Assembly: GCF_007748195.1 (NCBI RefSeq) | Contig: NZ_CP037920.1 | Span: 7,312,062 to 7,376,061 of the forward strand | Direction: 5' to 3' | Source of the DNA: Gimesia aquarii | GTDB taxonomy: Bacteria > Planctomycetota > Planctomycetia > Planctomycetales > Planctomycetaceae | DNA: 64,000 bases | Part shown: in pieces, positions 1-64,000 of the stretch | How the letters are laid out: every line of letters starts with the position of its first letter | How positions within the stretch are numbered: position 1 is the stretch's first letter | Notes under the pieces: model-generated | The model's database searches: none | What the model was told of the DNA's origin: nothing | The model's input: only the letters and a program-made list of their open reading frames with translations | Translations under genes and position numbers: made by a program

Positions 1-1615
1 GCAATTCACTCTCTGTCATTGGAACTGCGAAGTGTGGTTTCGTCTGAGCAATTGTTCGAGCCAATTCCTGATTCGGCCAGACAGCCAATACCAAAAATGA
101 CATTGCAAAACAACCAATTCCAGCGACACCAGTCAGCACATAAACACTACTCAGCCATGCGAACTTGCCTGCTTCATCTGGTACTAATTCTACTGGTTGC
201 ACGAGGCTGGTAGGTTCAATGAACTCGTCCGACGCGTCTTTTACCTGAGTTGCACCAACTCGCTCACCTGTGATCATCGCCATACAGAGGCAGATAAACC
301 CTGCTAACACCGGAATCGATGACAGCGTTCGTGTCATCCAGAAGATACGAGACGCATTAACCGACTCCATCCATGTGGCCGAAGAATCCCAGAGTTGCCC
401 CTGTACAAGACCCCCGATCGTCAGGTCGACGAACATCAAAAATAAGCCTATACTCAGCAACCAGAACGACCAGTTCGCTGCCCGCTGACTATAGCGGACA
501 CCAGACGTATTTTTCCAGACGTGCAGCATTCCTCCGATTGCTACAAAACTGGCAAAACCAAGTAACGCCAGATGCGAGTGAGCAATGACCCAATCTGTAA
601 AATGCACCAATTTGTTGACCGGCATCAACGCTTGCGCTGCGCCCTGCAAACTGACAATGAGATAGATCACAATGCCTGCCCAGATAAATCGCAGAGACAC
701 GTTCGCAGCAACCTTGCCCGCGCTGCCACGTAGCGAAAGCAACTGATTCGTCACGACAAGAATGACATCCATGCCCAGATAAACGGAAGCGACAATCGCC
801 CCTATCTGGGCTTCCATTGGTATCGATGAAAAAATGTAGTGGTGCGTTCCATTGAGTGGATAAACAAAGAACAGCAGCCAAAAGCCGATCATCGACAGAA
901 AATGACTATAGATCGGACGGCCTGTCGCCGCGGGTATCACAAAATAAGCGATACCAACCGCCAAAGGTGTCACCCACAAACCAATCGAATCGTGAATCCA
1001 CAATCCACTGTAACTGGCACCACGGGCTCCGGGTACAAATTCGGGTACCAGATTACCCACTGGATAAGCCAGCGTGGTAAACATAATCGCGCCTAGAAAG
1101 TACCATCCGGTGACATACAAATCAGAAAGTTTCCCCCGCATGAACGGCACAACAAACTGTAAATTCAATAACACGAAACAAGTAATAACGACAATATCAA
1201 CGATAATCGGGAATTCTGCCCATTCCAGTGGCTGACTGAACCCGTGCATCATCAGCATCCAGCCGGGGATTACCATCACGAAATTCCAGACAATAAACAT
1301 CAGCCAACCAAGCGAACGGTTGCTGACCGGCTTCATCGCCAGCCGGGGTACAGAATAATAGAGAAACGCCAGAAATGCATTGCCCAGCCAGCCAAAGAAA
1401 ATACCTTGTGTGTGGCAATACCGTAGACGCCCCCATGTCATGACAGACGAGCCGCCCAGAAACTCAGGCCAGTTAAATTTCATTGATACTGCGACACCAA
1501 ATAAGGCAGAAATGACAACCATGATCAATGCCATGTAACCGTGGGCTCGAATCAATCCATTTTCAACGCGCGGCGTCGTAAGAGCTGTTGTTGATTCTTT
1601 GGGGATGTTATTCAT
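1..1615 (-). CDS. ccoN: cbb3-type cytochrome c oxidase subunit I, probably CcoN-CcoO fusion (partial)
   Basis: The reading frame opens at the ATG at 1613-1615 and stays open to base 1, so the 3' end lies outside the window. The translation is a polytopic heme-copper oxidase subunit with about twelve membrane segments; His-bearing stretches such as CHTQGIFFGW, WIHDSIGLWV, NGTHHYIF and VIAHSHLALLG fit the heme and CuB ligand helices of CcoN. After about residue 480 an extra hydrophobic segment and the start of a soluble part (VPMTESEL) appear, which suggests a fused CcoO cytochrome domain. It would catalyse O2 reduction in the cytoplasmic membrane. It follows the cytochrome c gene by 23 bases, so it is probably the last gene of the sulfite oxidation operon. 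The fusion is inferred because the CxxCH motif would lie beyond the edge. Confidence 0.85.
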   Translation of the reverse strand, partial: MNNIPKESTTALTTPRVENGLIRAHGYMALIMVVISALFGVAVSMKFNWPEFLGGSSVMTWGRLRYCHTQGIFFGWLGNAFLAFLYYSVPRLAMKPVSNRSLGWLMFIVWNFVMVIPGWMLMMHGFSQPLEWAEFPIIVDIVVITCFVLLNLQFVVPFMRGKLSDLYVTGWYFLGAIMFTTLAYPVGNLVPEFVPGARGASYSGLWIHDSIGLWVTPLAVGIAYFVIPAATGRPIYSHFLSMIGFWLLFFVYPLNGTHHYIFSSIPMEAQIGAIVASVYLGMDVILVVTNQLLSLRGSAGKVAANVSLRFIWAGIVIYLIVSLQGAAQALMPVNKLVHFTDWVIAHSHLALLGFASFVAIGGMLHVWKNTSGVRYSQRAANWSFWLLSIGLFLMFVDLTIGGLVQGQLWDSSATWMESVNASRIFWMTRTLSSIPVLAGFICLCMAMITGERVGATQVKDASDEFIEPTSLVQPVELVPDEAGKFAWLSSVYVLTGVAGIGCFAMSFLVLAVWPNQELARTIAQTKPHFAVPMTESEL

Positions 1616-1638
1616 GGTTGAAGTAGTTTCTGTTGAGC

Positions 1639-2097
1639 TTATTCTGTTTTACCGCGAATCGAAACAAGATATTCGACAATCTTCGGCTGATCTTTTTTGT
1701 AAACGTGACCGCCAAATGTCACGACCATCTTGTTCACAATCTCTTCCCACTTCTCCTGTGAAAAATGTGGTTGGTCAATCACGAGACGTGGCGAATGACA
1801 AGTAATGCAATTTGTCATAAACACCTCACGGTGTGGCCCCAGAGGCATGATCGGTTCGAAGTGTGGCAACACGATCTCATCAACGGCAATTGATGCCAGG
1901 GGTATATGATCGATTGTCTCCGCATCCTCACTGGATGTAATAGACGGTGTTTTACTGGTCACAACCATTTCGTTACCGGGGCGGATTCCATACCATGAAA
2001 TCGCACCTGCCAGGATTGCCAGCACGATAATGAGAATCACCGTGGTTCGTTGAGCGCGATGTTGCTGGTGTGTATCGGTTTGTTCTGATTCCGCCAT
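1639..2097 (-). CDS. Membrane-anchored monoheme cytochrome c (SorB-like)
   Basis: The protein has 152 residues. A short polar N-terminus is followed by one membrane segment (about residues 19-37), then a linker and a single heme c site CITCH near residue 97. A Trp/Met-rich stretch after it (W-E-E-I-V-N-K-M) resembles the methionine-ligand region of SorB-type sulfite dehydrogenase cytochromes. It would carry electrons from the upstream molybdenum enzyme to the terminal oxidase downstream, on the outer face of the membrane. It starts 16 bases after the sulfite oxidase stop and ends 23 bases before the oxidase start, so the three are probably co-transcribed. The electron-carrier role is inferred from context. 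Confidence 0.75.
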   Translation of the reverse strand: MAESEQTDTHQQHRAQRTTVILIIVLAILAGAISWYGIRPGNEMVVTSKTPSITSSEDAETIDHIPLASIAVDEIVLPHFEPIMPLGPHREVFMTNCITCHSPRLVIDQPHFSQEKWEEIVNKMVVTFGGHVYKKDQPKIVEYLVSIRGKTE

Positions 2098-2113
2098 AAA
2101 CTACTCGATCGTG

Positions 2114-3355
2114 CTAACTAGCTTCTACGGTCACTTCTTCGATTACATTACGCATATAGCCGCCAGTGTTCCATTTGGATTTCATTGGCTGTGTCTCGCC
2201 CTGATTGTTGGTTGCACGGACAAGCAGTCGATAGCTGCCGCGTTGGGTCGGAGTCCAATTAGCTCGCCAGCGACGAAACGAGTATCGCCCCAAATCGGCT
2301 TCGAGAGAAGTTCCCTTCCAAGTCTTCCCGCCATCTACAGAAAACTCAACCTGTTTGATCCCTGCACCCGCATCGAAGGCGATACCTTCCAATGGAACAG
2401 GTTGGCCAGTCAAAACTCGGTTGACGTCGGCTTCCGGATTCGGATTCACCCACAATGAACGCACATTGAGCAGGCTGATCGGTACTTTTTGTTTAGCAAG
2501 TTCATCCGGTTTTTCAGATCCATCCGCATTGTCCGGGATGTGGTAGGCCTTAGCCATCCAGTAACCGGTAAACTTTTCAGGCAGTACATTGATTTCCCAA
2601 ATGGATTTGACCCAATAAGTCGCATACCATCCGGGCACGACCAATCGAATCGGAAAGCCGTTGAGCAATGGAAGCGGTTTGCCGTTCATTTCGTAAGCTA
2701 ATATCACATCGGGTTGCATGGCATGGTCGATTGCCAGTGATTTAATAAAGTCAGGGGTGGCTGGTAGCGGCCCCGTATCAAGCCCATTAAATGTTGTATC
2801 GACTGCACCTGCTTTGACACCGGCCCGTTTCAGGATGTCTCGCACGCTAACACCTTTCCAGCGTGCATTACCCATAGCACCATCAGCCCATTGACCACCG
2901 GGAACAGGGGGATTAAAAAATTTTCGCGAGTTGCCCGAACACTGACAGACAGCAACGAATTCAGTCGGCTCCATCTTTCGTAATTCATCCATCGATAATG
3001 CCAGCGGCTTATCGATATGACCGCCAATCTTCAATCGCCATGTTTGCAAATCGACTTTGGTCGGAATCGGCTGTAAATGCCAGCGGACAAAAAACGCTTC
3101 ATTTGGTGTTAGGTCCTCAGCAAAATACTCGCGCGGTGTTTCCAATTGCGGTGCACGATCATTGATCAAGTGCATCGGAACTTTCTCTGGAAAGCGTGCA
3201 ATTGGTTGATCAAACGAAGGTAATGAACTTAAGTCACTCGTTTCCGACGAACAGCCACTGGGAAGCAACCCCGCCACACTCGCCAAGCCAGCCCACTGCA
3301 GTAACTGCCGACGGGAAATATTGTCTTCTCGCGGCAAGCCGCTCGATTTGTTCAT
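2114..3355 (-). CDS. Molybdopterin-dependent sulfite oxidase / sulfite dehydrogenase, Tat-exported
   Basis: The protein has 413 residues, normal for the bacterial SorA/SoxC-type family. A Tat signal (SRRQLLQW near residue 14) is followed by a lipobox-like LPSGC, so it may be a Tat-exported lipoprotein. The Mo-binding domain carries VCQCSGNSR, the conserved Cys region of sulfite oxidases, followed by a GGQWADGAMGNARWKGV stretch. The C-terminal Mo-co dimerisation domain is recognised by VEFSVDGGKTW. It would oxidise sulfite to sulfate in the periplasm. It is first in a tight minus-strand set with a cytochrome c and a cbb3-type oxidase, which suggests direct coupling to respiration. Substrate specificity is inferred; related enzymes act on other small molecules. 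Confidence 0.85.
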   Translation of the reverse strand: MNKSSGLPREDNISRRQLLQWAGLASVAGLLPSGCSSETSDLSSLPSFDQPIARFPEKVPMHLINDRAPQLETPREYFAEDLTPNEAFFVRWHLQPIPTKVDLQTWRLKIGGHIDKPLALSMDELRKMEPTEFVAVCQCSGNSRKFFNPPVPGGQWADGAMGNARWKGVSVRDILKRAGVKAGAVDTTFNGLDTGPLPATPDFIKSLAIDHAMQPDVILAYEMNGKPLPLLNGFPIRLVVPGWYATYWVKSIWEINVLPEKFTGYWMAKAYHIPDNADGSEKPDELAKQKVPISLLNVRSLWVNPNPEADVNRVLTGQPVPLEGIAFDAGAGIKQVEFSVDGGKTWKGTSLEADLGRYSFRRWRANWTPTQRGSYRLLVRATNNQGETQPMKSKWNTGGYMRNVIEEVTVEAS

Positions 3356-3552
3356 GAAATAATCCGTTGTTGCAGCACTTGCCAGTAGTTTTGAAATAAA
3401 AGAATAAATCTCAAACAGGAAGAGTTGCTGTCTGTATTTGCTATCGCTGTTGTACTGCCCGCAAGTCGCTATACTTTTTATCAGTCAACTCAGGCTACGT
3501 CAACACACAGAAGTTTATGGTTCCGATTTCTTTAAGAAGGAAGAACTTTTAC

Positions 3553-5256
3553 TTACTTCTTCTTAATGGTCAACCATAGATAAGGCAGTTTGAGATCGGG
3601 TTTCGGGCGGGCTGTGTTGCGTTTGGGGCTGATGCCTTTGATGACAGCACTCGCGATGCGCACTTTTGTTTTGTCTTTCAGGCTGATACCTTTGATTTCG
3701 ATGGGTCCTTGAAAGACCACATCGTGTTTGGCTTCCAGTTTCAGTTTGACTGATTTTCCCGTCTTTTCTTTGACTTTAGAAACGACTGGTTTACAAGTCG
3801 CCCCTTTTGGTAAACCGGCCAGGCTGATTTCAATATCATCGTTAAAGCGGGGGCTCAGACGATTGATCGTGACTTCAATCTCTAAAGGTTTTCCGCCCGT
3901 CGTTAATGTGTATTGTTCTTCGGGCGTTTGCAGTTCGAAATTGGCCTCGGTCGGGTGAATCGATAACAAGTAGACGTGGCGAAACCCACCATGTTGATAT
4001 CGATCAGTCACTTGCAGACGATATTCACCATCTGCGGGAATGCTATAGTCGAATCGCGCGTCAAAATGATTTCGCACGGGATCATCAACTTCTTTCAAAA
4101 GCTTGCCTTTGGCATCAAACAGTTTCAAATGGGCATCCAGAGGATAACCCATTGTATGCGAGTCTACTTTGAATGTTAGCTTCTCACCTTTCTTAGCAGT
4201 GAAGTGATAAACATCGATTTCTTCTGGTTTCGATATTTTCCCAGTGATACTTGTGGGAATGGAAAGTGGCTGCCCTTTTTCCTGTTGGCTCTCGTTTGAC
4301 TCCAGCAGAGTCGGCGTTGTGCTCATAGGAATTTTTAACCAATTCGCTAACTGAGGATTGCTGATCAAAGCAGTCGAATTGGTTTCATCTTTGTTAGGTT
4401 GATGTGACTTGAGATGGTCGGGAAGATTCCAGCCTTCCAGTCTCACTGGTTTGGAAGCTGACTTATGATAGGCAAGTGGCAAGCTATGATCGACAAAGGG
4501 GCCAGTCGAAAAAGTAAGGCGATAGATGTAAGAACCACTACCTGCAAAACGGATGGTACTGTTAGGATCAGCGGGAAACGCAAACGTCCTGATATAATAG
4601 GTCCCCTCTTCAGGAGCAGTAAACACAATTCGCGGATCAAACCAAAGTGTATCATCAATCAAAGACAGCACAGTCCCGCGATGATTGAGAATCTGCAATA
4701 CTCCATCCATTGGTGAACCAAGCTGTTCATTGGCAGTTTGAGAGACCACCAGAGTTTGTCCCTTTTTCAATACAACGGAATAAGTATCAACGTCTCCACT
4801 TTTCGATAACACACCGTTGATGGTAACAGCAGGCTGTGGGCATTTTTGTGCATGAGCCAGATCATTGTTGGGCTCGGTTTCTGATTGTTCGGGAAGTGTG
4901 CCAACAAGGAACGGTCGAATTCCAGAGGCACCTTCTGCATTATGAAATCGTAACCAATACAATCCGGGCTTTGCAGCAGCATCAATTTGAATCGTAATCT
5001 GTTTTTCTTTGCCTTTGGCCGGTTTCTTCGGAATCATCACCTTTAAGCCAGGAGCAGAAGTCCAAACCGAGACCGGTAACGTTCCCAGGTTTTTGTCAAT
5101 GGTCACATCTACTTTCTGACCGACTTGCCCTCCCGCCGGATTCAAATAACGAATGTCAGGCGGTGCTGCCATAGAAGAAGAAAACAGACCGAGCACACAT
5201 GATATCGAAAGGACAACAGGCAAAATCCGCGCGGTAGATGACATCGGTAAGATCAT
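3553..5256 (-). CDS. Secreted PPC-domain (pre-peptidase C-terminal) protein
   Basis: The protein has 567 residues with an N-terminal signal peptide (hydrophobic stretch ending near SSSMAAPP). Two beta-rich PPC-type domains can be seen: about residues 120-235, opening with an ETEPNND motif and containing GDVDTYSV, and about 330-440, containing EEIDVYHFTAKKGEKL and DGEYRLQV. The C-terminal third is basic and lacks a recognisable enzyme motif. PPC domains usually accompany secreted hydrolases, but no peptidase domain is present here, so a binding or structural role is likely. It ends a minus-strand run with DUF1553 and DUF1501 genes, a common planctomycete arrangement. An alternative ATG four codons later (5244) is possible. 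Confidence 0.75.
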   Translation of the reverse strand: MILPMSSTARILPVVLSISCVLGLFSSSMAAPPDIRYLNPAGGQVGQKVDVTIDKNLGTLPVSVWTSAPGLKVMIPKKPAKGKEKQITIQIDAAAKPGLYWLRFHNAEGASGIRPFLVGTLPEQSETEPNNDLAHAQKCPQPAVTINGVLSKSGDVDTYSVVLKKGQTLVVSQTANEQLGSPMDGVLQILNHRGTVLSLIDDTLWFDPRIVFTAPEEGTYYIRTFAFPADPNSTIRFAGSGSYIYRLTFSTGPFVDHSLPLAYHKSASKPVRLEGWNLPDHLKSHQPNKDETNSTALISNPQLANWLKIPMSTTPTLLESNESQQEKGQPLSIPTSITGKISKPEEIDVYHFTAKKGEKLTFKVDSHTMGYPLDAHLKLFDAKGKLLKEVDDPVRNHFDARFDYSIPADGEYRLQVTDRYQHGGFRHVYLLSIHPTEANFELQTPEEQYTLTTGGKPLEIEVTINRLSPRFNDDIEISLAGLPKGATCKPVVSKVKEKTGKSVKLKLEAKHDVVFQGPIEIKGISLKDKTKVRIASAVIKGISPKRNTARPKPDLKLPYLWLTIKKK

Positions 5257-5277
5257 TCTCAGTCAGGATCAAAATTT

Positions 5278-6615
5278 TTATACAAATAGCTCGGGAATCG
5301 GAGTCGGGTCGCTCACCAAGTGCGAAGGACGTCCCTCCGGTGTATACAGGACTTTGTCAGGATCGATGCCCATCTTAGTGTAAATGGTTGAGACAAAGTT
5401 TTCAGGGGAGAGTACACGTTCGACGGCAGAGTAACCGGCTTTGTCGGTTGCCCCAAGTGCCAAGCCACCGGGAACACCGCCACCCGCCATCAAAACTGAC
5501 ATCGCATTCGACCAGTGATCACGACCGCCGCCTGGATTGATTTTGGGAGTACGCCCGAATTCACCTAACGCCAGTACCATGGTCGTTTCCAATAAACCAC
5601 GCTCGTCGAGATCTTCAATCAGAGTTGCGATGGTATTTTCGAAGGCAGGCATTCTTGAATTGAATGTCTTAAACAAACTACCATGATGGTCCCAACCACC
5701 CTCATACAGGGTGATGAAGGGCACGCCCGCTTCTGAAAGACGACGGGCTAGGAGAGCGCGCTGACCAAAAGAGGTGCGCCCATATTTGTCACGCAGTTTG
5801 TCTGACTCACTCTCAATTTGGAACGCTTTTTGAGCTTCGGACGAAGCAACTAAACTAAAGCCCTGTTCGTAATATTCGTCCAAACTCGCCACTGGATCTC
5901 CAGCGACTTTATCCTTGATCCGTTTGAGTTGATCAACCTGTTCCCGTAAATTACGACGACCTTCGTAACGCTGATCAGTTAACCCGCTAGGCAACGCTAA
6001 ATCTCGAACGCGAAAGCCTTTGCTGTTTGGATTGTCAGAAACGACAAATGGTGCATATTTAGCTCCCAGGAAATTGGGTCCACCGGAACGCGACATACGC
6101 GGCATTGAAAAATATGCAGGTAAATTATTCGTCGTTGGTTTTTGATGCGCGACGACCGAACCCATACTGGGATGGAAACTGACAAAAGAACCACACCCTA
6201 CAGGAATACGCGGTGGTGCGCCAGTCATCATATAGTGATTACCGGCACCGTGATTTCCCTGATTGTGACGGATCGAACGAATCACTGTATATTTATCGAA
6301 GATCGAAGCCAATCGCGTCATATGTTGCGAAAACTGAACGCCGGGAACTTTGGTCGCAATCGGATTAAATTCACCACGGATTTCCACGGGAGCCTCTGGC
6401 TTAGGGTCAAACGTCTCATAATGAGTCGGACCACCGTCCATCCAAATCAGAATCACACTCTTGGCTTTCGCCTTCGGTTGTTGAGCAGTGGTCCCTTTGG
6501 CGAGTGACTGCAAACGCAAGAGATCGACCATTCCCAAGCCTGTCAGCGCACCCAAGCCCAGTTGCAAACAATTCCGTCTAGTGATTCCATTGCAATTTTT
6601 TGAAACGTTTTTCAT
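5278..6615 (-). CDS. DUF1501 domain protein (sulfatase/phosphatase-like fold), Tat-exported
   Basis: The protein has 445 residues. A Tat signal (TRRNCLQLGLGAL, residues 12-24) precedes a DUF1501 domain, which belongs to the alkaline phosphatase/sulfatase-like superfamily. Family motifs include ILIWMDGGPTHYETFDPKP near the N-terminus, HNQGNHGAGNHYMMTG in the middle and LGEFGRTPKINPGGGRDHW towards the C-terminus. The biochemical function of DUF1501 proteins is not established. The gene sits 56 bases after the DUF1553 gene and 21 bases before the PPC gene. This pairing with DUF1549/DUF1553 cytochrome-like proteins recurs in planctomycetes and suggests a joint extracytoplasmic role. An AGGA ribosome site precedes the chosen ATG. 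Confidence 0.85.
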   Translation of the reverse strand: MKNVSKNCNGITRRNCLQLGLGALTGLGMVDLLRLQSLAKGTTAQQPKAKAKSVILIWMDGGPTHYETFDPKPEAPVEIRGEFNPIATKVPGVQFSQHMTRLASIFDKYTVIRSIRHNQGNHGAGNHYMMTGAPPRIPVGCGSFVSFHPSMGSVVAHQKPTTNNLPAYFSMPRMSRSGGPNFLGAKYAPFVVSDNPNSKGFRVRDLALPSGLTDQRYEGRRNLREQVDQLKRIKDKVAGDPVASLDEYYEQGFSLVASSEAQKAFQIESESDKLRDKYGRTSFGQRALLARRLSEAGVPFITLYEGGWDHHGSLFKTFNSRMPAFENTIATLIEDLDERGLLETTMVLALGEFGRTPKINPGGGRDHWSNAMSVLMAGGGVPGGLALGATDKAGYSAVERVLSPENFVSTIYTKMGIDPDKVLYTPEGRPSHLVSDPTPIPELFV

Positions 6616-6671
6616 TTCTGGTCCTGTTACTTTTGTTGTAAGTCAACCATTCACTGTAAGAGTAGGGGACT

Positions 6672-9134
6672 CTAGTTTTTGAAAAGGTACTCCGGAGTAT
6701 TCAATAAAGCCCACATCAAATCTTCAATCACTTGCTGACGATTCGCCCCTTCTTTTTCGAAAAGGGAACGTCCGAGTCGTTTTTCTTCTAATGTCGGATA
6801 GCGCGAATAGGCCGTTAAATATAGCTCTTCCATAATTTGATCGGGAGTCATTTTGCTCTTGGCCCACTTGTCACAATTTCCTTTTGATGACTGAATGCGA
6901 GAATATAACTCGCGTGAATTCATCATATGCAACACCTGCACCACTGTTGTTTCTGTAGTCCGTTCACAGGGAGGATCCTGATTGGGGTCGGGCCGTCCAA
7001 ACGAATCCAGGAATACTGAACTCACACGATGTGTCCAAAGCTGCTTAGCCGTTGAATTGGCGGGCATCGCTACAAATGAATCAGGAACACCGATCAATTC
7101 ACTAATGCTATCCAGCAAAACTTCTGCTCGCAGACGTTGACGGTAATATCGCGAATAATTGCGTCCATCGCCTACATTGGTTTCATTGGGTAGCGAACTC
7201 AAACTGTAAACGTACGAACTAAGAATCGCTTTAATGTATTTTTTTTGATCAAATTTCTGGTCTCGGAAATACTGCCCCAACGCCTTTACCAGTGGTGCAT
7301 TAGAGGGAGGATTACTTTCGCGAAAGTCATCAATCGGTTCTACGATTCCGCGACCCATCAGATCAGCCCAGATACGATTCGCACTCACTTCTGCAAAGTA
7401 ATGATTCTGTGGCGAAGTGATCCAGTCAGCTAGCACTTCTCTAGGATCCTGATCCGGTTTTATTTCAGGAACTTCCCCGAATAAGGGGCGTGGCTCAAGT
7501 ACAGCGTTGGTAAGTGGATGCTTGACACTTCCTGAATTCGCAGTAAACACAATTTCTTCCGATCCTGAGATCGGTGTCGAGATTCCACGACCTTTGCGTC
7601 CCACCTTTGCAAAGTAGGCAGCGAAGCTGTAGAAATCATCCTGTCCCCAGATTTCTGAAGGATGATGATGACATTGTGCACAACTTAATCGGATTCCAAG
7701 AAAGATCTGACTGACCGCTGTCGTTAGCTCCTTTGGCTCACGTCGATCGCGAAATAATGTTACCGCGCCATTGTGCCAGGTTCCCCCACGAGCTGTTAGT
7801 AATTCACGCGTGAATTGATCCAGGGGCTTATTCTGGTGAAACGACTCTCGAATCCAGGCATCGAAGTTCAGCACGGTTTTGATACCAACCCGGTAAGGGT
7901 TCGGTCGCAACATATCAGCCCATTTGTTGGCCCAATGATCGCCAAACTCTGGTTGCTCCAAATAATAATCAATCAATCGCTCTCGTTTTTTGGGAGAGGG
8001 GTCTTGTAGAAATGCCCGTGCTTCTTCTGCGGTAGGAGTTCTACCTATGGTATCAAGGGCCACCCGCCGTAAAAATGTGGCATCATTCACAGGCTCAGAA
8101 GGTTTGAGTCCATATTTCTTGAGCTTGTCCCAAACCAGACCATCAATAAAATTATGGCGCGGCAACTTTGCATAGTAACTATCGGGCACAGAATTCTTTG
8201 AGGGAACTGTGACACTCAGTGAAGCAAAGTTCCCCATAAAGCGGGCCATAATGGAGGCTTCACCCATCAACGAACCAGCGGTCACCAACCCCTCTTCATT
8301 CACCGAAACATAGACACTGTCACTCGACATGTATTCTGCAAGATCGGTGACATCGCGTGTGGAGCCATCGCTATAATAGGCAGTGACTACCATTTGTTGT
8401 TTGGTTTTAGGCTGCATGATACGCCCAGTGGGCTGTGCCGAAATCTTAACGAGTTTCGGTGCATCCGCGACTGATCGGGTGGCTCCTTCTGTGATCCATT
8501 GTTGCATAAGCTCAAAGTAAGGAGTGCCTGCCAGTAGTCGTTTGCCACCACCATGGGGAATTTTCCCAGCTCCCTTCTGCAACACCAGGCTCTGTTCGGG
8601 CGCCAGGGGAAACGCGCGTCGTCCGCGCGATTCTTTAGTCAGTGCATTAAAATCAAATTCTGGATCGAAGGCGAACATGGATAATTGAAATCCACCCTGA
8701 CCGCGTTGCTTTCCGTGACACGAACCACCATTACAGTGAAAACGGGAAAACAGTGGGTGCACATCACGCTCAAAGTCGATCAAAGTTTGTATATCAAACT
8801 CTTTTACTTCAACAGGTACTTTGATTTGTTGATCGCCATCAAAAATCGTGACTGTGGCAGAGCCGTTAGAAAGAGGCTGAATCACTCCCGCTGTAGATAC
8901 CTGAATGACATTGGTCTGATCAGATTGAAACCGTACGTCTCGTGTTCGGTCAACAGTCTGATCATTCTTGATACGAGAAACGAGTAACTGCTGGCGAGAT
9001 CGTTTGCCGGTAAGCACGACCTTTTCGGGATGAACAGAAAGTGAGGCTGACTTTGGTCGTACTTCCGCTGCGTGTGCAGAAAGAGCGGAAAGTAAAATCA
9101 TGCAACCAAGGCATTGATAGAGTAGAGACTTCAT
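6672..9134 (-). CDS. DUF1549/DUF1553 cytochrome-like protein with Ig-like domains
   Basis: The protein has 820 residues with a signal peptide (residues 1-22). Visible order: a Big_2-type Ig-like domain (about 25-110), a cytochrome-like segment with an unusual CX4CH site (C134, C139, H140), a second Ig-like domain (about 245-330), the DUF1549/PSCyt2 region with CAQCHHHP, and the DUF1553/PSD1 region (about 570-800), ending in LLNTPEYLFKN, typical of the family. It is predicted to be secreted or periplasmic. The domain set is characteristic of Planctomycetes and Verrucomicrobia, and its function is unknown. It leads a minus-strand set with the DUF1501 and PPC genes. Whether heme is attached at the CX4CH site cannot be told from sequence. 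Confidence 0.88.
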   Translation of the reverse strand: MKSLLYQCLGCMILLSALSAHAAEVRPKSASLSVHPEKVVLTGKRSRQQLLVSRIKNDQTVDRTRDVRFQSDQTNVIQVSTAGVIQPLSNGSATVTIFDGDQQIKVPVEVKEFDIQTLIDFERDVHPLFSRFHCNGGSCHGKQRGQGGFQLSMFAFDPEFDFNALTKESRGRRAFPLAPEQSLVLQKGAGKIPHGGGKRLLAGTPYFELMQQWITEGATRSVADAPKLVKISAQPTGRIMQPKTKQQMVVTAYYSDGSTRDVTDLAEYMSSDSVYVSVNEEGLVTAGSLMGEASIMARFMGNFASLSVTVPSKNSVPDSYYAKLPRHNFIDGLVWDKLKKYGLKPSEPVNDATFLRRVALDTIGRTPTAEEARAFLQDPSPKKRERLIDYYLEQPEFGDHWANKWADMLRPNPYRVGIKTVLNFDAWIRESFHQNKPLDQFTRELLTARGGTWHNGAVTLFRDRREPKELTTAVSQIFLGIRLSCAQCHHHPSEIWGQDDFYSFAAYFAKVGRKGRGISTPISGSEEIVFTANSGSVKHPLTNAVLEPRPLFGEVPEIKPDQDPREVLADWITSPQNHYFAEVSANRIWADLMGRGIVEPIDDFRESNPPSNAPLVKALGQYFRDQKFDQKKYIKAILSSYVYSLSSLPNETNVGDGRNYSRYYRQRLRAEVLLDSISELIGVPDSFVAMPANSTAKQLWTHRVSSVFLDSFGRPDPNQDPPCERTTETTVVQVLHMMNSRELYSRIQSSKGNCDKWAKSKMTPDQIMEELYLTAYSRYPTLEEKRLGRSLFEKEGANRQQVIEDLMWALLNTPEYLFKN

Positions 9135-9451
9135 CTCGAGGTTCTATCCCAAAATCAAAAGGAAGGATACGCTGTGAGGTTTGGTGGTAGCAGTGCTACG
9201 GGGAAAGTTGGGAAGGTAGTAACCGCAGACACTAAAAACACAAAAGCAGTCCCAATAGCACTGTATTTCGATCTTCTGTGTGCCTACTTATATATTCTCT
9301 CTTATATATCGTATTCGTCAACTTTCATTTGACAACTTTATTTATGAAACCCTTTTTAGGATACCTTATCTGAATAGTAAAAACTACCTTTTCTTTCAAA
9401 AACAACCCATTTGTACACATTCCTTGAATCTTCTTCTAATGATCGTAGCAT
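9135..9451. other. Intergenic region upstream of the DUF1553 operon
   Basis: This stretch lies between two minus-strand genes and I see no convincing ORF or RNA gene. It is AT-rich and contains two copies of TTATATAT (about 9288-9310) and a small inverted repeat GTCAA/TTGAC near 9318-9334. It presumably holds the promoter of the DUF1553 gene, but no confident -35/-10 pair was found. Confidence 0.4.
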
Positions 9452-9994
9452 TCAAACCAGCTTCTGAAGCTCTGATTTGAGGTAACTGATCTTATCCTTG
9501 ATCGCGAAATTCGCATTCCAAGGCTGTGGGAAAAGAATTGCCTGACCACCATGCTCACGAAACAGATCGATATTTTTATGCTGATCGTCCACGAGCACTA
9601 CATCTGGTTTTGCCAGAAGGTACTTTTGCGTACCAATCATAAAATCCATGAAGTGTGGCTCATCGAAATGATGTCGCAACCATTCGACTTTGGCTGAAGC
9701 ACAAGCTGCACTACGACTTGGTGAAGTACTGATGGTAAACGGAGCCGTTGCTCTCAGCACAGCCAGTAACTCTTTGAGCCAGGGGTAAGGAGGAAAATTT
9801 TTCCAAAATTGCCCTCCCAAAGCATCGACGGGTTTCCAGAATTCATCTTTCGTCATACCCACAACACCTGCATAATCAGCTTCTCCCTCGGGCCAATTAT
9901 CGGCCAAATGTTCCTGACCATGTAGCTCCAGGATCGAACCCATAAAATCGGCGATCACCCCATCCATGTCTAATAAAATATGTCGCACAGCCAT
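9452..9994 (-). CDS. 5'(3')-deoxyribonucleotidase-like HAD phosphatase
   Basis: I start this at the ATG at 9992-9994 (MAVRHILLDMDG), giving 180 residues; an upstream in-frame extension of 22 codons adds nothing conserved. HAD motifs are present: DMDGVIADF (motif I, both catalytic Asp), TISTSPS (motif II) and VLVDDQHKNI (motif IV). The size and DMDGVIADF match the NT5C family that dephosphorylates deoxyribonucleoside monophosphates in the cytoplasm. It is divergent from the Rieske-PSP1 gene, with a 123-base gap. Substrate is inferred from family only; some members act on other phosphate esters. Confidence 0.7.
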   Translation of the reverse strand: MAVRHILLDMDGVIADFMGSILELHGQEHLADNWPEGEADYAGVVGMTKDEFWKPVDALGGQFWKNFPPYPWLKELLAVLRATAPFTISTSPSRSAACASAKVEWLRHHFDEPHFMDFMIGTQKYLLAKPDVVLVDDQHKNIDLFREHGGQAILFPQPWNANFAIKDKISYLKSELQKLV

Positions 9995-10117
9995 TGATTT
10001 TTTCTCTACATACAGAAACTTTGGTGATAAAACAGTATAATTACCAGTTGTGTTTCTCATAAAATTGTATAGACAAGCTTAGCCGCAATGTCTCATTTTG
10101 ACCATGGACCAATATAA

Positions 10118-10954
10118 ATGACTAACTGGATTCCACTGGGAAGTGCATCAGAAATTTCTCCAGGCAATCGTAAAGTATATGCGCTTAAGGGAACTGAGAT
10201 CGCAGTTTTCCATGTCGCCAATAAAGGGCAGCCAGGGGAATTCTACGCCATTCATGACTGTTGTCCACACCAGGGAGCTTCTCTGGTCGAAGGAGAGGGC
10301 ACGGGAACGGAAATCGCTTGTCCGCTCCATGACTGGACTTTTGATGTTGCTTCGGGAGAGTGCCATGACTTTCCAGAGTTTCCTTTGACTCGCTATGAAC
10401 TCAAAGTAGAAAACGACAACATTCTGATCGAGGCATCCGCATTTGAAGAACTAGACATTCAAGATCATCTTTTCCTGGTACGATATGGAGCGATGGGCTG
10501 GATTGATCACTTCTCGGCAGAAGAAGATGCCGCTTTTTCACACCGTGATCGTATTATTTTAAAAACAAGTCGAGGTGAAGAAATCGGAGAGATTCTTTCG
10601 AAGGCCATCAATCAGGATAACTCGATCACTCCTGCCGGGTCGATTCTGCGCATGTTTACTCCTACAGACCAGCAAAAGTTATTACAGCAGGAAGATATTA
10701 CAACGCACGTCTTACAAGATTGTCAAAGTTTGATACAAGAACGCGGAATGCCCACCGAAATCATAGACTGCGAGCAATTATTTGATCAACAAACGGTCGT
10801 ATTGTACTATCTGGGGAATCGTATGCCTGCTTTAGAAATACTCGCTCAAGAGCTTAATGCCAATTATGCCTGGCGGATTGTATTCCATCCCGTTGACGAA
10901 GCCCCCGCACCGTCGGGCTGTTCAAGTGGCGGTTGTGGCTGCGATCAAAAATGA
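10118..10954 (+). CDS. Rieske [2Fe-2S] domain fused to a PSP1 domain
   Basis: The protein has 278 residues in two parts. Residues 1-105 form a small Rieske ferredoxin of NirD type with cluster ligands C49, H51, C68 and H71 (CPHQG and CPLHDW). Residues about 118-258 match the PSP1 family (RicT/YaaT-like): SRGEEIGEIL, LRMFTPTDQQKLL and a C-terminal half with TVVLYYLGNRM. A Cys-rich tail has C268, C273 and C275. PSP1 proteins in Bacillus (RicT) work with RicA and RicF in a complex that carries iron-sulfur clusters and affects mRNA maturation. A Rieske fusion would add redox sensitivity, but that function is inference. The gene starts a + strand run with an M19 homologue 64 bases downstream. No signal peptide, so cytoplasmic. 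Confidence 0.8.
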   Translation: MTNWIPLGSASEISPGNRKVYALKGTEIAVFHVANKGQPGEFYAIHDCCPHQGASLVEGEGTGTEIACPLHDWTFDVASGECHDFPEFPLTRYELKVENDNILIEASAFEELDIQDHLFLVRYGAMGWIDHFSAEEDAAFSHRDRIILKTSRGEEIGEILSKAINQDNSITPAGSILRMFTPTDQQKLLQQEDITTHVLQDCQSLIQERGMPTEIIDCEQLFDQQTVVLYYLGNRMPALEILAQELNANYAWRIVFHPVDEAPAPSGCSSGGCGCDQK

Positions 10955-11018
10955 GCGAACCTGCAGAATCGTATCTGATAACCTACCACACCAACCATCC
11001 TCACCAATGGAATTCAAC

Positions 11019-12368
11019 ATGAAAAACCCCGTTAACCGCCGTTCGTTCCTGGGTACTTCACTCGGTATCGCCGCCACGAGTCTGGGCGCAGCGAAGACAT
11101 CTAATCTAACCGCGGCAGAAAAAGAAGTAACTGCGACAAAGACACCAGTGAAACCCAAACCCATTCAAAATGAAACCATTCTCCATGCACGAAAAGTCGC
11201 ATTGGAGATATTGAAACCGACACCAAAGCAATTGGAACATGGGCTAAAACTACATGCGGATTCACTAGTATTCGACGCTTACGGATTTGCACCGCGGGCC
11301 GCCGTTGATGGCGATCAGTTAGCTGCGGCGATTAAAAAACATGCTTCATCAGCTGAGCTCAAGGATTTAAGAGAAGACATGTCAATGACGCGCTGCGTGA
11401 CCGACCCAGCAGAGCAACGGGAATTCAAAGAGGCATTCGACGCGGCCGGAGTAACCTGTGTCTTCCAAAATGCTGGCGAAGAAGGGCAGGACCCCTTGCG
11501 ACTCATCAAACGACTGGCTCGGTTCACTTATACAACAGACATGCTATCCGATTTTGTTTCCAAGGCAGTCACCCCAGATGACATTTTGCAGGCGAAACAA
11601 GACGGACGTCATTGTTTATATCTGACAGGCAATGGTGTTCCTTTAACTCAGCAATGGGTAACAACCACCGATGAAATGAAATATATGCGAATCTTTTATC
11701 AGTTGGGAATTCGCATGATGCACATGACTTACAATCGCCGTAATATGCTCGGCGATGGCTGTGCAGAACCCGCTAACGCCGGTTTGAGTGACTTTGGTCG
11801 GGAAGTGGCCGCTGAAATGAACCGGTTGGGAATTATTCCGGATGTCGCACACTCCGGCTGGCAAACGAGCCTGGAAACAGCTCAGGTCTCAAAGCGGCCC
11901 GTTGTCGCCAGTCACACTACCTGTAATACGCTGCACCACCATATTCGCAGCAAACCGGATAATGTCATTAAAGCCATCGCTGATACGGGAGGATTAATTG
12001 GAATCTGTTGTATTCCCCGTTATCTGGGTGGGAAGGGAGATATCAGTGCGTTACTGGATCAGATCGATTATGTTGTGAAAAAGTTTGGTATCGACCATGT
12101 GGCAATCGGGACCGATGTTTCATACACATCGCGCAACAGTGCTTTGGAAAACAAAAAAATACCCCGCACACCACGCTCTCGAAAACCATGGCGAAGTTTA
12201 TGGCCTGCGGATCCGTTTGTAGAAACCCCTGAAATGCGAACCAGCATCGCCTGGACGAACTGGCCTCTGTTTACTGTAGGTCTCGTGCAGCGGGGCTACT
12301 CCGATACCGACGTACAAAAAATCATCGGCGGCAATATCCTGAGAGTTTGCCAGCAGTCATTTTCCTGA
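11019..12368 (+). CDS. Peptidase M19 (renal dipeptidase) family protein, Tat-exported, divergent metal site
   Basis: I start at ATG 11019, because a Tat signal (NRRSFLGTSLG) follows at once; the longer frame overlaps the previous gene. The mature part is a TIM-barrel of the membrane dipeptidase family: DVAHSG (H278), VASHT (H299) and AIGTDVSY (D366) match conserved metal and substrate positions. The usual N-terminal HxD pair is replaced by FDAYGF (residues 85-90), and the usual bridging Glu region reads YLTGNGV (201-207). Dipeptidase activity is therefore uncertain; it may act on another small amide or bind one metal only. It lies between the Rieske-PSP1 gene and an epimerase gene with short gaps, so probably one transcript. 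Confidence 0.8.
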   Translation: MKNPVNRRSFLGTSLGIAATSLGAAKTSNLTAAEKEVTATKTPVKPKPIQNETILHARKVALEILKPTPKQLEHGLKLHADSLVFDAYGFAPRAAVDGDQLAAAIKKHASSAELKDLREDMSMTRCVTDPAEQREFKEAFDAAGVTCVFQNAGEEGQDPLRLIKRLARFTYTTDMLSDFVSKAVTPDDILQAKQDGRHCLYLTGNGVPLTQQWVTTTDEMKYMRIFYQLGIRMMHMTYNRRNMLGDGCAEPANAGLSDFGREVAAEMNRLGIIPDVAHSGWQTSLETAQVSKRPVVASHTTCNTLHHHIRSKPDNVIKAIADTGGLIGICCIPRYLGGKGDISALLDQIDYVVKKFGIDHVAIGTDVSYTSRNSALENKKIPRTPRSRKPWRSLWPADPFVETPEMRTSIAWTNWPLFTVGLVQRGYSDTDVQKIIGGNILRVCQQSFS

Positions 12369-12409
12369 GAACAATCCTGAGTCCTCTTTCTCTAAATGAG
12401 TACCCTGAA

Positions 12410-13177
12410 ATGAGAGTGTTAATCACAGGCGCCGCTGGTTATGTTGGTAGATATTTCGCGCGCCACTGGCAGACTAATGACGAACTGATTCTGGGAGACA
12501 TTCATCCCGACCGAAATGATTCCCGATTTATTCCACTGGATATTACTGACTCCAAACAAACGCGTGCTGCGTTACAGGGCATTGATGCTGTCGTCCATTT
12601 GGCAAAACAGGCAGATGAAGGCCCGATGGAAGGTGATGAACTCAATGGAAAACGGTTTGATGTCAATGTAAAAGGGACGTTCAGTCTATTGGAAGCCGCA
12701 CGTGACGCCGATGTGAAACGATTCGTTTTTACGAGCAGCATTATGACCGTTCAAGGCTATCAGGCTCCACAGCAGGTTGAATCTGACGCCGAACCGCGAC
12801 CTGTAGGATCGTATGCACTCACAAAACAACTTTGTGAAGTCATGTGTGCCCATTATGCGCGTGAATATGGAATGTCTATTGTCTGCCTGCGAATTCCTAA
12901 ACCGATTGACCTCGAACACCCTCTCTGGATAACACACCCACTCCGACCACAGTGGGTTCCATTCCCCGACCTGATGCAGGCGTACCAGAAATCACTGAGA
13001 GCACCAATTGATGGTTGCGAAGTTATCACGATCGTGGGAGAGAGTTCGAAACGTCGCTGGGATCTAAAAAAAGCACAGGAAATACTGGGGTATCAACCCA
13101 CTATGCTTCCCGAAGAATTGGGATTTCAATTAGGCAGCGAGGATGAACCCATTCCTGACGAATCAGCTTATTCCTAA
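12410..13177 (+). CDS. NAD-dependent epimerase/dehydratase family protein
   Basis: Starting at the ATG at 12410 (MRVLITGAAGYVG) gives 255 residues; the frame is open 21 codons further up without conserved sequence. It is an extended short-chain dehydrogenase: the GxxGxxG nucleotide site is GAAGYVG and the catalytic pair is in SYALTKQ (Tyr and Lys). VVHLAKQADEG and RFVFTSS fit the Rossmann core. The substrate is not evident; relatives include sugar nucleotide epimerases and uronate dehydrogenases. It is 41 bases after the M19 gene and the last of the + strand run. Confidence 0.75.
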   Translation: MRVLITGAAGYVGRYFARHWQTNDELILGDIHPDRNDSRFIPLDITDSKQTRAALQGIDAVVHLAKQADEGPMEGDELNGKRFDVNVKGTFSLLEAARDADVKRFVFTSSIMTVQGYQAPQQVESDAEPRPVGSYALTKQLCEVMCAHYAREYGMSIVCLRIPKPIDLEHPLWITHPLRPQWVPFPDLMQAYQKSLRAPIDGCEVITIVGESSKRRWDLKKAQEILGYQPTMLPEELGFQLGSEDEPIPDESAYS

Positions 13178-13237
13178 ATAGATTCGCGCCGTAGACAAAA
13201 ACCGAATTTCGTCGTATTGAGGAAAATCAGATCTCGA

Positions 13238-14167
13238 TTATCTCTCGATACGGCAATACGGAAGCCCTTTTTCGAGTTTGGCAACACCCTCTTCTGTGAT
13301 TTCAGTCCCATCAATGTAAAGCGTACTGAGATTTTTCATCTTTTTGAGAGAAGGGATGCACTTATCCGTCACACCGGTATTTCGCAGATTCATATCCACG
13401 ATGTTCTCAAGAGCCTTAAGCTCCGTGATTCCCGCATTGCTAACCTCGGTATCATTCAGTTCCAGCCATTCCATATCTTTCATTTTTATCAGATACTTCA
13501 TACCGGCGTCTGTCACTTCCGTATTCCGCAACCATAATCGCTGCAAGCGAGTCAGTCCCTTAATGTGTTTTAACCCATCATCAGAAATATGTGTATCACG
13601 CAATAAAAGGACTCGTAGTTTTTTCAGCCCCTTGATGTGGGCCAGCGCTTCATCAGTGATCTGTGTTTCAGATAATCCGAGTGTTTCCAGACTCTTCAAA
13701 CCGGAAATGTGAGCAAGCCCCTCATCAGTTATTTCCAGGCCTGTCAGAAAAAGTTCTTTTAGATTTTCTAAACCTTTCAAGTGCTTTAACCCAACATCAG
13801 TGATCTTGGTACGTGAAAGATTGAGAACTTCCAGGTTGGTCAATTTTTTGAACTCTGCCAAGCCCACATCAGAAACCGGGATCCCGTGTAGTGTAATTTC
13901 GCGCAAGCTCTTCAAGGGTTTGATATGAACCATCCCCTCATCAGTCACTTTTGAGCCTGAAAGATCCAATTTTCTCAATTTTGTCAGGCGACCGAGATAG
14001 ACTAACCCGGCATCCACTAACTTCGAACCTGAAAATGACACTTGCGAGATATTACCGTTATAGTCCATTTTCAAATTAGCACTAATTTCCTTTAGCGCTT
14101 TGATATCGGTTTCCAACGTCGATTCCTGGGGAACTTCTTCCTCTGAATCCGTGGCAGCTTTACTCAT
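13238..14167 (-). CDS. Leucine-rich repeat protein
   Basis: The protein has 309 residues without a signal peptide or membrane segment. After an acidic N-terminus come about eleven repeats of about 24 residues with the pattern LxxLxxLxLxxTxITDxGLxxL (for example LTNLEVLNLSRTKITDVGL), the bacterial 'T-ITD-GL' LRR type common in planctomycetes. No enzyme domain is fused. It probably mediates protein-protein contacts; partner unknown. It converges with the epimerase gene, and the 60-base gap contains no clear terminator. Confidence 0.8.
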   Translation of the reverse strand: MSKAATDSEEEVPQESTLETDIKALKEISANLKMDYNGNISQVSFSGSKLVDAGLVYLGRLTKLRKLDLSGSKVTDEGMVHIKPLKSLREITLHGIPVSDVGLAEFKKLTNLEVLNLSRTKITDVGLKHLKGLENLKELFLTGLEITDEGLAHISGLKSLETLGLSETQITDEALAHIKGLKKLRVLLLRDTHISDDGLKHIKGLTRLQRLWLRNTEVTDAGMKYLIKMKDMEWLELNDTEVSNAGITELKALENIVDMNLRNTGVTDKCIPSLKKMKNLSTLYIDGTEITEEGVAKLEKGLPYCRIER

Positions 14168-14409
14168 TTCAATAACCTAATTAGGAATAGCATGGTCTGA
14201 CATGATGAAGGCCCATCCATCACCAAGCTGAACTCAACGTTCGTTTTCCACATAAATTGAAATGCGAAGCCTCTACATCTATCCATGAGTATAGGACCTC
14301 GCATTTACTTATAACAATTCGCAATTGTAATATACACATTAATTACACAATTCGCATGTGAACGAACGCTTTTTATTCTGGAATTTCTAACCGGCAGAAA
14401 CGGGGAATA

Positions 14410-16773
14410 TCACTTATTTTTTGGTGGAGACCAATTCAAGTTTCGAAGAATAAATGCAAATGTGTCTTTCCCATTAATGGTATGTGGTCCATCGAAATAT
14501 TCAATTTCAGTTCTCTCCCCAATCCCCATTTGTACGTAAAACCGTCGTACTTTTGCGTATTCTGCAGCGACCCATTCGTCGGGGGCCACACCATCATTAT
14601 GGCCCCGTTCAACCATGAAAGGACGTGGTGCCATTAAATAAGATAACTCTGCATAATTGGCAACATGCCCCATATTCCATTCGAAAATTTCATACTCACC
14701 GTGAAACACATAACTATAACGATGGGCACTGTCCGCATTTTTTCGCACCCATTCGTTGAAGTCACCAGAGCAAATTGAAAAGACATATTTTTTCACAAAA
14801 GGAGGGACGCGCACCGCCGTCTTACCTCCGTAGGAAAGCCCATAAAAACCAATACGATTTCCATCTACAAAAGAAAGTGAATCGAGCCAATCCAAGGTAC
14901 ACTCATGCTGTGGGATGATGTAGCTGTAAAGTGACCGCTTCATCGGGTTCGATTTACGCTGCAAAGTACGGAAGCGGTCTCGGCCACGGTACGGATTCTG
15001 CGGTGCATAGACGATTAAACCCAGCTTCACCAACTGCTCACTAAATGCTTTGTAAGCACGAAATCCTTTAGATTTTGGGTCAATCGTATCCATGGGTGTG
15101 CCTTCTAAACCATGCTGGCAGACAATCACCGGACGTTTTTCTCCCGGTTTCATGTCGGAAGGGATCAATAAAATTCCACCGGCTACAATGTCCGGCATTA
15201 CATCCAGCATGACTTCGTATCCCTGATATTGTTCGTGATCAATCACCTTTCGTGACCGGACATTTAAGGGAACTGATTTCTCAGGTTCGGGAAGTCGGCC
15301 AATCAATTCGTTATAAACTTTCGTTCGCAGACCATCAGATACTTTTTCCCAAAGTTCAACCGATTTATATTTGCCAGGCTGCCATTCTTCATCACGATAG
15401 CGAGATGACTTATTCAGTAACTCCTGGGTAAACTCATTCATTTCATCAAACTGTTGCTCTTGTCGTGAACTGGGATCAACCACGACTCCATTGGCAACCA
15501 ATTGTAATTCGACAGTCGGTAGACGTTTTTTATCCATTCTGACTCTTAAGCCAGATAGGAACTGTTGACGCGCTTTGTCTGAACCCGCAGGATTGGTCCC
15601 ATCACCATTTAACACAAGTGAGAGATTCTCCTTGAGACCTAATTGATCAAATACCGGAGCTACGCGTTGGTATTCAGCACGTACGGATTCAGGAGCCGCG
15701 ACCTTGATCACACCAGGTGCAGCCGAAGCTCTTCTACCCGATTTCGCTCGAGGGGGGCCATCGACTGTAGGTACAGAGCATGCTTCAATCACACAGGTAC
15801 GCAGAGCAATCATCGAAGCGATCTCTGCATCGCCAAATTCGGTTAACTGACTCCAGACATTACGATAAATAGGTTCCTGCCAGACATCTTCCCGCCTTTG
15901 AAAGTAGCCCGCAACCCAAGTGGAATTGATTCGATGGTCAGAGGCTCCACTAAATAAAGCCAACAACCCTCCTTCCCCGACACCCACTACTCCGATCGGT
16001 AAAATTCGCTGATCTTTTTTGTTCAATCGTTCAAACTGGTCTACGGCAGCCATGACTTTCTGCACTTCATAGCCAATGATATGACGCCCCATTTCAAACG
16101 CCATACGGTAGATGTATTCACGATGTGGCTGATTCGTAAAAAATACTTTCGGATGTCCCGAAAATCCGGACTCCCGACTAATGAGAGTCGGAATTAACAC
16201 TTGCACTCCTGAGGCAGCAAGTTTCAAAGGAATCTGAGCGGATTCAGGAACACCCGGCTTCAAACCGATAAACATCTCCGGAGTCCAGTCTGCATCAGGT
16301 AAAGCGACCACGCGCGCCTTGATCTGTCCCGTTGGTTGTAATAATAGTCCTGCAGCTGTCATGCCCTCTAATACCTGCCACTCTACAACGTGGACTTTAA
16401 ATTGAGGACATTCTGCAATGACAGACTGGTTCTCTGTGGTCGTCAATAACTCAAAACCGGGGCCGGCAACACGAGGATCAACGACACCAATAATTGTTTT
16501 GAATCGCTTTCGATTCTCCTTGATACTTTCAATATAAGCAGCATGGCTGCCAAAATCATAGTTCCATTTTTGTGGGCGTAGTTCCGGAGACATGGCCAAT
16601 GCTTTTAGAGCATAACGATCAATACCCGCGACCATATGTTCGTCGAGAGGCATAGTTAGTTTCAAGTTTGTTGTTCCCGGTAAGACTTCAGGAAACTCCA
16701 GAGTCTGAGCCGAAACTAAGGAAGGAAAACTAATAAACAAACTTACGAGGCATAAGGAGGACAGGAATCGCAT
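14410..16773 (-). CDS. Secreted two-domain alpha/beta hydrolase (acetyl xylan esterase / dienelactone hydrolase-like)
   Basis: The protein has 787 residues with a signal peptide (residues 1-22). Two hydrolase-like domains are visible. In the C-terminal one the nucleophile elbow is GLSYGG (S647), the acid is likely D727 (ERGHNDGVAP) and the histidine H764 (FDGPHTING). In the N-terminal one the equivalent elbow is GVGEGG (264-269), with Glu in place of Ser, so that domain may be inactive. It is predicted to be a secreted esterase acting on polysaccharide-linked esters; substrate is inferred. The next minus-strand gene upstream is the LRR gene-proximal promoter region (14168-14409). Confidence 0.75.
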   Translation of the reverse strand: MRFLSSLCLVSLFISFPSLVSAQTLEFPEVLPGTTNLKLTMPLDEHMVAGIDRYALKALAMSPELRPQKWNYDFGSHAAYIESIKENRKRFKTIIGVVDPRVAGPGFELLTTTENQSVIAECPQFKVHVVEWQVLEGMTAAGLLLQPTGQIKARVVALPDADWTPEMFIGLKPGVPESAQIPLKLAASGVQVLIPTLISRESGFSGHPKVFFTNQPHREYIYRMAFEMGRHIIGYEVQKVMAAVDQFERLNKKDQRILPIGVVGVGEGGLLALFSGASDHRINSTWVAGYFQRREDVWQEPIYRNVWSQLTEFGDAEIASMIALRTCVIEACSVPTVDGPPRAKSGRRASAAPGVIKVAAPESVRAEYQRVAPVFDQLGLKENLSLVLNGDGTNPAGSDKARQQFLSGLRVRMDKKRLPTVELQLVANGVVVDPSSRQEQQFDEMNEFTQELLNKSSRYRDEEWQPGKYKSVELWEKVSDGLRTKVYNELIGRLPEPEKSVPLNVRSRKVIDHEQYQGYEVMLDVMPDIVAGGILLIPSDMKPGEKRPVIVCQHGLEGTPMDTIDPKSKGFRAYKAFSEQLVKLGLIVYAPQNPYRGRDRFRTLQRKSNPMKRSLYSYIIPQHECTLDWLDSLSFVDGNRIGFYGLSYGGKTAVRVPPFVKKYVFSICSGDFNEWVRKNADSAHRYSYVFHGEYEIFEWNMGHVANYAELSYLMAPRPFMVERGHNDGVAPDEWVAAEYAKVRRFYVQMGIGERTEIEYFDGPHTINGKDTFAFILRNLNWSPPKNK

Positions 16774-16847
16774 CGTTTATTCCTATGTTGATTGTTGATG
16801 AAAAGAAGTTGGCAGGACCTATGAAGAACTCTGGTAAGAATCCGTTA

Positions 16848-17582
16848 CTACTTTACTTTTTTGCCGAACAGAAGAATCTCATCAAAGTTACCTGTATCGT
16901 CAAATGAGCCTATCCCGACTCGACCCGATAAAAAAGTTTTGTCGTTGGCTGTCATCACCGGCTCTTTCATATTATCAAAATAGATTTTGATCGAGCCAGA
17001 TTCCGTATTGCGCACAACACGTGCGTGGTGCCATTCATCATCCCAGTTGGTACCAGGTGTTGTTTTTGTGGAAATTTTGGTACGCGGTTTATTATTAACG
17101 ATAAAAATCTGGTTGGCATGATCATCCATCTTCTTACCGAAATGCACATAATAAAAATGTGCGTCATCCTGGTATCCAAAAAACAGGCACAGTGACCGGT
17201 GTCCATAATCGGGAATCGTAGATTGCAATTTGACATCAAAAATGAAATCGCTGACGGATATGTTTTTCAATAAGGCACGATTATAAGGCGAGCGAACCGG
17301 AGGCTCATAATTACTTTTTTTCTTAATGAGACTAAAGGCATGATTGTCTCCCTGATGGATGATTTTCCAGGCTTTGTCATCCGTCGGTTCCCAATGTTTT
17401 GAGTTTCCAGCCTCAAAATTCTCATGAAACAGCAAGGGCAGGCCCTGCATATTTTGGGGTATCTCGCTTTTATCAAGCGTTTTCAAAGGCGCTGGTTCTT
17501 TGGCCTTAACAATACTGAAGTCTATTGAAGTAAACAGCATAAGCCCTGTCATCAGGCATGCTGAGATAAGTGAACGCAACAT
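16848..17582 (-). CDS. Secreted LamG/DUF1080-like protein
   Basis: The protein has 244 residues with a signal peptide ending near KAKEPAPL. The mature part looks like a concanavalin-type jelly roll of the DUF1080 (3-keto-disaccharide hydrolase-like) or laminin-G kind: it opens with PLLFHENFEAGNSKHWEPTD and has EWHHARVVRN and LSGRVGIGSFDDTGNFDEI, recurrent in that group. No catalytic residues can be assigned. It is likely a carbohydrate-related periplasmic or surface protein. A GGAG ribosome site precedes the ATG (17580-17582). It follows the sigma operon and precedes the hydrolase on the same strand with a 74-base gap. Confidence 0.65.
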   Translation of the reverse strand: MLRSLISACLMTGLMLFTSIDFSIVKAKEPAPLKTLDKSEIPQNMQGLPLLFHENFEAGNSKHWEPTDDKAWKIIHQGDNHAFSLIKKKSNYEPPVRSPYNRALLKNISVSDFIFDVKLQSTIPDYGHRSLCLFFGYQDDAHFYYVHFGKKMDDHANQIFIVNNKPRTKISTKTTPGTNWDDEWHHARVVRNTESGSIKIYFDNMKEPVMTANDKTFLSGRVGIGSFDDTGNFDEILLFGKKVK

Positions 17583-17717
17583 GGGATTGCTCCTGTTTCA
17601 ATGGAAAATCCCAGCCGTGAAACCTCTTTACATCAAAAGATGTGTAGAAATATTTGGCTGAAATGTGAGATTCTGATCTTGGTACAGAATCTATGAGACA
17701 GCATTTCGGCCTGATTA

Positions 17718-19013
17718 TCAAGCATCAGGCCTGTCTCGCCTCTGAACTCCTGGTCTTCGTTCTGGTTTCCGACCAGGGAAATTGCGATCTCCACCCCCTT
17801 TGGGACCATTCAAGCGGCGGTTTTTTCCATCCTGCGCGCGGTCTTTTGTTTCTCTTCGGCGGCTTTCAGGTCCCGGCCACTTAAAATCCGAACCTTGACG
17901 TAATTGAACTGCCAAACGAATGGCTTCCATACCTTGAAAGCGAAGAGATGTCTGCACATCTTTGGGTGCATTTTTTAGAAAGTAATCGTACATCAATTTT
18001 TTCTGCATCTCATCAGGTGGATATTTCAATAAATTATCCCTGGCTTTATGATCCAAGGATCTTTCAAAAAACTTCTGTAATTCCTCATCAGAAGGTTTAA
18101 GTTCATCCACTTTTAGTTGGACAGATGTGGCTAACTCCCCCATAAGTCCTCTTATCAAAAAAATTGTAACAATGGCCCTGGGCTGGGCTTTTTTAGCAAA
18201 GGATTTCAATTCTCGCGGGCCTCGCAATTCAAGGAATGAATCATTTTTTCCTTGGATTAAATCGTAGACCTCTTCAACAACCTCTGGAGAAGGCCAATAA
18301 GTTTTTTGCTCTTTATGTTTATTGCCTTTTGATTTTACGCCCGATTGTAAAACAGCCAGAGAACGCTCAAAATCGGATAACTGATCTTTTGGCTTAGGAT
18401 ACTTTACTGGAGCAGGCAAACTCTGTTCAATGATATCAATCACTCGTTTAAAGAGATCCGGCGGTGGAGGTGAACTTAAAAAATACCTATACCTAGGATC
18501 TCTAATCCCGAGAATGTTTAACATCTCTGAATATTTTAGGGCATTACTATGGCGACTTGAACGACTATGTCGAGAACGAAACTTGCGAATTAACTCAAGT
18601 CGCTGGCTCTTATCTTTCGCATTACGAAGCTCTTCCTGTTCCCAAGGCGTTAATGTTTTGACCCAATCGCAATAAGAGCGCATGACACGATTTAGTTCTG
18701 GCTGGCTGCGTGTTGCACTATGAAGCTCTCGAAATCTCTGCTTTTCTTTAGCAGAGAGTTTTTGGAATTTTTCATAATTGCGTTTTAATTGTGCACGCTC
18801 TGCTGGCGTCATCGCTTCTATTTTCTTGCGATTTTCTGTTTCCTGGTCTTCATTCTGACCACTAGCTCCCAACAGAACCATTACACAGATAACTGTCCCA
18901 ATTCCAAAACCAACAGCGCGCAACGACCGAGACCACAAAGCCGGTTGTCGGCTTGCAGATTGAGAGGGTTCTTTGGACCGCCTCTGATTATTTTTGCTGC
19001 TGCGCGGTTTCAT
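17718..19013 (-). CDS. Hypothetical membrane protein of the sigma-factor operon (DUF3106-like segment)
   Basis: The ATG at 19011-19013 is chosen; a TTG one codon earlier also opens the frame. The protein has about 431 residues: a basic N-terminus, a single membrane segment (about residues 32-51), then a charged helical region with TPAERAQLKRNYEKFQ and LTPWEQEELR motifs as in DUF3106 proteins, and a long soluble part. The last 60 residues are rich in Arg, Gly and Pro (RRRETKDRAQ and similar). It overlaps the anti-sigma gene by 26 bases, so the two are translationally linked and probably function together. The role is unknown. Confidence 0.65.
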   Translation of the reverse strand: MKPRSSKNNQRRSKEPSQSASRQPALWSRSLRAVGFGIGTVICVMVLLGASGQNEDQETENRKKIEAMTPAERAQLKRNYEKFQKLSAKEKQRFRELHSATRSQPELNRVMRSYCDWVKTLTPWEQEELRNAKDKSQRLELIRKFRSRHSRSSRHSNALKYSEMLNILGIRDPRYRYFLSSPPPPDLFKRVIDIIEQSLPAPVKYPKPKDQLSDFERSLAVLQSGVKSKGNKHKEQKTYWPSPEVVEEVYDLIQGKNDSFLELRGPRELKSFAKKAQPRAIVTIFLIRGLMGELATSVQLKVDELKPSDEELQKFFERSLDHKARDNLLKYPPDEMQKKLMYDYFLKNAPKDVQTSLRFQGMEAIRLAVQLRQGSDFKWPGPESRRRETKDRAQDGKNRRLNGPKGGGDRNFPGRKPERRPGVQRRDRPDA

Positions 19014-19515
19014 CAAATGTTCCCGATTGCTGCAAATCTTTCAGAAATTCCAGGCTTTGCACTTCAGAGTAGGTATCAAGGTTTTCAATAAATGACAATT
19101 CCTTGAGTAGAGGCTCTGACTCGTCAGGCAGCCACTGGTTTGTAACAACATATCCAAGGAATATGGAACATGCCAGACCGATCATCCAGCCACCCGCGAC
19201 AGCCACTTTCCAAATCTGCTGTTGCGATTGCTTACTCAATCCCAGACCTGATCGATCTTGTGATTCATTTGCTTGTGCTTCCAACTGAACAGTTTTGATC
19301 GTCGAAAGAGTTTTGTTCGTAAATTCATCAGATGCTTTGGTAATCGGCAGTTTGTCTAACAATTCCCAGGTGCGCTCCAGACCATCCACATGAGCGCGTG
19401 TCTTTTCATCATTTGAGAGAGATTGCTCGACCTCGATCGCTTCCTGATCACTCACCTCTCCATCGAGATAAGCAACCAGCTTTTCGAGTTCTTGTTCTTT
19501 GCTCTCTTTTTTCAT
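18988..19515 (-). CDS. Anti-sigma factor, single-pass membrane protein
   Basis: The protein has 175 residues: an acidic N-terminal cytoplasmic domain (LVAYLDGEVSDQEAIEVE, the start of a typical anti-sigma domain, but with no zinc-binding His/Cys set), one membrane segment at about residues 108-128, and a short C-terminal part outside. It lies 31 bases after the ECF sigma gene and overlaps the next membrane-protein gene. It is predicted to hold the sigma factor at the membrane until a signal arrives. The signal is unknown. Confidence 0.75.
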   Translation of the reverse strand: MKKESKEQELEKLVAYLDGEVSDQEAIEVEQSLSNDEKTRAHVDGLERTWELLDKLPITKASDEFTNKTLSTIKTVQLEAQANESQDRSGLGLSKQSQQQIWKVAVAGGWMIGLACSIFLGYVVTNQWLPDESEPLLKELSFIENLDTYSEVQSLEFLKDLQQSGTFDETAQQQK

Positions 19516-19546
19516 TGTGAGACTCTACAACGATTTTTGTTTTTAA

Positions 19547-20218
19547 TTAACTACAAATATGCTTTTCGAGTTGAACGCGTAAATTTTCTCGGGCACGGGA
19601 TAACAATGATTTCACAGCCGCTTCGGATAGCTTCATAGCTGCTCCAATATCGGCATAACTCATTCCTTCAAACTTGTGTAATAACACTGCCATTTGCTGG
19701 CGTTCATTCAATGTTCCTAATGCCTCACGTACAATGGCTTGTGTTTCCTTCAAACCGATCTGTCGAGTCGGCATCAATCCTGACTTTTCCACCAGTAACT
19801 GCTCTTCAGGTCTGATACCAAGTGGACCGGAGTCTTGTGGATTCAAGTTGACCTCTTTGCGTCGTCCTTTATTTCTACGTGAGTTACTGGCCAGATTATT
19901 GGCAATCCGAAATAACCATGTTGAAAATTTTGCCTTGGCCTGATAATTCGCTCGTGAGCGATAAATGCGTAAAAATACTTCTTGAGCCAAATCTTCTGCC
20001 GCTTCCTGATTTCCCAGTAAATGACAAAAAATCCCCACGATTCGATCCTGGTAGCTGGCAACCAATTCAGTGAACGCACCTTCATCGCCTTCCTTCGCGC
20101 GCAACATCAATTGCACGTCAGGATCTCGCAAATAAGGCGAATTGAAGATTTGAGTTGTAACCACGACTGACTGCAGACTCCCATGTTTCAGGGTGAATTT
20201 TCCACAATGACTAAACAC
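19547..20218 (-). CDS. ECF-type RNA polymerase sigma factor
   Basis: The sigma-70 region 2 is clear: DLAQEVFLRIYRS and FSTWLFRIANNLASNSRR. Region 4 is GMSYADIGAAMKLSEAAVK. The longest frame begins with GTG at 20218 (223 residues); another GTG 18 codons in, or the ATG at MLRAKEGDEG, could be the true start, so the N-terminus is uncertain. It directs transcription of a small regulon, usually including its own operon. The next gene on the strand encodes an anti-sigma factor, followed by a membrane protein with an overlapping start. A 271-base gap separates it from the divergent EboE gene. Confidence 0.85.
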   Translation of the reverse strand: MFSHCGKFTLKHGSLQSVVVTTQIFNSPYLRDPDVQLMLRAKEGDEGAFTELVASYQDRIVGIFCHLLGNQEAAEDLAQEVFLRIYRSRANYQAKAKFSTWLFRIANNLASNSRRNKGRRKEVNLNPQDSGPLGIRPEEQLLVEKSGLMPTRQIGLKETQAIVREALGTLNERQQMAVLLHKFEGMSYADIGAAMKLSEAAVKSLLSRARENLRVQLEKHICS

Positions 20219-20489
20219 TCAGCATACCAGAAAGTTTCTGCCAGAGTTTGTGAGAAACTCACTTTTTGTCTGTTTTCATACAAGATGCTAGCCGTTATCG
20301 TCGCTAAACTTACAAGTTAACACAAGTTGTATTTGACAGAAAAATCATCCCAAAACCACAATCTCACCAGCGTATTCTGTTGGGAGGTAGTCCGCTGGTT
20401 AGTCTTGGTTATGATAGTATTAGATGAGAAGTCTCTGCTTCACATTTTTTCTATTGACTGTCAACCTGAATCGCCTCTGAGGAAGTTCC

Positions 20490-21656
20490 ATGACGCTAAG
20501 TTCTCTGCCATTGAGTTATTGCACCAACGTGCATCCAGGATTAACTGTTGCGGAGATTTTGCAAAAGCTCGATGAATTTACGGTTCCCATTCAAGAACAG
20601 TATGCAGCGCCACTTGCTGCCGGACTCTGGCTGGCTGAACCGGTGATCCAGGAGATTCTGGCAACTGATACAGGACACATCCATTTTGCCGAAGAGGTTC
20701 GGAAAAGAAATCTAATCTGTTACACACTGAATGCATTTCCCTATGGAAATTTTCACAATGATCGCGTTAAAGAAAATGTTTATTTACCCGACTGGTCTCA
20801 GCCAGAGCGGCTCGAATATACGAAAGGCTGTGCCCGAGTACTCTCCGCATTACTACCCGATGGAGCAGAAGGTAGTATCTCCACAGTCCCTTTAGGATTC
20901 AAACAGTTTGAGCATGCCGCTGATTTTGGTGACACATGCATCGAACAATTAATCGTACTGGCAATCTATCTGAAACATCTGAAAGAAGAAACAGGTAAAA
21001 CGATTCGGTTGGCAATTGAACCAGAGCCATTTTGTGTTATCGAATTTACACACGAGTTGATTGTCTTCTTCGAACGGCTTTATCAACGGGCTGCGGCGAA
21101 ACAATTGCTTGGAATAGTAAAGGAATTTCTGGGAGCCTGTTACGACATTTGTCATCAGGCTGTTGAGTTTGAAGATATACCCGGTTCGATTCGGCAAATC
21201 ACACACGCTGAAATTCGGATCAATAAAATTCATATTTCGAATGCCATCGAACTTGTGAATCCGTGGGAGAATGAGGATGGTCGCACTCAGCTTGCAGAAT
21301 ACGCAGAACCCCGGTATCTACATCAGACAATCGGAAATTTAGCATCGGGTGATCTTTATCGGATCGTGGACCTCACAAAGAAGTTTTTACTGGCACCAGA
21401 TCCACGTATTAAGGAAACGGAAAAGCTCCGGGTTCATTTTCATGTGCCCATTGACGCCCAAACACTCGGGCCATTAGGAACCACCTACCAGGAATTGAAG
21501 CACGCTTTAGCAACTGTGAAAGAGCTCGACTACGCACCACATCTGGAAGTTGAAACATACACTTGGGAAGTCTTACCTGGCAATCAGAAGCTGGGTCTGG
21601 TCGACGGATTGACGCGTGAACTTCAAGCTGCCCGTAGTCTATTAGATACACTTTAA
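20490..21656 (+). CDS. eboE: EboE-like TIM-barrel protein (metabolite traffic protein EboE family)
   Basis: The protein has 388 residues. LSYCTNVHPGLT at the N-terminus, then LICYTLNAFPYGNFHNDRVK and EGSISTVPLGFK, are characteristic of EboE, a xylose isomerase-like TIM-barrel protein of the eboABCDEF cluster. In cyanobacteria and other bacteria that cluster is linked to export of secondary metabolites such as scytonemin precursors. None of the other ebo genes is present in this window; the next gene is XdhC. A GAGGAAG ribosome site lies just before the chosen ATG at 20490. The reaction is unknown. Assignment rests on motifs. Confidence 0.75.
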   Translation: MTLSSLPLSYCTNVHPGLTVAEILQKLDEFTVPIQEQYAAPLAAGLWLAEPVIQEILATDTGHIHFAEEVRKRNLICYTLNAFPYGNFHNDRVKENVYLPDWSQPERLEYTKGCARVLSALLPDGAEGSISTVPLGFKQFEHAADFGDTCIEQLIVLAIYLKHLKEETGKTIRLAIEPEPFCVIEFTHELIVFFERLYQRAAAKQLLGIVKEFLGACYDICHQAVEFEDIPGSIRQITHAEIRINKIHISNAIELVNPWENEDGRTQLAEYAEPRYLHQTIGNLASGDLYRIVDLTKKFLLAPDPRIKETEKLRVHFHVPIDAQTLGPLGTTYQELKHALATVKELDYAPHLEVETYTWEVLPGNQKLGLVDGLTRELQAARSLLDTL

Positions 21657-21679
21657 ATAATCGATCAAAGTAAACGACC

Positions 21680-22771
21680 ATGCGTGATTTGTTAGTCGAA
21701 TTGGGAAAAGCAGTCCAACAAAAGAAATCCGTTTGCTATACCTGTCTGGTTGAAACCCGCGGATCCACTCCACAAAAACCGGGAGCCGCCATGCTCATCT
21801 TTCGAGATGGCTCTCAAATCGGAACTCTCGGGGGCGGTTGCGTGGAAGCGGAAGTGAAACGCCGCGCATTAAGACTGATCGATGCTGCTACACCTGAAAT
21901 TATGACATTTCAACTCGACAGTGATTATGGTTGGGATGACGGACTGATTTGTGGAGGACGGATGAAAGTTCTCGTCGATCCAATCAATACTGAAGAAGAT
22001 TTATGTTACTTCCAATCCATGGCTCAACTGTTGGCAAGTGATCAGGGTTGCACCGAAGCAATTGTGATTAACCCTGAATCAGCAGAAGGCGGAAGTGAAA
22101 CAGATCGCTTTCTGATAGATGCGAACTCAACAATTATTGCCCAACGTGGTCAGCAAGAACCGCCGTCTCAATTACTAATGGGTTTGAAGCCGATCCAGAA
22201 TCGACCTCGCCCCTATCTTAAAGCGGGTATTGCATATCTCACCTTTCATCAGACATGTGAGCTTGTGATCGTTGGCTGTGGTCATATTGGCCAGAAAGTG
22301 GCAGAGTTGGCCAGCGATGTCGGATTCGAAATTATTGCCGCCGATGATCGTCAGGAATATTGTAATGTCGAACGATTCCCCACAGCAAAACATTTAATTG
22401 TTGGCAACTTTGATACGGCTCTTTCAGATCTTTCCATCACCAGGGATACGTTTATCATCATCGTCACCCGTGGTCATAATCATGACGAAGAAGCCTTGGG
22501 ACATTTGGCAGAGTCACCAGCGCGTTACATCGGTATGATAGGCAGCAAACGAAAAGTGAAACTGATCTTTGAAGACTTGCTACGAACCGGCACACCCCGT
22601 GAGGCACTTGCGAAAGTTCATGCTCCACTTGGTTTTGACATTGGCTCTCAGACTGTTCCGGAAATTGCGCTAAGTATTGTCGCGGAACTAGTCGCCTATC
22701 GAAATCTGGATACCATTCCAACAGGCTATCAACGATCTAGCCTGGTAGAAGAAATTAAGGCTGTAAACTGA
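21680..22771 (+). CDS. XdhC/CoxI family protein (molybdenum cofactor handling)
   Basis: The protein has 363 residues. The N-terminal XdhC/CoxI domain has ETRGSTPQKPGAAMLIF and LGGGCVEAEVK; the C-terminal part is a Rossmann-type XdhC_C domain with VIVGCGHIGQKVAELA, TRGHNHDEEAL and RYIGMIGSKRK. Members bind Mo-cofactor, help sulfurate it and insert it into xanthine dehydrogenase-type enzymes. No such hydroxylase gene is within this window, though the sulfite oxidase at 2114-3355 uses Mo-cofactor of another form. It is 23 bases after EboE on the same strand, so probably co-transcribed. Confidence 0.82.
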   Translation: MRDLLVELGKAVQQKKSVCYTCLVETRGSTPQKPGAAMLIFRDGSQIGTLGGGCVEAEVKRRALRLIDAATPEIMTFQLDSDYGWDDGLICGGRMKVLVDPINTEEDLCYFQSMAQLLASDQGCTEAIVINPESAEGGSETDRFLIDANSTIIAQRGQQEPPSQLLMGLKPIQNRPRPYLKAGIAYLTFHQTCELVIVGCGHIGQKVAELASDVGFEIIAADDRQEYCNVERFPTAKHLIVGNFDTALSDLSITRDTFIIIVTRGHNHDEEALGHLAESPARYIGMIGSKRKVKLIFEDLLRTGTPREALAKVHAPLGFDIGSQTVPEIALSIVAELVAYRNLDTIPTGYQRSSLVEEIKAVN

Positions 22772-22809
22772 AATGAATAGCCTGTGAACAGGACGCTTTC
22801 AACCACCAT

Positions 22810-23169
22810 TTAGTCGTCCCATTCTTCTGGATCATCTGCGTCCATCTCTTCAGCTGACCGGATTTCATCGATCTTCGATTCACCACGGCGGAATACAGCA
22901 ACGACATCTTCGATAGGTACAACGAATAAAACATTGTCCGGTTCGAAATCCACGGGAATCGCATCACTCGGGTTGAAAAGCACTTTATCGTACTTCTTAA
23001 TTGGAAAGTCATCATCCCGCTCGATCTGCACGCTGATTTCAACAACACGACCGGTAATATTCGGAATTTCTGCCTTATCGGGAAGTACAATACCCCCGCG
23101 CGTAGTATGTCGACTCTCATCTTTACGAATGAGAATCCTCATTCCCAGAGGTTCAACCCAGTTTGACAC
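22810..23169 (-). CDS. GroES-like co-chaperonin with acidic tail
   Basis: The protein has 119 residues and begins with GTG (23167-23169), preceded by a GGGAG ribosome site. The Cpn10 fold is visible: PLGMRILIRKDE, the mobile-loop region TTRGGIVLPDKAEIPN, GRVVEIS and KKYDKVLFNPSD. The C-terminal ~25 residues are acidic and extend past the normal GroES end (about 95 residues). No groEL gene is adjacent, so this is likely an extra, divergent co-chaperonin. It would cap a GroEL ring in the cytoplasm; interaction is inferred. It converges with XdhC over a short gap with no clear terminator. Confidence 0.75.
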   Translation of the reverse strand: MSNWVEPLGMRILIRKDESRHTTRGGIVLPDKAEIPNITGRVVEISVQIERDDDFPIKKYDKVLFNPSDAIPVDFEPDNVLFVVPIEDVVAVFRRGESKIDEIRSAEEMDADDPEEWDD

Positions 23170-23549
23170 TTAAATCTCCCAATTCTCTACTAAAAATACA
23201 ACACAACGCAATTTAACAAAATAGCCAAAATTAGGGGCTATTTACAATCATAGTCCATGACCATCAAGAAAAGAACCCCGAATTTGAATCTCAAAAGTTG
23301 GATCAGATGACTTATTTCTCCGAATAGTGGCAATTTCAATTACTCTTAATCCTGACAGGTTCAACAATTCAGGCGTTCCCCTCATCACCGAAATTCTTTT
23401 AATTAGCACAGAACACCAAGGTATTTTCATTTCGCCTTCATTCGCATATAGTTGCAAAGTGTGAGTGCTATTCTATAAAAGTAATACCCAAACCCATTGG
23501 CGAGAGGATCACTAAATGATCCAGCCAATTCATTCTTCAGGAGCGAAAC
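23170..23549. other. Intergenic region between GroES-like and ferritin-like genes
   Basis: The region is AT-rich and holds the divergent promoters of the two flanking genes. A minus-strand ORF (23248-23457, 69 codons) is open here but shows no recognisable motif and no clear ribosome site, so I do not call it a gene. No RNA structure is evident. Confidence 0.35.
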
Positions 23550-23975
23550 ATGGACAAGCAAGCGATGATCACTCATCTGAATCAGGATTTAGCAAACGAG
23601 CTTTCAGCGATCATTCAATATACTACATATGCTGCGAAAGCAACGGGCCCTTATCGACCACAATTGACACAGTTTTTTCTGGCAGAAGTACCCGACGAAC
23701 AATTACATGCCCAATATCTGGCTAATAAAATCGTAGCACTAGGTGGTGAACCAACGACCGTTCCCACAAAAGTTGCCGAAGCACACACCAATCGAGAAAT
23801 GTTAGAAGCCGTGTTAGCGGCAGAACAAGCGGCAACCGTAGGTTATACGCAACGTGCCAAAGAAGCAGAGGAATTTGGCGATAAAGGCATGGCCGTTCAA
23901 CTGGAAGATATGGTTCGAGATGAAAGTGGCCATGCAGAAGAGGTAGAACGAATTCTCCGCGACTGGCCTTTGTAA
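23550..23975 (+). CDS. Ferritin-like / bacterioferritin-like protein
   Basis: The protein has 141 residues, all helical. Likely di-iron ligands are E18 in NELSAIIQY, the Glu and His in VPDEQLHAQYL, a Glu in AAEQAA and a Glu/His in VRDESGHAEEVER. This is the four-helix bundle pattern of ferritin-like (bacterioferritin-like) proteins, which oxidise and store iron or protect against peroxide in the cytoplasm. It is shorter than full bacterioferritin (about 155-160 residues). A CAGGAG ribosome site precedes the ATG. It is a single gene; downstream, the convergent phosphoglycerate mutase gene shares a terminator. Confidence 0.75.
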   Translation: MDKQAMITHLNQDLANELSAIIQYTTYAAKATGPYRPQLTQFFLAEVPDEQLHAQYLANKIVALGGEPTTVPTKVAEAHTNREMLEAVLAAEQAATVGYTQRAKEAEEFGDKGMAVQLEDMVRDESGHAEEVERILRDWPL

Positions 23976-24003
23976 GAAATCGAATTTACTGAAGTAAAGA
24001 GAG

Positions 24004-24028
24004 CTAGCCTGAATCGAATTCAGGCTAG
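24004..24028. terminator. Hairpin between convergent ferritin-like and apgM genes
   Basis: A perfect 11-base stem (CTAGCCTGAAT / ATTCAGGCTAG) with a 3-base loop. It overlaps the apgM stop codon. There is no strong T tract on the + side; reading on the minus strand the following sequence is moderately T-rich, so it is likely to act on the minus strand. Confidence 0.6.
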
Positions 24029-25239
24029 TTCGTCAATGTCCCGAAAAAGAAGGGCATGAGTTGATGACCTTTGGGAAGCAGTAAATTGCTCTTTCCCGCC
24101 GCAACTTCATCATAACTGGTTGCCTGATCGGGACGTACGTGCGTGCCACAAATTCCAAAAGGCACATAGCCATGGCTATGAGTTTTCGTTCTCAAAAATG
24201 TGGGATGATCAGGGCAAACTAAGAAACGGTACTCGCCTTGCTTTTTTAAGTAATCATGCACAGGCCCCACGATGTGCTCATCGATCATTTCCAGGGCTTT
24301 GATTTTTTCCTGTACCTCACCTTCATGTGAAGCTTCATCTGTGGCCTCTACATGCACGACTACAAAATCTGTCTTCTTCAGAGTTTCCATTGCAGCGCGG
24401 CCTTTGGCTGCGTAATCGGTATCAGTATAACCGGTGGCCCCTTCCACTTCGATTACTTCCCAGTCAAGTAAACGCCCCAAGCCTCTCAACAAATCTACTG
24501 CTGTGATCACAGCCCCTGTTTTACCAAATTGTTCATGAAAGGGTTTGAGCGCAGGTCTGCTTCCCTGCCCCCATAACCAGATCTGTGTTGCCGCTGGATG
24601 TTTGTCAGATCGATTTTGATTTTTTGATGATTTTGAAAACAGTTTCTTGCTGCGTTCCATCAGGTCGAGCATTAACTCACTTCCTCTGCCTGAGGGAAGG
24701 TCATGCTGAATTGGTTGGTCGGTTAAATCGTGAGGAGGAACTGTGAGTGTCCCTGAATCAAAAGGGGCATCATCTCCACTCTGCCCTCGATAGATCAATA
24801 AATTGCGATAGCTGACGCCTTGATGAAATTCCCATTGCGGATCATCGGCAGTTTCCTCTTGAAGCAAACCAACTAATTCTTCACCAACATCATTGGGAAG
24901 TTGAGATGCTGTGAAACTCGCCATGTTTCCCTCAGCAATCGTGACAAAATTACAACGGATGGCCCAGTCGTGAGCGCCTAACTCGATTCCCTGTGCGGCC
25001 GCTTCAAGAGGAGCGCGACCAGTATGATAAGTCAGAGGATCGTATCCAAAGAGACTCATTGTTCCCACATCACTGCCGGAGGGCATTGATGCAGGCACGG
25101 TATCAGTTCTCCCGAGAATCCCCTGAGAAACAACGGCATCCATATGGGAAACCTGGGCCGCCTGCAAAGGCGTCTTGCCACCTAATGTTTCTTGTGGCTC
25201 ATCCGCACAACCATCTGGGATTACGAGAACATATTTCAT
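24025..25239 (-). CDS. apgM: Cofactor-independent phosphoglycerate mutase, archaeal type
   Basis: The protein has 404 residues. It opens with KYVLVIPDGCADEPQETLGG and ASMPSGSDVGTMSLFGYDP, the typical start of ApgM, a member of the alkaline phosphatase superfamily. DGC is metal-binding and the Ser in PSGSDVG is the phosphorylated nucleophile position. The C-terminal part has VVHVEATDEASHEG and CPDHPTFLRTKTHSHG (metal ligands). It interconverts 3- and 2-phosphoglycerate in glycolysis, in the cytoplasm. It stands alone on the minus strand, 167 bases from the next gene. Confidence 0.88.
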   Translation of the reverse strand: MKYVLVIPDGCADEPQETLGGKTPLQAAQVSHMDAVVSQGILGRTDTVPASMPSGSDVGTMSLFGYDPLTYHTGRAPLEAAAQGIELGAHDWAIRCNFVTIAEGNMASFTASQLPNDVGEELVGLLQEETADDPQWEFHQGVSYRNLLIYRGQSGDDAPFDSGTLTVPPHDLTDQPIQHDLPSGRGSELMLDLMERSKKLFSKSSKNQNRSDKHPAATQIWLWGQGSRPALKPFHEQFGKTGAVITAVDLLRGLGRLLDWEVIEVEGATGYTDTDYAAKGRAAMETLKKTDFVVVHVEATDEASHEGEVQEKIKALEMIDEHIVGPVHDYLKKQGEYRFLVCPDHPTFLRTKTHSHGYVPFGICGTHVRPDQATSYDEVAAGKSNLLLPKGHQLMPFFFGTLTN

Positions 25240-25406
25240 CTTATTGACATTTACTCTCAGGTAGGATCAGGGAACGAAAAACGAAAGGGCAGCTACTTGC
25301 TTACTATCCTGAATTTAGGATCTTCCTGCAAGTAACTTGAGTTAGGAAATTATGTCATGCTCCTTTTCAAGAAGTGTCGTAGTTGATCTGGAGCAGAAAC
25401 CTACGC

Positions 25407-26747
25407 TTATTTAGGTTGAGGATCAGACTCAACAAAATCGCGAGGCATTGGGATATCTTTTGTAATGACGTTCCAAGAGGCACCCATTTCGCGGAATTGA
25501 TTAAAATTCTTAGGTTTATATGAAAACTCTAATTGTGGAGTTTTCATCTTCGCTTGTCCTTTTTCGAAATAGGAATGCATGGCAGCATCCAACACTCCAG
25601 TCATCAATAATGTTCTTTCGCAGGGATACGGTTCCTTCTTATGCACAAACAAATATTGAATCGCGTTTGAAAATGCCCGGAACAGATTGCGATTTCCCCA
25701 GGGACCAGGGAAAAACGTAGTCGCCTTGGGCTTTGATTCACCTTTCACACGACAAGCAAAATTCCAGCGAACGCCATTTGAACCAATCTTAAGCATCGTC
25801 GCACGAAAACCATCTTTATATTCCAATAGGATTCCATGAGGCTCTGACGTACCCTCTTTCCCAACCTTATCAAAGAGAGACCGCTTCTTACTTCCTAGCT
25901 CCGCCTGCATCGCTGCCTCAGCGAGCTTCATTGACCAACGTCCTTCACGGCCCGCCTTGATCAATTCATCTCCCTTCAAAAATTGAACAGATGAAACTCC
26001 AGTCTCTCCCCCTTTGCGAAATTCCACCATAGACTGCAAAACTTCTAACCCATGAATATCATATTTTTCAATGGGTCCGCCATGAATTGAGACTGCATCT
26101 TTTAATTCCGTTCCATAAGGTATTTCTAACGGAATGGTTCGTACTGCCAGAGGAACCGAACTACCAACCATCATCGGAAACTCATATTTTCGAGAGGTGT
26201 CATACATCTCGCGCGCCCAATCCCAACGATAAGAATAATGCTTATCACTGAAAACAGGTACAAATCGTTTCGATTGTTTCATCACATCGACGATCTCATC
26301 GAAAAAACGTTTTCGGGGATACATAGTCTGACCATATTTTGTATCAGGATAAGTACCATGCTCACCGATAGAGAGAACAGCATCGACCGCTAACTCCTTG
26401 CCTCCTAAGCATAATGCTTCACGAATTGTTTTATAAATCGGAATATTATTTTTTTTTGCAACACCCCGCGAAAGATCTCGATCTGTAAACTGATCACCAT
26501 AAAAAGAAACGACATCACACTGTGGTTGTAGCAACTTCCCATTAAAAAGATACGGCCCTAAAAAGGGATGCAAAATGTGATAGGCATGAGAAATGTAAAA
26601 AAATTCGGTATAAATGGCAGCTACCTGAGGACGCTTTGATTCAGCTGCTTCCGAAGCGAGCTTTTGCCAATTCAGACCGGTAGAACCAGCAAATGTTGCC
26701 GCACTCATTTTCAACAGTTCACGACGTGAAAGAAAATGGTTCGTCAT
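25407..26747 (-). CDS. Tat-exported protein of unknown function
   Basis: The protein has 446 residues. A Tat signal (SRRELLKMSAATFAG, residues 7-21) shows export. I do not recognise the mature part with certainty. It has VDAVLSIGEHGTYPD, YPRKRFFDEIVDVM and MVGSSVP, vaguely like the lower half of Gfo/Idh/MocA oxidoreductase domains, but the GxGxxG NAD motif is absent. A C-terminal HGGPIEKYDIHGLEVLQSMVE region is conserved-looking. It may be a planctomycete-specific secreted enzyme or binding protein. A clear AGGAG ribosome site precedes the ATG. It stands alone between apgM and icd. Confidence 0.6.
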   Translation of the reverse strand: MTNHFLSRRELLKMSAATFAGSTGLNWQKLASEAAESKRPQVAAIYTEFFYISHAYHILHPFLGPYLFNGKLLQPQCDVVSFYGDQFTDRDLSRGVAKKNNIPIYKTIREALCLGGKELAVDAVLSIGEHGTYPDTKYGQTMYPRKRFFDEIVDVMKQSKRFVPVFSDKHYSYRWDWAREMYDTSRKYEFPMMVGSSVPLAVRTIPLEIPYGTELKDAVSIHGGPIEKYDIHGLEVLQSMVEFRKGGETGVSSVQFLKGDELIKAGREGRWSMKLAEAAMQAELGSKKRSLFDKVGKEGTSEPHGILLEYKDGFRATMLKIGSNGVRWNFACRVKGESKPKATTFFPGPWGNRNLFRAFSNAIQYLFVHKKEPYPCERTLLMTGVLDAAMHSYFEKGQAKMKTPQLEFSYKPKNFNQFREMGASWNVITKDIPMPRDFVESDPQPK

Positions 26748-26888
26748 GAGGAAGGCTCCTGTAGTAGGATCAATTTAGGTGGGATAAGTGCCTTCATCGT
26801 ATCAAAATTGATTGATCTCTTCACCAATTTTATATATTGATTAACCAATTCTTACAAATATTTATAAACAGATTACGTAAATTGCTAT

Positions 26889-26903
26889 TGTGCATATAGC
26901 ACA
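26889..26903. promoter_or_regulatory. Palindrome TGTGC-N5-GCACA
   Basis: A perfect inverted repeat TGTGC ATATA GCACA sits next to the icd terminator and about 140 bases upstream of the Tat protein gene. It resembles a Crp/Fnr-type site in form but has one base less in the spacer. It may alternatively be part of the terminator structure. Confidence 0.3.
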
Positions 26904-26947
26904 AAAAAACTGCGATTCGACGCACTTTAGTATGTCGAATCGCAGTT
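26903..26947 (-). terminator. Intrinsic terminator of the isocitrate dehydrogenase gene
   Basis: A perfect 14-base stem (arms 26908-26921 and 26934-26947, AACTGCGATTCGAC and its complement) is followed, reading on the minus strand, by a run of seven T. Confidence 0.85.
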
Positions 26948-26976
26948 ATCAATTTGATAGAACAAATGCAAATAGA

Positions 26977-28149
26977 TTATTGCATTTTGCGACAGATCGC
27001 GTCAGCCATCTCCTGAGTTCCAACGGCTGTAGGATCATTTCGATCGTCTTTGAGATCATAAGTCACATCTTTGCCTTCAGCTATCACATCGGCAACAGCC
27101 TGATCCAGCTTTGTTGCCGCATCGTGTTCACCCAGATAATCGAGCATCATCTTTCCAGATAGAATCAAGGCAACGGGATTGACTTTATTCTGTCCTTTGT
27201 ATTTGGGAGCAGAACCGTGTGTAGCTTCGAAGATAGCCGACTCAGGCCCAATATTCGAACCAGGGGCAACACCCAAACCACCGACCAGACCAGCACACAA
27301 GTCGCTCAGAATATCGCCATACAAATTAGATGTGACAAGTACATCATATAACTCTGGTTTTTGCACAAGTTGCATGCACATGTTGTCAATCAGGCGTTCG
27401 TTGTATTCAATATTGCCACCACAGTCCGGTACTTGGCCTGCCAGTTTTGCATCAGGCTCAACACCTTCAGCGAGATCTTCCCACTCAAATTTGGCACCGT
27501 AGGCCTTGGCGACCGCACGCGTTTCGTCATACCACAGACCATCTGTAAATTTCATAATGTTTGCTTTACAGATTGAAGTAACTGCTTTGCGCTTGTTATC
27601 GACAGCATATTTAAATGCGTAATTACAGATATCGCGAGTTCCCTGATACGACATCGGCTTGATACTCACACCCGTCTCATTAACAGGAGTATTAATTTTT
27701 TTACCGGTTGCATATTCGTTAATCGTGTTGATTAGTGCGGCCGTGTTTTCTTCACCTGCTTGAAATTCAACACCCGCATACAAATCTTCCGTATTTTCAC
27801 GAACGACGACCAAATCGACATTAGATTCAGAAAAGTAAGTCCGCACCCCTTTGTAAGTTTTGCAAGGACGAATACAGGCATATAAGCCCAGCTCTTGTCG
27901 TAGAAATACATTGACACTACGGAAACCTTTTCCGATCGGAGTCGTAATAGGTGCTTTCAAGGCGACTTTGTTGGCCCGAATAGATTCCATGACTCGATCA
28001 GGGACGCTACCTTCAGCCTCTATCACTTCGATTCCACATTCCTGAACGTCCCAGTCGATTTTCACGCCAGTAGCATCAACACACTTACGTGTTGCTTCGG
28101 CAATTTCCGGACCAACTCCATCTCCCGGAATTAATGTGACTTTATACAT
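26977..28149 (-). CDS. icd: NAD-dependent isocitrate dehydrogenase
   Basis: I start at the ATG at 28147-28149 ([15 protein letters not shown]), with GAGGAAA just upstream; the longer frame adds 57 codons of non-conserved sequence. The protein has 390 residues. Motifs of the isocitrate/isopropylmalate dehydrogenase family: [23 protein letters not shown] (substrate and Mg region), [18 protein letters not shown] and [26 protein letters not shown] favours isocitrate over isopropylmalate. It catalyses oxidative decarboxylation to 2-oxoglutarate in the TCA cycle. It is followed by a strong terminator. Confidence 0.88.
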
Positions 28150-28370
28150 CGTTTCCTCAAATACTTCTGATAAAAAAGGGCATGTAACCGGGAACTCAAG
28201 TTCGTGTAGCAATCCGAAAGGAGTATGCTGACTCTTGAAACCAAAGGCCACACTGGTTGATACTGAATAGACAGTGCACAAGCAAGCTGTGACCGTATCA
28301 AAACAGAAATCGCTTTTCAACTATACGCGATGAACGGCACTTACTTTTCAAGCCAATCGGATGAATTCAG

Positions 28371-28688
28371 ATGATTCAACGCTTTTTCAGCAATTATTTT
28401 CTCCGACACCAAAACAGGCTCAATCAAATCCTGCATATGATTGGAGTTCCGCTGACATTCGGAGGATTGATTGGATTTGGATTAGCCAACCAGTGGGTTT
28501 TGGCCGGAATCGCGTTCTTTGCGGGATACGCTTTACAGTTTTTGGGTCACTTTATTGAACAGAATGACGCGGGAGAAGTCATTCTACTAAAGAAAATGCT
28601 GGGAAAGCCTTACACAGAGTTCGGGCCAAATGCACAAAAACATATGAATTTTGACCAATCGTCAAAAAAGTCAAGTTGTAACGATTAA
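28371..28688 (+). CDS. DUF962/Mpo1-like small membrane protein
   Basis: The protein has 105 residues with two or three membrane segments. HMIGVPLTF and the paired HFIEQND (histidines in both) match DUF962 (Mpo1-like), a family whose yeast member is an Fe(II)-dependent dioxygenase in 2-hydroxy fatty acid degradation. In bacteria the substrate is unknown. The TolC-like gene follows 192 bases later on the same strand. The ATG at 28371 is chosen to match the family start. Confidence 0.75.
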   Translation: MIQRFFSNYFLRHQNRLNQILHMIGVPLTFGGLIGFGLANQWVLAGIAFFAGYALQFLGHFIEQNDAGEVILLKKMLGKPYTEFGPNAQKHMNFDQSSKKSSCND

Positions 28689-28880
28689 ACAGCCGATATC
28701 GAAAATAGTGATTTTACCAAACGGGCAGCTTGTGCTCCGAACCATTGTTTCACACACAAAATTGGTTGTCAGCGCGCATTGGTGAATTCTCCCAGAATTA
28801 CTATCGATTATGAACCCTAAGTGGTTATGAAAAAACACTTTGTAACCATAATCGACGTTCATGTCTTTAAGGATGGATAC

Positions 28881-31181
28881 ATGAACCTTCGTCAGAAGTT
28901 ACACCAATTTTTCTGTGGTTGTCTGATTACCAGCCAATTGGTTGGTTGTCATGGCCTCGGTACCGATACGGATCTGCATTACCTCGGCGACAAAGAACTT
29001 CAATATTATGAAGATGTCGCCACAAAGATCGAATATCCGGCTGTGTTCGAGGAAACTCCAGAAGAAATTACGTTTTCTGGCAAACCACGTACGTTGGCAG
29101 ATCGTTCGCAGGATGAAATCTGGGACTTACCTTTGATGGACGCAATCCACTTGGGTCTGTCGAATAGCGAAGTCATCCGTGTCGCTGGTACGCTGGGGAC
29201 AAATGGAAACGGGCTACTGAATAATCCGGATGGAACTCCATCTGTTTATGACCCATCCATTCAGGAAACCAATGTGCTATTGGGTGGTTCGCGTGGCGTT
29301 GAAGCAGCCCTTTCTGCCTTTGATACTACTTTCACTGCAAATATGTTATGGGGCCGCTCAGAACAGGTTCAAAACAGCCCGTTTTTTGGTGGAATTCCGG
29401 GCGGTACTTTGACTCAGGAAACGGGACAATTTCAATCTGGTCTTTCCAAAACATTTGCAAACGGCGGACAATTTTCCATCAATCATAACTGGAATTACCA
29501 GGGTAGTAATGCGACGAGCCAATTATTCCCTTCCAACTATACTGGCAACTTTGGTGCTTCCTATCGTCAACCATTCCTGGCAGGAGCTGGAGTTGACTAT
29601 ACCCGCATCGCAGGTCCGATTGGCTCTGGATTCACTGGCATCACTGGTGTCAGCCAAGGTGTCGTCATCGCGCGTATCAACAACGATTTAGTACTCGCGG
29701 ATTTCGAGAGAAACGTTCGCAACCTGGTCTCAGATATTGAAGAGAGCTATTGGCAACTTTATCTGGCTTATCGATTGTATGATACACAAGTCGTGGCCCG
29801 TAATTCTGCATTACGTAGTTGGCGCGAGGCACATGCAAAGCTAGAAGCCGGTGGTACCAGAAACTTCAAACCAGCTGACGAAGCACAAGCCAAAGATCGT
29901 TTGTTTGAAACCCAGTCTTTAGTCCAGTCTACACGGAGTGATATTTATACCGCTGAAAGCCGTTTCCGTCGACTTGTTGGACTACCCGTTAATGATGGCA
30001 AAATCATTCGTCCAATTGATGACCCTGTTTCAGCCGAGTTTACACCAGACTGGAGTATGTGTCTGACTGAGGCGCTGGTGCATCGAGTTGAACTTCGAAG
30101 ACAAAAATGGAATATTAAAAGCCTCGAATTTCAGCGTTTAGCTGCTACCAGCCTGACCCGACCACGACTGGATCTGGTATCCAGTTATCAAGTGAATGCA
30201 TTCGGCGATAGACTGCTGAGTCAGAGAAACACAGATGGCATTACCGCTCAAGGCTTACATAGCGCCTATGGAACACTGATGCAAAACGATCAGGATAGCT
30301 GGACGATCGGCTGGGAATTCAGTGTTCCACTTGGTTTTCGGTCAGCTCATGCTCAAGTTGAAAACTTGGAGTTTCGAATCTCAAAAGCACGAAGTGTGTT
30401 ACAAGCGCAGGAAATGGACGTCAGTCAGGAACTGGCGATTACCTTCCAGGATCTGGCTAAAAACTACGCTACAGCGCAATCGAATTTCAATCGTTGGCGT
30501 GCAGCTAGAAGACGAACCGAGCTATTTGACGCAGAAGTCCAGGCAGGAACCACTACACTCGATACCTTGTTACGTGCTCAATCCAGTCTAGCAGCCGCCG
30601 AAACAGAATATTATCGATCGCTGGTCGCTTACAATGTAGCCATTAAAAACCTCTACAAATGGAAAGGAACCTTGCTGAAGCACAACAATATCCATCTGAT
30701 GGAAGGAGAGTGGTCACCAGTCGCATATCAACAGGCAATTAGACGAGCCTGGGCCAGAACTCATGGTATCGAAGCTCATAAACTGCGTAGCAAACCAGAA
30801 CCGTTTGTTGCGGCAGGGTATGTGGGCGAAGTTGGCTTGATGCCCACCAAAGAGGGAGAAGCAGAGATGATGGAGCAACAAGATGGCCTGACGCCAAGCG
30901 TTTTACCTGTTCCAGAACCAGAAACGTCTCCCGATTATGCACCACCGGTTCCAGAGGCAAATGAACCAGCGGCCCATTTAGAAAGTTCTGATATTGACGT
31001 AAGAAATCCGTTTGTTTTATCCGATACAGAAAGAACAGTCGAGTACATACTTGACTCAGACGAGACGCAAAACCTTGATGACATAGCACCGGTTTCAGCA
31101 ACGGAACATGAGGCTTCAACTTCAGATACTGAACAAATAAACGAGCTTGAATTATTACCTGCCTCGAATTTTGTGGAATGA
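28881..31181 (+). CDS. TolC-family outer membrane efflux lipoprotein
   Basis: I start at ATG 28881 (MNLRQKLHQF), preceded by AAGGATGG; the longer frame has no conserved sequence. The protein has 766 residues. A lipoprotein signal with lipobox LVGC (Cys near 23) is followed by a TolC-like helical barrel domain: NLVSDIEESYWQLYLAYR, RRLVGLPVNDG and DTLLRAQSSLAAAETEYYRSLVAYNVAIKN are typical. The last ~125 residues form a Pro/Glu-rich tail beyond the usual TolC end. It would form the outer membrane channel of an efflux or type I secretion system. No inner membrane partner gene is next to it. Confidence 0.82.
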   Translation: MNLRQKLHQFFCGCLITSQLVGCHGLGTDTDLHYLGDKELQYYEDVATKIEYPAVFEETPEEITFSGKPRTLADRSQDEIWDLPLMDAIHLGLSNSEVIRVAGTLGTNGNGLLNNPDGTPSVYDPSIQETNVLLGGSRGVEAALSAFDTTFTANMLWGRSEQVQNSPFFGGIPGGTLTQETGQFQSGLSKTFANGGQFSINHNWNYQGSNATSQLFPSNYTGNFGASYRQPFLAGAGVDYTRIAGPIGSGFTGITGVSQGVVIARINNDLVLADFERNVRNLVSDIEESYWQLYLAYRLYDTQVVARNSALRSWREAHAKLEAGGTRNFKPADEAQAKDRLFETQSLVQSTRSDIYTAESRFRRLVGLPVNDGKIIRPIDDPVSAEFTPDWSMCLTEALVHRVELRRQKWNIKSLEFQRLAATSLTRPRLDLVSSYQVNAFGDRLLSQRNTDGITAQGLHSAYGTLMQNDQDSWTIGWEFSVPLGFRSAHAQVENLEFRISKARSVLQAQEMDVSQELAITFQDLAKNYATAQSNFNRWRAARRRTELFDAEVQAGTTTLDTLLRAQSSLAAAETEYYRSLVAYNVAIKNLYKWKGTLLKHNNIHLMEGEWSPVAYQQAIRRAWARTHGIEAHKLRSKPEPFVAAGYVGEVGLMPTKEGEAEMMEQQDGLTPSVLPVPEPETSPDYAPPVPEANEPAAHLESSDIDVRNPFVLSDTERTVEYILDSDETQNLDDIAPVSATEHEASTSDTEQINELELLPASNFVE

Positions 31182-31533
31182 AAGCACCTCGGACAATACT
31201 CATGTTATTCCGATAATACAGCCTTCGCAGGTTAGCGAATTACTCATTCATTTTTTTTAAAATCGATTTTGATTTCTGAGACTCTTTGTCGTAAGTACGA
31301 GCTAGATTTAGACAAAGCTTGTGAGTGAAAAGCCTACTGCTGCTCATTTTCGCTCACAATACGCTCGTATCGATGCCCATCTCCATCGATTGTTATTTCC
31401 AAGTGTTGGTTTGCATCACTTGTTACCGCAATTATGATGAATCGTGGTACTACAAGTGCAACTCAACCTGAGTATTCGGGTTTGAAAACCCGCCACTAAT
31501 CAGGCTTGTGGAAAAGCATTCAAAAGATAATCT
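31182..31533. other. Intergenic region with inverted repeats between tolC-like and WYL genes
   Basis: This stretch contains no ORF I would call. It has an 11-base stem at 31321-31331 / 31347-31357 (with one G-T pair) and a CGGGTTT-GA-AAACCCG inverted repeat at 31477-31492. The first could terminate the tolC-like transcript though it lacks a T tract; the second is about 45 bases before the WYL regulator start and could be an operator. Confidence 0.45.
31477..31492. promoter_or_regulatory. Inverted repeat upstream of the WYL regulator
   Basis: CGGGTTT and AAACCCG are perfect complements separated by two bases, about 40 bases before the start codon. This is a plausible autoregulatory operator, but no binding data support it. 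Confidence 0.4.
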
Positions 31534-32508
31534 ATGGTAGCTGGACGAATTCATCGTCTCCTAAAACTGATCGCTTTGTTACAGTCGGGGCGAGTTTATA
31601 ACTCTGCACAACTCGCTACCGAATGTGAAGTCAGTCGCAGGACGGTATTTCGAGATCTAAGTACATTACAAGAGTCAGGTATCTATGTCCTGTATGACGA
31701 AGAAAGGCAAGGATACTCTCTTCCGTGGCGGACAATCGTTCCCTTCAAAGATTTGACCTTTGAGGAAGTTCTCGCATTACTCGTTTTATGCCAGAACCTT
31801 GATAAAACTATTGTCGGACTTCCGATTCACCAATTTGCAAGATCAGCGTCTACTAAAGTTTTGAGTAGCTTGCCAGATCAATTGCGTGAAGATGTCATCG
31901 ACGCAGCACAACTGATCTCCATCTGGTTCCCTTCTACAAATCCACATATACGTAATGTAATTCATCACAAAAATCTGTTCAAAGCGGCAATAGAAAAAAG
32001 AAATGTGCGCATCCAACATGCTTGTCCTAAAGAACAGAAAACCATCTCTACGATGTTGAGCCCGTTTCATATATTATATTCCAATCAACAGTGGTATGTT
32101 GTAGGACGATCTTCTATTGATAGAGGAATAAAAGTATTTCCACTTCAGACGATTGTAAAATCAGAACTATTGGATGAAACATTTAAAAAGCCATCTCGTT
32201 TTAACCTTAATCGTTACCTTGGTAAGTCATGGAACCCCATAAAACATTCTCGCAAATTGCAATCGGTTAAAATTCACTTTGAACGTAATGCCGGTGAAAA
32301 AGTTTCCCTGGTTTGCTGGGATCAATCGCAAGAGATCAAGAAGCTGAAGGGAGGCACGATTGAATTTCGCGCGCAAGTTGACAGCCTGGACTGCATTTCC
32401 GATTGGGTATTGAGTTTTGGAGATCAAGCAGAGGTTATCTCACCTCGTCCCTTTCGCAAACTGGTAAAAGAGAAAATTTTACGCATGTCGCAGATATATT
32501 CAGCGTAA
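31534..32508 (+). CDS. YafY-type regulator with HTH and WYL domains
   Basis: The protein has 324 residues. The N-terminal HTH_11 is clear: RIHRLLKLIALLQSGRVYNSAQLATECEVSRRTVFRDLSTL. The middle has a WYL-type domain with LYSNQQWYVVGRS, and the C-terminal part resembles a WCX extension. WYL regulators bind a ligand, sometimes nucleic acid, and control stress or defence genes. The gene stands alone. It has no defence-gene neighbours in the window. Its stop overlaps one copy of a 14-base repeat; an inverted repeat precedes its start. Confidence 0.82.
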   Translation: MVAGRIHRLLKLIALLQSGRVYNSAQLATECEVSRRTVFRDLSTLQESGIYVLYDEERQGYSLPWRTIVPFKDLTFEEVLALLVLCQNLDKTIVGLPIHQFARSASTKVLSSLPDQLREDVIDAAQLISIWFPSTNPHIRNVIHHKNLFKAAIEKRNVRIQHACPKEQKTISTMLSPFHILYSNQQWYVVGRSSIDRGIKVFPLQTIVKSELLDETFKKPSRFNLNRYLGKSWNPIKHSRKLQSVKIHFERNAGEKVSLVCWDQSQEIKKLKGGTIEFRAQVDSLDCISDWVLSFGDQAEVISPRPFRKLVKEKILRMSQIYSA

Positions 32509-32521
32509 TCAAGCTTTGATT
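32508..32521. repeat. 14-base repeat ATCAAGCTTTGATT, copy 1
   Basis: A near-palindromic 14-mer found again, identical, at 32778-32791. This copy overlaps the end of the WYL regulator gene. Confidence 0.55.
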
Positions 32522-32937
32522 CTTTCGTGACATATTCCGCGAACTTTTTAGAGCAAAAAACGTCTCTATTAAATCAGACATTCTCTCACAACTCGGTTAA
32601 CAGTTTGTTTGAAGATTGCGCATGTATACTGTTTTTATCCTAAAAAACGATTATTCTATGAATCCTCTCGAAATCTCCTCTGAAACTACTGACCTGCCAC
32701 ACCATTAGGTTTACCATTTTAAGAGCAGGAAATCTCGCGATTTCCGCTTGAAGAACGCCTCAGATCATGTGTCTGGCATCAAGCTTTGATTATGATGTAC
32801 TCAGCCGCATTGCTTTTCCTGAGAAGATCGATAATTGGTCGATTCATTTAGAGTTTTAAGTCCCATATAAGTAGTATTAAGTGGGGAACTTCTCCACAGA
32901 TTAGATAAAGATTGCATTGAAGTGAGGTAAGAGAAAC
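32509..32937. other. Intergenic region before hisI
   Basis: No convincing ORF or known RNA was found. The stretch has two copies of a 14-base near-palindrome (32508-32521, 32778-32791) and a hairpin-like GGAAATC-TCGC-GATTTCC near 32730-32750. It presumably contains the hisI promoter close to its 3' end, where GAGGTAAGAG forms the ribosome site. Confidence 0.4.
32778..32791. repeat. 14-base repeat ATCAAGCTTTGATT, copy 2
   Basis: Identical to the copy at 32508-32521, 270 bases away. Only two copies were found in the region. Confidence 0.55.
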
Positions 32938-33420
32938 ATGTCAGATGGTATTCAATTCGCTGAACGGACTTCAGTCGAGCAGGTTGAAGAAGGAACAGAA
33001 CTGGCCCCTAAGTTTGATCAGGACGGTTTGATTCCTGTCGTGACCACAGATTTTAGTTCTGGTGAATTGTTGATGCACGCCTATATGAATGAGGAAGCGC
33101 TCAAGAAAACGATCGAATTGGGGGAAGCCGTCTATTGGAGCCGAAGCCGTCAAGTGCTCTGGCACAAAGGAGCCACGAGTGGGCTCGTTCAAAAAGTGAA
33201 AGCGCTTCTGATCGATGATGACCAGGATACCATCTGGTTACGAGTCGATGTTCAAGGGGGCGCCAGTTGTCACGTCGGTTATCGGTCCTGCTTTTATCGT
33301 CGTGTTCCGGTAAGCGAAGAAATGAATGAGAAAGGCCTCGGACTTCAATTTACCGAAACGGAAAAAGTATTTGATCCCAAAGAGGTCTATGGAGACGCTC
33401 CGAACCCAACCAAACTGTAA
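32938..33420 (+). CDS. hisI: Phosphoribosyl-AMP cyclohydrolase
   Basis: The protein has 160 residues with a short N-terminal extension before the HisI domain. Characteristic motifs: [34 protein letters not shown], and the Zn/Mg region [15 protein letters not shown] followed by [10 protein letters not shown]. It hydrolyses PR-AMP to the open formimino intermediate in histidine synthesis, in the cytoplasm. No hisE domain is fused, and no other his genes are nearby. A GAGGTAAGAG ribosome site precedes the ATG. A perfect small hairpin (GGTGT-ATAA-ACACC) follows the stop codon directly. Confidence 0.88.
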
Positions 33421-33448
33421 GGTGTATAAACACCCCTGAAGGTGAATC

Positions 33449-34849
33449 ATGAGCAATTTCAGTCGACGCGATTTTCTTGCTGCTTCTTTGGCTGCTACGG
33501 GTAGTACGTTTTCTCTCAGTGAATGGTCTTTCGCAAACCGTGAAGAAACGGCTGCGAATCCAAATCTGCACCTTGCTCCGTTTCGCTTCGACGTTTCACC
33601 TCCCAAAGGTCATTCATTGTGTGGTGGCTGGATTAAGCCGGTGGTTGGCTATGATGATTCACTGGAAGCAATTGGATATGTTTTACTGGGTGCTGGTAAG
33701 CCAATCGTGGTTTGTGCGGTTGACTGGACAGGCCTGTTAAATGATGCACATATCGCCTGGCGAAAAGCATTAGCAGACGCAGCTGGTACAACCATTGATC
33801 GAGTCGCCGTACAATGTGTCCATCAGCATAACGCCCCGTTTGCATGCTTAAATGCTGAGCAGATCGTACTCGAACAAGGTGATTTGCCACATATTATCGA
33901 ACTGGACTTTTTCAATTCTTGTCTGGAGAAAGCCCATAAAGCAGTGGCAGCAGCGATTCCCAAAGCAGAACCTGTGACACACATCGCACATAGCCAAAGT
34001 AAAGTCGATAAAGTCGCTTCCAACCGCCGTATTGACCGGGATAAGAATGGAAAAATTAAACGCATGCGGGGAAGTAGTTGTAAGGATGAATCACTTCGAA
34101 GTATGACGGAAGGAATCATTGATCCCTGGCTGAAAACAATTGCCTTTTACAACAAAGATAAGAAGCTGGTTTCCTGCCATTATTATGCAACGCATCCCAT
34201 GAGTTATTATGGCGATGGACGTGTCAGCAGTGACTTTACCGGCATCGCCCGCAAGCAACGGCAAGAAGAAGAGCCAGGGTGCACGCACATTTATTTCACG
34301 GGGTGTGCAGGTAATGTGTCAGCCGGTAAATACAATGACGGCTCTCACGAGATGCGTAAAATTCTGGCACGTCGGATTTATGATGGCATGATTGCATCTG
34401 AGAAACAATTAAAGCCCGAACCCATCGGGCAGATTTCCTGGAAATCACATGACATTCTACCACCGGTAAGAAACACTTATCAGGCAGCTGAGTTAAAGAA
34501 GAGGATTTCGAATAAGGCCAATCGAGTCGTAAATCGGAATCGGCCTTCTTATACTCTAGCCTGGCTCGAACGCGTTGAGAAAAAGATTCCCATTACATTA
34601 AGTTCTCTGCAAATGAATGACATCAAAACGCTTCATTTACCAGCAGAAAGCTTCATCGAATACCAGTTACGTGCTCAAAACATGCAGCCTGATCAATTCA
34701 TCGCGACTGCCGCTTATGGTGATGGCGGGCCATGGTATATTCCGATCGCAGAAGAATACCCCGCGGGCGGCTATGAAGTAAGTGTTGCCTTTTGTGATCC
34801 AAAGGTAGACACCATTATGACACAGGGTATGAAATTCCTACTGAGTTAG
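33449..34849 (+). CDS. Tat-exported neutral ceramidase-like protein
   Basis: The protein has 466 residues. A Tat signal is present (FSRRDFLAASLAATG, residues 4-18). The mature domain begins with FRFDVSPPKGHSLCGGW and has VQCVHQHNAPFA, HYYATHPMSYYGDG and YFTGCAGNVSAGKYND, all typical of neutral/alkaline ceramidase-like N-terminal domains; the histidines are likely zinc ligands. Planctomycetes have many such proteins of unknown substrate. Its start is 28 bases after hisI, so it may share the transcript. Assignment to true ceramidase is not supported; amide hydrolysis is inferred. Confidence 0.7.
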   Translation: MSNFSRRDFLAASLAATGSTFSLSEWSFANREETAANPNLHLAPFRFDVSPPKGHSLCGGWIKPVVGYDDSLEAIGYVLLGAGKPIVVCAVDWTGLLNDAHIAWRKALADAAGTTIDRVAVQCVHQHNAPFACLNAEQIVLEQGDLPHIIELDFFNSCLEKAHKAVAAAIPKAEPVTHIAHSQSKVDKVASNRRIDRDKNGKIKRMRGSSCKDESLRSMTEGIIDPWLKTIAFYNKDKKLVSCHYYATHPMSYYGDGRVSSDFTGIARKQRQEEEPGCTHIYFTGCAGNVSAGKYNDGSHEMRKILARRIYDGMIASEKQLKPEPIGQISWKSHDILPPVRNTYQAAELKKRISNKANRVVNRNRPSYTLAWLERVEKKIPITLSSLQMNDIKTLHLPAESFIEYQLRAQNMQPDQFIATAAYGDGGPWYIPIAEEYPAGGYEVSVAFCDPKVDTIMTQGMKFLLS

Positions 34850-34906
34850 AGAGCAAGTTTTTAGAAGCATTATCGAGAAAGCCTATTAAGAGGACGAGTT
34901 GATATC

Positions 34907-35407
34907 ATGGGTATGACAATTATGCGTCGGGTCAAGTTTAATGCAGGACACCGATTATTTCGCCATGAAGGGAAATGCCAATTTTTTCATGGCCATAATT
35001 ATGTCGCAGACTTTTATGTGACCGGCCCGGAAACTGATGCCGTGGGACGAATTATCGACTTTGCGCATCTCAAATCCCTGCTGAAGGGCTGGATTGATGA
35101 AAACTGGGATCATGGATTTCTACTCAATATCGAAGACGAAAATGGCCTGAAAGCCATCCGCATGGTGGAACCCACCAAGTATTTTGTACTTCCCTACAAC
35201 CCAACTGCTGAAAATATGGCAAAGTATTTACTCGATGAAGTCTGTCCTAATCTGTTAGGCGAATTAGGGGTGCAGGCTGTGAAAGTCGTGATCTGGGAAA
35301 CAGAAGAATCCTGTGCCGAAGCTACTTTGGACCAAAAACACAAGTCGGATTATGATCTGTTAGATGAATTTCAAACCGACTCCTTCCCGACCGGATTCAA
35401 CTGGTAA
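34907..35407 (+). CDS. queD: 6-carboxytetrahydropterin synthase / 6-pyruvoyl-tetrahydropterin synthase family
   Basis: The protein has 166 residues. Zinc ligands are H15 (NAGHRLF), H28 and H30 (FFHGHNY), with the catalytic Cys at C24. [16 protein letters not shown] and ETEESCAEA segments fit the family. QueD makes 6-carboxytetrahydropterin in queuosine synthesis; the related PTPS makes pyruvoyl-tetrahydropterin. The Cys and size fit QueD better, but no other que gene is near. An AAGAGGACGAG ribosome site precedes the ATG. It is last in the + strand run and is followed by a bidirectional terminator. Confidence 0.78.
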
Positions 35408-35494
35408 GCGTCTTCTGGAATTACAACTTCTACTCCTTCATGCCATCAGTCTCTCTCGAAAGAACTCTGAACTCATGCTTCTTTAAGGAAATAA

Positions 35495-35525
35495 AAAAGG
35501 CTCTGGATATTATCCAGAGCCTTTT
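35495..35525. terminator. Bidirectional intrinsic terminator between queD and rpsR
   Basis: A perfect stem GGCTCTGGATA/TATCCAGAGCC (35499-35509 and 35511-35521) with one unpaired base, extended by AAAA and TTTT on the outside. It serves the + strand queD and, in reverse, the minus-strand rpsR. Confidence 0.88.
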
Positions 35526-35555
35526 CATTATGAATTCAGTGAATTATGCCGCTTA

Positions 35556-35837
35556 TTAGTCTTCAGAAACGTGAGACAACAAACCGATAAAACGGGCTCT
35601 CAAGACAGCACGGCGAACTGCTCGTTGATAAAGAGCAGAGGTACCAGTACGACGGCGAGGTAAAATGCGTCCTTCACGATCCAGAAGAGAACGCAATGTT
35701 CTCAGATCCTTATAATCGACATAAACGGGACGCGGGATGTTTCCATCCGGACAGAATCGACATTTGAGCTTCTTTTTCAGGCGTGCTCGTTTTTTCCGTC
35801 GTTTAACAATTTCTTTTCTAGATAAACCGACTGACAT
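35556..35837 (-). CDS. rpsR: 30S ribosomal protein S18
   Basis: I start at the ATG at 35835-35837 ([15 protein letters not shown]), with AGGAAAA upstream; this gives 93 residues. S18 features: CRFCPDG (a CxxC zinc-type pair), [32 protein letters not shown] and [11 protein letters not shown] part of the small ribosomal subunit. It follows rpsN by 108 bases on the same strand. Confidence 0.92.
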
Positions 35838-35945
35838 TTTGTTTTTTCCTATTTCATGCGTCGTGACTGGGGACACCCAAATTGGGGCGACGCTATTTTG
35901 TAAATTGCTGGCTTAAATCGAAGACCAACCTTCAATCCGTTGATA

Positions 35946-36215
35946 CTACCAGCTTGATTTCTTCATACCTGGAATCAGGCCATCTAAAGCCATGTCTCGT
36001 AATGCAATACGGGAGATCTGGAACTTACGATAGTTACCACGGGGGCGCCCTGTTAGCTGGCATAAACGACGAAGACGTGTTTTGCTGGAATTACGAGGCA
36101 GTTTCGCCAGTCCAGCGTAATCGCCTTTGGCGATCAACTCTTCGCGTTGTGCAGCATATTTTGCAACGAGTTTTGCGTTTCTCTTTTGCTTTTCAATTTT
36201 TGCTTTTGAAGCCAT
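35946..36215 (-). CDS. rpsN: 30S ribosomal protein S14
   Basis: The protein has 89 residues. [19 protein letters not shown] and the C-terminal [11 protein letters not shown] identify S14. It lacks the CxxC...CxxC zinc ribbon of short S14 proteins, so it is the zinc-independent long type, as in E. coli. A GGAGAAGG ribosome site precedes the ATG. It pairs with rpsR rather than lying in a large ribosomal operon within this window. Confidence 0.92.
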
Positions 36216-36379
36216 CTATATACCTTCTCCGAAATTCCAAAAATGGGAACGACAGTTATACTGCGATTTGCGATAGATCGTCAACTTGCTGAGCTCTGTT
36301 CAAAACAAAATCAGCTAAAAAAGCGGATCGCAGAGGACAAACCGAATTTGAATCACATTAGAATGTGTTCTTTTGTGCC

Positions 36380-37186
36380 CTATTTCTTGTCTTTTTGTGG
36401 CTGTGGACGGAAATATTTCATCGACTCGACCACCACTGTCCTACGCGTCGCGATCCGCACCAACAACGATAAGAAATAATTACCCCAACCAGAAACCGCG
36501 TATTGCCGCTTTTTTTCAACAGCTTTCAGACCTGTTTTGACCACCTGTTCCACAGTCTGGAATCGGTGTTTTTTTAGCCATCCTTCGACACCGGCAACGT
36601 CGAAAAATTCGGTTTGCGTTGTTCCCGGACACAGGGCGGTGACTGTCACTCCTTTGTCGCGTGCTTCCGCCCATAATCCTTCACTGAAATGCAATACATA
36701 ACTTTTGCTGGCCGCATATGATGACATGTAGGCTACTGGTTGGAAAGCAGCTACTGAGGCAATATTGATGATGGCGCCATGCCCGCGTTCCATCATTTCA
36801 GGCAAATAAAGATACGTCAGTTCGGTTAATGCTCCCACATTCAGCCGCACCATTTGCATCACTCGTTTGGCGTCGGTAGAGGCAACATCAGAAACCACAC
36901 TAAACCCAGCATTATTAATCAGCAATTCAATCTCGATGCCACGCCGCTTGACCTCATCGTATAGCTTCTGAGGAGCTTCCTGCTCAGAGAGATCTAATGT
37001 GATGACTTCAGTCTTTGTTCCATGACGAGTTAATAATTCTGAGGCCAGGTTTTCCAGATGCTCCTGGCGACGTGCGGTCAGGACCAAGTGCATACCTCGT
37101 GCAGCCAGTCGGTGCGCAAATTCCAAACCAATCCCTGATGAAGCGCCCGTGACCAGAGCCCATCGGTTAGAATATTCATCTATCAC
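36380..37186 (-). CDS. SDR family oxidoreductase
   Basis: The protein has 268 residues and begins with GTG (37184-37186), preceded by a TGGAGAG ribosome site; the only nearby ATG is out of frame. Classical SDR motifs: VTGASSGIG (nucleotide site), LINNAG, and the catalytic YAASK ([13 protein letters not shown]) after SVAAF. It is closest to the DltE/YqjQ-like group of small oxidoreductases with unknown substrate. The C-terminal part has a hydrophobic stretch. The gene stands alone. Confidence 0.82.
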
Positions 37187-37394
37187 AGCTGACTCTCCAG
37201 AAGTATCCTATTGGAGACTAAGAATTTCCTATTTTGAAAAGAGATCGGGAAAACATGCCCGCATCATGTAAGATCGTAATTTAAATTCCATCAGGTGAAA
37301 ACCCCGTAACCACTGTTTATAAAATTACTTTGAGCGATTTTTTACTATTTTTAACTCTATTTGCATACCCCGAATTCACAAAACGAGAATAAAA

Positions 37395-38075
37395 ATGGCC
37401 CATCATGAACGACTAAGCCGGAAAGCAGTTCGGAGTGTAGACCAACGCACGGTCGAAGAGTTTGGTCTGCCTGGAATTGCACTTATGGAAAACGCGGGGC
37501 GAGGCGTGTTTGAACTGCTAGTATCACTGAAAGTAAAAGGACCCGTCAAAATTTGTGCTGGTAAAGGCAATAATGGCGGTGATGGGTTTGTAATTGCCCG
37601 ACATTTGGATAATGCTGGTATTCCCGTGCAAATTTATCTATTGGCAGACCCCGAACAACTTAAGGGAGATGCTGCGATAAATTATCAAGTGGCTTTAAGG
37701 ATGGGTTTAGTAATCCACTGTGATCCCAACTTAGATTACCCTGAAGAATTTCGGACATTTCTAGAAGAAGCTGATTGGATCGTAGACGCACTGTTAGGAA
37801 CCGGCATTCAAGGTACAATTCGCCCGCCATTTACAACCGCGATCCAGATTATGAACCAATCTCAGGGAAACAAATTAGCGGTAGACCTTCCTTCTGGTCT
37901 TGACTGTGATTCAGGATTGCCATTGGGAGATTGTGTCGTCGCTAACCATACTGCAACGTTTGTAGCTGAAAAAAAGGGATTCGCTCTACCAGACTCGAAG
38001 CAATACACGGGAACGATCTCTGTTCTGGACATAGGTGCTCCTCGGAAAGTAGTGACTGAGCTTCTAGAAATATGA
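37395..38075 (+). CDS. nnrE: NAD(P)H-hydrate epimerase
   Basis: The protein has 226 residues, the size of a stand-alone YjeF_N domain. Motifs: RTVEEFGLPGIALMENAGRG, CAGKGNNGGDGFVIARH, DALLGTGIQG and DLPSGLDCDSG. It epimerises damaged NAD(P)HX, normally with an ADP- or ATP-dependent dehydratase (the YjeF C-terminal domain), which is not fused here. Cytoplasmic repair enzyme. The gene stands alone between an SDR gene and a Crp/Fnr regulator. Confidence 0.88.
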   Translation: MAHHERLSRKAVRSVDQRTVEEFGLPGIALMENAGRGVFELLVSLKVKGPVKICAGKGNNGGDGFVIARHLDNAGIPVQIYLLADPEQLKGDAAINYQVALRMGLVIHCDPNLDYPEEFRTFLEEADWIVDALLGTGIQGTIRPPFTTAIQIMNQSQGNKLAVDLPSGLDCDSGLPLGDCVVANHTATFVAEKKGFALPDSKQYTGTISVLDIGAPRKVVTELLEI

Positions 38076-38308
38076 TCATTTTCAATTAAGTCATATGGCA
38101 CGAAATCGGTTTACCTGCAATCACTTAAGAGGAAAAATTCGATGATTTCCTGAGATGGGGGTTCTCAAATGGACTTCGGAACCTCTATATTATTATCATC
38201 CCACTTGGTACTATTAATACATTCAATCATTCGATTTGTTGCAACCGACTACATAATACTTGCCACCTCATATTCTTCTTCTCTGGAATATGGATAAGGT
38301 TCATCTGT

Positions 38309-39064
38309 ATGGACAAAAATTTCTGGTACTTGAAGAACTGTGATTTGTTTGAGCGGCTGAGCCAGGATCAAATCGCGGATGTCGAAAGGCACTCTTCCGT
38401 ACGGCAGTTCGGTCGAGGAAATCTGGTGTATCTCCCGACGGAAAGTAGCGATTCTGTATTCCTCGTGCTTACAGGGAGAGTCAAGCTCTATCATATCACA
38501 GGCGAAGGAAAACAGGCCCTTCTGGCGTTGATTGAACCTGGAGAACTCTTCGGAGAATTAGCCATCCTGGGGGGTGGCGAACGCGAAGAATATGCTGAAG
38601 CAATGCTGAAATCCACAATTATTCGTATTCCCGGACAGGTCATTCAGGATCTGATGGAACAACATGCCGGTGTCTCTCTAGGTGTAACAAAACTGATGGG
38701 GCTGCGACGTCAACGCGTCGAGCAAAGATTAAAATCGTTACTGTTTCGCTCAAATCGTGATCGACTTACTCACTTATTACTCGACTTAGCTGAAAAATAT
38801 GGCCGTTTTACCCCACAAGGGGTTCTAATCAATATCAAACTTTCTCATCAGGAACTGGCGAGTATCATTGGCAGTACGCGAGAAACAGTGACTGTTCTGC
38901 TGGGCGAGATGCAGGACGAACGGACGATCGATGTGCAAAAACGACAAATTATCTTACGAAAGGCTCAGCATCTGGCACATTCGATTGATTTTAAACTCAC
39001 TCCCGCTCTCCTAACCAAGCCAGACCAGTCAGGAGAACATTTATTAAGAGGCGCAGAAGCATAA
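38309..39064 (+). CDS. Crp/Fnr family transcription regulator
   Basis: The protein has 251 residues. The N-terminal cyclic nucleotide-binding-type beta-roll has the pattern LFERLSQDQIADVERHSS, VFLVLTGRVKLY and PGELFGELAILGG. The C-terminal HTH (residues 165-225) contains LSHQELASIIGSTRETVTVLLGEM, the typical recognition helix. No N-terminal Cys set is seen, so it is not a classical [4Fe-4S] Fnr. Effector unknown. The next gene encodes a membrane zinc-finger protein. Confidence 0.85.
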   Translation: MDKNFWYLKNCDLFERLSQDQIADVERHSSVRQFGRGNLVYLPTESSDSVFLVLTGRVKLYHITGEGKQALLALIEPGELFGELAILGGGEREEYAEAMLKSTIIRIPGQVIQDLMEQHAGVSLGVTKLMGLRRQRVEQRLKSLLFRSNRDRLTHLLLDLAEKYGRFTPQGVLINIKLSHQELASIIGSTRETVTVLLGEMQDERTIDVQKRQIILRKAQHLAHSIDFKLTPALLTKPDQSGEHLLRGAEA

Positions 39065-39218
39065 TTGTTTCGTATTTTTGGTCAGAAAACGTATATATGT
39101 TCGAACTGTAAGCTATTTCACAGACTACATCAGAGAAGAATTCGATAATCAATACAGGGGTACTATCCCCAATATTACAAAGGCTCAATTCCTACTGATT
39201 CAGGTAGGAGGTTTTGAC

Positions 39219-39701
39219 ATGAACAAAAACAATCCAACCGAACAACATCAGGATTCTGAAACTAAGTGGCAGCCTTGCGCTTCAGGTGATTTAAGCCAAT
39301 TTGTGTCAGTCATGAAAAAACGCAAGCAAATCAGTCGTTTCATTACTGGTGCGGAGATCGTAACTGCTTGTCTGATCATAGGTATGGTTGGTTTTTTTGG
39401 TATGAATCAGCTCTCGGGACCTTCCAGTCAGACTATTCAAGTCTCAACAGAGGATTCGGAAAAGTTTTGTCCTGGAGGAATTTACTGTCCTGAAGTCATC
39501 GATCATGCCAAAGATTATGTGTCAAATCTGTTAGACCAGGAACTGACCCAGAAAATCGAGGCTCATCTCGTGAATTGTCCTCATTGCCAAAAAAAGGTTG
39601 ATCAACTTAGGGCAAACATGGACAATAACGCAGCCGACCAGAAAGCCGCTTTACTGAAGCAGGCTAAATGGGAGGCCTATCTACTGGCGTTAAATCAGTA
39701 G
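39219..39701 (+). CDS. Membrane protein with a C-terminal zinc-finger (zf-HC2-like) segment
   Basis: I start at ATG 39219 (MNKNN), preceded by GTAGGAGG; the longer frame is unconserved. The protein has 160 residues: a polar N-terminus with KKRK at 33-36, one membrane segment (about 43-62), and then a segment with C84, C90 and the pattern H116-x3-C120-x2-C123, typical of zf-HC2 anti-sigma zinc fingers. In anti-sigma factors the finger usually precedes the membrane segment; here it follows. By the positive-inside rule the finger would lie outside. No sigma gene is adjacent. Function unknown. Confidence 0.65.
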   Translation: MNKNNPTEQHQDSETKWQPCASGDLSQFVSVMKKRKQISRFITGAEIVTACLIIGMVGFFGMNQLSGPSSQTIQVSTEDSEKFCPGGIYCPEVIDHAKDYVSNLLDQELTQKIEAHLVNCPHCQKKVDQLRANMDNNAADQKAALLKQAKWEAYLLALNQ

Positions 39702-39773
39702 GAGCCTTTTGCTTTATGATGCACATCAGCCATCTTGCCGTTCGATGTCTGATTCCCTGAAAGGATTGAGGGA

Positions 39774-40562
39774 ATGTCCCCGGAAGAAGAAACACCTGAA
39801 TCCAATGAAACAACCATCTTCAACGAAGATGATTTTCTGGCTGCATTTGCATCGAACGGCGAAGTCGATGAAAAATTAGATGCCGATTACGAGCGCGCCA
39901 TTGAAGCGCTTGAAGCAGTTGAACGCGATCTGGAACTCCCGGAAGTCCAGAACGGTATTGATAACAACGAAGCGCTTCAATCAGAGGCATCTGCAAATAA
40001 ACAACAGGCTGGTTCTCTAACCGAGTCTCAGAGGGAAGCACGAGTTCCTCCCAGACAGATCATTGAAGCCGCTTTGTTTGTGGGAGGAGAACCATTAACA
40101 ACTAAGAAATTGTGCAATCTTCTGAATAGTGAATTTTCTTCTTCCTATGTTGACGATTTACTGGATGATCTCAATCGTCAATACATTGATGAAGCACGAC
40201 CATATGAAATTCGCATGGAAGAAGGCGGCTATCGGCTCGTGCTACGTCACGACTTCGAACGCATTCGAAACCGGGTATTTGGTTTTGGCCCCAAAGAAGT
40301 CAAACTTTCACAGGATGCGCTGGAAGTGCTCGCACTCGTGGCTTATCACCAACCTATCAGCAAAGACCAAATCATCGAAGCCGGCAAGGAGAAAGCTGTG
40401 GGTGTTTTACGCCAACTGTTAAGGCGCGAGCTCATTGCCATCGAACGCGAAGCAGAAGGCAAATCAGATGTCAAATACATCACCACTGCCCGCTTCCTGC
40501 AAGTCTTTGGTTTGGGGAACATCGAAGAACTCCCTTATAGCGAATCATTGAGTCATAAGTAG
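39774..40562 (+). CDS. scpB: Segregation and condensation protein ScpB
   Basis: The protein has 262 residues. After an acidic N-terminal extension (about 90 residues, longer than usual) comes the ScpB domain with two winged helices: RQIIEAALFVGGEPLTTKKL, EEGGYRLVLRHDF, LSQDALEVLALVAYHQPISKDQI, VLRQLLRRELIAI and ITTARFLQVFGL. ScpB joins ScpA and Smc in the condensin-like complex for chromosome segregation. No scpA gene is in the window. AAAGGATTGAGGGA precedes the ATG. Confidence 0.9.
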   Translation: MSPEEETPESNETTIFNEDDFLAAFASNGEVDEKLDADYERAIEALEAVERDLELPEVQNGIDNNEALQSEASANKQQAGSLTESQREARVPPRQIIEAALFVGGEPLTTKKLCNLLNSEFSSSYVDDLLDDLNRQYIDEARPYEIRMEEGGYRLVLRHDFERIRNRVFGFGPKEVKLSQDALEVLALVAYHQPISKDQIIEAGKEKAVGVLRQLLRRELIAIEREAEGKSDVKYITTARFLQVFGLGNIEELPYSESLSHK

Positions 40563-40596
40563 ACTTCTTCTATTGGCATCACTATTGAGCGCACTT

Positions 40597-41091
40597 TCAA
40601 ATGCGATACTGTGCCATTACAACAATGTCTTGATAATCTCCATTAAGGCATCGTGCATATCTTTTGATGCCCTCAACCTGATATCCATATTTTTTATAAA
40701 GATTCATTGCGATTTCATTGTCAGAGAAGACCTCTAGCTCTAAACGTTTTAAACCCTGCAGCCAGGCGTGCTCAATCGTTTTTTCTAAAAGTCGTTGACC
40801 TATACCCTGACCCCGAAATTCTGAGATTACCCCGATGCCAAGTGAACCAACATGTGTCATCGATCGACGAGTGAACGGGATAATATCCGCCCACCCAACA
40901 ATGGTCTCATTTGACTCAGCTATGTACTGGGCATGATTATTTTCGACATTTGTTTTTATAAATGTCTGCGTGCTTTCAAAAGGTGGCGGTTCTAGCGTCA
41001 AAATGTATTCCTTCTCAGCAGCGACACTCGAGAGCGCGTTGTAAAAACCTTCTGCGTCTTTAATTTCGATTTGCCTGACCGTAATACTCAT
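40597..41091 (-). CDS. GNAT family N-acetyltransferase
   Basis: I start at ATG 41089-41091 (MSITVRQIEIKD), giving 164 residues; the longer frame is not conserved. GNAT core: VGSLGIGVISEFRGQGIGQRLL (acetyl-CoA loop RGQGIG) and LEVFSDNEIAMNLYKKYGYQVEG, the usual C-terminal strand pattern. The substrate is unknown; such genes often modify protein N-termini, amines or antibiotics. First of three GNAT genes within 2.2 kb on this strand. Confidence 0.8.
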   Translation of the reverse strand: MSITVRQIEIKDAEGFYNALSSVAAEKEYILTLEPPPFESTQTFIKTNVENNHAQYIAESNETIVGWADIIPFTRRSMTHVGSLGIGVISEFRGQGIGQRLLEKTIEHAWLQGLKRLELEVFSDNEIAMNLYKKYGYQVEGIKRYARCLNGDYQDIVVMAQYRI

Positions 41092-41201
41092 TTTTCTTTT
41101 TACTGCTCTATAGTTCAGAATAACTATTTCAAACGTGATCACTCTTAGACACAAAATCTTAAAGAGTGTTCGTTTTAAGAGAGACGTCAGAGTATTTGAA
41201 C

Positions 41202-41507
41202 TTACCATATTTCGAAAATGACCAGCATCAAAGCTACGATTGCAATCAGGATCGCTACCATCAGGATTGGCAAATAGATACGAGGAGAGATATTTGAGGG
41301 ATCTTCGTCGGCAACGATCTTTCCGCCACTGAGAATGATGAGCCATTTAGGGAGTTCACCATAGATCGTATAAACGGTTCCCAGCACAACACCAATACAC
41401 AACATCACCTGAATGCGAAGGTCATCAACACCACCAACGAAAGTCCAACCGAACAAGACAAGCAAAATCAGCGAAAGCAAACCAGAAGTGATACGTTTTG
41501 GTGACAC
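41202..41507 (-). CDS. Small three-segment membrane protein
   Basis: The protein has 101 residues and starts with GTG (41505-41507), preceded by a GAGGGG ribosome site. Three hydrophobic segments: residues 8-24, 34-50 and 77-97. No family was recognised. It sits between two GNAT genes on the same strand, next to another small membrane protein, and its function is unknown. Confidence 0.55.
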   Translation of the reverse strand: MSPKRITSGLLSLILLVLFGWTFVGGVDDLRIQVMLCIGVVLGTVYTIYGELPKWLIILSGGKIVADEDPSNISPRIYLPILMVAILIAIVALMLVIFEIW

Positions 41508-41553
41508 GAAGTACTATCCCCTCGTCAGAAGCTGACTGAGTATCGGTACTGAC

Positions 41554-41796
41554 TTACTTGTCATTCGTCAAATGCGATACTCTGAGCTTGTAACCCGACC
41601 ACAGCGCGATCAAAGCCCAGGCAATAGACGTCGTTCCCATGTATCGATACATCGCCAATCGACCAAGGTTTCCACCAGGATTGTCTGGCATAAACATCTC
41701 TGCGACAAGCACTCCGGAAAAACCAAGCAGGGCACAGAAACCGAATACTATCAGGAAAACCCAGTGCTGCTTACTATTAATTTGGTAATTATTCAT
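41554..41796 (-). CDS. Small two-segment membrane protein
   Basis: I start at the ATG at 41794-41796, which has GAGGACGAG just upstream; a TTG nine codons earlier also opens the frame. The protein has 80 residues with hydrophobic segments near residues 12-33 and 51-65. No family recognised. It is 46 bases upstream of the other small membrane protein gene and probably co-transcribed with it. Confidence 0.5.
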   Translation of the reverse strand: MNNYQINSKQHWVFLIVFGFCALLGFSGVLVAEMFMPDNPGGNLGRLAMYRYMGTTSIAWALIALWSGYKLRVSHLTNDK

Positions 41797-41827
41797 CTCG
41801 TCCTCAATAACATATTTATTCAATATT

Positions 41828-42316
41828 TTAACTGATTGACTGATACTTCATCCAGACATATTCTACCGGTTGCCTCTGATTAAATGTTTTCTGCACATCA
41901 GCTGGAAGGACCTTAAAGCCCGACTTTTGATAGCAACGAATTGCAATGGTATTTTCAGGCAAGACTCGCAGAAAACGATCCACTAAACCAAACGTTTCTG
42001 ACTGAGCAACTAAGGCTGTCACAAACATCTGACCAATTCCTTTGTTCCGATGTGCCGGATGCACAATGATTCTAGCGAGTTCGATCTCCTGTTCTGATTC
42101 ATCGATCCATAATTCCTCATATGCGACTAATTGACCTTTATGTCGGCCAATGAAAGGGTGTATCTCAGGATCATCATGCCAGATACGAAATTGCTCCGAT
42201 TTGAGAGGAAAAACAGCATCTGCTCCTGCCCATGTCTTGAGTTCGTTGGTATCGCGAGGCCAGCTTGCAATTTCAACGGAATCATCTTCTGAAAAAGGTA
42301 AAAGTGTCAAACACAT
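41828..42316 (-). CDS. GNAT family N-acetyltransferase
   Basis: I prefer the ATG at 42314-42316 (MCLTLLPFSEDD), giving 162 residues, because it begins where GNAT homology begins; a TTG at 42367 overlaps the preceding gene by eight bases. The acetyl-CoA loop is HPAHRNKGIGQMF (R-x-x-G-I-G) and the C-terminal strand pair is ENTIAIRCYQKSGFKVL. Substrate unknown. The start is uncertain because no strong ribosome site is visible. Confidence 0.72.
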   Translation of the reverse strand: MCLTLLPFSEDDSVEIASWPRDTNELKTWAGADAVFPLKSEQFRIWHDDPEIHPFIGRHKGQLVAYEELWIDESEQEIELARIIVHPAHRNKGIGQMFVTALVAQSETFGLVDRFLRVLPENTIAIRCYQKSGFKVLPADVQKTFNQRQPVEYVWMKYQSIS

Positions 42317-42359
42317 TGAACTGAACCGAACTTGAAAATGATCGCTGGCCCCCTTCTCG

Positions 42360-42803
42360 CTATGCAAGATCTTTCATGAAAAAGTGCTTGTCATGTCCGT
42401 GCGAATCCCAATTGGGCAAACATCCTACTTCTCGGTATCCAAGTCGACGATAAAAATCGGGTGCCTGGTAAGACATGGTAGCTACATAGGAGGATCTGCA
42501 TCCGCGATCAACGGCCATACGCTCAGCTTCCGTAACAAGGAGGCGACCTACGCCCATTGATCGATAATTGGACGATACCGCCATAACGTCTATTCTCAAC
42601 CATTGATGTAAAAAGGAACCCTGCAAGCCTCCAATAACCTCGTCGTTAACGTCCCGTGCAGATAAAAACAGAGGAGGCTCTTGCCCTCGATCAAGCGATT
42701 CCATGAATTCACCATTCTGCTGATAATTGAAATCACGAAGCCATGTGAGCATCACTTCCAGTTCACTGTCACTCTCCTCTACGATAACTTTTATAGAATT
42801 CAT
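42360..42803 (-). CDS. GNAT family N-acetyltransferase
   Basis: The protein has 147 residues. The acetyl-CoA loop is SSNYRSMGVGRLLV, followed by YQAPDFYRRLGYREVG. This fits small GNATs. The substrate is unknown. It is the most upstream of the three GNAT genes. Its stop lies next to the following gene and a GAGCTCC-like ribosome site precedes the ATG. Confidence 0.75.
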   Translation of the reverse strand: MNSIKVIVEESDSELEVMLTWLRDFNYQQNGEFMESLDRGQEPPLFLSARDVNDEVIGGLQGSFLHQWLRIDVMAVSSNYRSMGVGRLLVTEAERMAVDRGCRSSYVATMSYQAPDFYRRLGYREVGCLPNWDSHGHDKHFFMKDLA

Positions 42804-42984
42804 CGTTGGAGCTCACTTGTGATTCAACTGCATGACTTGATCCACCTAATCTGCCTCTGCGACTCAAAGTCATGTAATAGGTTCGCGTTTAAGAGAAACT
42901 GTTACAGTAGATTCATTAACCGCAATACGAAACTCACTAAAACAAGCTGAAACGACGAAGAATACATTGTATGAATGTCTTTAT

Positions 42985-43416
42985 TTAACTAAGTTCTTTC
43001 CTGATCTCATTATAAACTGAAGGTGGCACAATATTTTTTTGAACTACATCCAACTCTTCTTGCGAAAACCATACCACCTTAAAACGTTCACCATTCGATT
43101 CGATTCCTTCCGACGGGAGGGATTCTCGAACAATGTCTTCTATGTGACATACATAGTGAAACATAATCTCATGTTCTGGAATCCCATTAAATTCAAACAA
43201 TGATTCATGGAAATTAATGAATTCTAACTCTTGGTCTTTAACACCTAACTCTTCAGATAGTTCACGCTTTGCAGCAACATAAAGCATCTCGCCAAACTCA
43301 ACTCCTCCACCCACAGGAATATAGAACTTAAAATCGCGTACGGAATCATACCCTTCCGAAAGTAAAACCTGCTTCCGATTAATTAGCGAGATAATTACCT
43401 TTGTTCGTATTTTCAT
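42985..43416 (-). CDS. NUDIX hydrolase
   Basis: I start at ATG 43414-43416 (MKIRTKVIISL), giving 143 residues. The Nudix box is complete: GGGVEFGEMLYVAAKRELSE followed by ELG, matching Gx5Ex7REUxEExGU. It would hydrolyse a nucleoside diphosphate linked to X; substrate not known. It is 22 bases downstream of the aroE stop on the same strand. Its sequence is more AT-rich than the flanking aroE gene, which may hint at transfer. Confidence 0.8.
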   Translation of the reverse strand: MKIRTKVIISLINRKQVLLSEGYDSVRDFKFYIPVGGGVEFGEMLYVAAKRELSEELGVKDQELEFINFHESLFEFNGIPEHEIMFHYVCHIEDIVRESLPSEGIESNGERFKVVWFSQEELDVVQKNIVPPSVYNEIRKELS

Positions 43417-43438
43417 CGCTAGTACTATTTTATCATTT

Positions 43439-44296
43439 TCAGACTCCAAAAACTTCTTCGAGCGCGGCGCGCATGACACGTGGATCAGGTTCAACGCCGG
43501 TCCAGAGCTTGAAACCGATCACTCCCTGGTTGACAAGCATGCCCAGTCCATCGAGGGTAGGGCAGCCTGCTTTGGCGGCTTCGCGGAGCAGATGAGTCTG
43601 GGGTGGATTGGGAATTACATCTGAAACTATCATATTTGGTTTGAGAGAGGAATCATCGATGGGGAAAACGGCATCCACATCAGGAAACAAGCCGATGGAT
43701 GTAGCGTTAATTACTACATCAACATCTTCTGAAACTGAGTAGTTTCCTTCCCATGGCACAAAGGTCACAGGTACGCCGGTTTTTTCTTTTAACAGCTCAG
43801 CGAGTTCTTTCCCGCGCTGGCTATTACGATTTACGATCGTGATTTCAGCGGCTCCCGATAATGCCGTTTCGACGCCGATCGCGCGGGCCGCACCACCAGC
43901 GCCAAACATCACAATTTTTTTGCCTTGAGGATCGGTGAGTTCTTTTAGCGATTGTACAAAACCTTTGCCATCCGTGTTCTCGCCAATGAGTTGATCATCT
44001 TTTCGCACTATACAATTCACGGCCCCCATCATGGCGGCGGCATCACTCACACCATCCAGATATTGAATCACAGCGACTTTGTGCGGAATTGTTAAATTCG
44101 CACCGCGAAACCCCATCGCTCTTAAACCGCCGATAGCCTGCTCCAGATTTTCCGGTGCGACTTCAATGGTTTGATAACGCCACTCCAGACCACAGTCTTT
44201 GTAAGCTGCTTCCATCATGCACTGCGATGGGTTTTCTGCTATGGGTTGCCCGAGTACACAAGTCAGTTCCTGTTTGAAATTAAGTGGCTCACTCAT
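43439..44296 (-). CDS. aroE: Shikimate dehydrogenase
   Basis: The protein has 285 residues. LTIPHK holds the catalytic Lys (K73); GENTDGKGF and FGAGGAARAIG are the substrate and NADP(H) regions. In the N-terminal shikimate-binding motif the usual GxPIxHSxSP reads GQPIAENPSQ, so one of the two substrate Ser positions is changed. AAGGAA precedes the ATG. It reduces 3-dehydroshikimate to shikimate in aromatic amino acid synthesis. It sits between metF and the NUDIX gene on the minus strand. Confidence 0.88.
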   Translation of the reverse strand: MSEPLNFKQELTCVLGQPIAENPSQCMMEAAYKDCGLEWRYQTIEVAPENLEQAIGGLRAMGFRGANLTIPHKVAVIQYLDGVSDAAAMMGAVNCIVRKDDQLIGENTDGKGFVQSLKELTDPQGKKIVMFGAGGAARAIGVETALSGAAEITIVNRNSQRGKELAELLKEKTGVPVTFVPWEGNYSVSEDVDVVINATSIGLFPDVDAVFPIDDSSLKPNMIVSDVIPNPPQTHLLREAAKAGCPTLDGLGMLVNQGVIGFKLWTGVEPDPRVMRAALEEVFGV

Positions 44297-44356
44297 GCTG
44301 TTCCTTATTTATCTACTTCTTGATTGAGTCTGACTTACTTGATAACAGTGTTGCTT

Positions 44357-45235
44357 TTATCGCTTGTGAAAACCGAGTGCCTCAAAAATACGTTTGCAGG
44401 CGGGTGATCGATTCAGAGCATAAAAATGAATTCCGGGCACGCCATCATCAATTAACTCCTGGCATTGTTTGATGGCGTATTCGACGCCGATTTCAAATTG
44501 TGCTGTAGAGTCGTCCTGTACAGACTCCAGCTTGCTCTTAAGTTCCACTGGTAACGTTGAATTGCACATCGCCGTGATACGCTGAATTCGTTTGAATTCC
44601 GTGATGGGCATGATACCGGGAATAATAGGACAGTGAATTCCCGCCTGCACACATCGTTCGCGAAAATCATGAAAACAGGAATTATTAAAAAAGAGTTGTG
44701 TATAAACAGCGTCTGCTCCCGCATCGACTTTTCGTTTCAAGTTTGCCAGATCCGTTTTCGCATCTACTGCATCGGGATGAACTTCCGGATAGCCGGCGAC
44801 ACCTATTCCCATCTTAGGAAAGTGCTCCCGAATCAAAGCAACGAGTTCATTTGCATAACGTAAGCCTCCGTCTGCGGGGATGAAGGTTTCCTGCCCCTCA
44901 GGCGGATCGCCGCGTAAAGCCATGATGTTGTTGATACCAGCTTCAGAAGCATTTTTTAACCACTCAATCAGTTCTTCACGCGTAGAAACCACACAGGTAA
45001 AGTGTGCGGTGGCTGAAGTTTGGAAGCGCTCTTGAATAATTTTACATAATTCTATGGTCCGCTTACTGGTTGATCCTCCTGCACCATAAGTACAAGAGAC
45101 AAACGCTGGTTGATAGCCAATTAATTCTTCCAGCGTCTTGAAGAGATTAGCATCGCCTTTTTCACTTTTAGGCGGAAAGATTTCCACAGACAGGTCGAAT
45201 GTTCCTGACTGGTATAATTCACTGATCCGAGTCAT
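44357..45235 (-). CDS. metF: Methylenetetrahydrofolate reductase
   Basis: The protein has 292 residues, a normal MetF size. Motifs: [58 protein letters not shown] and PGIMPI. It reduces 5,10-methylene-THF to 5-methyl-THF with a flavin, feeding methionine synthesis. It is divergent to the ahcY gene, which handles S-adenosylhomocysteine, so both ends of the methyl cycle flank the 478-base gap. Confidence 0.92.
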
Positions 45236-45713
45236 ATTTTGTTTTCTTATTCATATTGAGAGTTTGAAATGAGCAAACCATGGCTGAATCATAGTGAAAG
45301 AGACAGACATAGTGTATAAATTATGCATTTTGCAGGTCAACAAATCTGGATTTTCTATTGCCAGTATGAGCCGATTTACCTATCTTGCATTCAGCAGAGG
45401 TACCAGATTACTTGTCATAGGTAAAGCCTCTTGGCCTGAGGTATATTGCGAAGCAGATCAAAGACCCGCTGATAAACAGAGCTTGATACCATCATTGAGA
45501 GAGGCAAAAGCCTTAGGTTCGCTGTAAAACATCAGAGAAAACCAACTACAGAACTGAAAAGGCTTTCTGGGATATTTCGTAAATCCCATGGTATTTCTTG
45601 TGTCTCAATTTTGTCAGCCGATATAAATCAACTATAATACCAAGATTCAAGTCGTTTTCTGCTTGAATTAAATTCAACCCCCCTTTTCCAATTGAACAAA
45701 AAAAGGACTGAGA
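45236..45713. other. Divergent regulatory region between metF and ahcY
   Basis: No gene is supported here; a 77-codon + strand ORF (45294-45527) has no family or ribosome site support. I saw no SAM or SAH riboswitch pattern. A promoter for ahcY is near 45611-45638. A short hairpin TTCAAG/CTTGAA lies in the ahcY leader near 45646. Confidence 0.5.
45611..45638 (+). promoter_or_regulatory. Likely sigma-70 promoter of ahcY
   Basis: TTGTCA (45611-45616) and TATAAT (45633-45638) are 16 bases apart, one mismatch from the consensus in the -35 and none in the -10. The start codon is about 75 bases downstream. Confidence 0.65.
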
Positions 45714-47045
45714 ATGTCGACCGAAACTAACTCCCTGCCGTATAAAGTAAAGGACTACAGCGAAGAGGAATTCCAAAAACTGGCTGCCTGGGGTCGTAAG
45801 GAAATTGAACTCGCAGAGACCGAAATGCCTGGTCTCATGGCGTTGCGGGAAAAATATGGCAAAGATCAACCACTCAAAGGCACTCGTATTGCCGGTTGTC
45901 TGCATATGACCATTCAGACTGCTGTATTGATCGAAACATTGACCGCCTTGGGAGCTGAAGTTCGCTGGTCAAGCTGTAACATCTTTTCCACACAAGACCA
46001 TGCCGCCGCTGCAATTGCCGCAAGTGGTGTACCTGTTTTCGCCTGGAAGGGGATGAATGAAGAAGAGTTTGACTGGTGTATCGAGCAAACACTCTTCTGG
46101 CCTAACGGCGAATCACTCAATATGATTCTTGACGATGGTGGTGACTTAACCGTCATGGTGCATGAGAGGTATCCCGAACTTCTAAAGAGCATTAAAGGCC
46201 TCACCGAAGAAACAACTACCGGTGTACATCGTCTGCATCAGATGCACGAAGCAGGGAAATTGGGTGTCCCCGCCATTAACGTCAATGACTCAGTCACTAA
46301 GAGCAAATTTGACAACCTGTATGGTTGCCGCGAATCTTTGGCAGATGGAATCAAACGTGCCACCGATATCATGATCGCCGGGAAAGTGGTTGTGGTCTGC
46401 GGCTATGGCGATGTCGGTAAAGGTTGTGCCGATGCCATGAAAGGTCTGGGTGCACGTGTTCTGGTAACAGAAATCGATCCTATCTGTGCTTTGCAAGCCG
46501 CTATGGAAGGTTTTGAAGTCACCACAATGGAAGAAGCGGCTGCCCGGGGCGATATCTTTGTTACCGCCACTGGTTGCTGTGATGTGATCTGTGGCGAACA
46601 TCTGGATCAAATGAAAAACGAAGCCATCATTTGCAACATCGGGCACTTCGATTCGGAAATTCAAATCGCTTACCTCAAAGAGCGAAAAGATATCAAGCAG
46701 ATTGAAATCAAACCACAGGTCGACAAGTTCGTTTATCCTGACGGCAAAGCATTGATCGTACTCGCAGAAGGCCGTCTGGTGAACCTGGGTTGTGCGACCG
46801 GTCACCCTTCATTTGTTATGTCAAACAGCTTCACCAATCAGGTGATCGGACAGATTGAACTCTGGAACGAATCAGATAAATATGAAATCGGCGTCTACAT
46901 GCTTCCCAAACAGTTGGATGAAGAAGTCGCCCGCTTGCACCTGGATAAACTGGGAGTAAAGCTGTCGAAACTCTCCGATCAACAAGCTGATTATCTGGGC
47001 ATTCCCGTCGAAGGACCTTACAAACCAGAATACTATCGCTATTAA
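45714..47045 (+). CDS. ahcY: Adenosylhomocysteinase
   Basis: The protein has 443 residues. Family motifs: [60 protein letters not shown] (NAD site), [15 protein letters not shown] and the C-terminal [13 protein letters not shown]. It hydrolyses S-adenosylhomocysteine to homocysteine and adenosine in the cytoplasm. Preceded by AAAGGACTGAGA and a good promoter; followed by an intrinsic terminator, so it is a single-gene unit. Confidence 0.95.
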
Positions 47046-47081
47046 AAGCGAGGCTGTTTTGTAAACTTCAGCATTGAATTT

Positions 47082-47123
47082 CCTCCGAATCGCCATCCTG
47101 GTGATTCGGAGGTTTTGTTTTTT
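47082..47123 (+). terminator. Intrinsic terminator of ahcY
   Basis: Stem CCTCCGAATC / GATTCGGAGG (47082-47091 and 47103-47112) with further pairing in the loop, followed by TTTTGTTTTTT. Confidence 0.9.
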
Positions 47124-47236
47124 AATGCTTTCAGTACCTTGATTGTTTCCTGAAGATTGAGTTTTTATAATCCAAAAACTGTTTTGATGTGAGCATCTAT
47201 CCTGCAATTCCATTAATCACAAAGAAAGATCCTTTT

Positions 47237-48259
47237 ATGACTCCCTTTTCTTCTCGCCGCGACTTCCTCAAACAAACTACCGCATTTTCTGCTGGACTTG
47301 CGTTTTCCAGTTGGGCGGGTTCTACCTTTGCTTCTACTTCACTGAATCAGCCGTTGTTCAAAATTTCTCTGGCGCAATGGTCTCTGCATCGTGCACTTAA
47401 AAGCGGCAAGATGGACAACCTAGAATTTGCGAAAGTTGCTAAAGACGAGTTTGGAATTTCTGCTGTCGAGTATGTCAATCAGTTCTTCAAAGACAAGGCC
47501 AAAGACGCAAAGTATCTCGCCGAGATGAATCAGCGGGCCTCTGATGCAGGTGTGAAAAATTTACTAATCATGATCGATGGAGAAGGGGCACTCGGCGACC
47601 CTGATCCCCAAAAGCGAACGCAGGCAATTAAAAATCACCATCAATGGGTAAAAGCTGCTAAAACATTAGGTTGCCATTCAATTCGGGTGAATGCTCGTAG
47701 TAATGGCAGCTACAAAGAACAACAAAAACTGGCTGCTGACGGATTACGTCGCCTCACTAAATTTGCAACACAATATGATATTAATGTACTTGTGGAAAAT
47801 CATGGTGGCCTGTCATCAAACGGTGCCTGGTTGGCGGGGGTCATGAAAATGGTCAATCTTCCCAACTGTGGAACACTGCCTGACTTTGGAAACTTTGTGA
47901 TCAACCGCAAAACCGGTGAAGAATATGATCGCTATAAAGGGGTCAAAGAACTCATGCCTTATGCGAAAGCAGTCAGTGCCAAAACGCACGACTTTGACAA
48001 AGACGGTAATGAGATCAACACCGATTATGTGAAGATGATGAAAATCGTTCTCGACGCCGGTTATCATGGATATGTTGGCATTGAATATGAAGGCAGGAAG
48101 CTCGACGAATATGCGGGAATCAGGGCCAGTAAAAAACTGTTGTTGAAAGTGCGCGATGAACTGACGCCGGTTGCTGAACCTTGTCCTCAACCCGTGCAGG
48201 AAGAATGTTGTGGTCGCACCAGACGTGGCCTGTTCCGCAATCGCCGTTTTAGAAGATAA
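47237..48259 (+). CDS. Tat-exported sugar phosphate isomerase/epimerase-like TIM-barrel protein
   Basis: I start at ATG 47237 ([15 protein letters not shown]), giving 340 residues with a Tat signal. The domain is a xylose isomerase-like TIM barrel: [39 protein letters not shown] and [12 protein letters not shown]. The Glu/His residues fit the metal-binding site of that family. The C-terminus is basic with two Cys (EECCGRTRR). It is likely a periplasmic sugar-related enzyme; substrate unknown. It is flanked by two terminators, so it is a stand-alone gene. Confidence 0.78.
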
Positions 48260-48294
48260 GACAGCTCGATTTCGGACGTCTATAGAGAGAATTA

Positions 48295-48333
48295 AAAACG
48301 CCCCATACTTATTAAAAATGTATGGGGCGTTTT
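48295..48333. terminator. Bidirectional terminator between TIM-barrel and desaturase genes
   Basis: Stem AAAACGCCCCATAC / GTATGGGGCGTTTT (48295-48308 and 48320-48333), ending in TTTT on both strands. Confidence 0.9.
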
Positions 48334-48357
48334 GATTTTCAAACATCAGACACGGTC

Positions 48358-49401
48358 TTATGCCTGATGAGGCTTTGCAACATCGCGATCAGAAAGAATT
48401 TCTCTGGCAACGTCTGTCACAAAGTTATCTGCACCTAACCATTTCTCTTTTTTGGGAGCAGGAGCTCCCGCATTCATACCGACTCCCGGATTCCAAAGCG
48501 CGGGCAAGGTATGTCTAATGGCAGACATATAGGTTGTAAAGACAGGGTATTTTGTGTCAGGATTTTCGTCCTGATAAGAGTCCATTTTCTCGACAAGCTT
48601 ATTGTGAGCAATTTTGGGGTGTCGATGATGGGGACCATGTACGAAAATGTCGAAGTTGATATATGTGCAAACCCGAGTAATCAGATTAGAACCGATGACG
48701 GTTCGTGTTCCCAGCAAAGGATCGTAACTTTGCATTCCCAGGTGTTCTGTGAATTTACGAAATGTCTGAATGACACTGGCAACCCAATGCGGAATGACCC
48801 AGGCAACGAGAAAAGGAACCCAGAGAGAGAACCAGGCAACAGTACCCAAGATCAACGCCCAGACCGCTGCCATGGCTGCGTATTCCATCCGCATGGCTTT
48901 CATGATTGCAGGCTTTTTCACCGGTGTGTTCTTACTGAAACACAGGCGACTGTAAACTAAGGGGGAAGTGATAAACCCAAACGGAAATTCCATCCAACAG
49001 AAGATACGACGGAAGTTCAACGACGTATTAGGGTCGGAATAAGGCCATAATTCCCAGTCACCTGGCTTATTCAAGTAAGCATGATGACGAATATGAGCTT
49101 CGCGATAAGCGGTATAGGAAACAAACAGCATGGTGCCAATGGCGCGACCTAACCAGATGCTAACCCAGGGTTTTCCACATATTCCCTGGTGGGACGTTTC
49201 ATGAAAACAGCTCGACCAGCAAAACATGCTATACGCGGCGATAAGCGTCCACCCTATCTGGAAATACCAGGCACTAGTGGGCCATTGAAAGGCCAATGCT
49301 AATATCGCTGCACTGCCAAACAAGGAATGTAAAAACCGGGGAGTCGTTGACTTCGTCTCGAGATCGCTGATCTCTTTGGCGGTGTAATGAGTAACAGACA
49401 C
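48358..49401 (-). CDS. Fatty acid desaturase-type membrane protein
   Basis: The protein has 347 residues, starts with GTG (49399-49401) and is preceded by AGGAGGT. Three histidine boxes are present: HETSHQG, HIRHH and HGPHHRH, with several membrane segments between. This is the di-iron membrane desaturase/hydroxylase fold. It would introduce a double bond or hydroxyl group into a fatty acyl chain or related lipid; substrate unknown. No neighbouring partner such as a ferredoxin was found. Confidence 0.82.
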   Translation of the reverse strand: MSVTHYTAKEISDLETKSTTPRFLHSLFGSAAILALAFQWPTSAWYFQIGWTLIAAYSMFCWSSCFHETSHQGICGKPWVSIWLGRAIGTMLFVSYTAYREAHIRHHAYLNKPGDWELWPYSDPNTSLNFRRIFCWMEFPFGFITSPLVYSRLCFSKNTPVKKPAIMKAMRMEYAAMAAVWALILGTVAWFSLWVPFLVAWVIPHWVASVIQTFRKFTEHLGMQSYDPLLGTRTVIGSNLITRVCTYINFDIFVHGPHHRHPKIAHNKLVEKMDSYQDENPDTKYPVFTTYMSAIRHTLPALWNPGVGMNAGAPAPKKEKWLGADNFVTDVAREILSDRDVAKPHQA

Positions 49402-49731
49402 GGCACGTACCTCCTGGTTGTGCTCAAACTTTCAAAACGATTCGTTAAATTACGTATCGGAAAGGAGAGCCTATGTTCCATCAGGGGAAATGCAACATTT
49501 TGTCTGGTTCACATTGAGTTTTACCAGACTTGAGTTTCTTCACTCAAACTTCCCGATACTACTAAAGTAAGTCGGTAAAGGAGTGATGCATAATTGAAAC
49601 ACTCAAACAAAACAGATAATTAATAGAGCGTGCAAAAAGATTGCCGATTATATCGATTTCAGTGATTAAAACACTGAAATGATGACATGACATACTTCAG
49701 GTACGAAGGATTGATGCCATACCGATGGTCA
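49402..49731. other. Intergenic region between desaturase and sulfatase genes
   Basis: About 330 bases, AT-rich. No ORF or RNA feature was supported. It presumably contains the desaturase promoter. Confidence 0.35.
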
Positions 49732-51210
49732 TTACTTTTTGGATGGTAAATACAGAGACGAATCGGGAAATAATTTTTTGGTCATCAGTATTGTTTTTGA
49801 ATTGCCGCCATTCCAGATATCCCATTGAGGATCCGCGTATTTCGCAAAGAATTGATCCATTCTCTGTTTGAGTTCGTTGCGAGTCCTATTGAATTTAGAA
49901 TTTTCAATCAAATTTGTTCGTTCACCAGAGTCTTGCGTCAGATCATAAAGCTCGTTTGGACTCTCGCGAAAACGTTCGATGTATTTCCAGTCTTTCGTAC
50001 GGATGGCACGCACATTTTCAAACTCATAAAAGACGACTTCAGACCAGGGAACCTGTTTACCTTTCAAAACCGGTGCAAAGTTTCGACCGGGTGTTGCTGG
50101 TTGAGTGGGAATTTTGTCCTGCATTCCCAAATAGCTCAACAATGTGGGATAAACATCATAATTGGCAACCATCATATCTTGTCGAGCTCCCGATACTATT
50201 TTGCCCGGATGAGAAAAAATGAGCGGGATACTGATTGTCCAGTCAAATGCTGTGAGAGGCCTGGTATGATCGCCCATACCCCAATAGCCACTATGACCGC
50301 CGGCTAAGCCCTGATCTGCAGTAAAAATGACCAACGTATTCTCACGCAATCCGAGGTCTTTTAGTGTTTGCATGATTTGGCCCACACCATCGTCAACCGC
50401 AGAAACCTCTGCAGCATATTTTCGAATGATGTTTAAATCACCAATCCAGTCACCATAGTTGAAATTCCAGGGCTGTGCTTTTTCTCGGGGAAAAGAGGGA
50501 AATGTCTTTTTTTCGTATTCATCCTTAAACCGATTTTTGATCGGTTCCTTCATAGCAGCCCCCAAACCATAAGGGCCATTGTAGGTCAGAAATAAAAAGA
50601 ACGGTTTATTCTGGTTTTGTTTGATGAATTTGATTCCATGCTGTGTCCACAGATCTGTCAGATAGGTCGGTTCATCACGAATTTTCTCGTGCTCGATTAC
50701 TTTCTGGTTATAAAAACCCGAACTGGCACCATGCGGCTTCGTTATCCAGTATGAAAATCCTTCCTGAGGATAAAGATTATCACCCAGATGCCATTTTCCC
50801 GACAACCCACAAACATAGCCTGCATCATGCAATACCTGCGGAATCGATTGAAATTCTTCCAGTGTGTTAAATGCATCAGGTCCGGTTTGTATGCGTGGTC
50901 TGAGATAACAGTGCACCCCATGCTGGCAGGGCATTAACCCGGTAAGAAATGTGGCTCGGGTGGGAGAACAGACGGCATTATTCGCGAAAGCGCGTGTAAA
51001 TAAAGTTCCTTCTTTCGCAAGGCGATCGATATTCGGCGTTTTAATGTCGCGGTTTCCATAACAACCCAAAGTCCATTCACCGTGATTATCAGTCATGATA
51101 ATTACAACATTCGGCTGCTTCTGTTCTGCAGCCGCTAGCAAATTGATTCCAGAGGAGCAAAACAAAGAAAACAGGCAAACACGAAACATCAATGAAATCA
51201 CCTGAGACAT
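49732..51210 (-). CDS. Secreted sulfatase (arylsulfatase family, Cys type)
   Basis: The protein has 492 residues with a signal peptide (cleavage near residue 28). The sulfatase signature CSPTRATFLTGL (C81, to be oxidised to formylglycine) and the metal residues in IIMTDNHGEW and FTADQGLAGGHSGYWG are present. TNLIENSKFN and the C-terminal half fit family S1. It would hydrolyse sulfate esters of polysaccharides outside the cytoplasm, a frequent trait of marine planctomycetes. Specific substrate not known. Not in an evident operon. Confidence 0.9.
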   Translation of the reverse strand: MSQVISLMFRVCLFSLFCSSGINLLAAAEQKQPNVVIIMTDNHGEWTLGCYGNRDIKTPNIDRLAKEGTLFTRAFANNAVCSPTRATFLTGLMPCQHGVHCYLRPRIQTGPDAFNTLEEFQSIPQVLHDAGYVCGLSGKWHLGDNLYPQEGFSYWITKPHGASSGFYNQKVIEHEKIRDEPTYLTDLWTQHGIKFIKQNQNKPFFLFLTYNGPYGLGAAMKEPIKNRFKDEYEKKTFPSFPREKAQPWNFNYGDWIGDLNIIRKYAAEVSAVDDGVGQIMQTLKDLGLRENTLVIFTADQGLAGGHSGYWGMGDHTRPLTAFDWTISIPLIFSHPGKIVSGARQDMMVANYDVYPTLLSYLGMQDKIPTQPATPGRNFAPVLKGKQVPWSEVVFYEFENVRAIRTKDWKYIERFRESPNELYDLTQDSGERTNLIENSKFNRTRNELKQRMDQFFAKYADPQWDIWNGGNSKTILMTKKLFPDSSLYLPSKK

Positions 51211-51377
51211 GAGTAAAACCCTTCCGGAATTCAGATAAGATATATGACAAACACTATCTAATAAGATGAAGCATCAGAATGGCTTTTTCAAGCTGTTCAT
51301 TTCCGAGAACATTAGATTTTTAAATGGTATTGGAATTAATAACGTGAGATTGATAAACCATTGTTGAAGGATATTAA

Positions 51378-51611
51378 TCAATAATGTGGTGGTTTTTCCT
51401 GATAAGAATCAGGCCCTTCCTCTTCTTCCTCTAGCATTCCAATGCGAAAATCTAACTGTTTCATCGACTTCGTAATGGCATCAACAACTCTGCCTTGTTG
51501 CAGGATTGCTTCATTTAACTGTTCGATATCGTGCTGGATATGCATTAACACGGACTCTAGTCCGTTAAGGCGAGATAATAATTCTTCCACCTTGGATGTA
51601 TGATCATTCAT
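51378..51611 (-). CDS. slyX: SlyX-like protein
   Basis: I start at ATG 51609-51611 (MNDHTSKVEEL), giving 77 residues; the longer frame has no ribosome site. The protein is a single long coiled coil with VEELLSRLNGLES and IEQLNEAILQQGRVVDAI, and it ends in EKPPHY, the SlyX signature tail. SlyX is a conserved small protein of unknown function first named in E. coli. It stands alone next to the divergent esterase gene. Confidence 0.7.
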   Translation of the reverse strand: MNDHTSKVEELLSRLNGLESVLMHIQHDIEQLNEAILQQGRVVDAITKSMKQLDFRIGMLEEEEEGPDSYQEKPPHY

Positions 51612-51727
51612 TTTGGACTGTGCCTTTCGCTTAAGCTTCTTTTTTGATGATGCATCTCGGTTGGTAATCATATAGAATTTTAGTTGACTTTTGATACTTA
51701 TTTAAACAACTTGAGGCTAGACTACCA

Positions 51728-53242
51728 ATGATTCAACGATTTCGAATAAACATGTCTACTTTTTATTTGATGTTTCTCTTCTTTTTTTTGCTCTTCACGG
51801 AGCTGCCTGCTTCCGAAAACGCATTTCAAGTCAGCTTTACCAAATCAATTCATCATCAACCCTTTACTGGTCGCGTTTATTTGATTTTTACACAATCCCA
51901 TCGGGAACCTCGTTTGGGACCATCCTGGTTTCAACCGGAATCATTCATTGCTCAAGACGTTGTCAACTGGAAGCCCGGGGAGATTCTCGAGTTCACACCT
52001 GAGTCAAAAAATTTACTCTCGTTTCCAATACCGTTTTCTGAAATGAATTTAGACCATTACCGTGCGCAAGCTGTGGTACGTTTTAATTCGAATGAACCAA
52101 AAATCGGGACAGCACCCGGAAATGGATTCAGTCAAGTTATCGCCATCCCCAAATATGCCGGTCTAAAAACACCAATTTTGACAATCAATAAACTCGTCGT
52201 TGAAAAAACATTTAAAGATACCCAATGGAGCAAACTCTTTAAAATTCGTTCTGCATTATTATCGAAATTTCATGACCAGGACACCTACTTCGAAGCCACG
52301 GTTATTTTGCCCCAGAGTTACTATCAACAGAAACAGCGAAAGTACCCTGTCATTTTTTCGATTCCTGGTTTCGGTGGTGATCATTTTCGTGGACTAAGAA
52401 ACACGCCTGTTTCCGAGCAGAATGAAGGTCATGTCGAATTTATTCGTGTTGTCTTGAATCCTCAATGTCGTTGGGGACATCATGTTTTCGCTGATTCAGC
52501 CAATAACGGCCCCGTGGGCGAAGCATTCACAACAGAATTTCTGCCGGAACTCGAAAAAGCTTATCGCGCAATTCCACACCAACGCGCACGGTTTTTAACT
52601 GGTCATTCCTCGGGGGGCTGGTCTTCCCTCTGGTTGCAAGTCACATATCCAGATGTCTTTGGTGGTACCTGGAGTACAGCACCGGACCCTGTTGATTTCC
52701 GTAACTTTCAACAAATTAATCTCTATGATTCTTCCAGTAACATGTACCGAGATGCAATGAATCAAGCCAGGCCGATTGCCCGCAGAGGACAGACTCCGAT
52801 TTTATGGTATGAGCCATTTTCTAAGATGGAACATGTACTCGGGCATGGTGGTCAACTACGGAGTTTTGAAGCTGTGTTTAGTCCCCGTGGAAAAGATGGC
52901 ACACCATTGAAATTATATGATCGGGAAACCGGCAACATTAATCCCGAAGTAGTTGAAGCCTGGAAAGCCTACGACATTCGACTAATACTTGAAACAAACT
53001 GGAAAACTCTGTCTCCGAAACTGGCAGGAAAAATTCATGTCTTTATGGGAGAATTGGATACCTTCTACCTGGAAGGAGCAACCATTTTGCTCAAACAATC
53101 GCTGGCTCAATTAGATAATGAAGCCGTTGTTGAGATTCATCCTGGAAAAACCCATTCTTCGCTTTTGTCCAAAGAATTGATGTTACGAATTCGTAAAGAG
53201 ATGGTCCAGACTTTCCTGGCTCATCGGGATGAAATCAAATAA
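51728..53242 (+). CDS. Secreted esterase (alpha/beta hydrolase, esterase D-like)
   Basis: The protein has 504 residues with a signal peptide (hydrophobic residues 10-24, ending near ELPASE). The second half holds an esterase fold: RKYPVIFSIPGFGGD, GHSSGGWSSLWL (nucleophile Ser) and likely catalytic His in HPGKTHSS. The N-terminal 170 residues look like a beta-rich Ig-like or jelly-roll domain. It resembles putative esterases (PF00756-type) of secreted enterochelin/feruloyl esterases; substrate unknown. It converges with the ThiF gene and is a single gene. Confidence 0.7.
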   Translation: MIQRFRINMSTFYLMFLFFFLLFTELPASENAFQVSFTKSIHHQPFTGRVYLIFTQSHREPRLGPSWFQPESFIAQDVVNWKPGEILEFTPESKNLLSFPIPFSEMNLDHYRAQAVVRFNSNEPKIGTAPGNGFSQVIAIPKYAGLKTPILTINKLVVEKTFKDTQWSKLFKIRSALLSKFHDQDTYFEATVILPQSYYQQKQRKYPVIFSIPGFGGDHFRGLRNTPVSEQNEGHVEFIRVVLNPQCRWGHHVFADSANNGPVGEAFTTEFLPELEKAYRAIPHQRARFLTGHSSGGWSSLWLQVTYPDVFGGTWSTAPDPVDFRNFQQINLYDSSSNMYRDAMNQARPIARRGQTPILWYEPFSKMEHVLGHGGQLRSFEAVFSPRGKDGTPLKLYDRETGNINPEVVEAWKAYDIRLILETNWKTLSPKLAGKIHVFMGELDTFYLEGATILLKQSLAQLDNEAVVEIHPGKTHSSLLSKELMLRIRKEMVQTFLAHRDEIK

Positions 53243-53289
53243 CCTGTAGAGGCCGACTCTTAAAACAGTCTCTTTTTACACTGACTCGC

Positions 53290-54330
53290 TTAACTGCCAA
53301 TGTATCGGGCATAGATCGTCTTTGCTGTCGAGGGATCATCGGTACCTTTAATGATAGCACGCCCGTCTCGAAACAAGCTGATTTCATAATCCGGGTTTCT
53401 CAAGTTCAGTCTGAGGAGATAGGGGTTGAATTCTACCTCTCCTGAATTCTGGAGCTTTTCTGCCAAATCTTCGAATGAGATGCGGCTCTTCTCAGCAGGA
53501 GAAATCTGGACGGCGTTTCTACCACACAATTGTGTCGTGCGTGAACCTTGTTCCCCTTTTAACCAGACTCGTTCTCCCTGATGACAGGCTTTGCAACCAG
53601 CTTTCTCTCTGAGGTCAGCAACACTCATCTGGCGAAATGAGCCATCCCATACATCCACAACGGTAAGGACCGGCTTGATCAGGTGAGTGTTTCCTGAAAG
53701 GATTTTTATAGCATCGACGGCTTCGAGGGAAGCAATCACATTCACTGTGGGTCCTAAAATTCCCGCAGTATCACAGGTTTCGGTCGTACCTGGTTCGGGT
53801 GCCGAATCGATGAGACATCGCAAGCATGCCGTTTGACCAGGTAGAATCGTCATCGTCTGGCCTGTGCTTCCGATACACCCACAGTAAATCCAGGGAATGC
53901 TCAGTTCCAGTGATACATCATTGATCAGGTAGCGCACTTCAAAGTTATCCGTGCCATCCAGGATCAAATCGACACCCTCAGCCAGCGCTAGAATATTGGT
54001 ATGATCAATGTCTTCTACAATAGGCTCAATCTCAACATCGCTGTTGATTTTTTTGAGCTTCTCAGTGGCGGCTATGGCTTTGGGAAGCTTGGCAGCGACA
54101 TCAGTTTCATCAAACAAAACTTGTCTCTGCAAATTACTTATTTCAACAAAATCCCGATCAACGATCCTTAGATGACCAACGCCTGCCCTGACTAAGATAT
54201 CTGCCAATACCGTTCCCAGCGCACCACAACCGCATAGCAAAACGCGGCTTTGCATCAAGGAGGTTTGGCCTGTTTCGCCAAGTTCTGTGAAAAGTACTTG
54301 TCGAGAGTAACGTTCTAGTTCCGGTTTCAT
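53290..54330 (-). CDS. ThiF/MoeB/HesA-family adenylyltransferase with extra C-terminal domain
   Basis: The protein has 346 residues. ATP site GCGALGTV, RIVDRDFVEISNLQRQVLF (Arg and Asn/Gln of the E1-like fold), TDNFEVRYLIND, CGCIGSTGQ and two Cys pairs (CLRC and CKAC) as in MoeB/ThiF zinc sites. A C-terminal domain of about 70 residues (RTTQLCGRNAVQI, FRDGRAIIKGTDD) follows. It adenylates a ubiquitin-like sulfur carrier (MoaD or ThiS); which carrier is not clear, as neither lies in this window. Confidence 0.85.
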   Translation of the reverse strand: MKPELERYSRQVLFTELGETGQTSLMQSRVLLCGCGALGTVLADILVRAGVGHLRIVDRDFVEISNLQRQVLFDETDVAAKLPKAIAATEKLKKINSDVEIEPIVEDIDHTNILALAEGVDLILDGTDNFEVRYLINDVSLELSIPWIYCGCIGSTGQTMTILPGQTACLRCLIDSAPEPGTTETCDTAGILGPTVNVIASLEAVDAIKILSGNTHLIKPVLTVVDVWDGSFRQMSVADLREKAGCKACHQGERVWLKGEQGSRTTQLCGRNAVQISPAEKSRISFEDLAEKLQNSGEVEFNPYLLRLNLRNPDYEISLFRDGRAIIKGTDDPSTAKTIYARYIGS

Positions 54331-54444
54331 TTTGTTGATCGCCTGTTCCCGCTTCGTGATTCAGGTACCTCATCTATTTTAGCAACCAAGGATCGAGATA
54401 ACAGAGATCAACACATAGAACCCAATAGATCCATCAAAGCAAAA

Positions 54445-54474
54445 AAGGCCCTGATGGTTTTACATCAGGGCCTT
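54445..54474 (-). terminator. Intrinsic terminator of the zinc-ribbon membrane protein gene
   Basis: Stem AAGGCCCTGATG / CATCAGGGCCTT (54445-54456 and 54463-54474), with a T-rich run on the minus strand after it. Confidence 0.85.
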
Positions 54475-54505
54475 ACTCAATATTCTCGCTGATTAAAACA
54501 TATCG

Positions 54506-55588
54506 CTAATTAACATTGACTTCCTGCAAAAGGGTGGAAAACTGTGGTTTAATCAACCGATGATTTGTATCTGTCCAGCCTTTCGATTTCACCTTGAATG
54601 TGATTTTTGGTTTCACCCAGGTTGCTCGCTGTTTTGTTTTCACGAATGGTGCCGATTGCTTTAACGCTGGCAATTGCGTCTGCCATTCTTCCAGAATATG
54701 TTTAGGAACCTTTTTAGTACTGATCGTTCCTGCATAGACAAGTCGTTTGTTATAAGAAGATGCTATTAAAACCGAATCAATCTTACCAGTTGAGAGTGTC
54801 GTATATCCTATCAGTAAACAATCGAATTCTGGTAGTTTGAGTGCCGGTTCAGCTTGTGAATCTGGAATTCCCGCTTTCTTTGCTTCATCACTGCCGCCAG
54901 CAAAATCGTTCAGTGCACCTTCCAGGTTATTCGCTCCCCCATCCGTTTCTTTGGCTTGATCGACGATAGAAGCCACAAGGTTGACATCGGCAGATTTTCG
55001 CACACCCCAATCTTGGAACAAAGAATTAAACTCAAATCCACCAACAATTACAAAGGCACCAACCATCAATGTCAGTCCCCATACTGCCAGATCCAATTTC
55101 CAGGCTCCATAAGGGAAGCGACGAATGGTGGGTCGCCAAATTTTAAGTGGTGTCAGGATAATACTCATCAATCCAAACTCAACCGACTTGGAAACCGCGG
55201 TCAAATAAGCAAGGATATGCCCAAATAAAAACATAATCAAACCAACGCTTGCCTGCGTTAATGTCCAAAGGCACAATTCCGCTGAATCTTTGCAAAAGAA
55301 TCGTCCACCAACGCTCAAACCAATCGCTGCAATCGTACCGATTGCCAGGACCCAACCCCACTCGGGAATTAATTCCCAGACCGTTTGAGGTTGGGGTTTT
55401 GTTTCCTCTTGTTCATGCAACTCTGGTTGGCCAACACATTTTCCCAATGCGGGATAAAAGCCACATTGAGGGCACCATGAAGAAAGCCCCCAAGGTTCAT
55501 AAGAACCGCATTCAGGGCAGGCCGGTTTAACCTGGGATCCATTCATTTCCTGTAATATTTGGTTGTTATTATGATTCATACCTGACAT
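54506..55588 (-). CDS. Zinc-ribbon membrane protein of unknown function
   Basis: The protein has 360 residues. The N-terminus has a two-pair zinc ribbon (CPECGSYEPWG and WCPQCGFYPALG, about residues 24-46). Then come four hydrophobic segments (about 78-97, 108-135, 168-188 and nearby). The C-terminal soluble part (about 220-360) has no recognised family. It may sense or bind metal or nucleic acid at the membrane; function unknown. An in-frame ATG three codons later is equally possible. Followed by a terminator. Confidence 0.55.
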   Translation of the reverse strand: MSGMNHNNNQILQEMNGSQVKPACPECGSYEPWGLSSWCPQCGFYPALGKCVGQPELHEQEETKPQPQTVWELIPEWGWVLAIGTIAAIGLSVGGRFFCKDSAELCLWTLTQASVGLIMFLFGHILAYLTAVSKSVEFGLMSIILTPLKIWRPTIRRFPYGAWKLDLAVWGLTLMVGAFVIVGGFEFNSLFQDWGVRKSADVNLVASIVDQAKETDGGANNLEGALNDFAGGSDEAKKAGIPDSQAEPALKLPEFDCLLIGYTTLSTGKIDSVLIASSYNKRLVYAGTISTKKVPKHILEEWQTQLPALKQSAPFVKTKQRATWVKPKITFKVKSKGWTDTNHRLIKPQFSTLLQEVNVN

Positions 55589-55900
55589 GGCCCAATTTCT
55601 TTGTACTAATTAACAGAGGAAAAATACGGGGTGTTTTATGTAACTCTCTGTCTAGCTTAGCTCATAAAATAAAAGCTCTCTGATCTTTGAATCTTATTAA
55701 TCACAAAATTGCGATGGAAAGCCTCCTACTATAATCGGCAAAATCAGCGTGATCTGTATGGTACGTTCCGAGTGCCGCTCAACACTTTTTGAAGTCTACC
55801 TCATAGTACTTATCATCATAAATTCAAGAAAAGCGCATAAAAAAGGCCGAAGCATGATCGTTGCATCGGCCTGAGAAGTCGTTAATTTGAGTCTTTTAAA
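55589..55900. other. Intergenic region between zinc-ribbon and FKBP genes
   Basis: About 310 bases. It contains the FKBP gene terminator (55844-55872) and presumably the zinc-ribbon gene promoter. No ORF is supported. Confidence 0.4.
55844..55872 (-). terminator. Intrinsic terminator of the FKBP gene
   Basis: Stem AGGCCGA / TCGGCCT with a further GCA/TGC pairing inside, followed by T-rich sequence on the minus strand. Confidence 0.8.
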
Positions 55901-56617
55901 CTAGTTTACCTTGAGCAGTTCGATATCAAAGATGAGAACTTCGTTGGGTCCGATGTCAGGACCAGAACCTCGTTGGCCATAGGCTAAGTCGCTGGGAATG
56001 AAGAGTTGCCACTTATCGCCCTCTTTCATCAATTGTAATGCTTCCGTCCAGCCACTGATCACACCATCGACTGGAAATGTCGCTGGTTGATTTCGTTTAT
56101 AAGAACTATCGAACTCTTTTCCATTAATCAGAGTTCCTCGATAGTGGGTAGTCACCTTGTCTTTTAATCCAGGAGTTTTCCCCTTACCTTGTTTGATGAC
56201 TTTATATTGCAGTCCACTTTTGGTGGTCTTCACGCCTTCCTTCTTGGCATTAGCTGCTAGAAACTGTTTCCCTTTTGCAATGTTCTCAGCTTGCGCCTTT
56301 TTCATCTTTGCTTCTTGCTTTGTACGCAATTCCTGCTGGAACGCGATCAGCGTTGAGCGAATTTCATCCTCAGTCATTTGAGGTTTCTGCTTGGTCATGG
56401 CATCCATAATGCCTTTTACCAAAACTTTTGGATCAAGATCTAATTGATCTTTCATCAGGTTTTGGCCTAAATTATAGCCAATTCCATAGCTGACCTTTTG
56501 TTTTTGATCTTTGAGTGAAGATTTACCAGAATCTGCTTTTTCGGTCTGAGCGGTCGCCAATTGGGAAAATCCAAAAAACGCAATACATAGACAGGCAGTA
56601 ATGTGCCATTTAGACAT
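55901..56617 (-). CDS. Secreted FKBP-type peptidyl-prolyl isomerase (FkpA/Mip-like)
   Basis: I start at ATG 56615-56617 (MSKWHITACLC), giving 238 residues with a signal peptide. An N-terminal helical dimerisation segment (SYGIGYNLGQNLMKD, about residues 45-110) precedes the FKBP domain (about 130-238): VTTHYRGTLINGKEFDSSY, PVDGVISGWTEALQLM, LFIPSDLAYGQRGSG. This is the FkpA/Mip arrangement; it would catalyse proline isomerisation of periplasmic proteins. AAAGGTT precedes the ATG. Confidence 0.88.
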   Translation of the reverse strand: MSKWHITACLCIAFFGFSQLATAQTEKADSGKSSLKDQKQKVSYGIGYNLGQNLMKDQLDLDPKVLVKGIMDAMTKQKPQMTEDEIRSTLIAFQQELRTKQEAKMKKAQAENIAKGKQFLAANAKKEGVKTTKSGLQYKVIKQGKGKTPGLKDKVTTHYRGTLINGKEFDSSYKRNQPATFPVDGVISGWTEALQLMKEGDKWQLFIPSDLAYGQRGSGPDIGPNEVLIFDIELLKVN

Positions 56618-56888
56618 GGGAAGAACCTTTCGGTGAACAATGGAAACTAATTTGAGAAGGTGTGACCATACGGGTCGGCGAGACCCGGATGGCATAAACT
56701 GCCATCCGAATTAGCAGATGGTGTATTGCATGGCGTCCTCTGTCACAGAGGATCTTTGACTAAAACAAGGAGCTAATTATAAGAGAGTCTCCTAGGGAGT
56801 GTCCACATAAAGCATGACTGATATAGCATGATTGGCCTTGAAATCAGGGCCATTCTTTCAGCCGAATGGTTCACTTTCACTCACCTGA

Positions 56889-58121
56889 TCAGCTCACGAC
56901 GTTCTGGAATCGGGTCACTGCTTCGTTGATATTATCTCTGCTATTGAAAGCACTTAGACGAAAATACCCTTCTCCAGAAGCACCAAAGCCACTACCCGGT
57001 GTGCCCACCAAATGTGCTTTTTGCAGTAATTCATCGAAGAAGTCCCAACTTGTCGATTCGCCAGGAGTTTTGAGCCAGACATAAGGAGCATTCACGCCGC
57101 CATAAACAGTAATTCCCACCGATTCCAAACCTTCCCGTAACAGATGGGCATTTTCCAGGTAGAAGTTGATTAACTCCTTAATCTGTTGCTTGCCTTGTTC
57201 AGAATATGCGGCTTCTGTTCCCTTCTGGATGATGTAAGAAACACCATTGAATTTTGTGCAATGGCGGCGATTCCACAGTGAATGGATTTCTGCTGGTTCT
57301 CCTGAAGCAGTTTTTCCTTTTAACTGTTTGGGAACGACAGTGAAGGCACAGCGAGTTCCGGTAAACCCGGCATTCTTGCTAAAGCTGCGAAACTCAATGG
57401 CGACCTCTTTAGCACCATCTATTTCATAAATGGAATGAGGGATTTCCGGGTCTGTAATAAATGCTTCATAAGCAGCATCAAACAAAATGATCGATCCATT
57501 TGTTTTGGCATAATCGACCCACTGTTTTAGAGTATCTTTTGTGGCAACGGTGCCGGTTGGATTATTCGGATAACAGAGATAGATCAGATCAACGGGCGAT
57601 TCTGGTAAGGCGGGAACAAAATTATTTTCTGCTGTGACAGGTAAGTATGTCAGGCCTGCGTAGCGACCACTTTCGTCAGCGACTCCCGTACGACCAGTCA
57701 TGACATTAGTGTCGACATATACTGGATAGACAGGGTCGGTAACCGCGACCTTATTATCAGCCCCAAAAATATCAAGAATGTTTCCGGTATCACATTTTGA
57801 ACCATCTGAGACAAAAATTTCGTCTGCCGAAACATCGATGCCCCGCGATTGAAAATCATGCTTGGCAATCGCTTCACGCAAAAATGCATAACCCTGTTCG
57901 GGGCCATATCCACGAAATGTCTCACGATTGCCCATTTCATCGATGGCCGCATGCATGGCTTCCCTGATCGCTGCCGGCAGTGGTTCGGTTACATCGCCGA
58001 TTCCCAGTTTGATAACAGCAGCACTCGGGTTCTGTTCACAAAATGTATTGACACGGCGACCAATTTCAGGAAACAGGTAACCCGCTTTCAGCTTCAGGTA
58101 GTGGTCGTTAATTAAAGCCAT
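56889..58121 (-). CDS. dapL: LL-diaminopimelate aminotransferase
   Basis: I start at ATG 58119-58121 ([11 protein letters not shown]), giving 410 residues. Family motifs: [43 protein letters not shown] and [17 protein letters not shown], which holds the PLP Lys. DapL converts tetrahydrodipicolinate directly to LL-diaminopimelate and is used by Chlamydiae, Planctomycetes and plants, among others, for lysine synthesis. A single gene on this strand. Confidence 0.9.
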
Positions 58122-58253
58122 TTTTCGCCTCAAATTATAAAAAAAAGAACTTACGTTGAGATATCCCAATAGATCGTATTTTCCAAAACCAGAAACGCCG
58201 TTTTATTTTGAATTAGGAAGAAATGCAACCGACGCACACAAAGGAGACTACTT

Positions 58254-59669
58254 TTAATCGAAAAGGTTCGACTCTTCATCGATCTCAAATTGACGGGGCA
58301 AGGCGTTGAACCAGAAGCGGTTTGTAAGCTTTTCGACTTGATTTAAGCCAGTATAATCATTCATTTTGCGTTTGCCCGTAAGCCGATTTGCGGGTCCTTC
58401 CAAGAGAAGCTTGATTTGTGGCAAATCGTTGCTTTTTTGTTTCTCATGCTCCAGAGTTCTCCCCACTGCAATCGCAACTCCTAATTGAAAGCGGGCTTGT
58501 GGATAAACGGGAACACCTAACTCAGCCAGTGACCAACGATCAACGCGCACTCGGCACCAGCGACTGAATGGTTGCGGTGGACCTACAAAAGGTCGGAGTG
58601 AACTTGGCAGATCTGATTTGGCGTCTTCGTCAATCAGCAATGTCACACGATCATGGTGACTAGCATACAAACCCCAGGCAGGCCAATGATCATAATAGCC
58701 CGTTGGCTCGAATAGAGGTGCGAGTATCGCAAACCAGGCAATTAACATAACTGCTCGTTCCCATCCGACAACACTATTGAACGAAATACTTTGATCAGTA
58801 TCTATACTGTTTGAATCTGTTGCTCCCTTCTTTTTGAGTACAGGGACTCCGTTAAATCGCTTGTGAAATAGAAAACAGTCCTGCAAGATGAAATAAGTAT
58901 TCCAAATAAGAACCCCCTGATGATGATCCAGACCCCATGGCCCCACGGCGATGATAAGACAGACATGCATGAATACTGCTCCCCAGAACGCCCATTGTCG
59001 GGTGCGCGGAATTAATAATCCCAGTGCAATCAAGAATTCCGCAACCGGGAACGAAGCAGCAATCCAAGATAGAGTCTGATCTGACCAGTATTCCGTTGAA
59101 ATACCAATCCCCAGAAACAGTCCCTCCACTAACTGCCGGCCTAAAGTCTGGACAAAACTGAGATCACATTTGGAGAACGCAGAATAAAAATAAATGCTGA
59201 TCACAAAAAGACGAAATACACGGATAGCACGCGGTGGTTTGAGAAACATCAATATCAAAAATCCCAGCGCAAACTGATACGCCCAGGGTTGAATACGGTG
59301 TTGATCAAACGTGATCGAAATCAGGAACGCCAAAAAAAAGAGCCCGGAACAAACTCGTTGACATAATTGCCAAAGCTCCCGATTTTGAACCTGAAAGATT
59401 ACCGAGCCAAGTACAGTTCCTAACATACCAGCTGAAGATATCAGCATAAAGCCGAACGTTAGCCAGTCAAACCAGGTGGGAAGGGCTAAAATCCATGAAA
59501 ATAAAGGGACTTGTGGAAATAACGTTTGGGGAACCCAGAGTTCCCAAGTCGTCATCAAAAGTGCTAAAGAGAAAAATGCTAGATTAATCTTCAGAAAGCG
59601 TAATTGTAAATGAAGCATTTTGCTGGATGGAGATTGACTATTACTACTCATCGGCTCGCCGTTTTTCAT
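58254..59669 (-). CDS. Polytopic membrane protein, HTTM-like
   Basis: The protein has 471 residues with about eight hydrophobic segments (residues 24-300) and a soluble C-terminal part. ALGLLIPRTRQWAFWGAVFMHVCLIIAVGPWGLDHHQGVLIWN in the middle resembles HTTM (vitamin K-dependent carboxylase-like) or DoxX-type membrane proteins. A second ATG six codons later (59651) is preceded by GGCGAG. No catalytic residue can be assigned. Function unknown. It is followed by dapL and preceded by ygfZ. Confidence 0.55.
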   Translation of the reverse strand: MKNGEPMSSNSQSPSSKMLHLQLRFLKINLAFFSLALLMTTWELWVPQTLFPQVPLFSWILALPTWFDWLTFGFMLISSAGMLGTVLGSVIFQVQNRELWQLCQRVCSGLFFLAFLISITFDQHRIQPWAYQFALGFLILMFLKPPRAIRVFRLFVISIYFYSAFSKCDLSFVQTLGRQLVEGLFLGIGISTEYWSDQTLSWIAASFPVAEFLIALGLLIPRTRQWAFWGAVFMHVCLIIAVGPWGLDHHQGVLIWNTYFILQDCFLFHKRFNGVPVLKKKGATDSNSIDTDQSISFNSVVGWERAVMLIAWFAILAPLFEPTGYYDHWPAWGLYASHHDRVTLLIDEDAKSDLPSSLRPFVGPPQPFSRWCRVRVDRWSLAELGVPVYPQARFQLGVAIAVGRTLEHEKQKSNDLPQIKLLLEGPANRLTGKRKMNDYTGLNQVEKLTNRFWFNALPRQFEIDEESNLFD

Positions 59670-59743
59670 TGATTATAATAGGCGTCGATGGCTTTCACTG
59701 CTCCCCAGTAAAAAACATTGCAAAAACACAAAGATCAGACTCG

Positions 59744-60820
59744 TTAATCAAGAGATGTAAAAATGGTGCCTGTCACTTCCTGATGATCAGAAACAATCTG
59801 GACTACTGTGCCCGGCTCATTCGAATCACGACGGATCATCGCCATCGCTACTGAAGGAAATTTTCCGAAAGATTGAGCGGAAGAAGTAATCGTGCCGACT
59901 TCCATAAGTTTATCTGGTTCTCCTGCCATTACTTTGGAACCCACAGGAGGAACCCACTTTTGTTCCATCCCGATTGCTCTTAACTCACGATTTACATGTC
60001 CCAGCGCATCAATGCGGGCAATTGGTTCTTGTCCTAGATAACAACCTTTTTTGAATGAAATTGCTTGCTCTGTTCGGTTGGCCTCTTGCGCCAGGTTTTC
60101 TTCGGTAAGATCCACTCCATAGATGGGAAACAATGCTTCAATCCGTAAGGCGTCGAATATGTTCTGACCTGCTGGGCATGCACCTGCTTCCACCAGACTT
60201 TTCCAGAACTCTGAGATCTTTACATATTGCAGACAACAAAGATACCCCGGCTGATACAACCAATCAACGCGCCGAATTGTAAGTTCAGAATTGGAACTCT
60301 TACCTCGCAGTTGCTGGTTCACGGAAAGCGTCTTGACATCGAGACCTATTTGATTAAGCAGATCCGATGATTGTGGCCCAGACAGATACAAGTTACCATA
60401 CTCCGGCGTACGCTGTTTGATATGTACATCTTCCAGAATCATATAGCGATCCAGATGATTGATAATCGACTCACTCGTCCCGGGCGCCATATCAATCCAC
60501 AGAGAGTCTTCGTGGTTGAAAGCAAACACATGCCCCAAAATGCGGCTTTGGACGTTTGTTATGAATGCTTCACAACCCTGATCGGGCTGTAAACCTTTGA
60601 TATCATTTGTACAAAAGTTGTGCAAGAACTTATCGCGATCTTTACCACTAATTTCGATCTGATCACGAGTACTTAGATCGAATAGTACAGCTGTTTCATG
60701 AGCATTTTGATATTCTTTCTCCGGGGATCCAAAGTGAGAAACAACCGGGTACGCCTGATCGAGAGCGGAAAAGACAGCCCCCCAAGATTCCTGGAGTACT
60801 TGAAACTGACGTAATGGCAT
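59744..60820 (-). CDS. ygfZ: Folate-binding YgfZ/GcvT-like protein
   Basis: The protein has 358 residues. KGCYLGQEPIARI is the YgfZ signature (KGCYxGQE) with the conserved Cys. Other features of the aminomethyltransferase fold: ISGKDRDKFLHNFCTNDIKGL near the N-terminus and YGVDLTEENLAQE. YgfZ uses tetrahydrofolate in maintenance of some iron-sulfur enzymes. A single gene between the HTTM-like gene and the exported PIMT gene. GGAAATAGG is upstream of the ATG. Confidence 0.88.
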   Translation of the reverse strand: MPLRQFQVLQESWGAVFSALDQAYPVVSHFGSPEKEYQNAHETAVLFDLSTRDQIEISGKDRDKFLHNFCTNDIKGLQPDQGCEAFITNVQSRILGHVFAFNHEDSLWIDMAPGTSESIINHLDRYMILEDVHIKQRTPEYGNLYLSGPQSSDLLNQIGLDVKTLSVNQQLRGKSSNSELTIRRVDWLYQPGYLCCLQYVKISEFWKSLVEAGACPAGQNIFDALRIEALFPIYGVDLTEENLAQEANRTEQAISFKKGCYLGQEPIARIDALGHVNRELRAIGMEQKWVPPVGSKVMAGEPDKLMEVGTITSSAQSFGKFPSVAMAMIRRDSNEPGTVVQIVSDHQEVTGTIFTSLD

Positions 60821-61098
60821 CCTATTTCCATGTATTAAAAATAAGTAAGAATATGCATAGAGATTGAGAGCGCATTTACGATAGCGATGCTCTTTCTAAA
60901 TAAAAACCATTTAATTAAGAAGCCATCCTATCGTAGGAGGGTTATACCTTAATTCATTTTCCATCAAGTAGAAACGGGAATTCATTGGTTTTTAATGATT
61001 TCAGAGATGTGAACTTCACTGGTGCGTATTTTAAGGCTCGTGACGTTTGTTTGTAAATGAAGGGTTTTGGTCGTTAAAGCAGGTCATAGACTCTGTTA

Positions 61099-62325
61099 CT
61101 AGTTCGTCTTTTCAATTTTAAGGTCGTCTACTTTTAATACCCCCGTTCCACCATTTAATCCTACCTGAATAATCGCCTCTCGAGTCTGAGGAGGTACTGA
61201 AATCTTTTTTGTTTCCAAATGCCAGTCACGACTTCCAATCCAAGGACCGATATAAGCTTGTCCGATATTTCGGCGAATTTTGTCATAAAAATGAATAATG
61301 AACCCAGGTTTCTGAATGCGTTTCACTCCCTGATTCGTATTGAGATAACTCACTTGGAGACTAATTTCGAGTGTGCTCACTTTTGAGCCATCGAGGGCCA
61401 TGCCTTGTAAAACTTGAGATAATCCTCCTGGTGAATCATTTTCAAACTGTAAATAAGCGGTACCTACTCGAGCCCCCGTATTGACCCAGTTTACCCGGCG
61501 TTGATAATGCCAATTATCAACTTTTTTATCTCCATTGGCATCCACTTCAAAATCACCATTAATGATTTGTGGATTGAGAGGGTCGGGTTTGATCTCACGT
61601 TTTTCCTCAGAACGACCGGTCATTGGTACAAATAAAGTTGGGATCAGCCGTTTTTGCTTTAGTTTCCCATCCTTTTTCTGAAACAGATGGAAAACCTGTT
61701 GATAACGTTCTCCTAATGGGATGAGTAATATTCCCCCTTCTTTCAATTGATCAATCAACGGCTGAGGAACTTTTTCGGGTGAGCAAGTCACAATGATTTT
61801 GTCGAATGGCGCTTCTTCCGGCCAACCAAGATATCCATCGCCGATTCGAGTATGTACATTATTATATTTCAATCGCTTCAAACGCGTTGCAGCCTGCTTT
61901 CCTAAGCCTTCTACAATTTCAATTGTATAAACGTTCTTGACCAATGCTGAAAGAACTGCTGCCTGATAACCACTGCCGGTTCCAATTTCTAGAACTTTAT
62001 CCTCTGGCTGTGGATTAATGGTTTCTGTCATGTAAGCCACAACAAAGGGAGGAGAAATGGTTTGTTTATAACCAATCGGTAATGCCAGGTCCTGATAAGC
62101 CAGGTTTTTCATGTTGGAACTGACAAACTCATGACGAGGAACCTGCTTCATTGAAGAGAGCACTCTTTGATTTTTGATTCCCTCCCCCTCGATATAACGA
62201 GAGACCATCTCATTTCTTTGATTACGAAAGTAGGATCTACTTTGCGAACATGCTGGTTTTAATGAATACACTACCGGCACACAAATAATGATACTCATTA
62301 ACAAAAAATCCATAATCCGCTTCAT
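61099..62325 (-). CDS. pcm: Exported protein-L-isoaspartate O-methyltransferase with extra C-terminal domain
   Basis: The protein has 408 residues. It starts with a signal peptide (residues 1-28, hydrophobic LLMSIIICVPVVYSL). The PIMT domain is clear: VPRHEFV, GYKQTISPPFVVAYM, VLEIGTGSGYQAAVLSAL (SAM site) and KIIVTCSPEKVPQPL. After residue 250 comes an extra domain (NGDFEVDANGDKKVDNWHY), beta-rich with a carbohydrate-binding-module look. It methylates isoaspartate residues for repair, usually in the cytosol; here export is predicted. SAM supply outside the cytoplasm is a problem for that role. Confidence 0.78.
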   Translation of the reverse strand: MKRIMDFLLMSIIICVPVVYSLKPACSQSRSYFRNQRNEMVSRYIEGEGIKNQRVLSSMKQVPRHEFVSSNMKNLAYQDLALPIGYKQTISPPFVVAYMTETINPQPEDKVLEIGTGSGYQAAVLSALVKNVYTIEIVEGLGKQAATRLKRLKYNNVHTRIGDGYLGWPEEAPFDKIIVTCSPEKVPQPLIDQLKEGGILLIPLGERYQQVFHLFQKKDGKLKQKRLIPTLFVPMTGRSEEKREIKPDPLNPQIINGDFEVDANGDKKVDNWHYQRRVNWVNTGARVGTAYLQFENDSPGGLSQVLQGMALDGSKVSTLEISLQVSYLNTNQGVKRIQKPGFIIHFYDKIRRNIGQAYIGPWIGSRDWHLETKKISVPPQTREAIIQVGLNGGTGVLKVDDLKIEKTN

Positions 62326-62524
62326 GAAATTTCCTCGCTGCAGATTTGCGTTAAGTCACAAGCCTTAAAATTATGAGTATAAATTATAGCACTGCTGGCT
62401 GATCATCGTTAATGTTGATTTTTCAATAAATCGCTCGAATCAGGAGATTGTTTCTGATACTGGTATTCTCTATCCACATAGAAAAGAGATTCCGCTATGA
62501 TTTGGTAAAGACATCTGTTTTTAA

Positions 62525-63367
62525 ATGATTTGTGGGAGAATGGACTCTAGAAACATGCAAAGTTTTAAAGTAACAAGTGTTGTTTGTGCGTTTTTTTGTG
62601 TCTTGATACTTCAAGGATGCGGATCTTCTGACACTCCCTCAGATCAGGCTTCTGAGGGAGCCTCTCATAGTCAAAATGAGCCGGCGACTGTTGATCCGCA
62701 AGAAACATCAAAATCATCTCAAAGCATAGAAACCACCAATACACAACCTGTTGATCCTCAAATGGAAGTGAAAGCGGTCTTTCAAAAACTGGTAGCAATC
62801 CGTAACGAACCTGAACCTGATGAATGGTTGAAAGCAGATAAACAGTTAATCGCATTTGGAAAAACCGCGGTACCAACCCTGATCACAGAATTAGAGAGTT
62901 CTGAATTATCTGCACGGGAATTGGCTAGTATGTACCTGGCAGGACTTGGACCAGAAGCGAAGGAGGCAGCCCCAGCACTTGAAAAAGCGCTCGAAGATGA
63001 TTCTCCTTTTATTCAAGTCAATGCTGCTTCAACCCTCACACACTTTCCTGAGTATCAAAGTAAGGCGGTCCCTGTTTTGATAAAATTATCAACACATGAA
63101 GATCCCAATACACGCCTTACCTCCATTTATGCATTAGGAAGTCTGAATCCTCATTCTGATAATCAACTCAACGCCATCAAAGCAGCTCTGAACGATTCAG
63201 ATGCTGATGTGCAACTTGCGGCAATCAAAGTTCTGGGACAGATTGGTGACCCAGCAAAACAGACATTAAAGGATCTTCAAACGCTGATTGATGACTCTAA
63301 TACCAATGAGCTATTGCGAGAGGCAGCGCTTTCATCCAAATCACTCATTGAAAAATCCAAACAGTAA
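62525..63367 (+). CDS. HEAT-repeat lipoprotein
   Basis: The protein has up to 280 residues. Start is uncertain: ATG at 62525, 62540 or 62555 are in frame; the last gives the best lipoprotein signal (MQSFKVTSVVCAFF). The lipobox is LQGC, with mature Cys. After a Ser/Thr/Gln-rich linker come several HEAT-like repeats (VPTLITELESSELSARELASM, AAPALEKALEDDSPFIQV, AVPVLIKLSTHEDPNTRLT). It is likely an outer or inner membrane-anchored interaction protein. Function unknown. Gene stands alone. Confidence 0.7.
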   Translation: MICGRMDSRNMQSFKVTSVVCAFFCVLILQGCGSSDTPSDQASEGASHSQNEPATVDPQETSKSSQSIETTNTQPVDPQMEVKAVFQKLVAIRNEPEPDEWLKADKQLIAFGKTAVPTLITELESSELSARELASMYLAGLGPEAKEAAPALEKALEDDSPFIQVNAASTLTHFPEYQSKAVPVLIKLSTHEDPNTRLTSIYALGSLNPHSDNQLNAIKAALNDSDADVQLAAIKVLGQIGDPAKQTLKDLQTLIDDSNTNELLREAALSSKSLIEKSKQ

Positions 63368-63800
63368 ATGCTGAAATAAACTGATTTCAGCCCCTCATTA
63401 CTACGGATCTGAATGTGCCAATTGTAATGGTCCTTCTGATAACTCTATCTTCGGAGCATCGCGCCCCTTCCGAAATATATCGGAGAAAATCTATTTTCCA
63501 GAGATCTTTCCCAATTCCGTTTGACTAATGATCAACGTGACCTAGCTTTTGTTGACAGAGAGGGACTAATAAACCTCTCAACAAAACAACCAATTATTTT
63601 CCTCCGCCTCAAATCGAGGCGAGGATCTACAGTGCGGCAAGGAAAGCTGGGAGCTTTGAGGGGACCTTGCCGCACTTTTTTTCTTTGAACCATCCTAACT
63701 TGATGGTGCTTGAAATACAGATACTGCATTGGACGCTTGGAAAGGCTTCTAGCACGATGCAGTTAGGCACCCTCAAGCGGAATTAAAACTGGAACAGCTC
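63368..63800. other. Intergenic region with nested hairpins before the pilin-like gene
   Basis: The stretch contains no ORF I would call. About 240-260 bases after the HEAT gene stop there is a CGCCTC/GAGGCG hairpin (63605-63621) and a strong terminator (63631-63682). This is too far from the HEAT gene to be its simple terminator, so a small RNA or a leader of the pilin-like gene is possible. Confidence 0.5.
63631..63682 (+). terminator. Strong intrinsic terminator with an inner hairpin
   Basis: A perfect 12-base stem AGTGCGGCAAGG / CCTTGCCGCACT (63631-63642 and 63665-63676) encloses a second hairpin AAAGCT/AGCTTT (63643-63657, loop GGG), followed by seven T. Confidence 0.88.
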
Positions 63801-64000
63801 ATGGCAACCAGAAAAGTGTGGTTGCAGCGATCCCGCCGCACCGGATTTACTCTGATTGAATCTTTAGTCGCTGTGACAATTACAGCGATCGCTGGAGCTG
63901 CGCTGTTTTCAGCCATCGGTTCTTCTCTTGGATCTACCTATTCTGCATTAAATAAAACGATCGGTACTGGGCTGACAGACCAATTGCTGAATGAACTCGC
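63801..64000 (+). CDS. Type IV pilin-like (prepilin) protein, 3' end outside the window
   Basis: The frame from ATG 63801 is open to the window edge (66 codons). The prepilin peptidase site is RRTG|FTLIES (cleavage after G15, Glu at mature position 5), followed by a hydrophobic N-terminal helix (LVAVTITAIAGAALFSAIGSSL). These are the hallmarks of type IV pilins or type II secretion pseudopilins. The protein is partial, so subfamily is not known. It would assemble in an inner membrane pseudopilus or pilus. Confidence 0.85.
   Translation, partial: MATRKVWLQRSRRTGFTLIESLVAVTITAIAGAALFSAIGSSLGSTYSALNKTIGTGLTDQLLNEL

Follow-up and report, generated by a model that had tools for sequence, protein, structure and literature searches.

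To our knowledge, the PSP1 domain is known chiefly through RicT (YaaT; NCBIfam NF041131). The [4Fe-4S] ligands of RicT from Bacillus subtilis are given as C161, C166, C198 and C203 (PMC6751060). Another described protein of relevance here is BsaP, an auxiliary protein of mycobacterial BioB, which contains cysteines, is mostly encoded beside bioB and is thought to carry an Fe-S cluster, and BioB itself requires an electron donor (PMC11099021). The gene described here lies in the window, the term used for the whole 64,000-nucleotide stretch of the Gimesia aquarii genome that was analysed (NZ_CP037920.1, positions 7,312,062 to 7,376,061), and it joins a Rieske domain, a PSP1 domain and a Cys-rich tail in one reading frame. 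Neither a Rieske-PSP1 fusion nor a link between PSP1 and bioB was met in the literature searched by titles and abstract openings.

Architecture of the fusion gene

The fusion is encoded by an ORF of 278 amino acids on the plus strand, which starts with ATG, ends with TGA and has no internal stops. Its parts are given below, together with the two adjacent genes, which are included for context only.

10118..10954, plus strand: Rieske-PSP1-Cys tail fusion gene, 278 aa (from the ORF, Pfam, relatives and class genomes)
10124..10435, plus strand: Rieske-type [2Fe-2S] ferredoxin domain, residues 3-106 (PF00355 on residues 3-88)
10262..10264, plus strand: Rieske ligand C49
10268..10270, plus strand: Rieske ligand H51
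10319..10321, plus strand: Rieske ligand C68
10328..10330, plus strand: Rieske ligand H71
10436..10465, plus strand: variable linker, residues 107-116
10466..10903, plus strand: PSP1 region, residues 117-262, which stops short of the RicT cluster-binding region
10640..10888, plus strand: PF04468 match inside the PSP1 region, residues 175-257 (Pfam)
10904..10951, plus strand: C-terminal Cys tail, residues 263-278
10919..10921, 10934..10936 and 10940..10942, plus strand: tail cysteines C268, C273 and C275
9452..10060, minus strand: 5' nucleotidase of the NT5C type, divergent neighbour, syntenic within the genus
11007..12368, plus strand: M19 membrane dipeptidase, downstream neighbour, syntenic within the genus, with an ambiguous in-frame ATG start

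The N-terminal part scores 69.4 bits with the Pfam Rieske model PF00355 (gathering cut-off 20.3) and contains the CxH..CxxH pattern, with C49, H51, C68 and H71 at the positions named in the original prediction. Its top sequence matches in the PDB are Rieske ferredoxins, for example 5bok and 2qpz, which cover residues 2-106 only. The motif reads CPHQGA..CPLHDW and lacks the extra Cys pair that marks the high-potential, bc1-type Rieske proteins; judged from its sequence, the domain would carry a low-potential [2Fe-2S] cluster. Seven Rieske matches are present in the Gimesia aquarii genome, at G000:C1:3662813-3663094 and elsewhere; one of the seven is within an open frame of 997 aa, and only the one in the window coincides with a PSP1 match.

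The assignment of the C-terminal part to PSP1 was borne out by PF04468 with 42.5 bits (gathering cut-off 27), and the three tail cysteines C268, C273 and C275 were found where they had been predicted. The Cys-rich tail is probably a metal or Fe-S site. None of the matched Pfam or NCBIfam models spans both halves, in agreement with the earlier claim that the fusion lies outside standard annotation.

The description of the PSP1 part as RicT-like holds for its core only. As judged from the profile match, this part is homologous to the RicT core, but at 40.9 bits it falls below the curated cut-off of 70 of the NCBIfam RicT model (NF041131), and the match covers positions 1-118 of 213, the region of the RicT cluster-1 ligands being absent from the fusion. 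The CGx(2-3)CC motif is found in none of 23 fusions and none of 41 short PSP1 proteins; two such motifs occur in one ORF at 12/12 RicT loci and at five loci of the proteins named here RicT-Rieske, a full RicT followed by a C-terminal Rieske domain, this same motif having been used to choose the RicT and RicT-Rieske ORFs.

Distribution, origin and the second PSP1 slot

Six relatives of the fusion were found in MAG contigs, one of them partial, and five near relatives align over the full length with 71-85% identity and all seven Cys/His residues invariant. A profile of eight diverse fusions detected full-length fusions in at least 35 of 397 genomes and at least 12 of 185 genera of the class, the 35 being a lower bound as weaker matches are possible. 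A sequence error splitting the ORF, which the original prediction had named as a possible refutation, does not agree with this number of full-length fusions. Among the matches listed, the fusion is present in all 15 genomes of the window's genus, with at least 18 further fusions across nine other genera of its family and, outside the family, one each in the families f112 and f2. All 35 full-length fusions listed retain CxH..CxxH, and at least three tail cysteines are present in all 33 listed fusions from the window's family. In five pairs compared by NG86, dN is far below dS in the Rieske domain, the PSP1 region and the tail, and the linker is loosely constrained. Long Rieske ORFs in the genomes G021 and G046 were dropped as fusions because Pfam gives them Rieske-type domains only. 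The fusion of G618 (L183, 3272-4333, minus strand) has a C-terminal extension with a CPVC..CNC motif that is zinc-ribbon-like in appearance.

The gene order around the fusion is kept within the genus at 9/9 loci compared, two of which (L005 and L052) are one contig. Across 22 loci, no gene family besides the fusion or PSP1 is common to more than two of the 12 fusion lineages. The neighbours within the genus (nucleotidase, M19 dipeptidase, epimerase and an LRR protein) were not accepted as partners.

Stand-alone short PSP1 proteins with a Cys tail, named here PSP1-S, are more widespread, with a short-PSP1 profile matching 346 of the 397 class genomes at E <= 1e-12. Most genomes have two PSP1 matches among the matches listed, and where examined, one of the two is RicT and the other is either PSP1-S or the fusion. 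When 15 fusion genomes were searched with a profile of PSP1-S from the window's own family, 14 showed exactly two PSP1 genes: the fusion and a second gene, called RicT-like by its frame length. G508 is the only one of these 15 that also has a PSP1-S. The fusion occupies the "second PSP1" slot, which is filled by PSP1-S elsewhere. The fusions of G530 and G618 have no Cys tail, and each of these genomes also encodes a PSP1-S that has one; in G530 this PSP1-S lies on the same strand, 453 bp from the tail-less fusion. The 145-aa ORF between these two genes (L142, 3611-4048, minus strand) has no Pfam match. A loose CxH..CxxH pattern is present in one of the 41 PSP1-S rows.

A midpoint-rooted tree was constructed from 81 PSP1 domains (23 fusions, 41 PSP1-S, 12 RicT and 5 RicT-Rieske), in which G743 and G618 have long branches. 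Here, 22 of the 23 fusions share one side of a branch (99/97), with the fusion of G508 placed apart. The five RicT-Rieske rows cluster together (100/100) among the RicTs. PSP1-S splits in two, with 16 rows in a group of the window's family (100/100) and 25 in a group of other families (99/98); the latter, bioB-linked group is distinct from the main fusions as well as from the family's own PSP1-S. Because G508 and RicT-Rieske fall elsewhere in the tree and the domain order is reversed in the latter, the join of Rieske and PSP1 is likely to have arisen about three times. The Rieske tree (44 rows) is poorly resolved, and separate recruitment of this domain, or its number, is not evident from it.

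Genomic context and possible function

Among the matches listed, both PSP1-S and bioB occur in 77 genomes outside the window's family; in 65 of these the two genes are no more than 2 kb apart, in 64 of the 65 divergently, and the remaining pairs are located on other contigs (8) or far apart (4). For this count the rows of the window's family were excluded, and of the 90 PSP1-S rows left, 13 had no listed bioB row. G530 has two PSP1-S genes, the lower-scoring of which adjoins bioB and the higher-scoring of which is not adjacent; counting this genome by the lower-scoring gene gives 66 near, 65 divergent and 7 on other contigs, and counting by the better row gives the 65, 64 and 8 used here. The median gap, computed on the 66-pair count and measured between the matched stretches, is 282.5 bp. 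A bioB motif was found within the locus stretch at 21 of 29 PSP1-S loci outside the window's family and at none of 24 loci from the window's family within the stretch read, the motif-based and distance-based counts drawing on overlapping genomes. The identity of one such neighbour as BioB was checked (403.8 bits, cut-off 225). Short Cys-tailed RicT paralogues beside bioB, L044, L048 and L050 among them, come from many planctomycete families. The bioB-adjacent PSP1-S is possibly a BioB auxiliary protein.

The fusion itself is distant from bioB in the window's genome (7.32 vs 4.33 Mb), and as the bioB-linked PSP1-S form a separate branch, the link to bioB is carried over from relatives and does not come from the fusion's own branch. 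Nor does BioB need PSP1-S, since ten genomes of family f3 with one PSP1 match and genomes of family f110 with none still have a strong bioB. A bioB match over the cut-off is absent in G713, G715 and G743, which have a fusion, and in G498, which has a PSP1-S (completeness 96, 91, 90 and 99%, respectively).

RicT-Rieske shows a context of its own. It is present in 5/5 genomes of the family f80 (L061-L065), and among the matches listed for 392 phylum genomes these five were the only full-length ones. An IspG motif was found on the same strand in 5/5 of these loci and in 0/12 RicT loci without Rieske; in four loci an ispG ORF lies upstream of RicT-Rieske, and two of these were confirmed as IspG, which NCBIfam names flavodoxin-dependent. 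The context of the sister proteins, bioB and ispG, speaks for iron-sulfur enzymes no less than for RNA processing.

We tentatively favour the reading that the fusion assists iron-sulfur enzymes in the cytoplasm as a redox accessory, with BioB as the lead client by association only. It would be a two-module cytoplasmic redox protein, in which a Rieske ferredoxin and a short PSP1 domain are connected by a short variable linker. The PSP1 part would dock on the client, the Rieske domain, once loaded with its cluster, would pass on one electron or sense the redox state, and the Cys tail would hold or hand over metal or sulfide. The client would be an iron-sulfur enzyme, and BioB heads the candidates because PSP1-S is associated with its gene.

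A redox-gated RNA-processing factor, as suggested in the original prediction, is nearly as likely. In this case, PSP1 would act like RicT in binding RNA or RNase Y, the Rieske domain would add redox dependence, and the Cys tail may substitute for tail ligands of RicA/RicF. Apart from the homology to the RicT core, this agrees with an RNase Y encoded in the window's genome (654.3 bits, cut-off 454.35), but the RicT ligand region is absent from the fusion and a full RicT is already present in the genome, where it also served as the control (247.2 bits with NF041131). Homologues of ricA and ricF, which the original prediction had suggested looking for, were not found, as the RicA/RicF family PF06133 gave no match in the window's genome and was detected in B. 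subtilis as a control. Pairing of the related short PSP1 genes with bioB also argues against RNA processing.

Structure prediction bears on this reading as well. The full-length AlphaFold model, based on six close sequences, was not used (mean pLDDT 45.3). In a model of the PSP1 part only (mean pLDDT 61.2), residues 80-144 are the better part, and the confident part has the order helix-strand-strand-helix-strand. Foldseek returned no match for it at E 0.05 or better; several of the top matches are to RbfA or to 3gku, an RNA-binding protein, and ribosome chains some 205 residues long are also among them, all at E 0.07 or worse. We take these chains to be S3 and the matched proteins to be KH folds. 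The weak fold matches may hint at RNA-binding proteins, as may a sub-threshold Pfam match to KH_TffA (E 0.051) on the RicT-Rieske protein of G161, but AMP-ligases and type III secretion ring proteins are listed with similar scores.

The accessory reading can be extended to the planctomycete PSP1 proteins as a whole, which would then form a family providing general redox and iron-sulfur services to reductively driven [4Fe-4S] enzymes, to BioB through PSP1-S and to IspG through RicT-Rieske, with the Rieske fusions bringing their own electron carrier. We consider this speculative and rather improbable; if true, the RNA-processing role of RicT would be an offshoot of a more ancient role in iron-sulfur biology.

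Less probable again is a regulatory role, in which PSP1-S and the fusion would sense the Fe-S or redox state through tail and Rieske domain and control the expression or mRNA stability of bioB or ispG. A divergent layout with short gaps, as seen for PSP1-S and bioB, is common in regulator-target pairs, and the RNA-binding hints from Foldseek would fit; however, the Pfam matches of the fusion and of the other proteins run through Pfam include no DNA-binding domain, and in the window's genome the fusion and bioB are far apart. It is more doubtful still that the fusion is a lineage-specific join without functional coupling, the halves acting separately and being merely co-expressed. The variable, loosely constrained linker and the absence of widely shared neighbours are compatible with this, but the likely origin of the join on about three occasions, with both domain orders represented, and its presence in at least 12 genera of the class and in 5/5 genomes of f80 speak against it. 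An assembly or sequencing artefact is ruled out by the recurrence in separately assembled genomes, the intact frames and the purifying selection.

Comparison with known systems

The fusion belongs with the PSP1/RicT kind and is not a new kind of system. It shares the PSP1 core with RicT/YaaT (positions 1-118 of the NF041131 profile) and differs from it in lacking the cluster-1 Cys region, in carrying a Rieske domain at the N-terminus as well as a Cys tail, and in its score (40.9 vs 70). With the Rieske-type ferredoxins of dioxygenases (5bok, 2qpz) and with NirD it has the domain family and the four ligands in common; the best matches among the dioxygenase ferredoxins and oxygenase subunits have no PSP1 part, and with NirD (TIGR02378) the fusion reaches 59 bits compared with a curated cut-off of 74.65.

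Within the planctomycetes, PSP1-S resembles the fusion in the PSP1 part, the Cys tail and the genome slot, but has no Rieske domain, is mostly paired with bioB outside the window's family and forms separate groups in the PSP1 tree. The RicT-Rieske of f80 contains the same two domain families, but as a full RicT with both CGxxCC motifs and a C-terminal Rieske domain, encoded beside ispG; because of the tree and the domain order, it appears to have an origin separate from that of the window-type fusion. The recurrent joining of PSP1 and Rieske is a lead towards a cooperation of PSP1 proteins with redox carriers.

BsaP can be compared with PSP1-S by analogy only: both contain cysteines and are mostly encoded beside bioB, in the case of PSP1-S outside the window's family, but bsaP lies mostly downstream of bioB, whereas PSP1-S is divergent from it. 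The tight pairing of a RicT paralogue with bioB is a lead that many planctomycetes may have a dedicated BioB accessory protein with a role comparable to that of BsaP.
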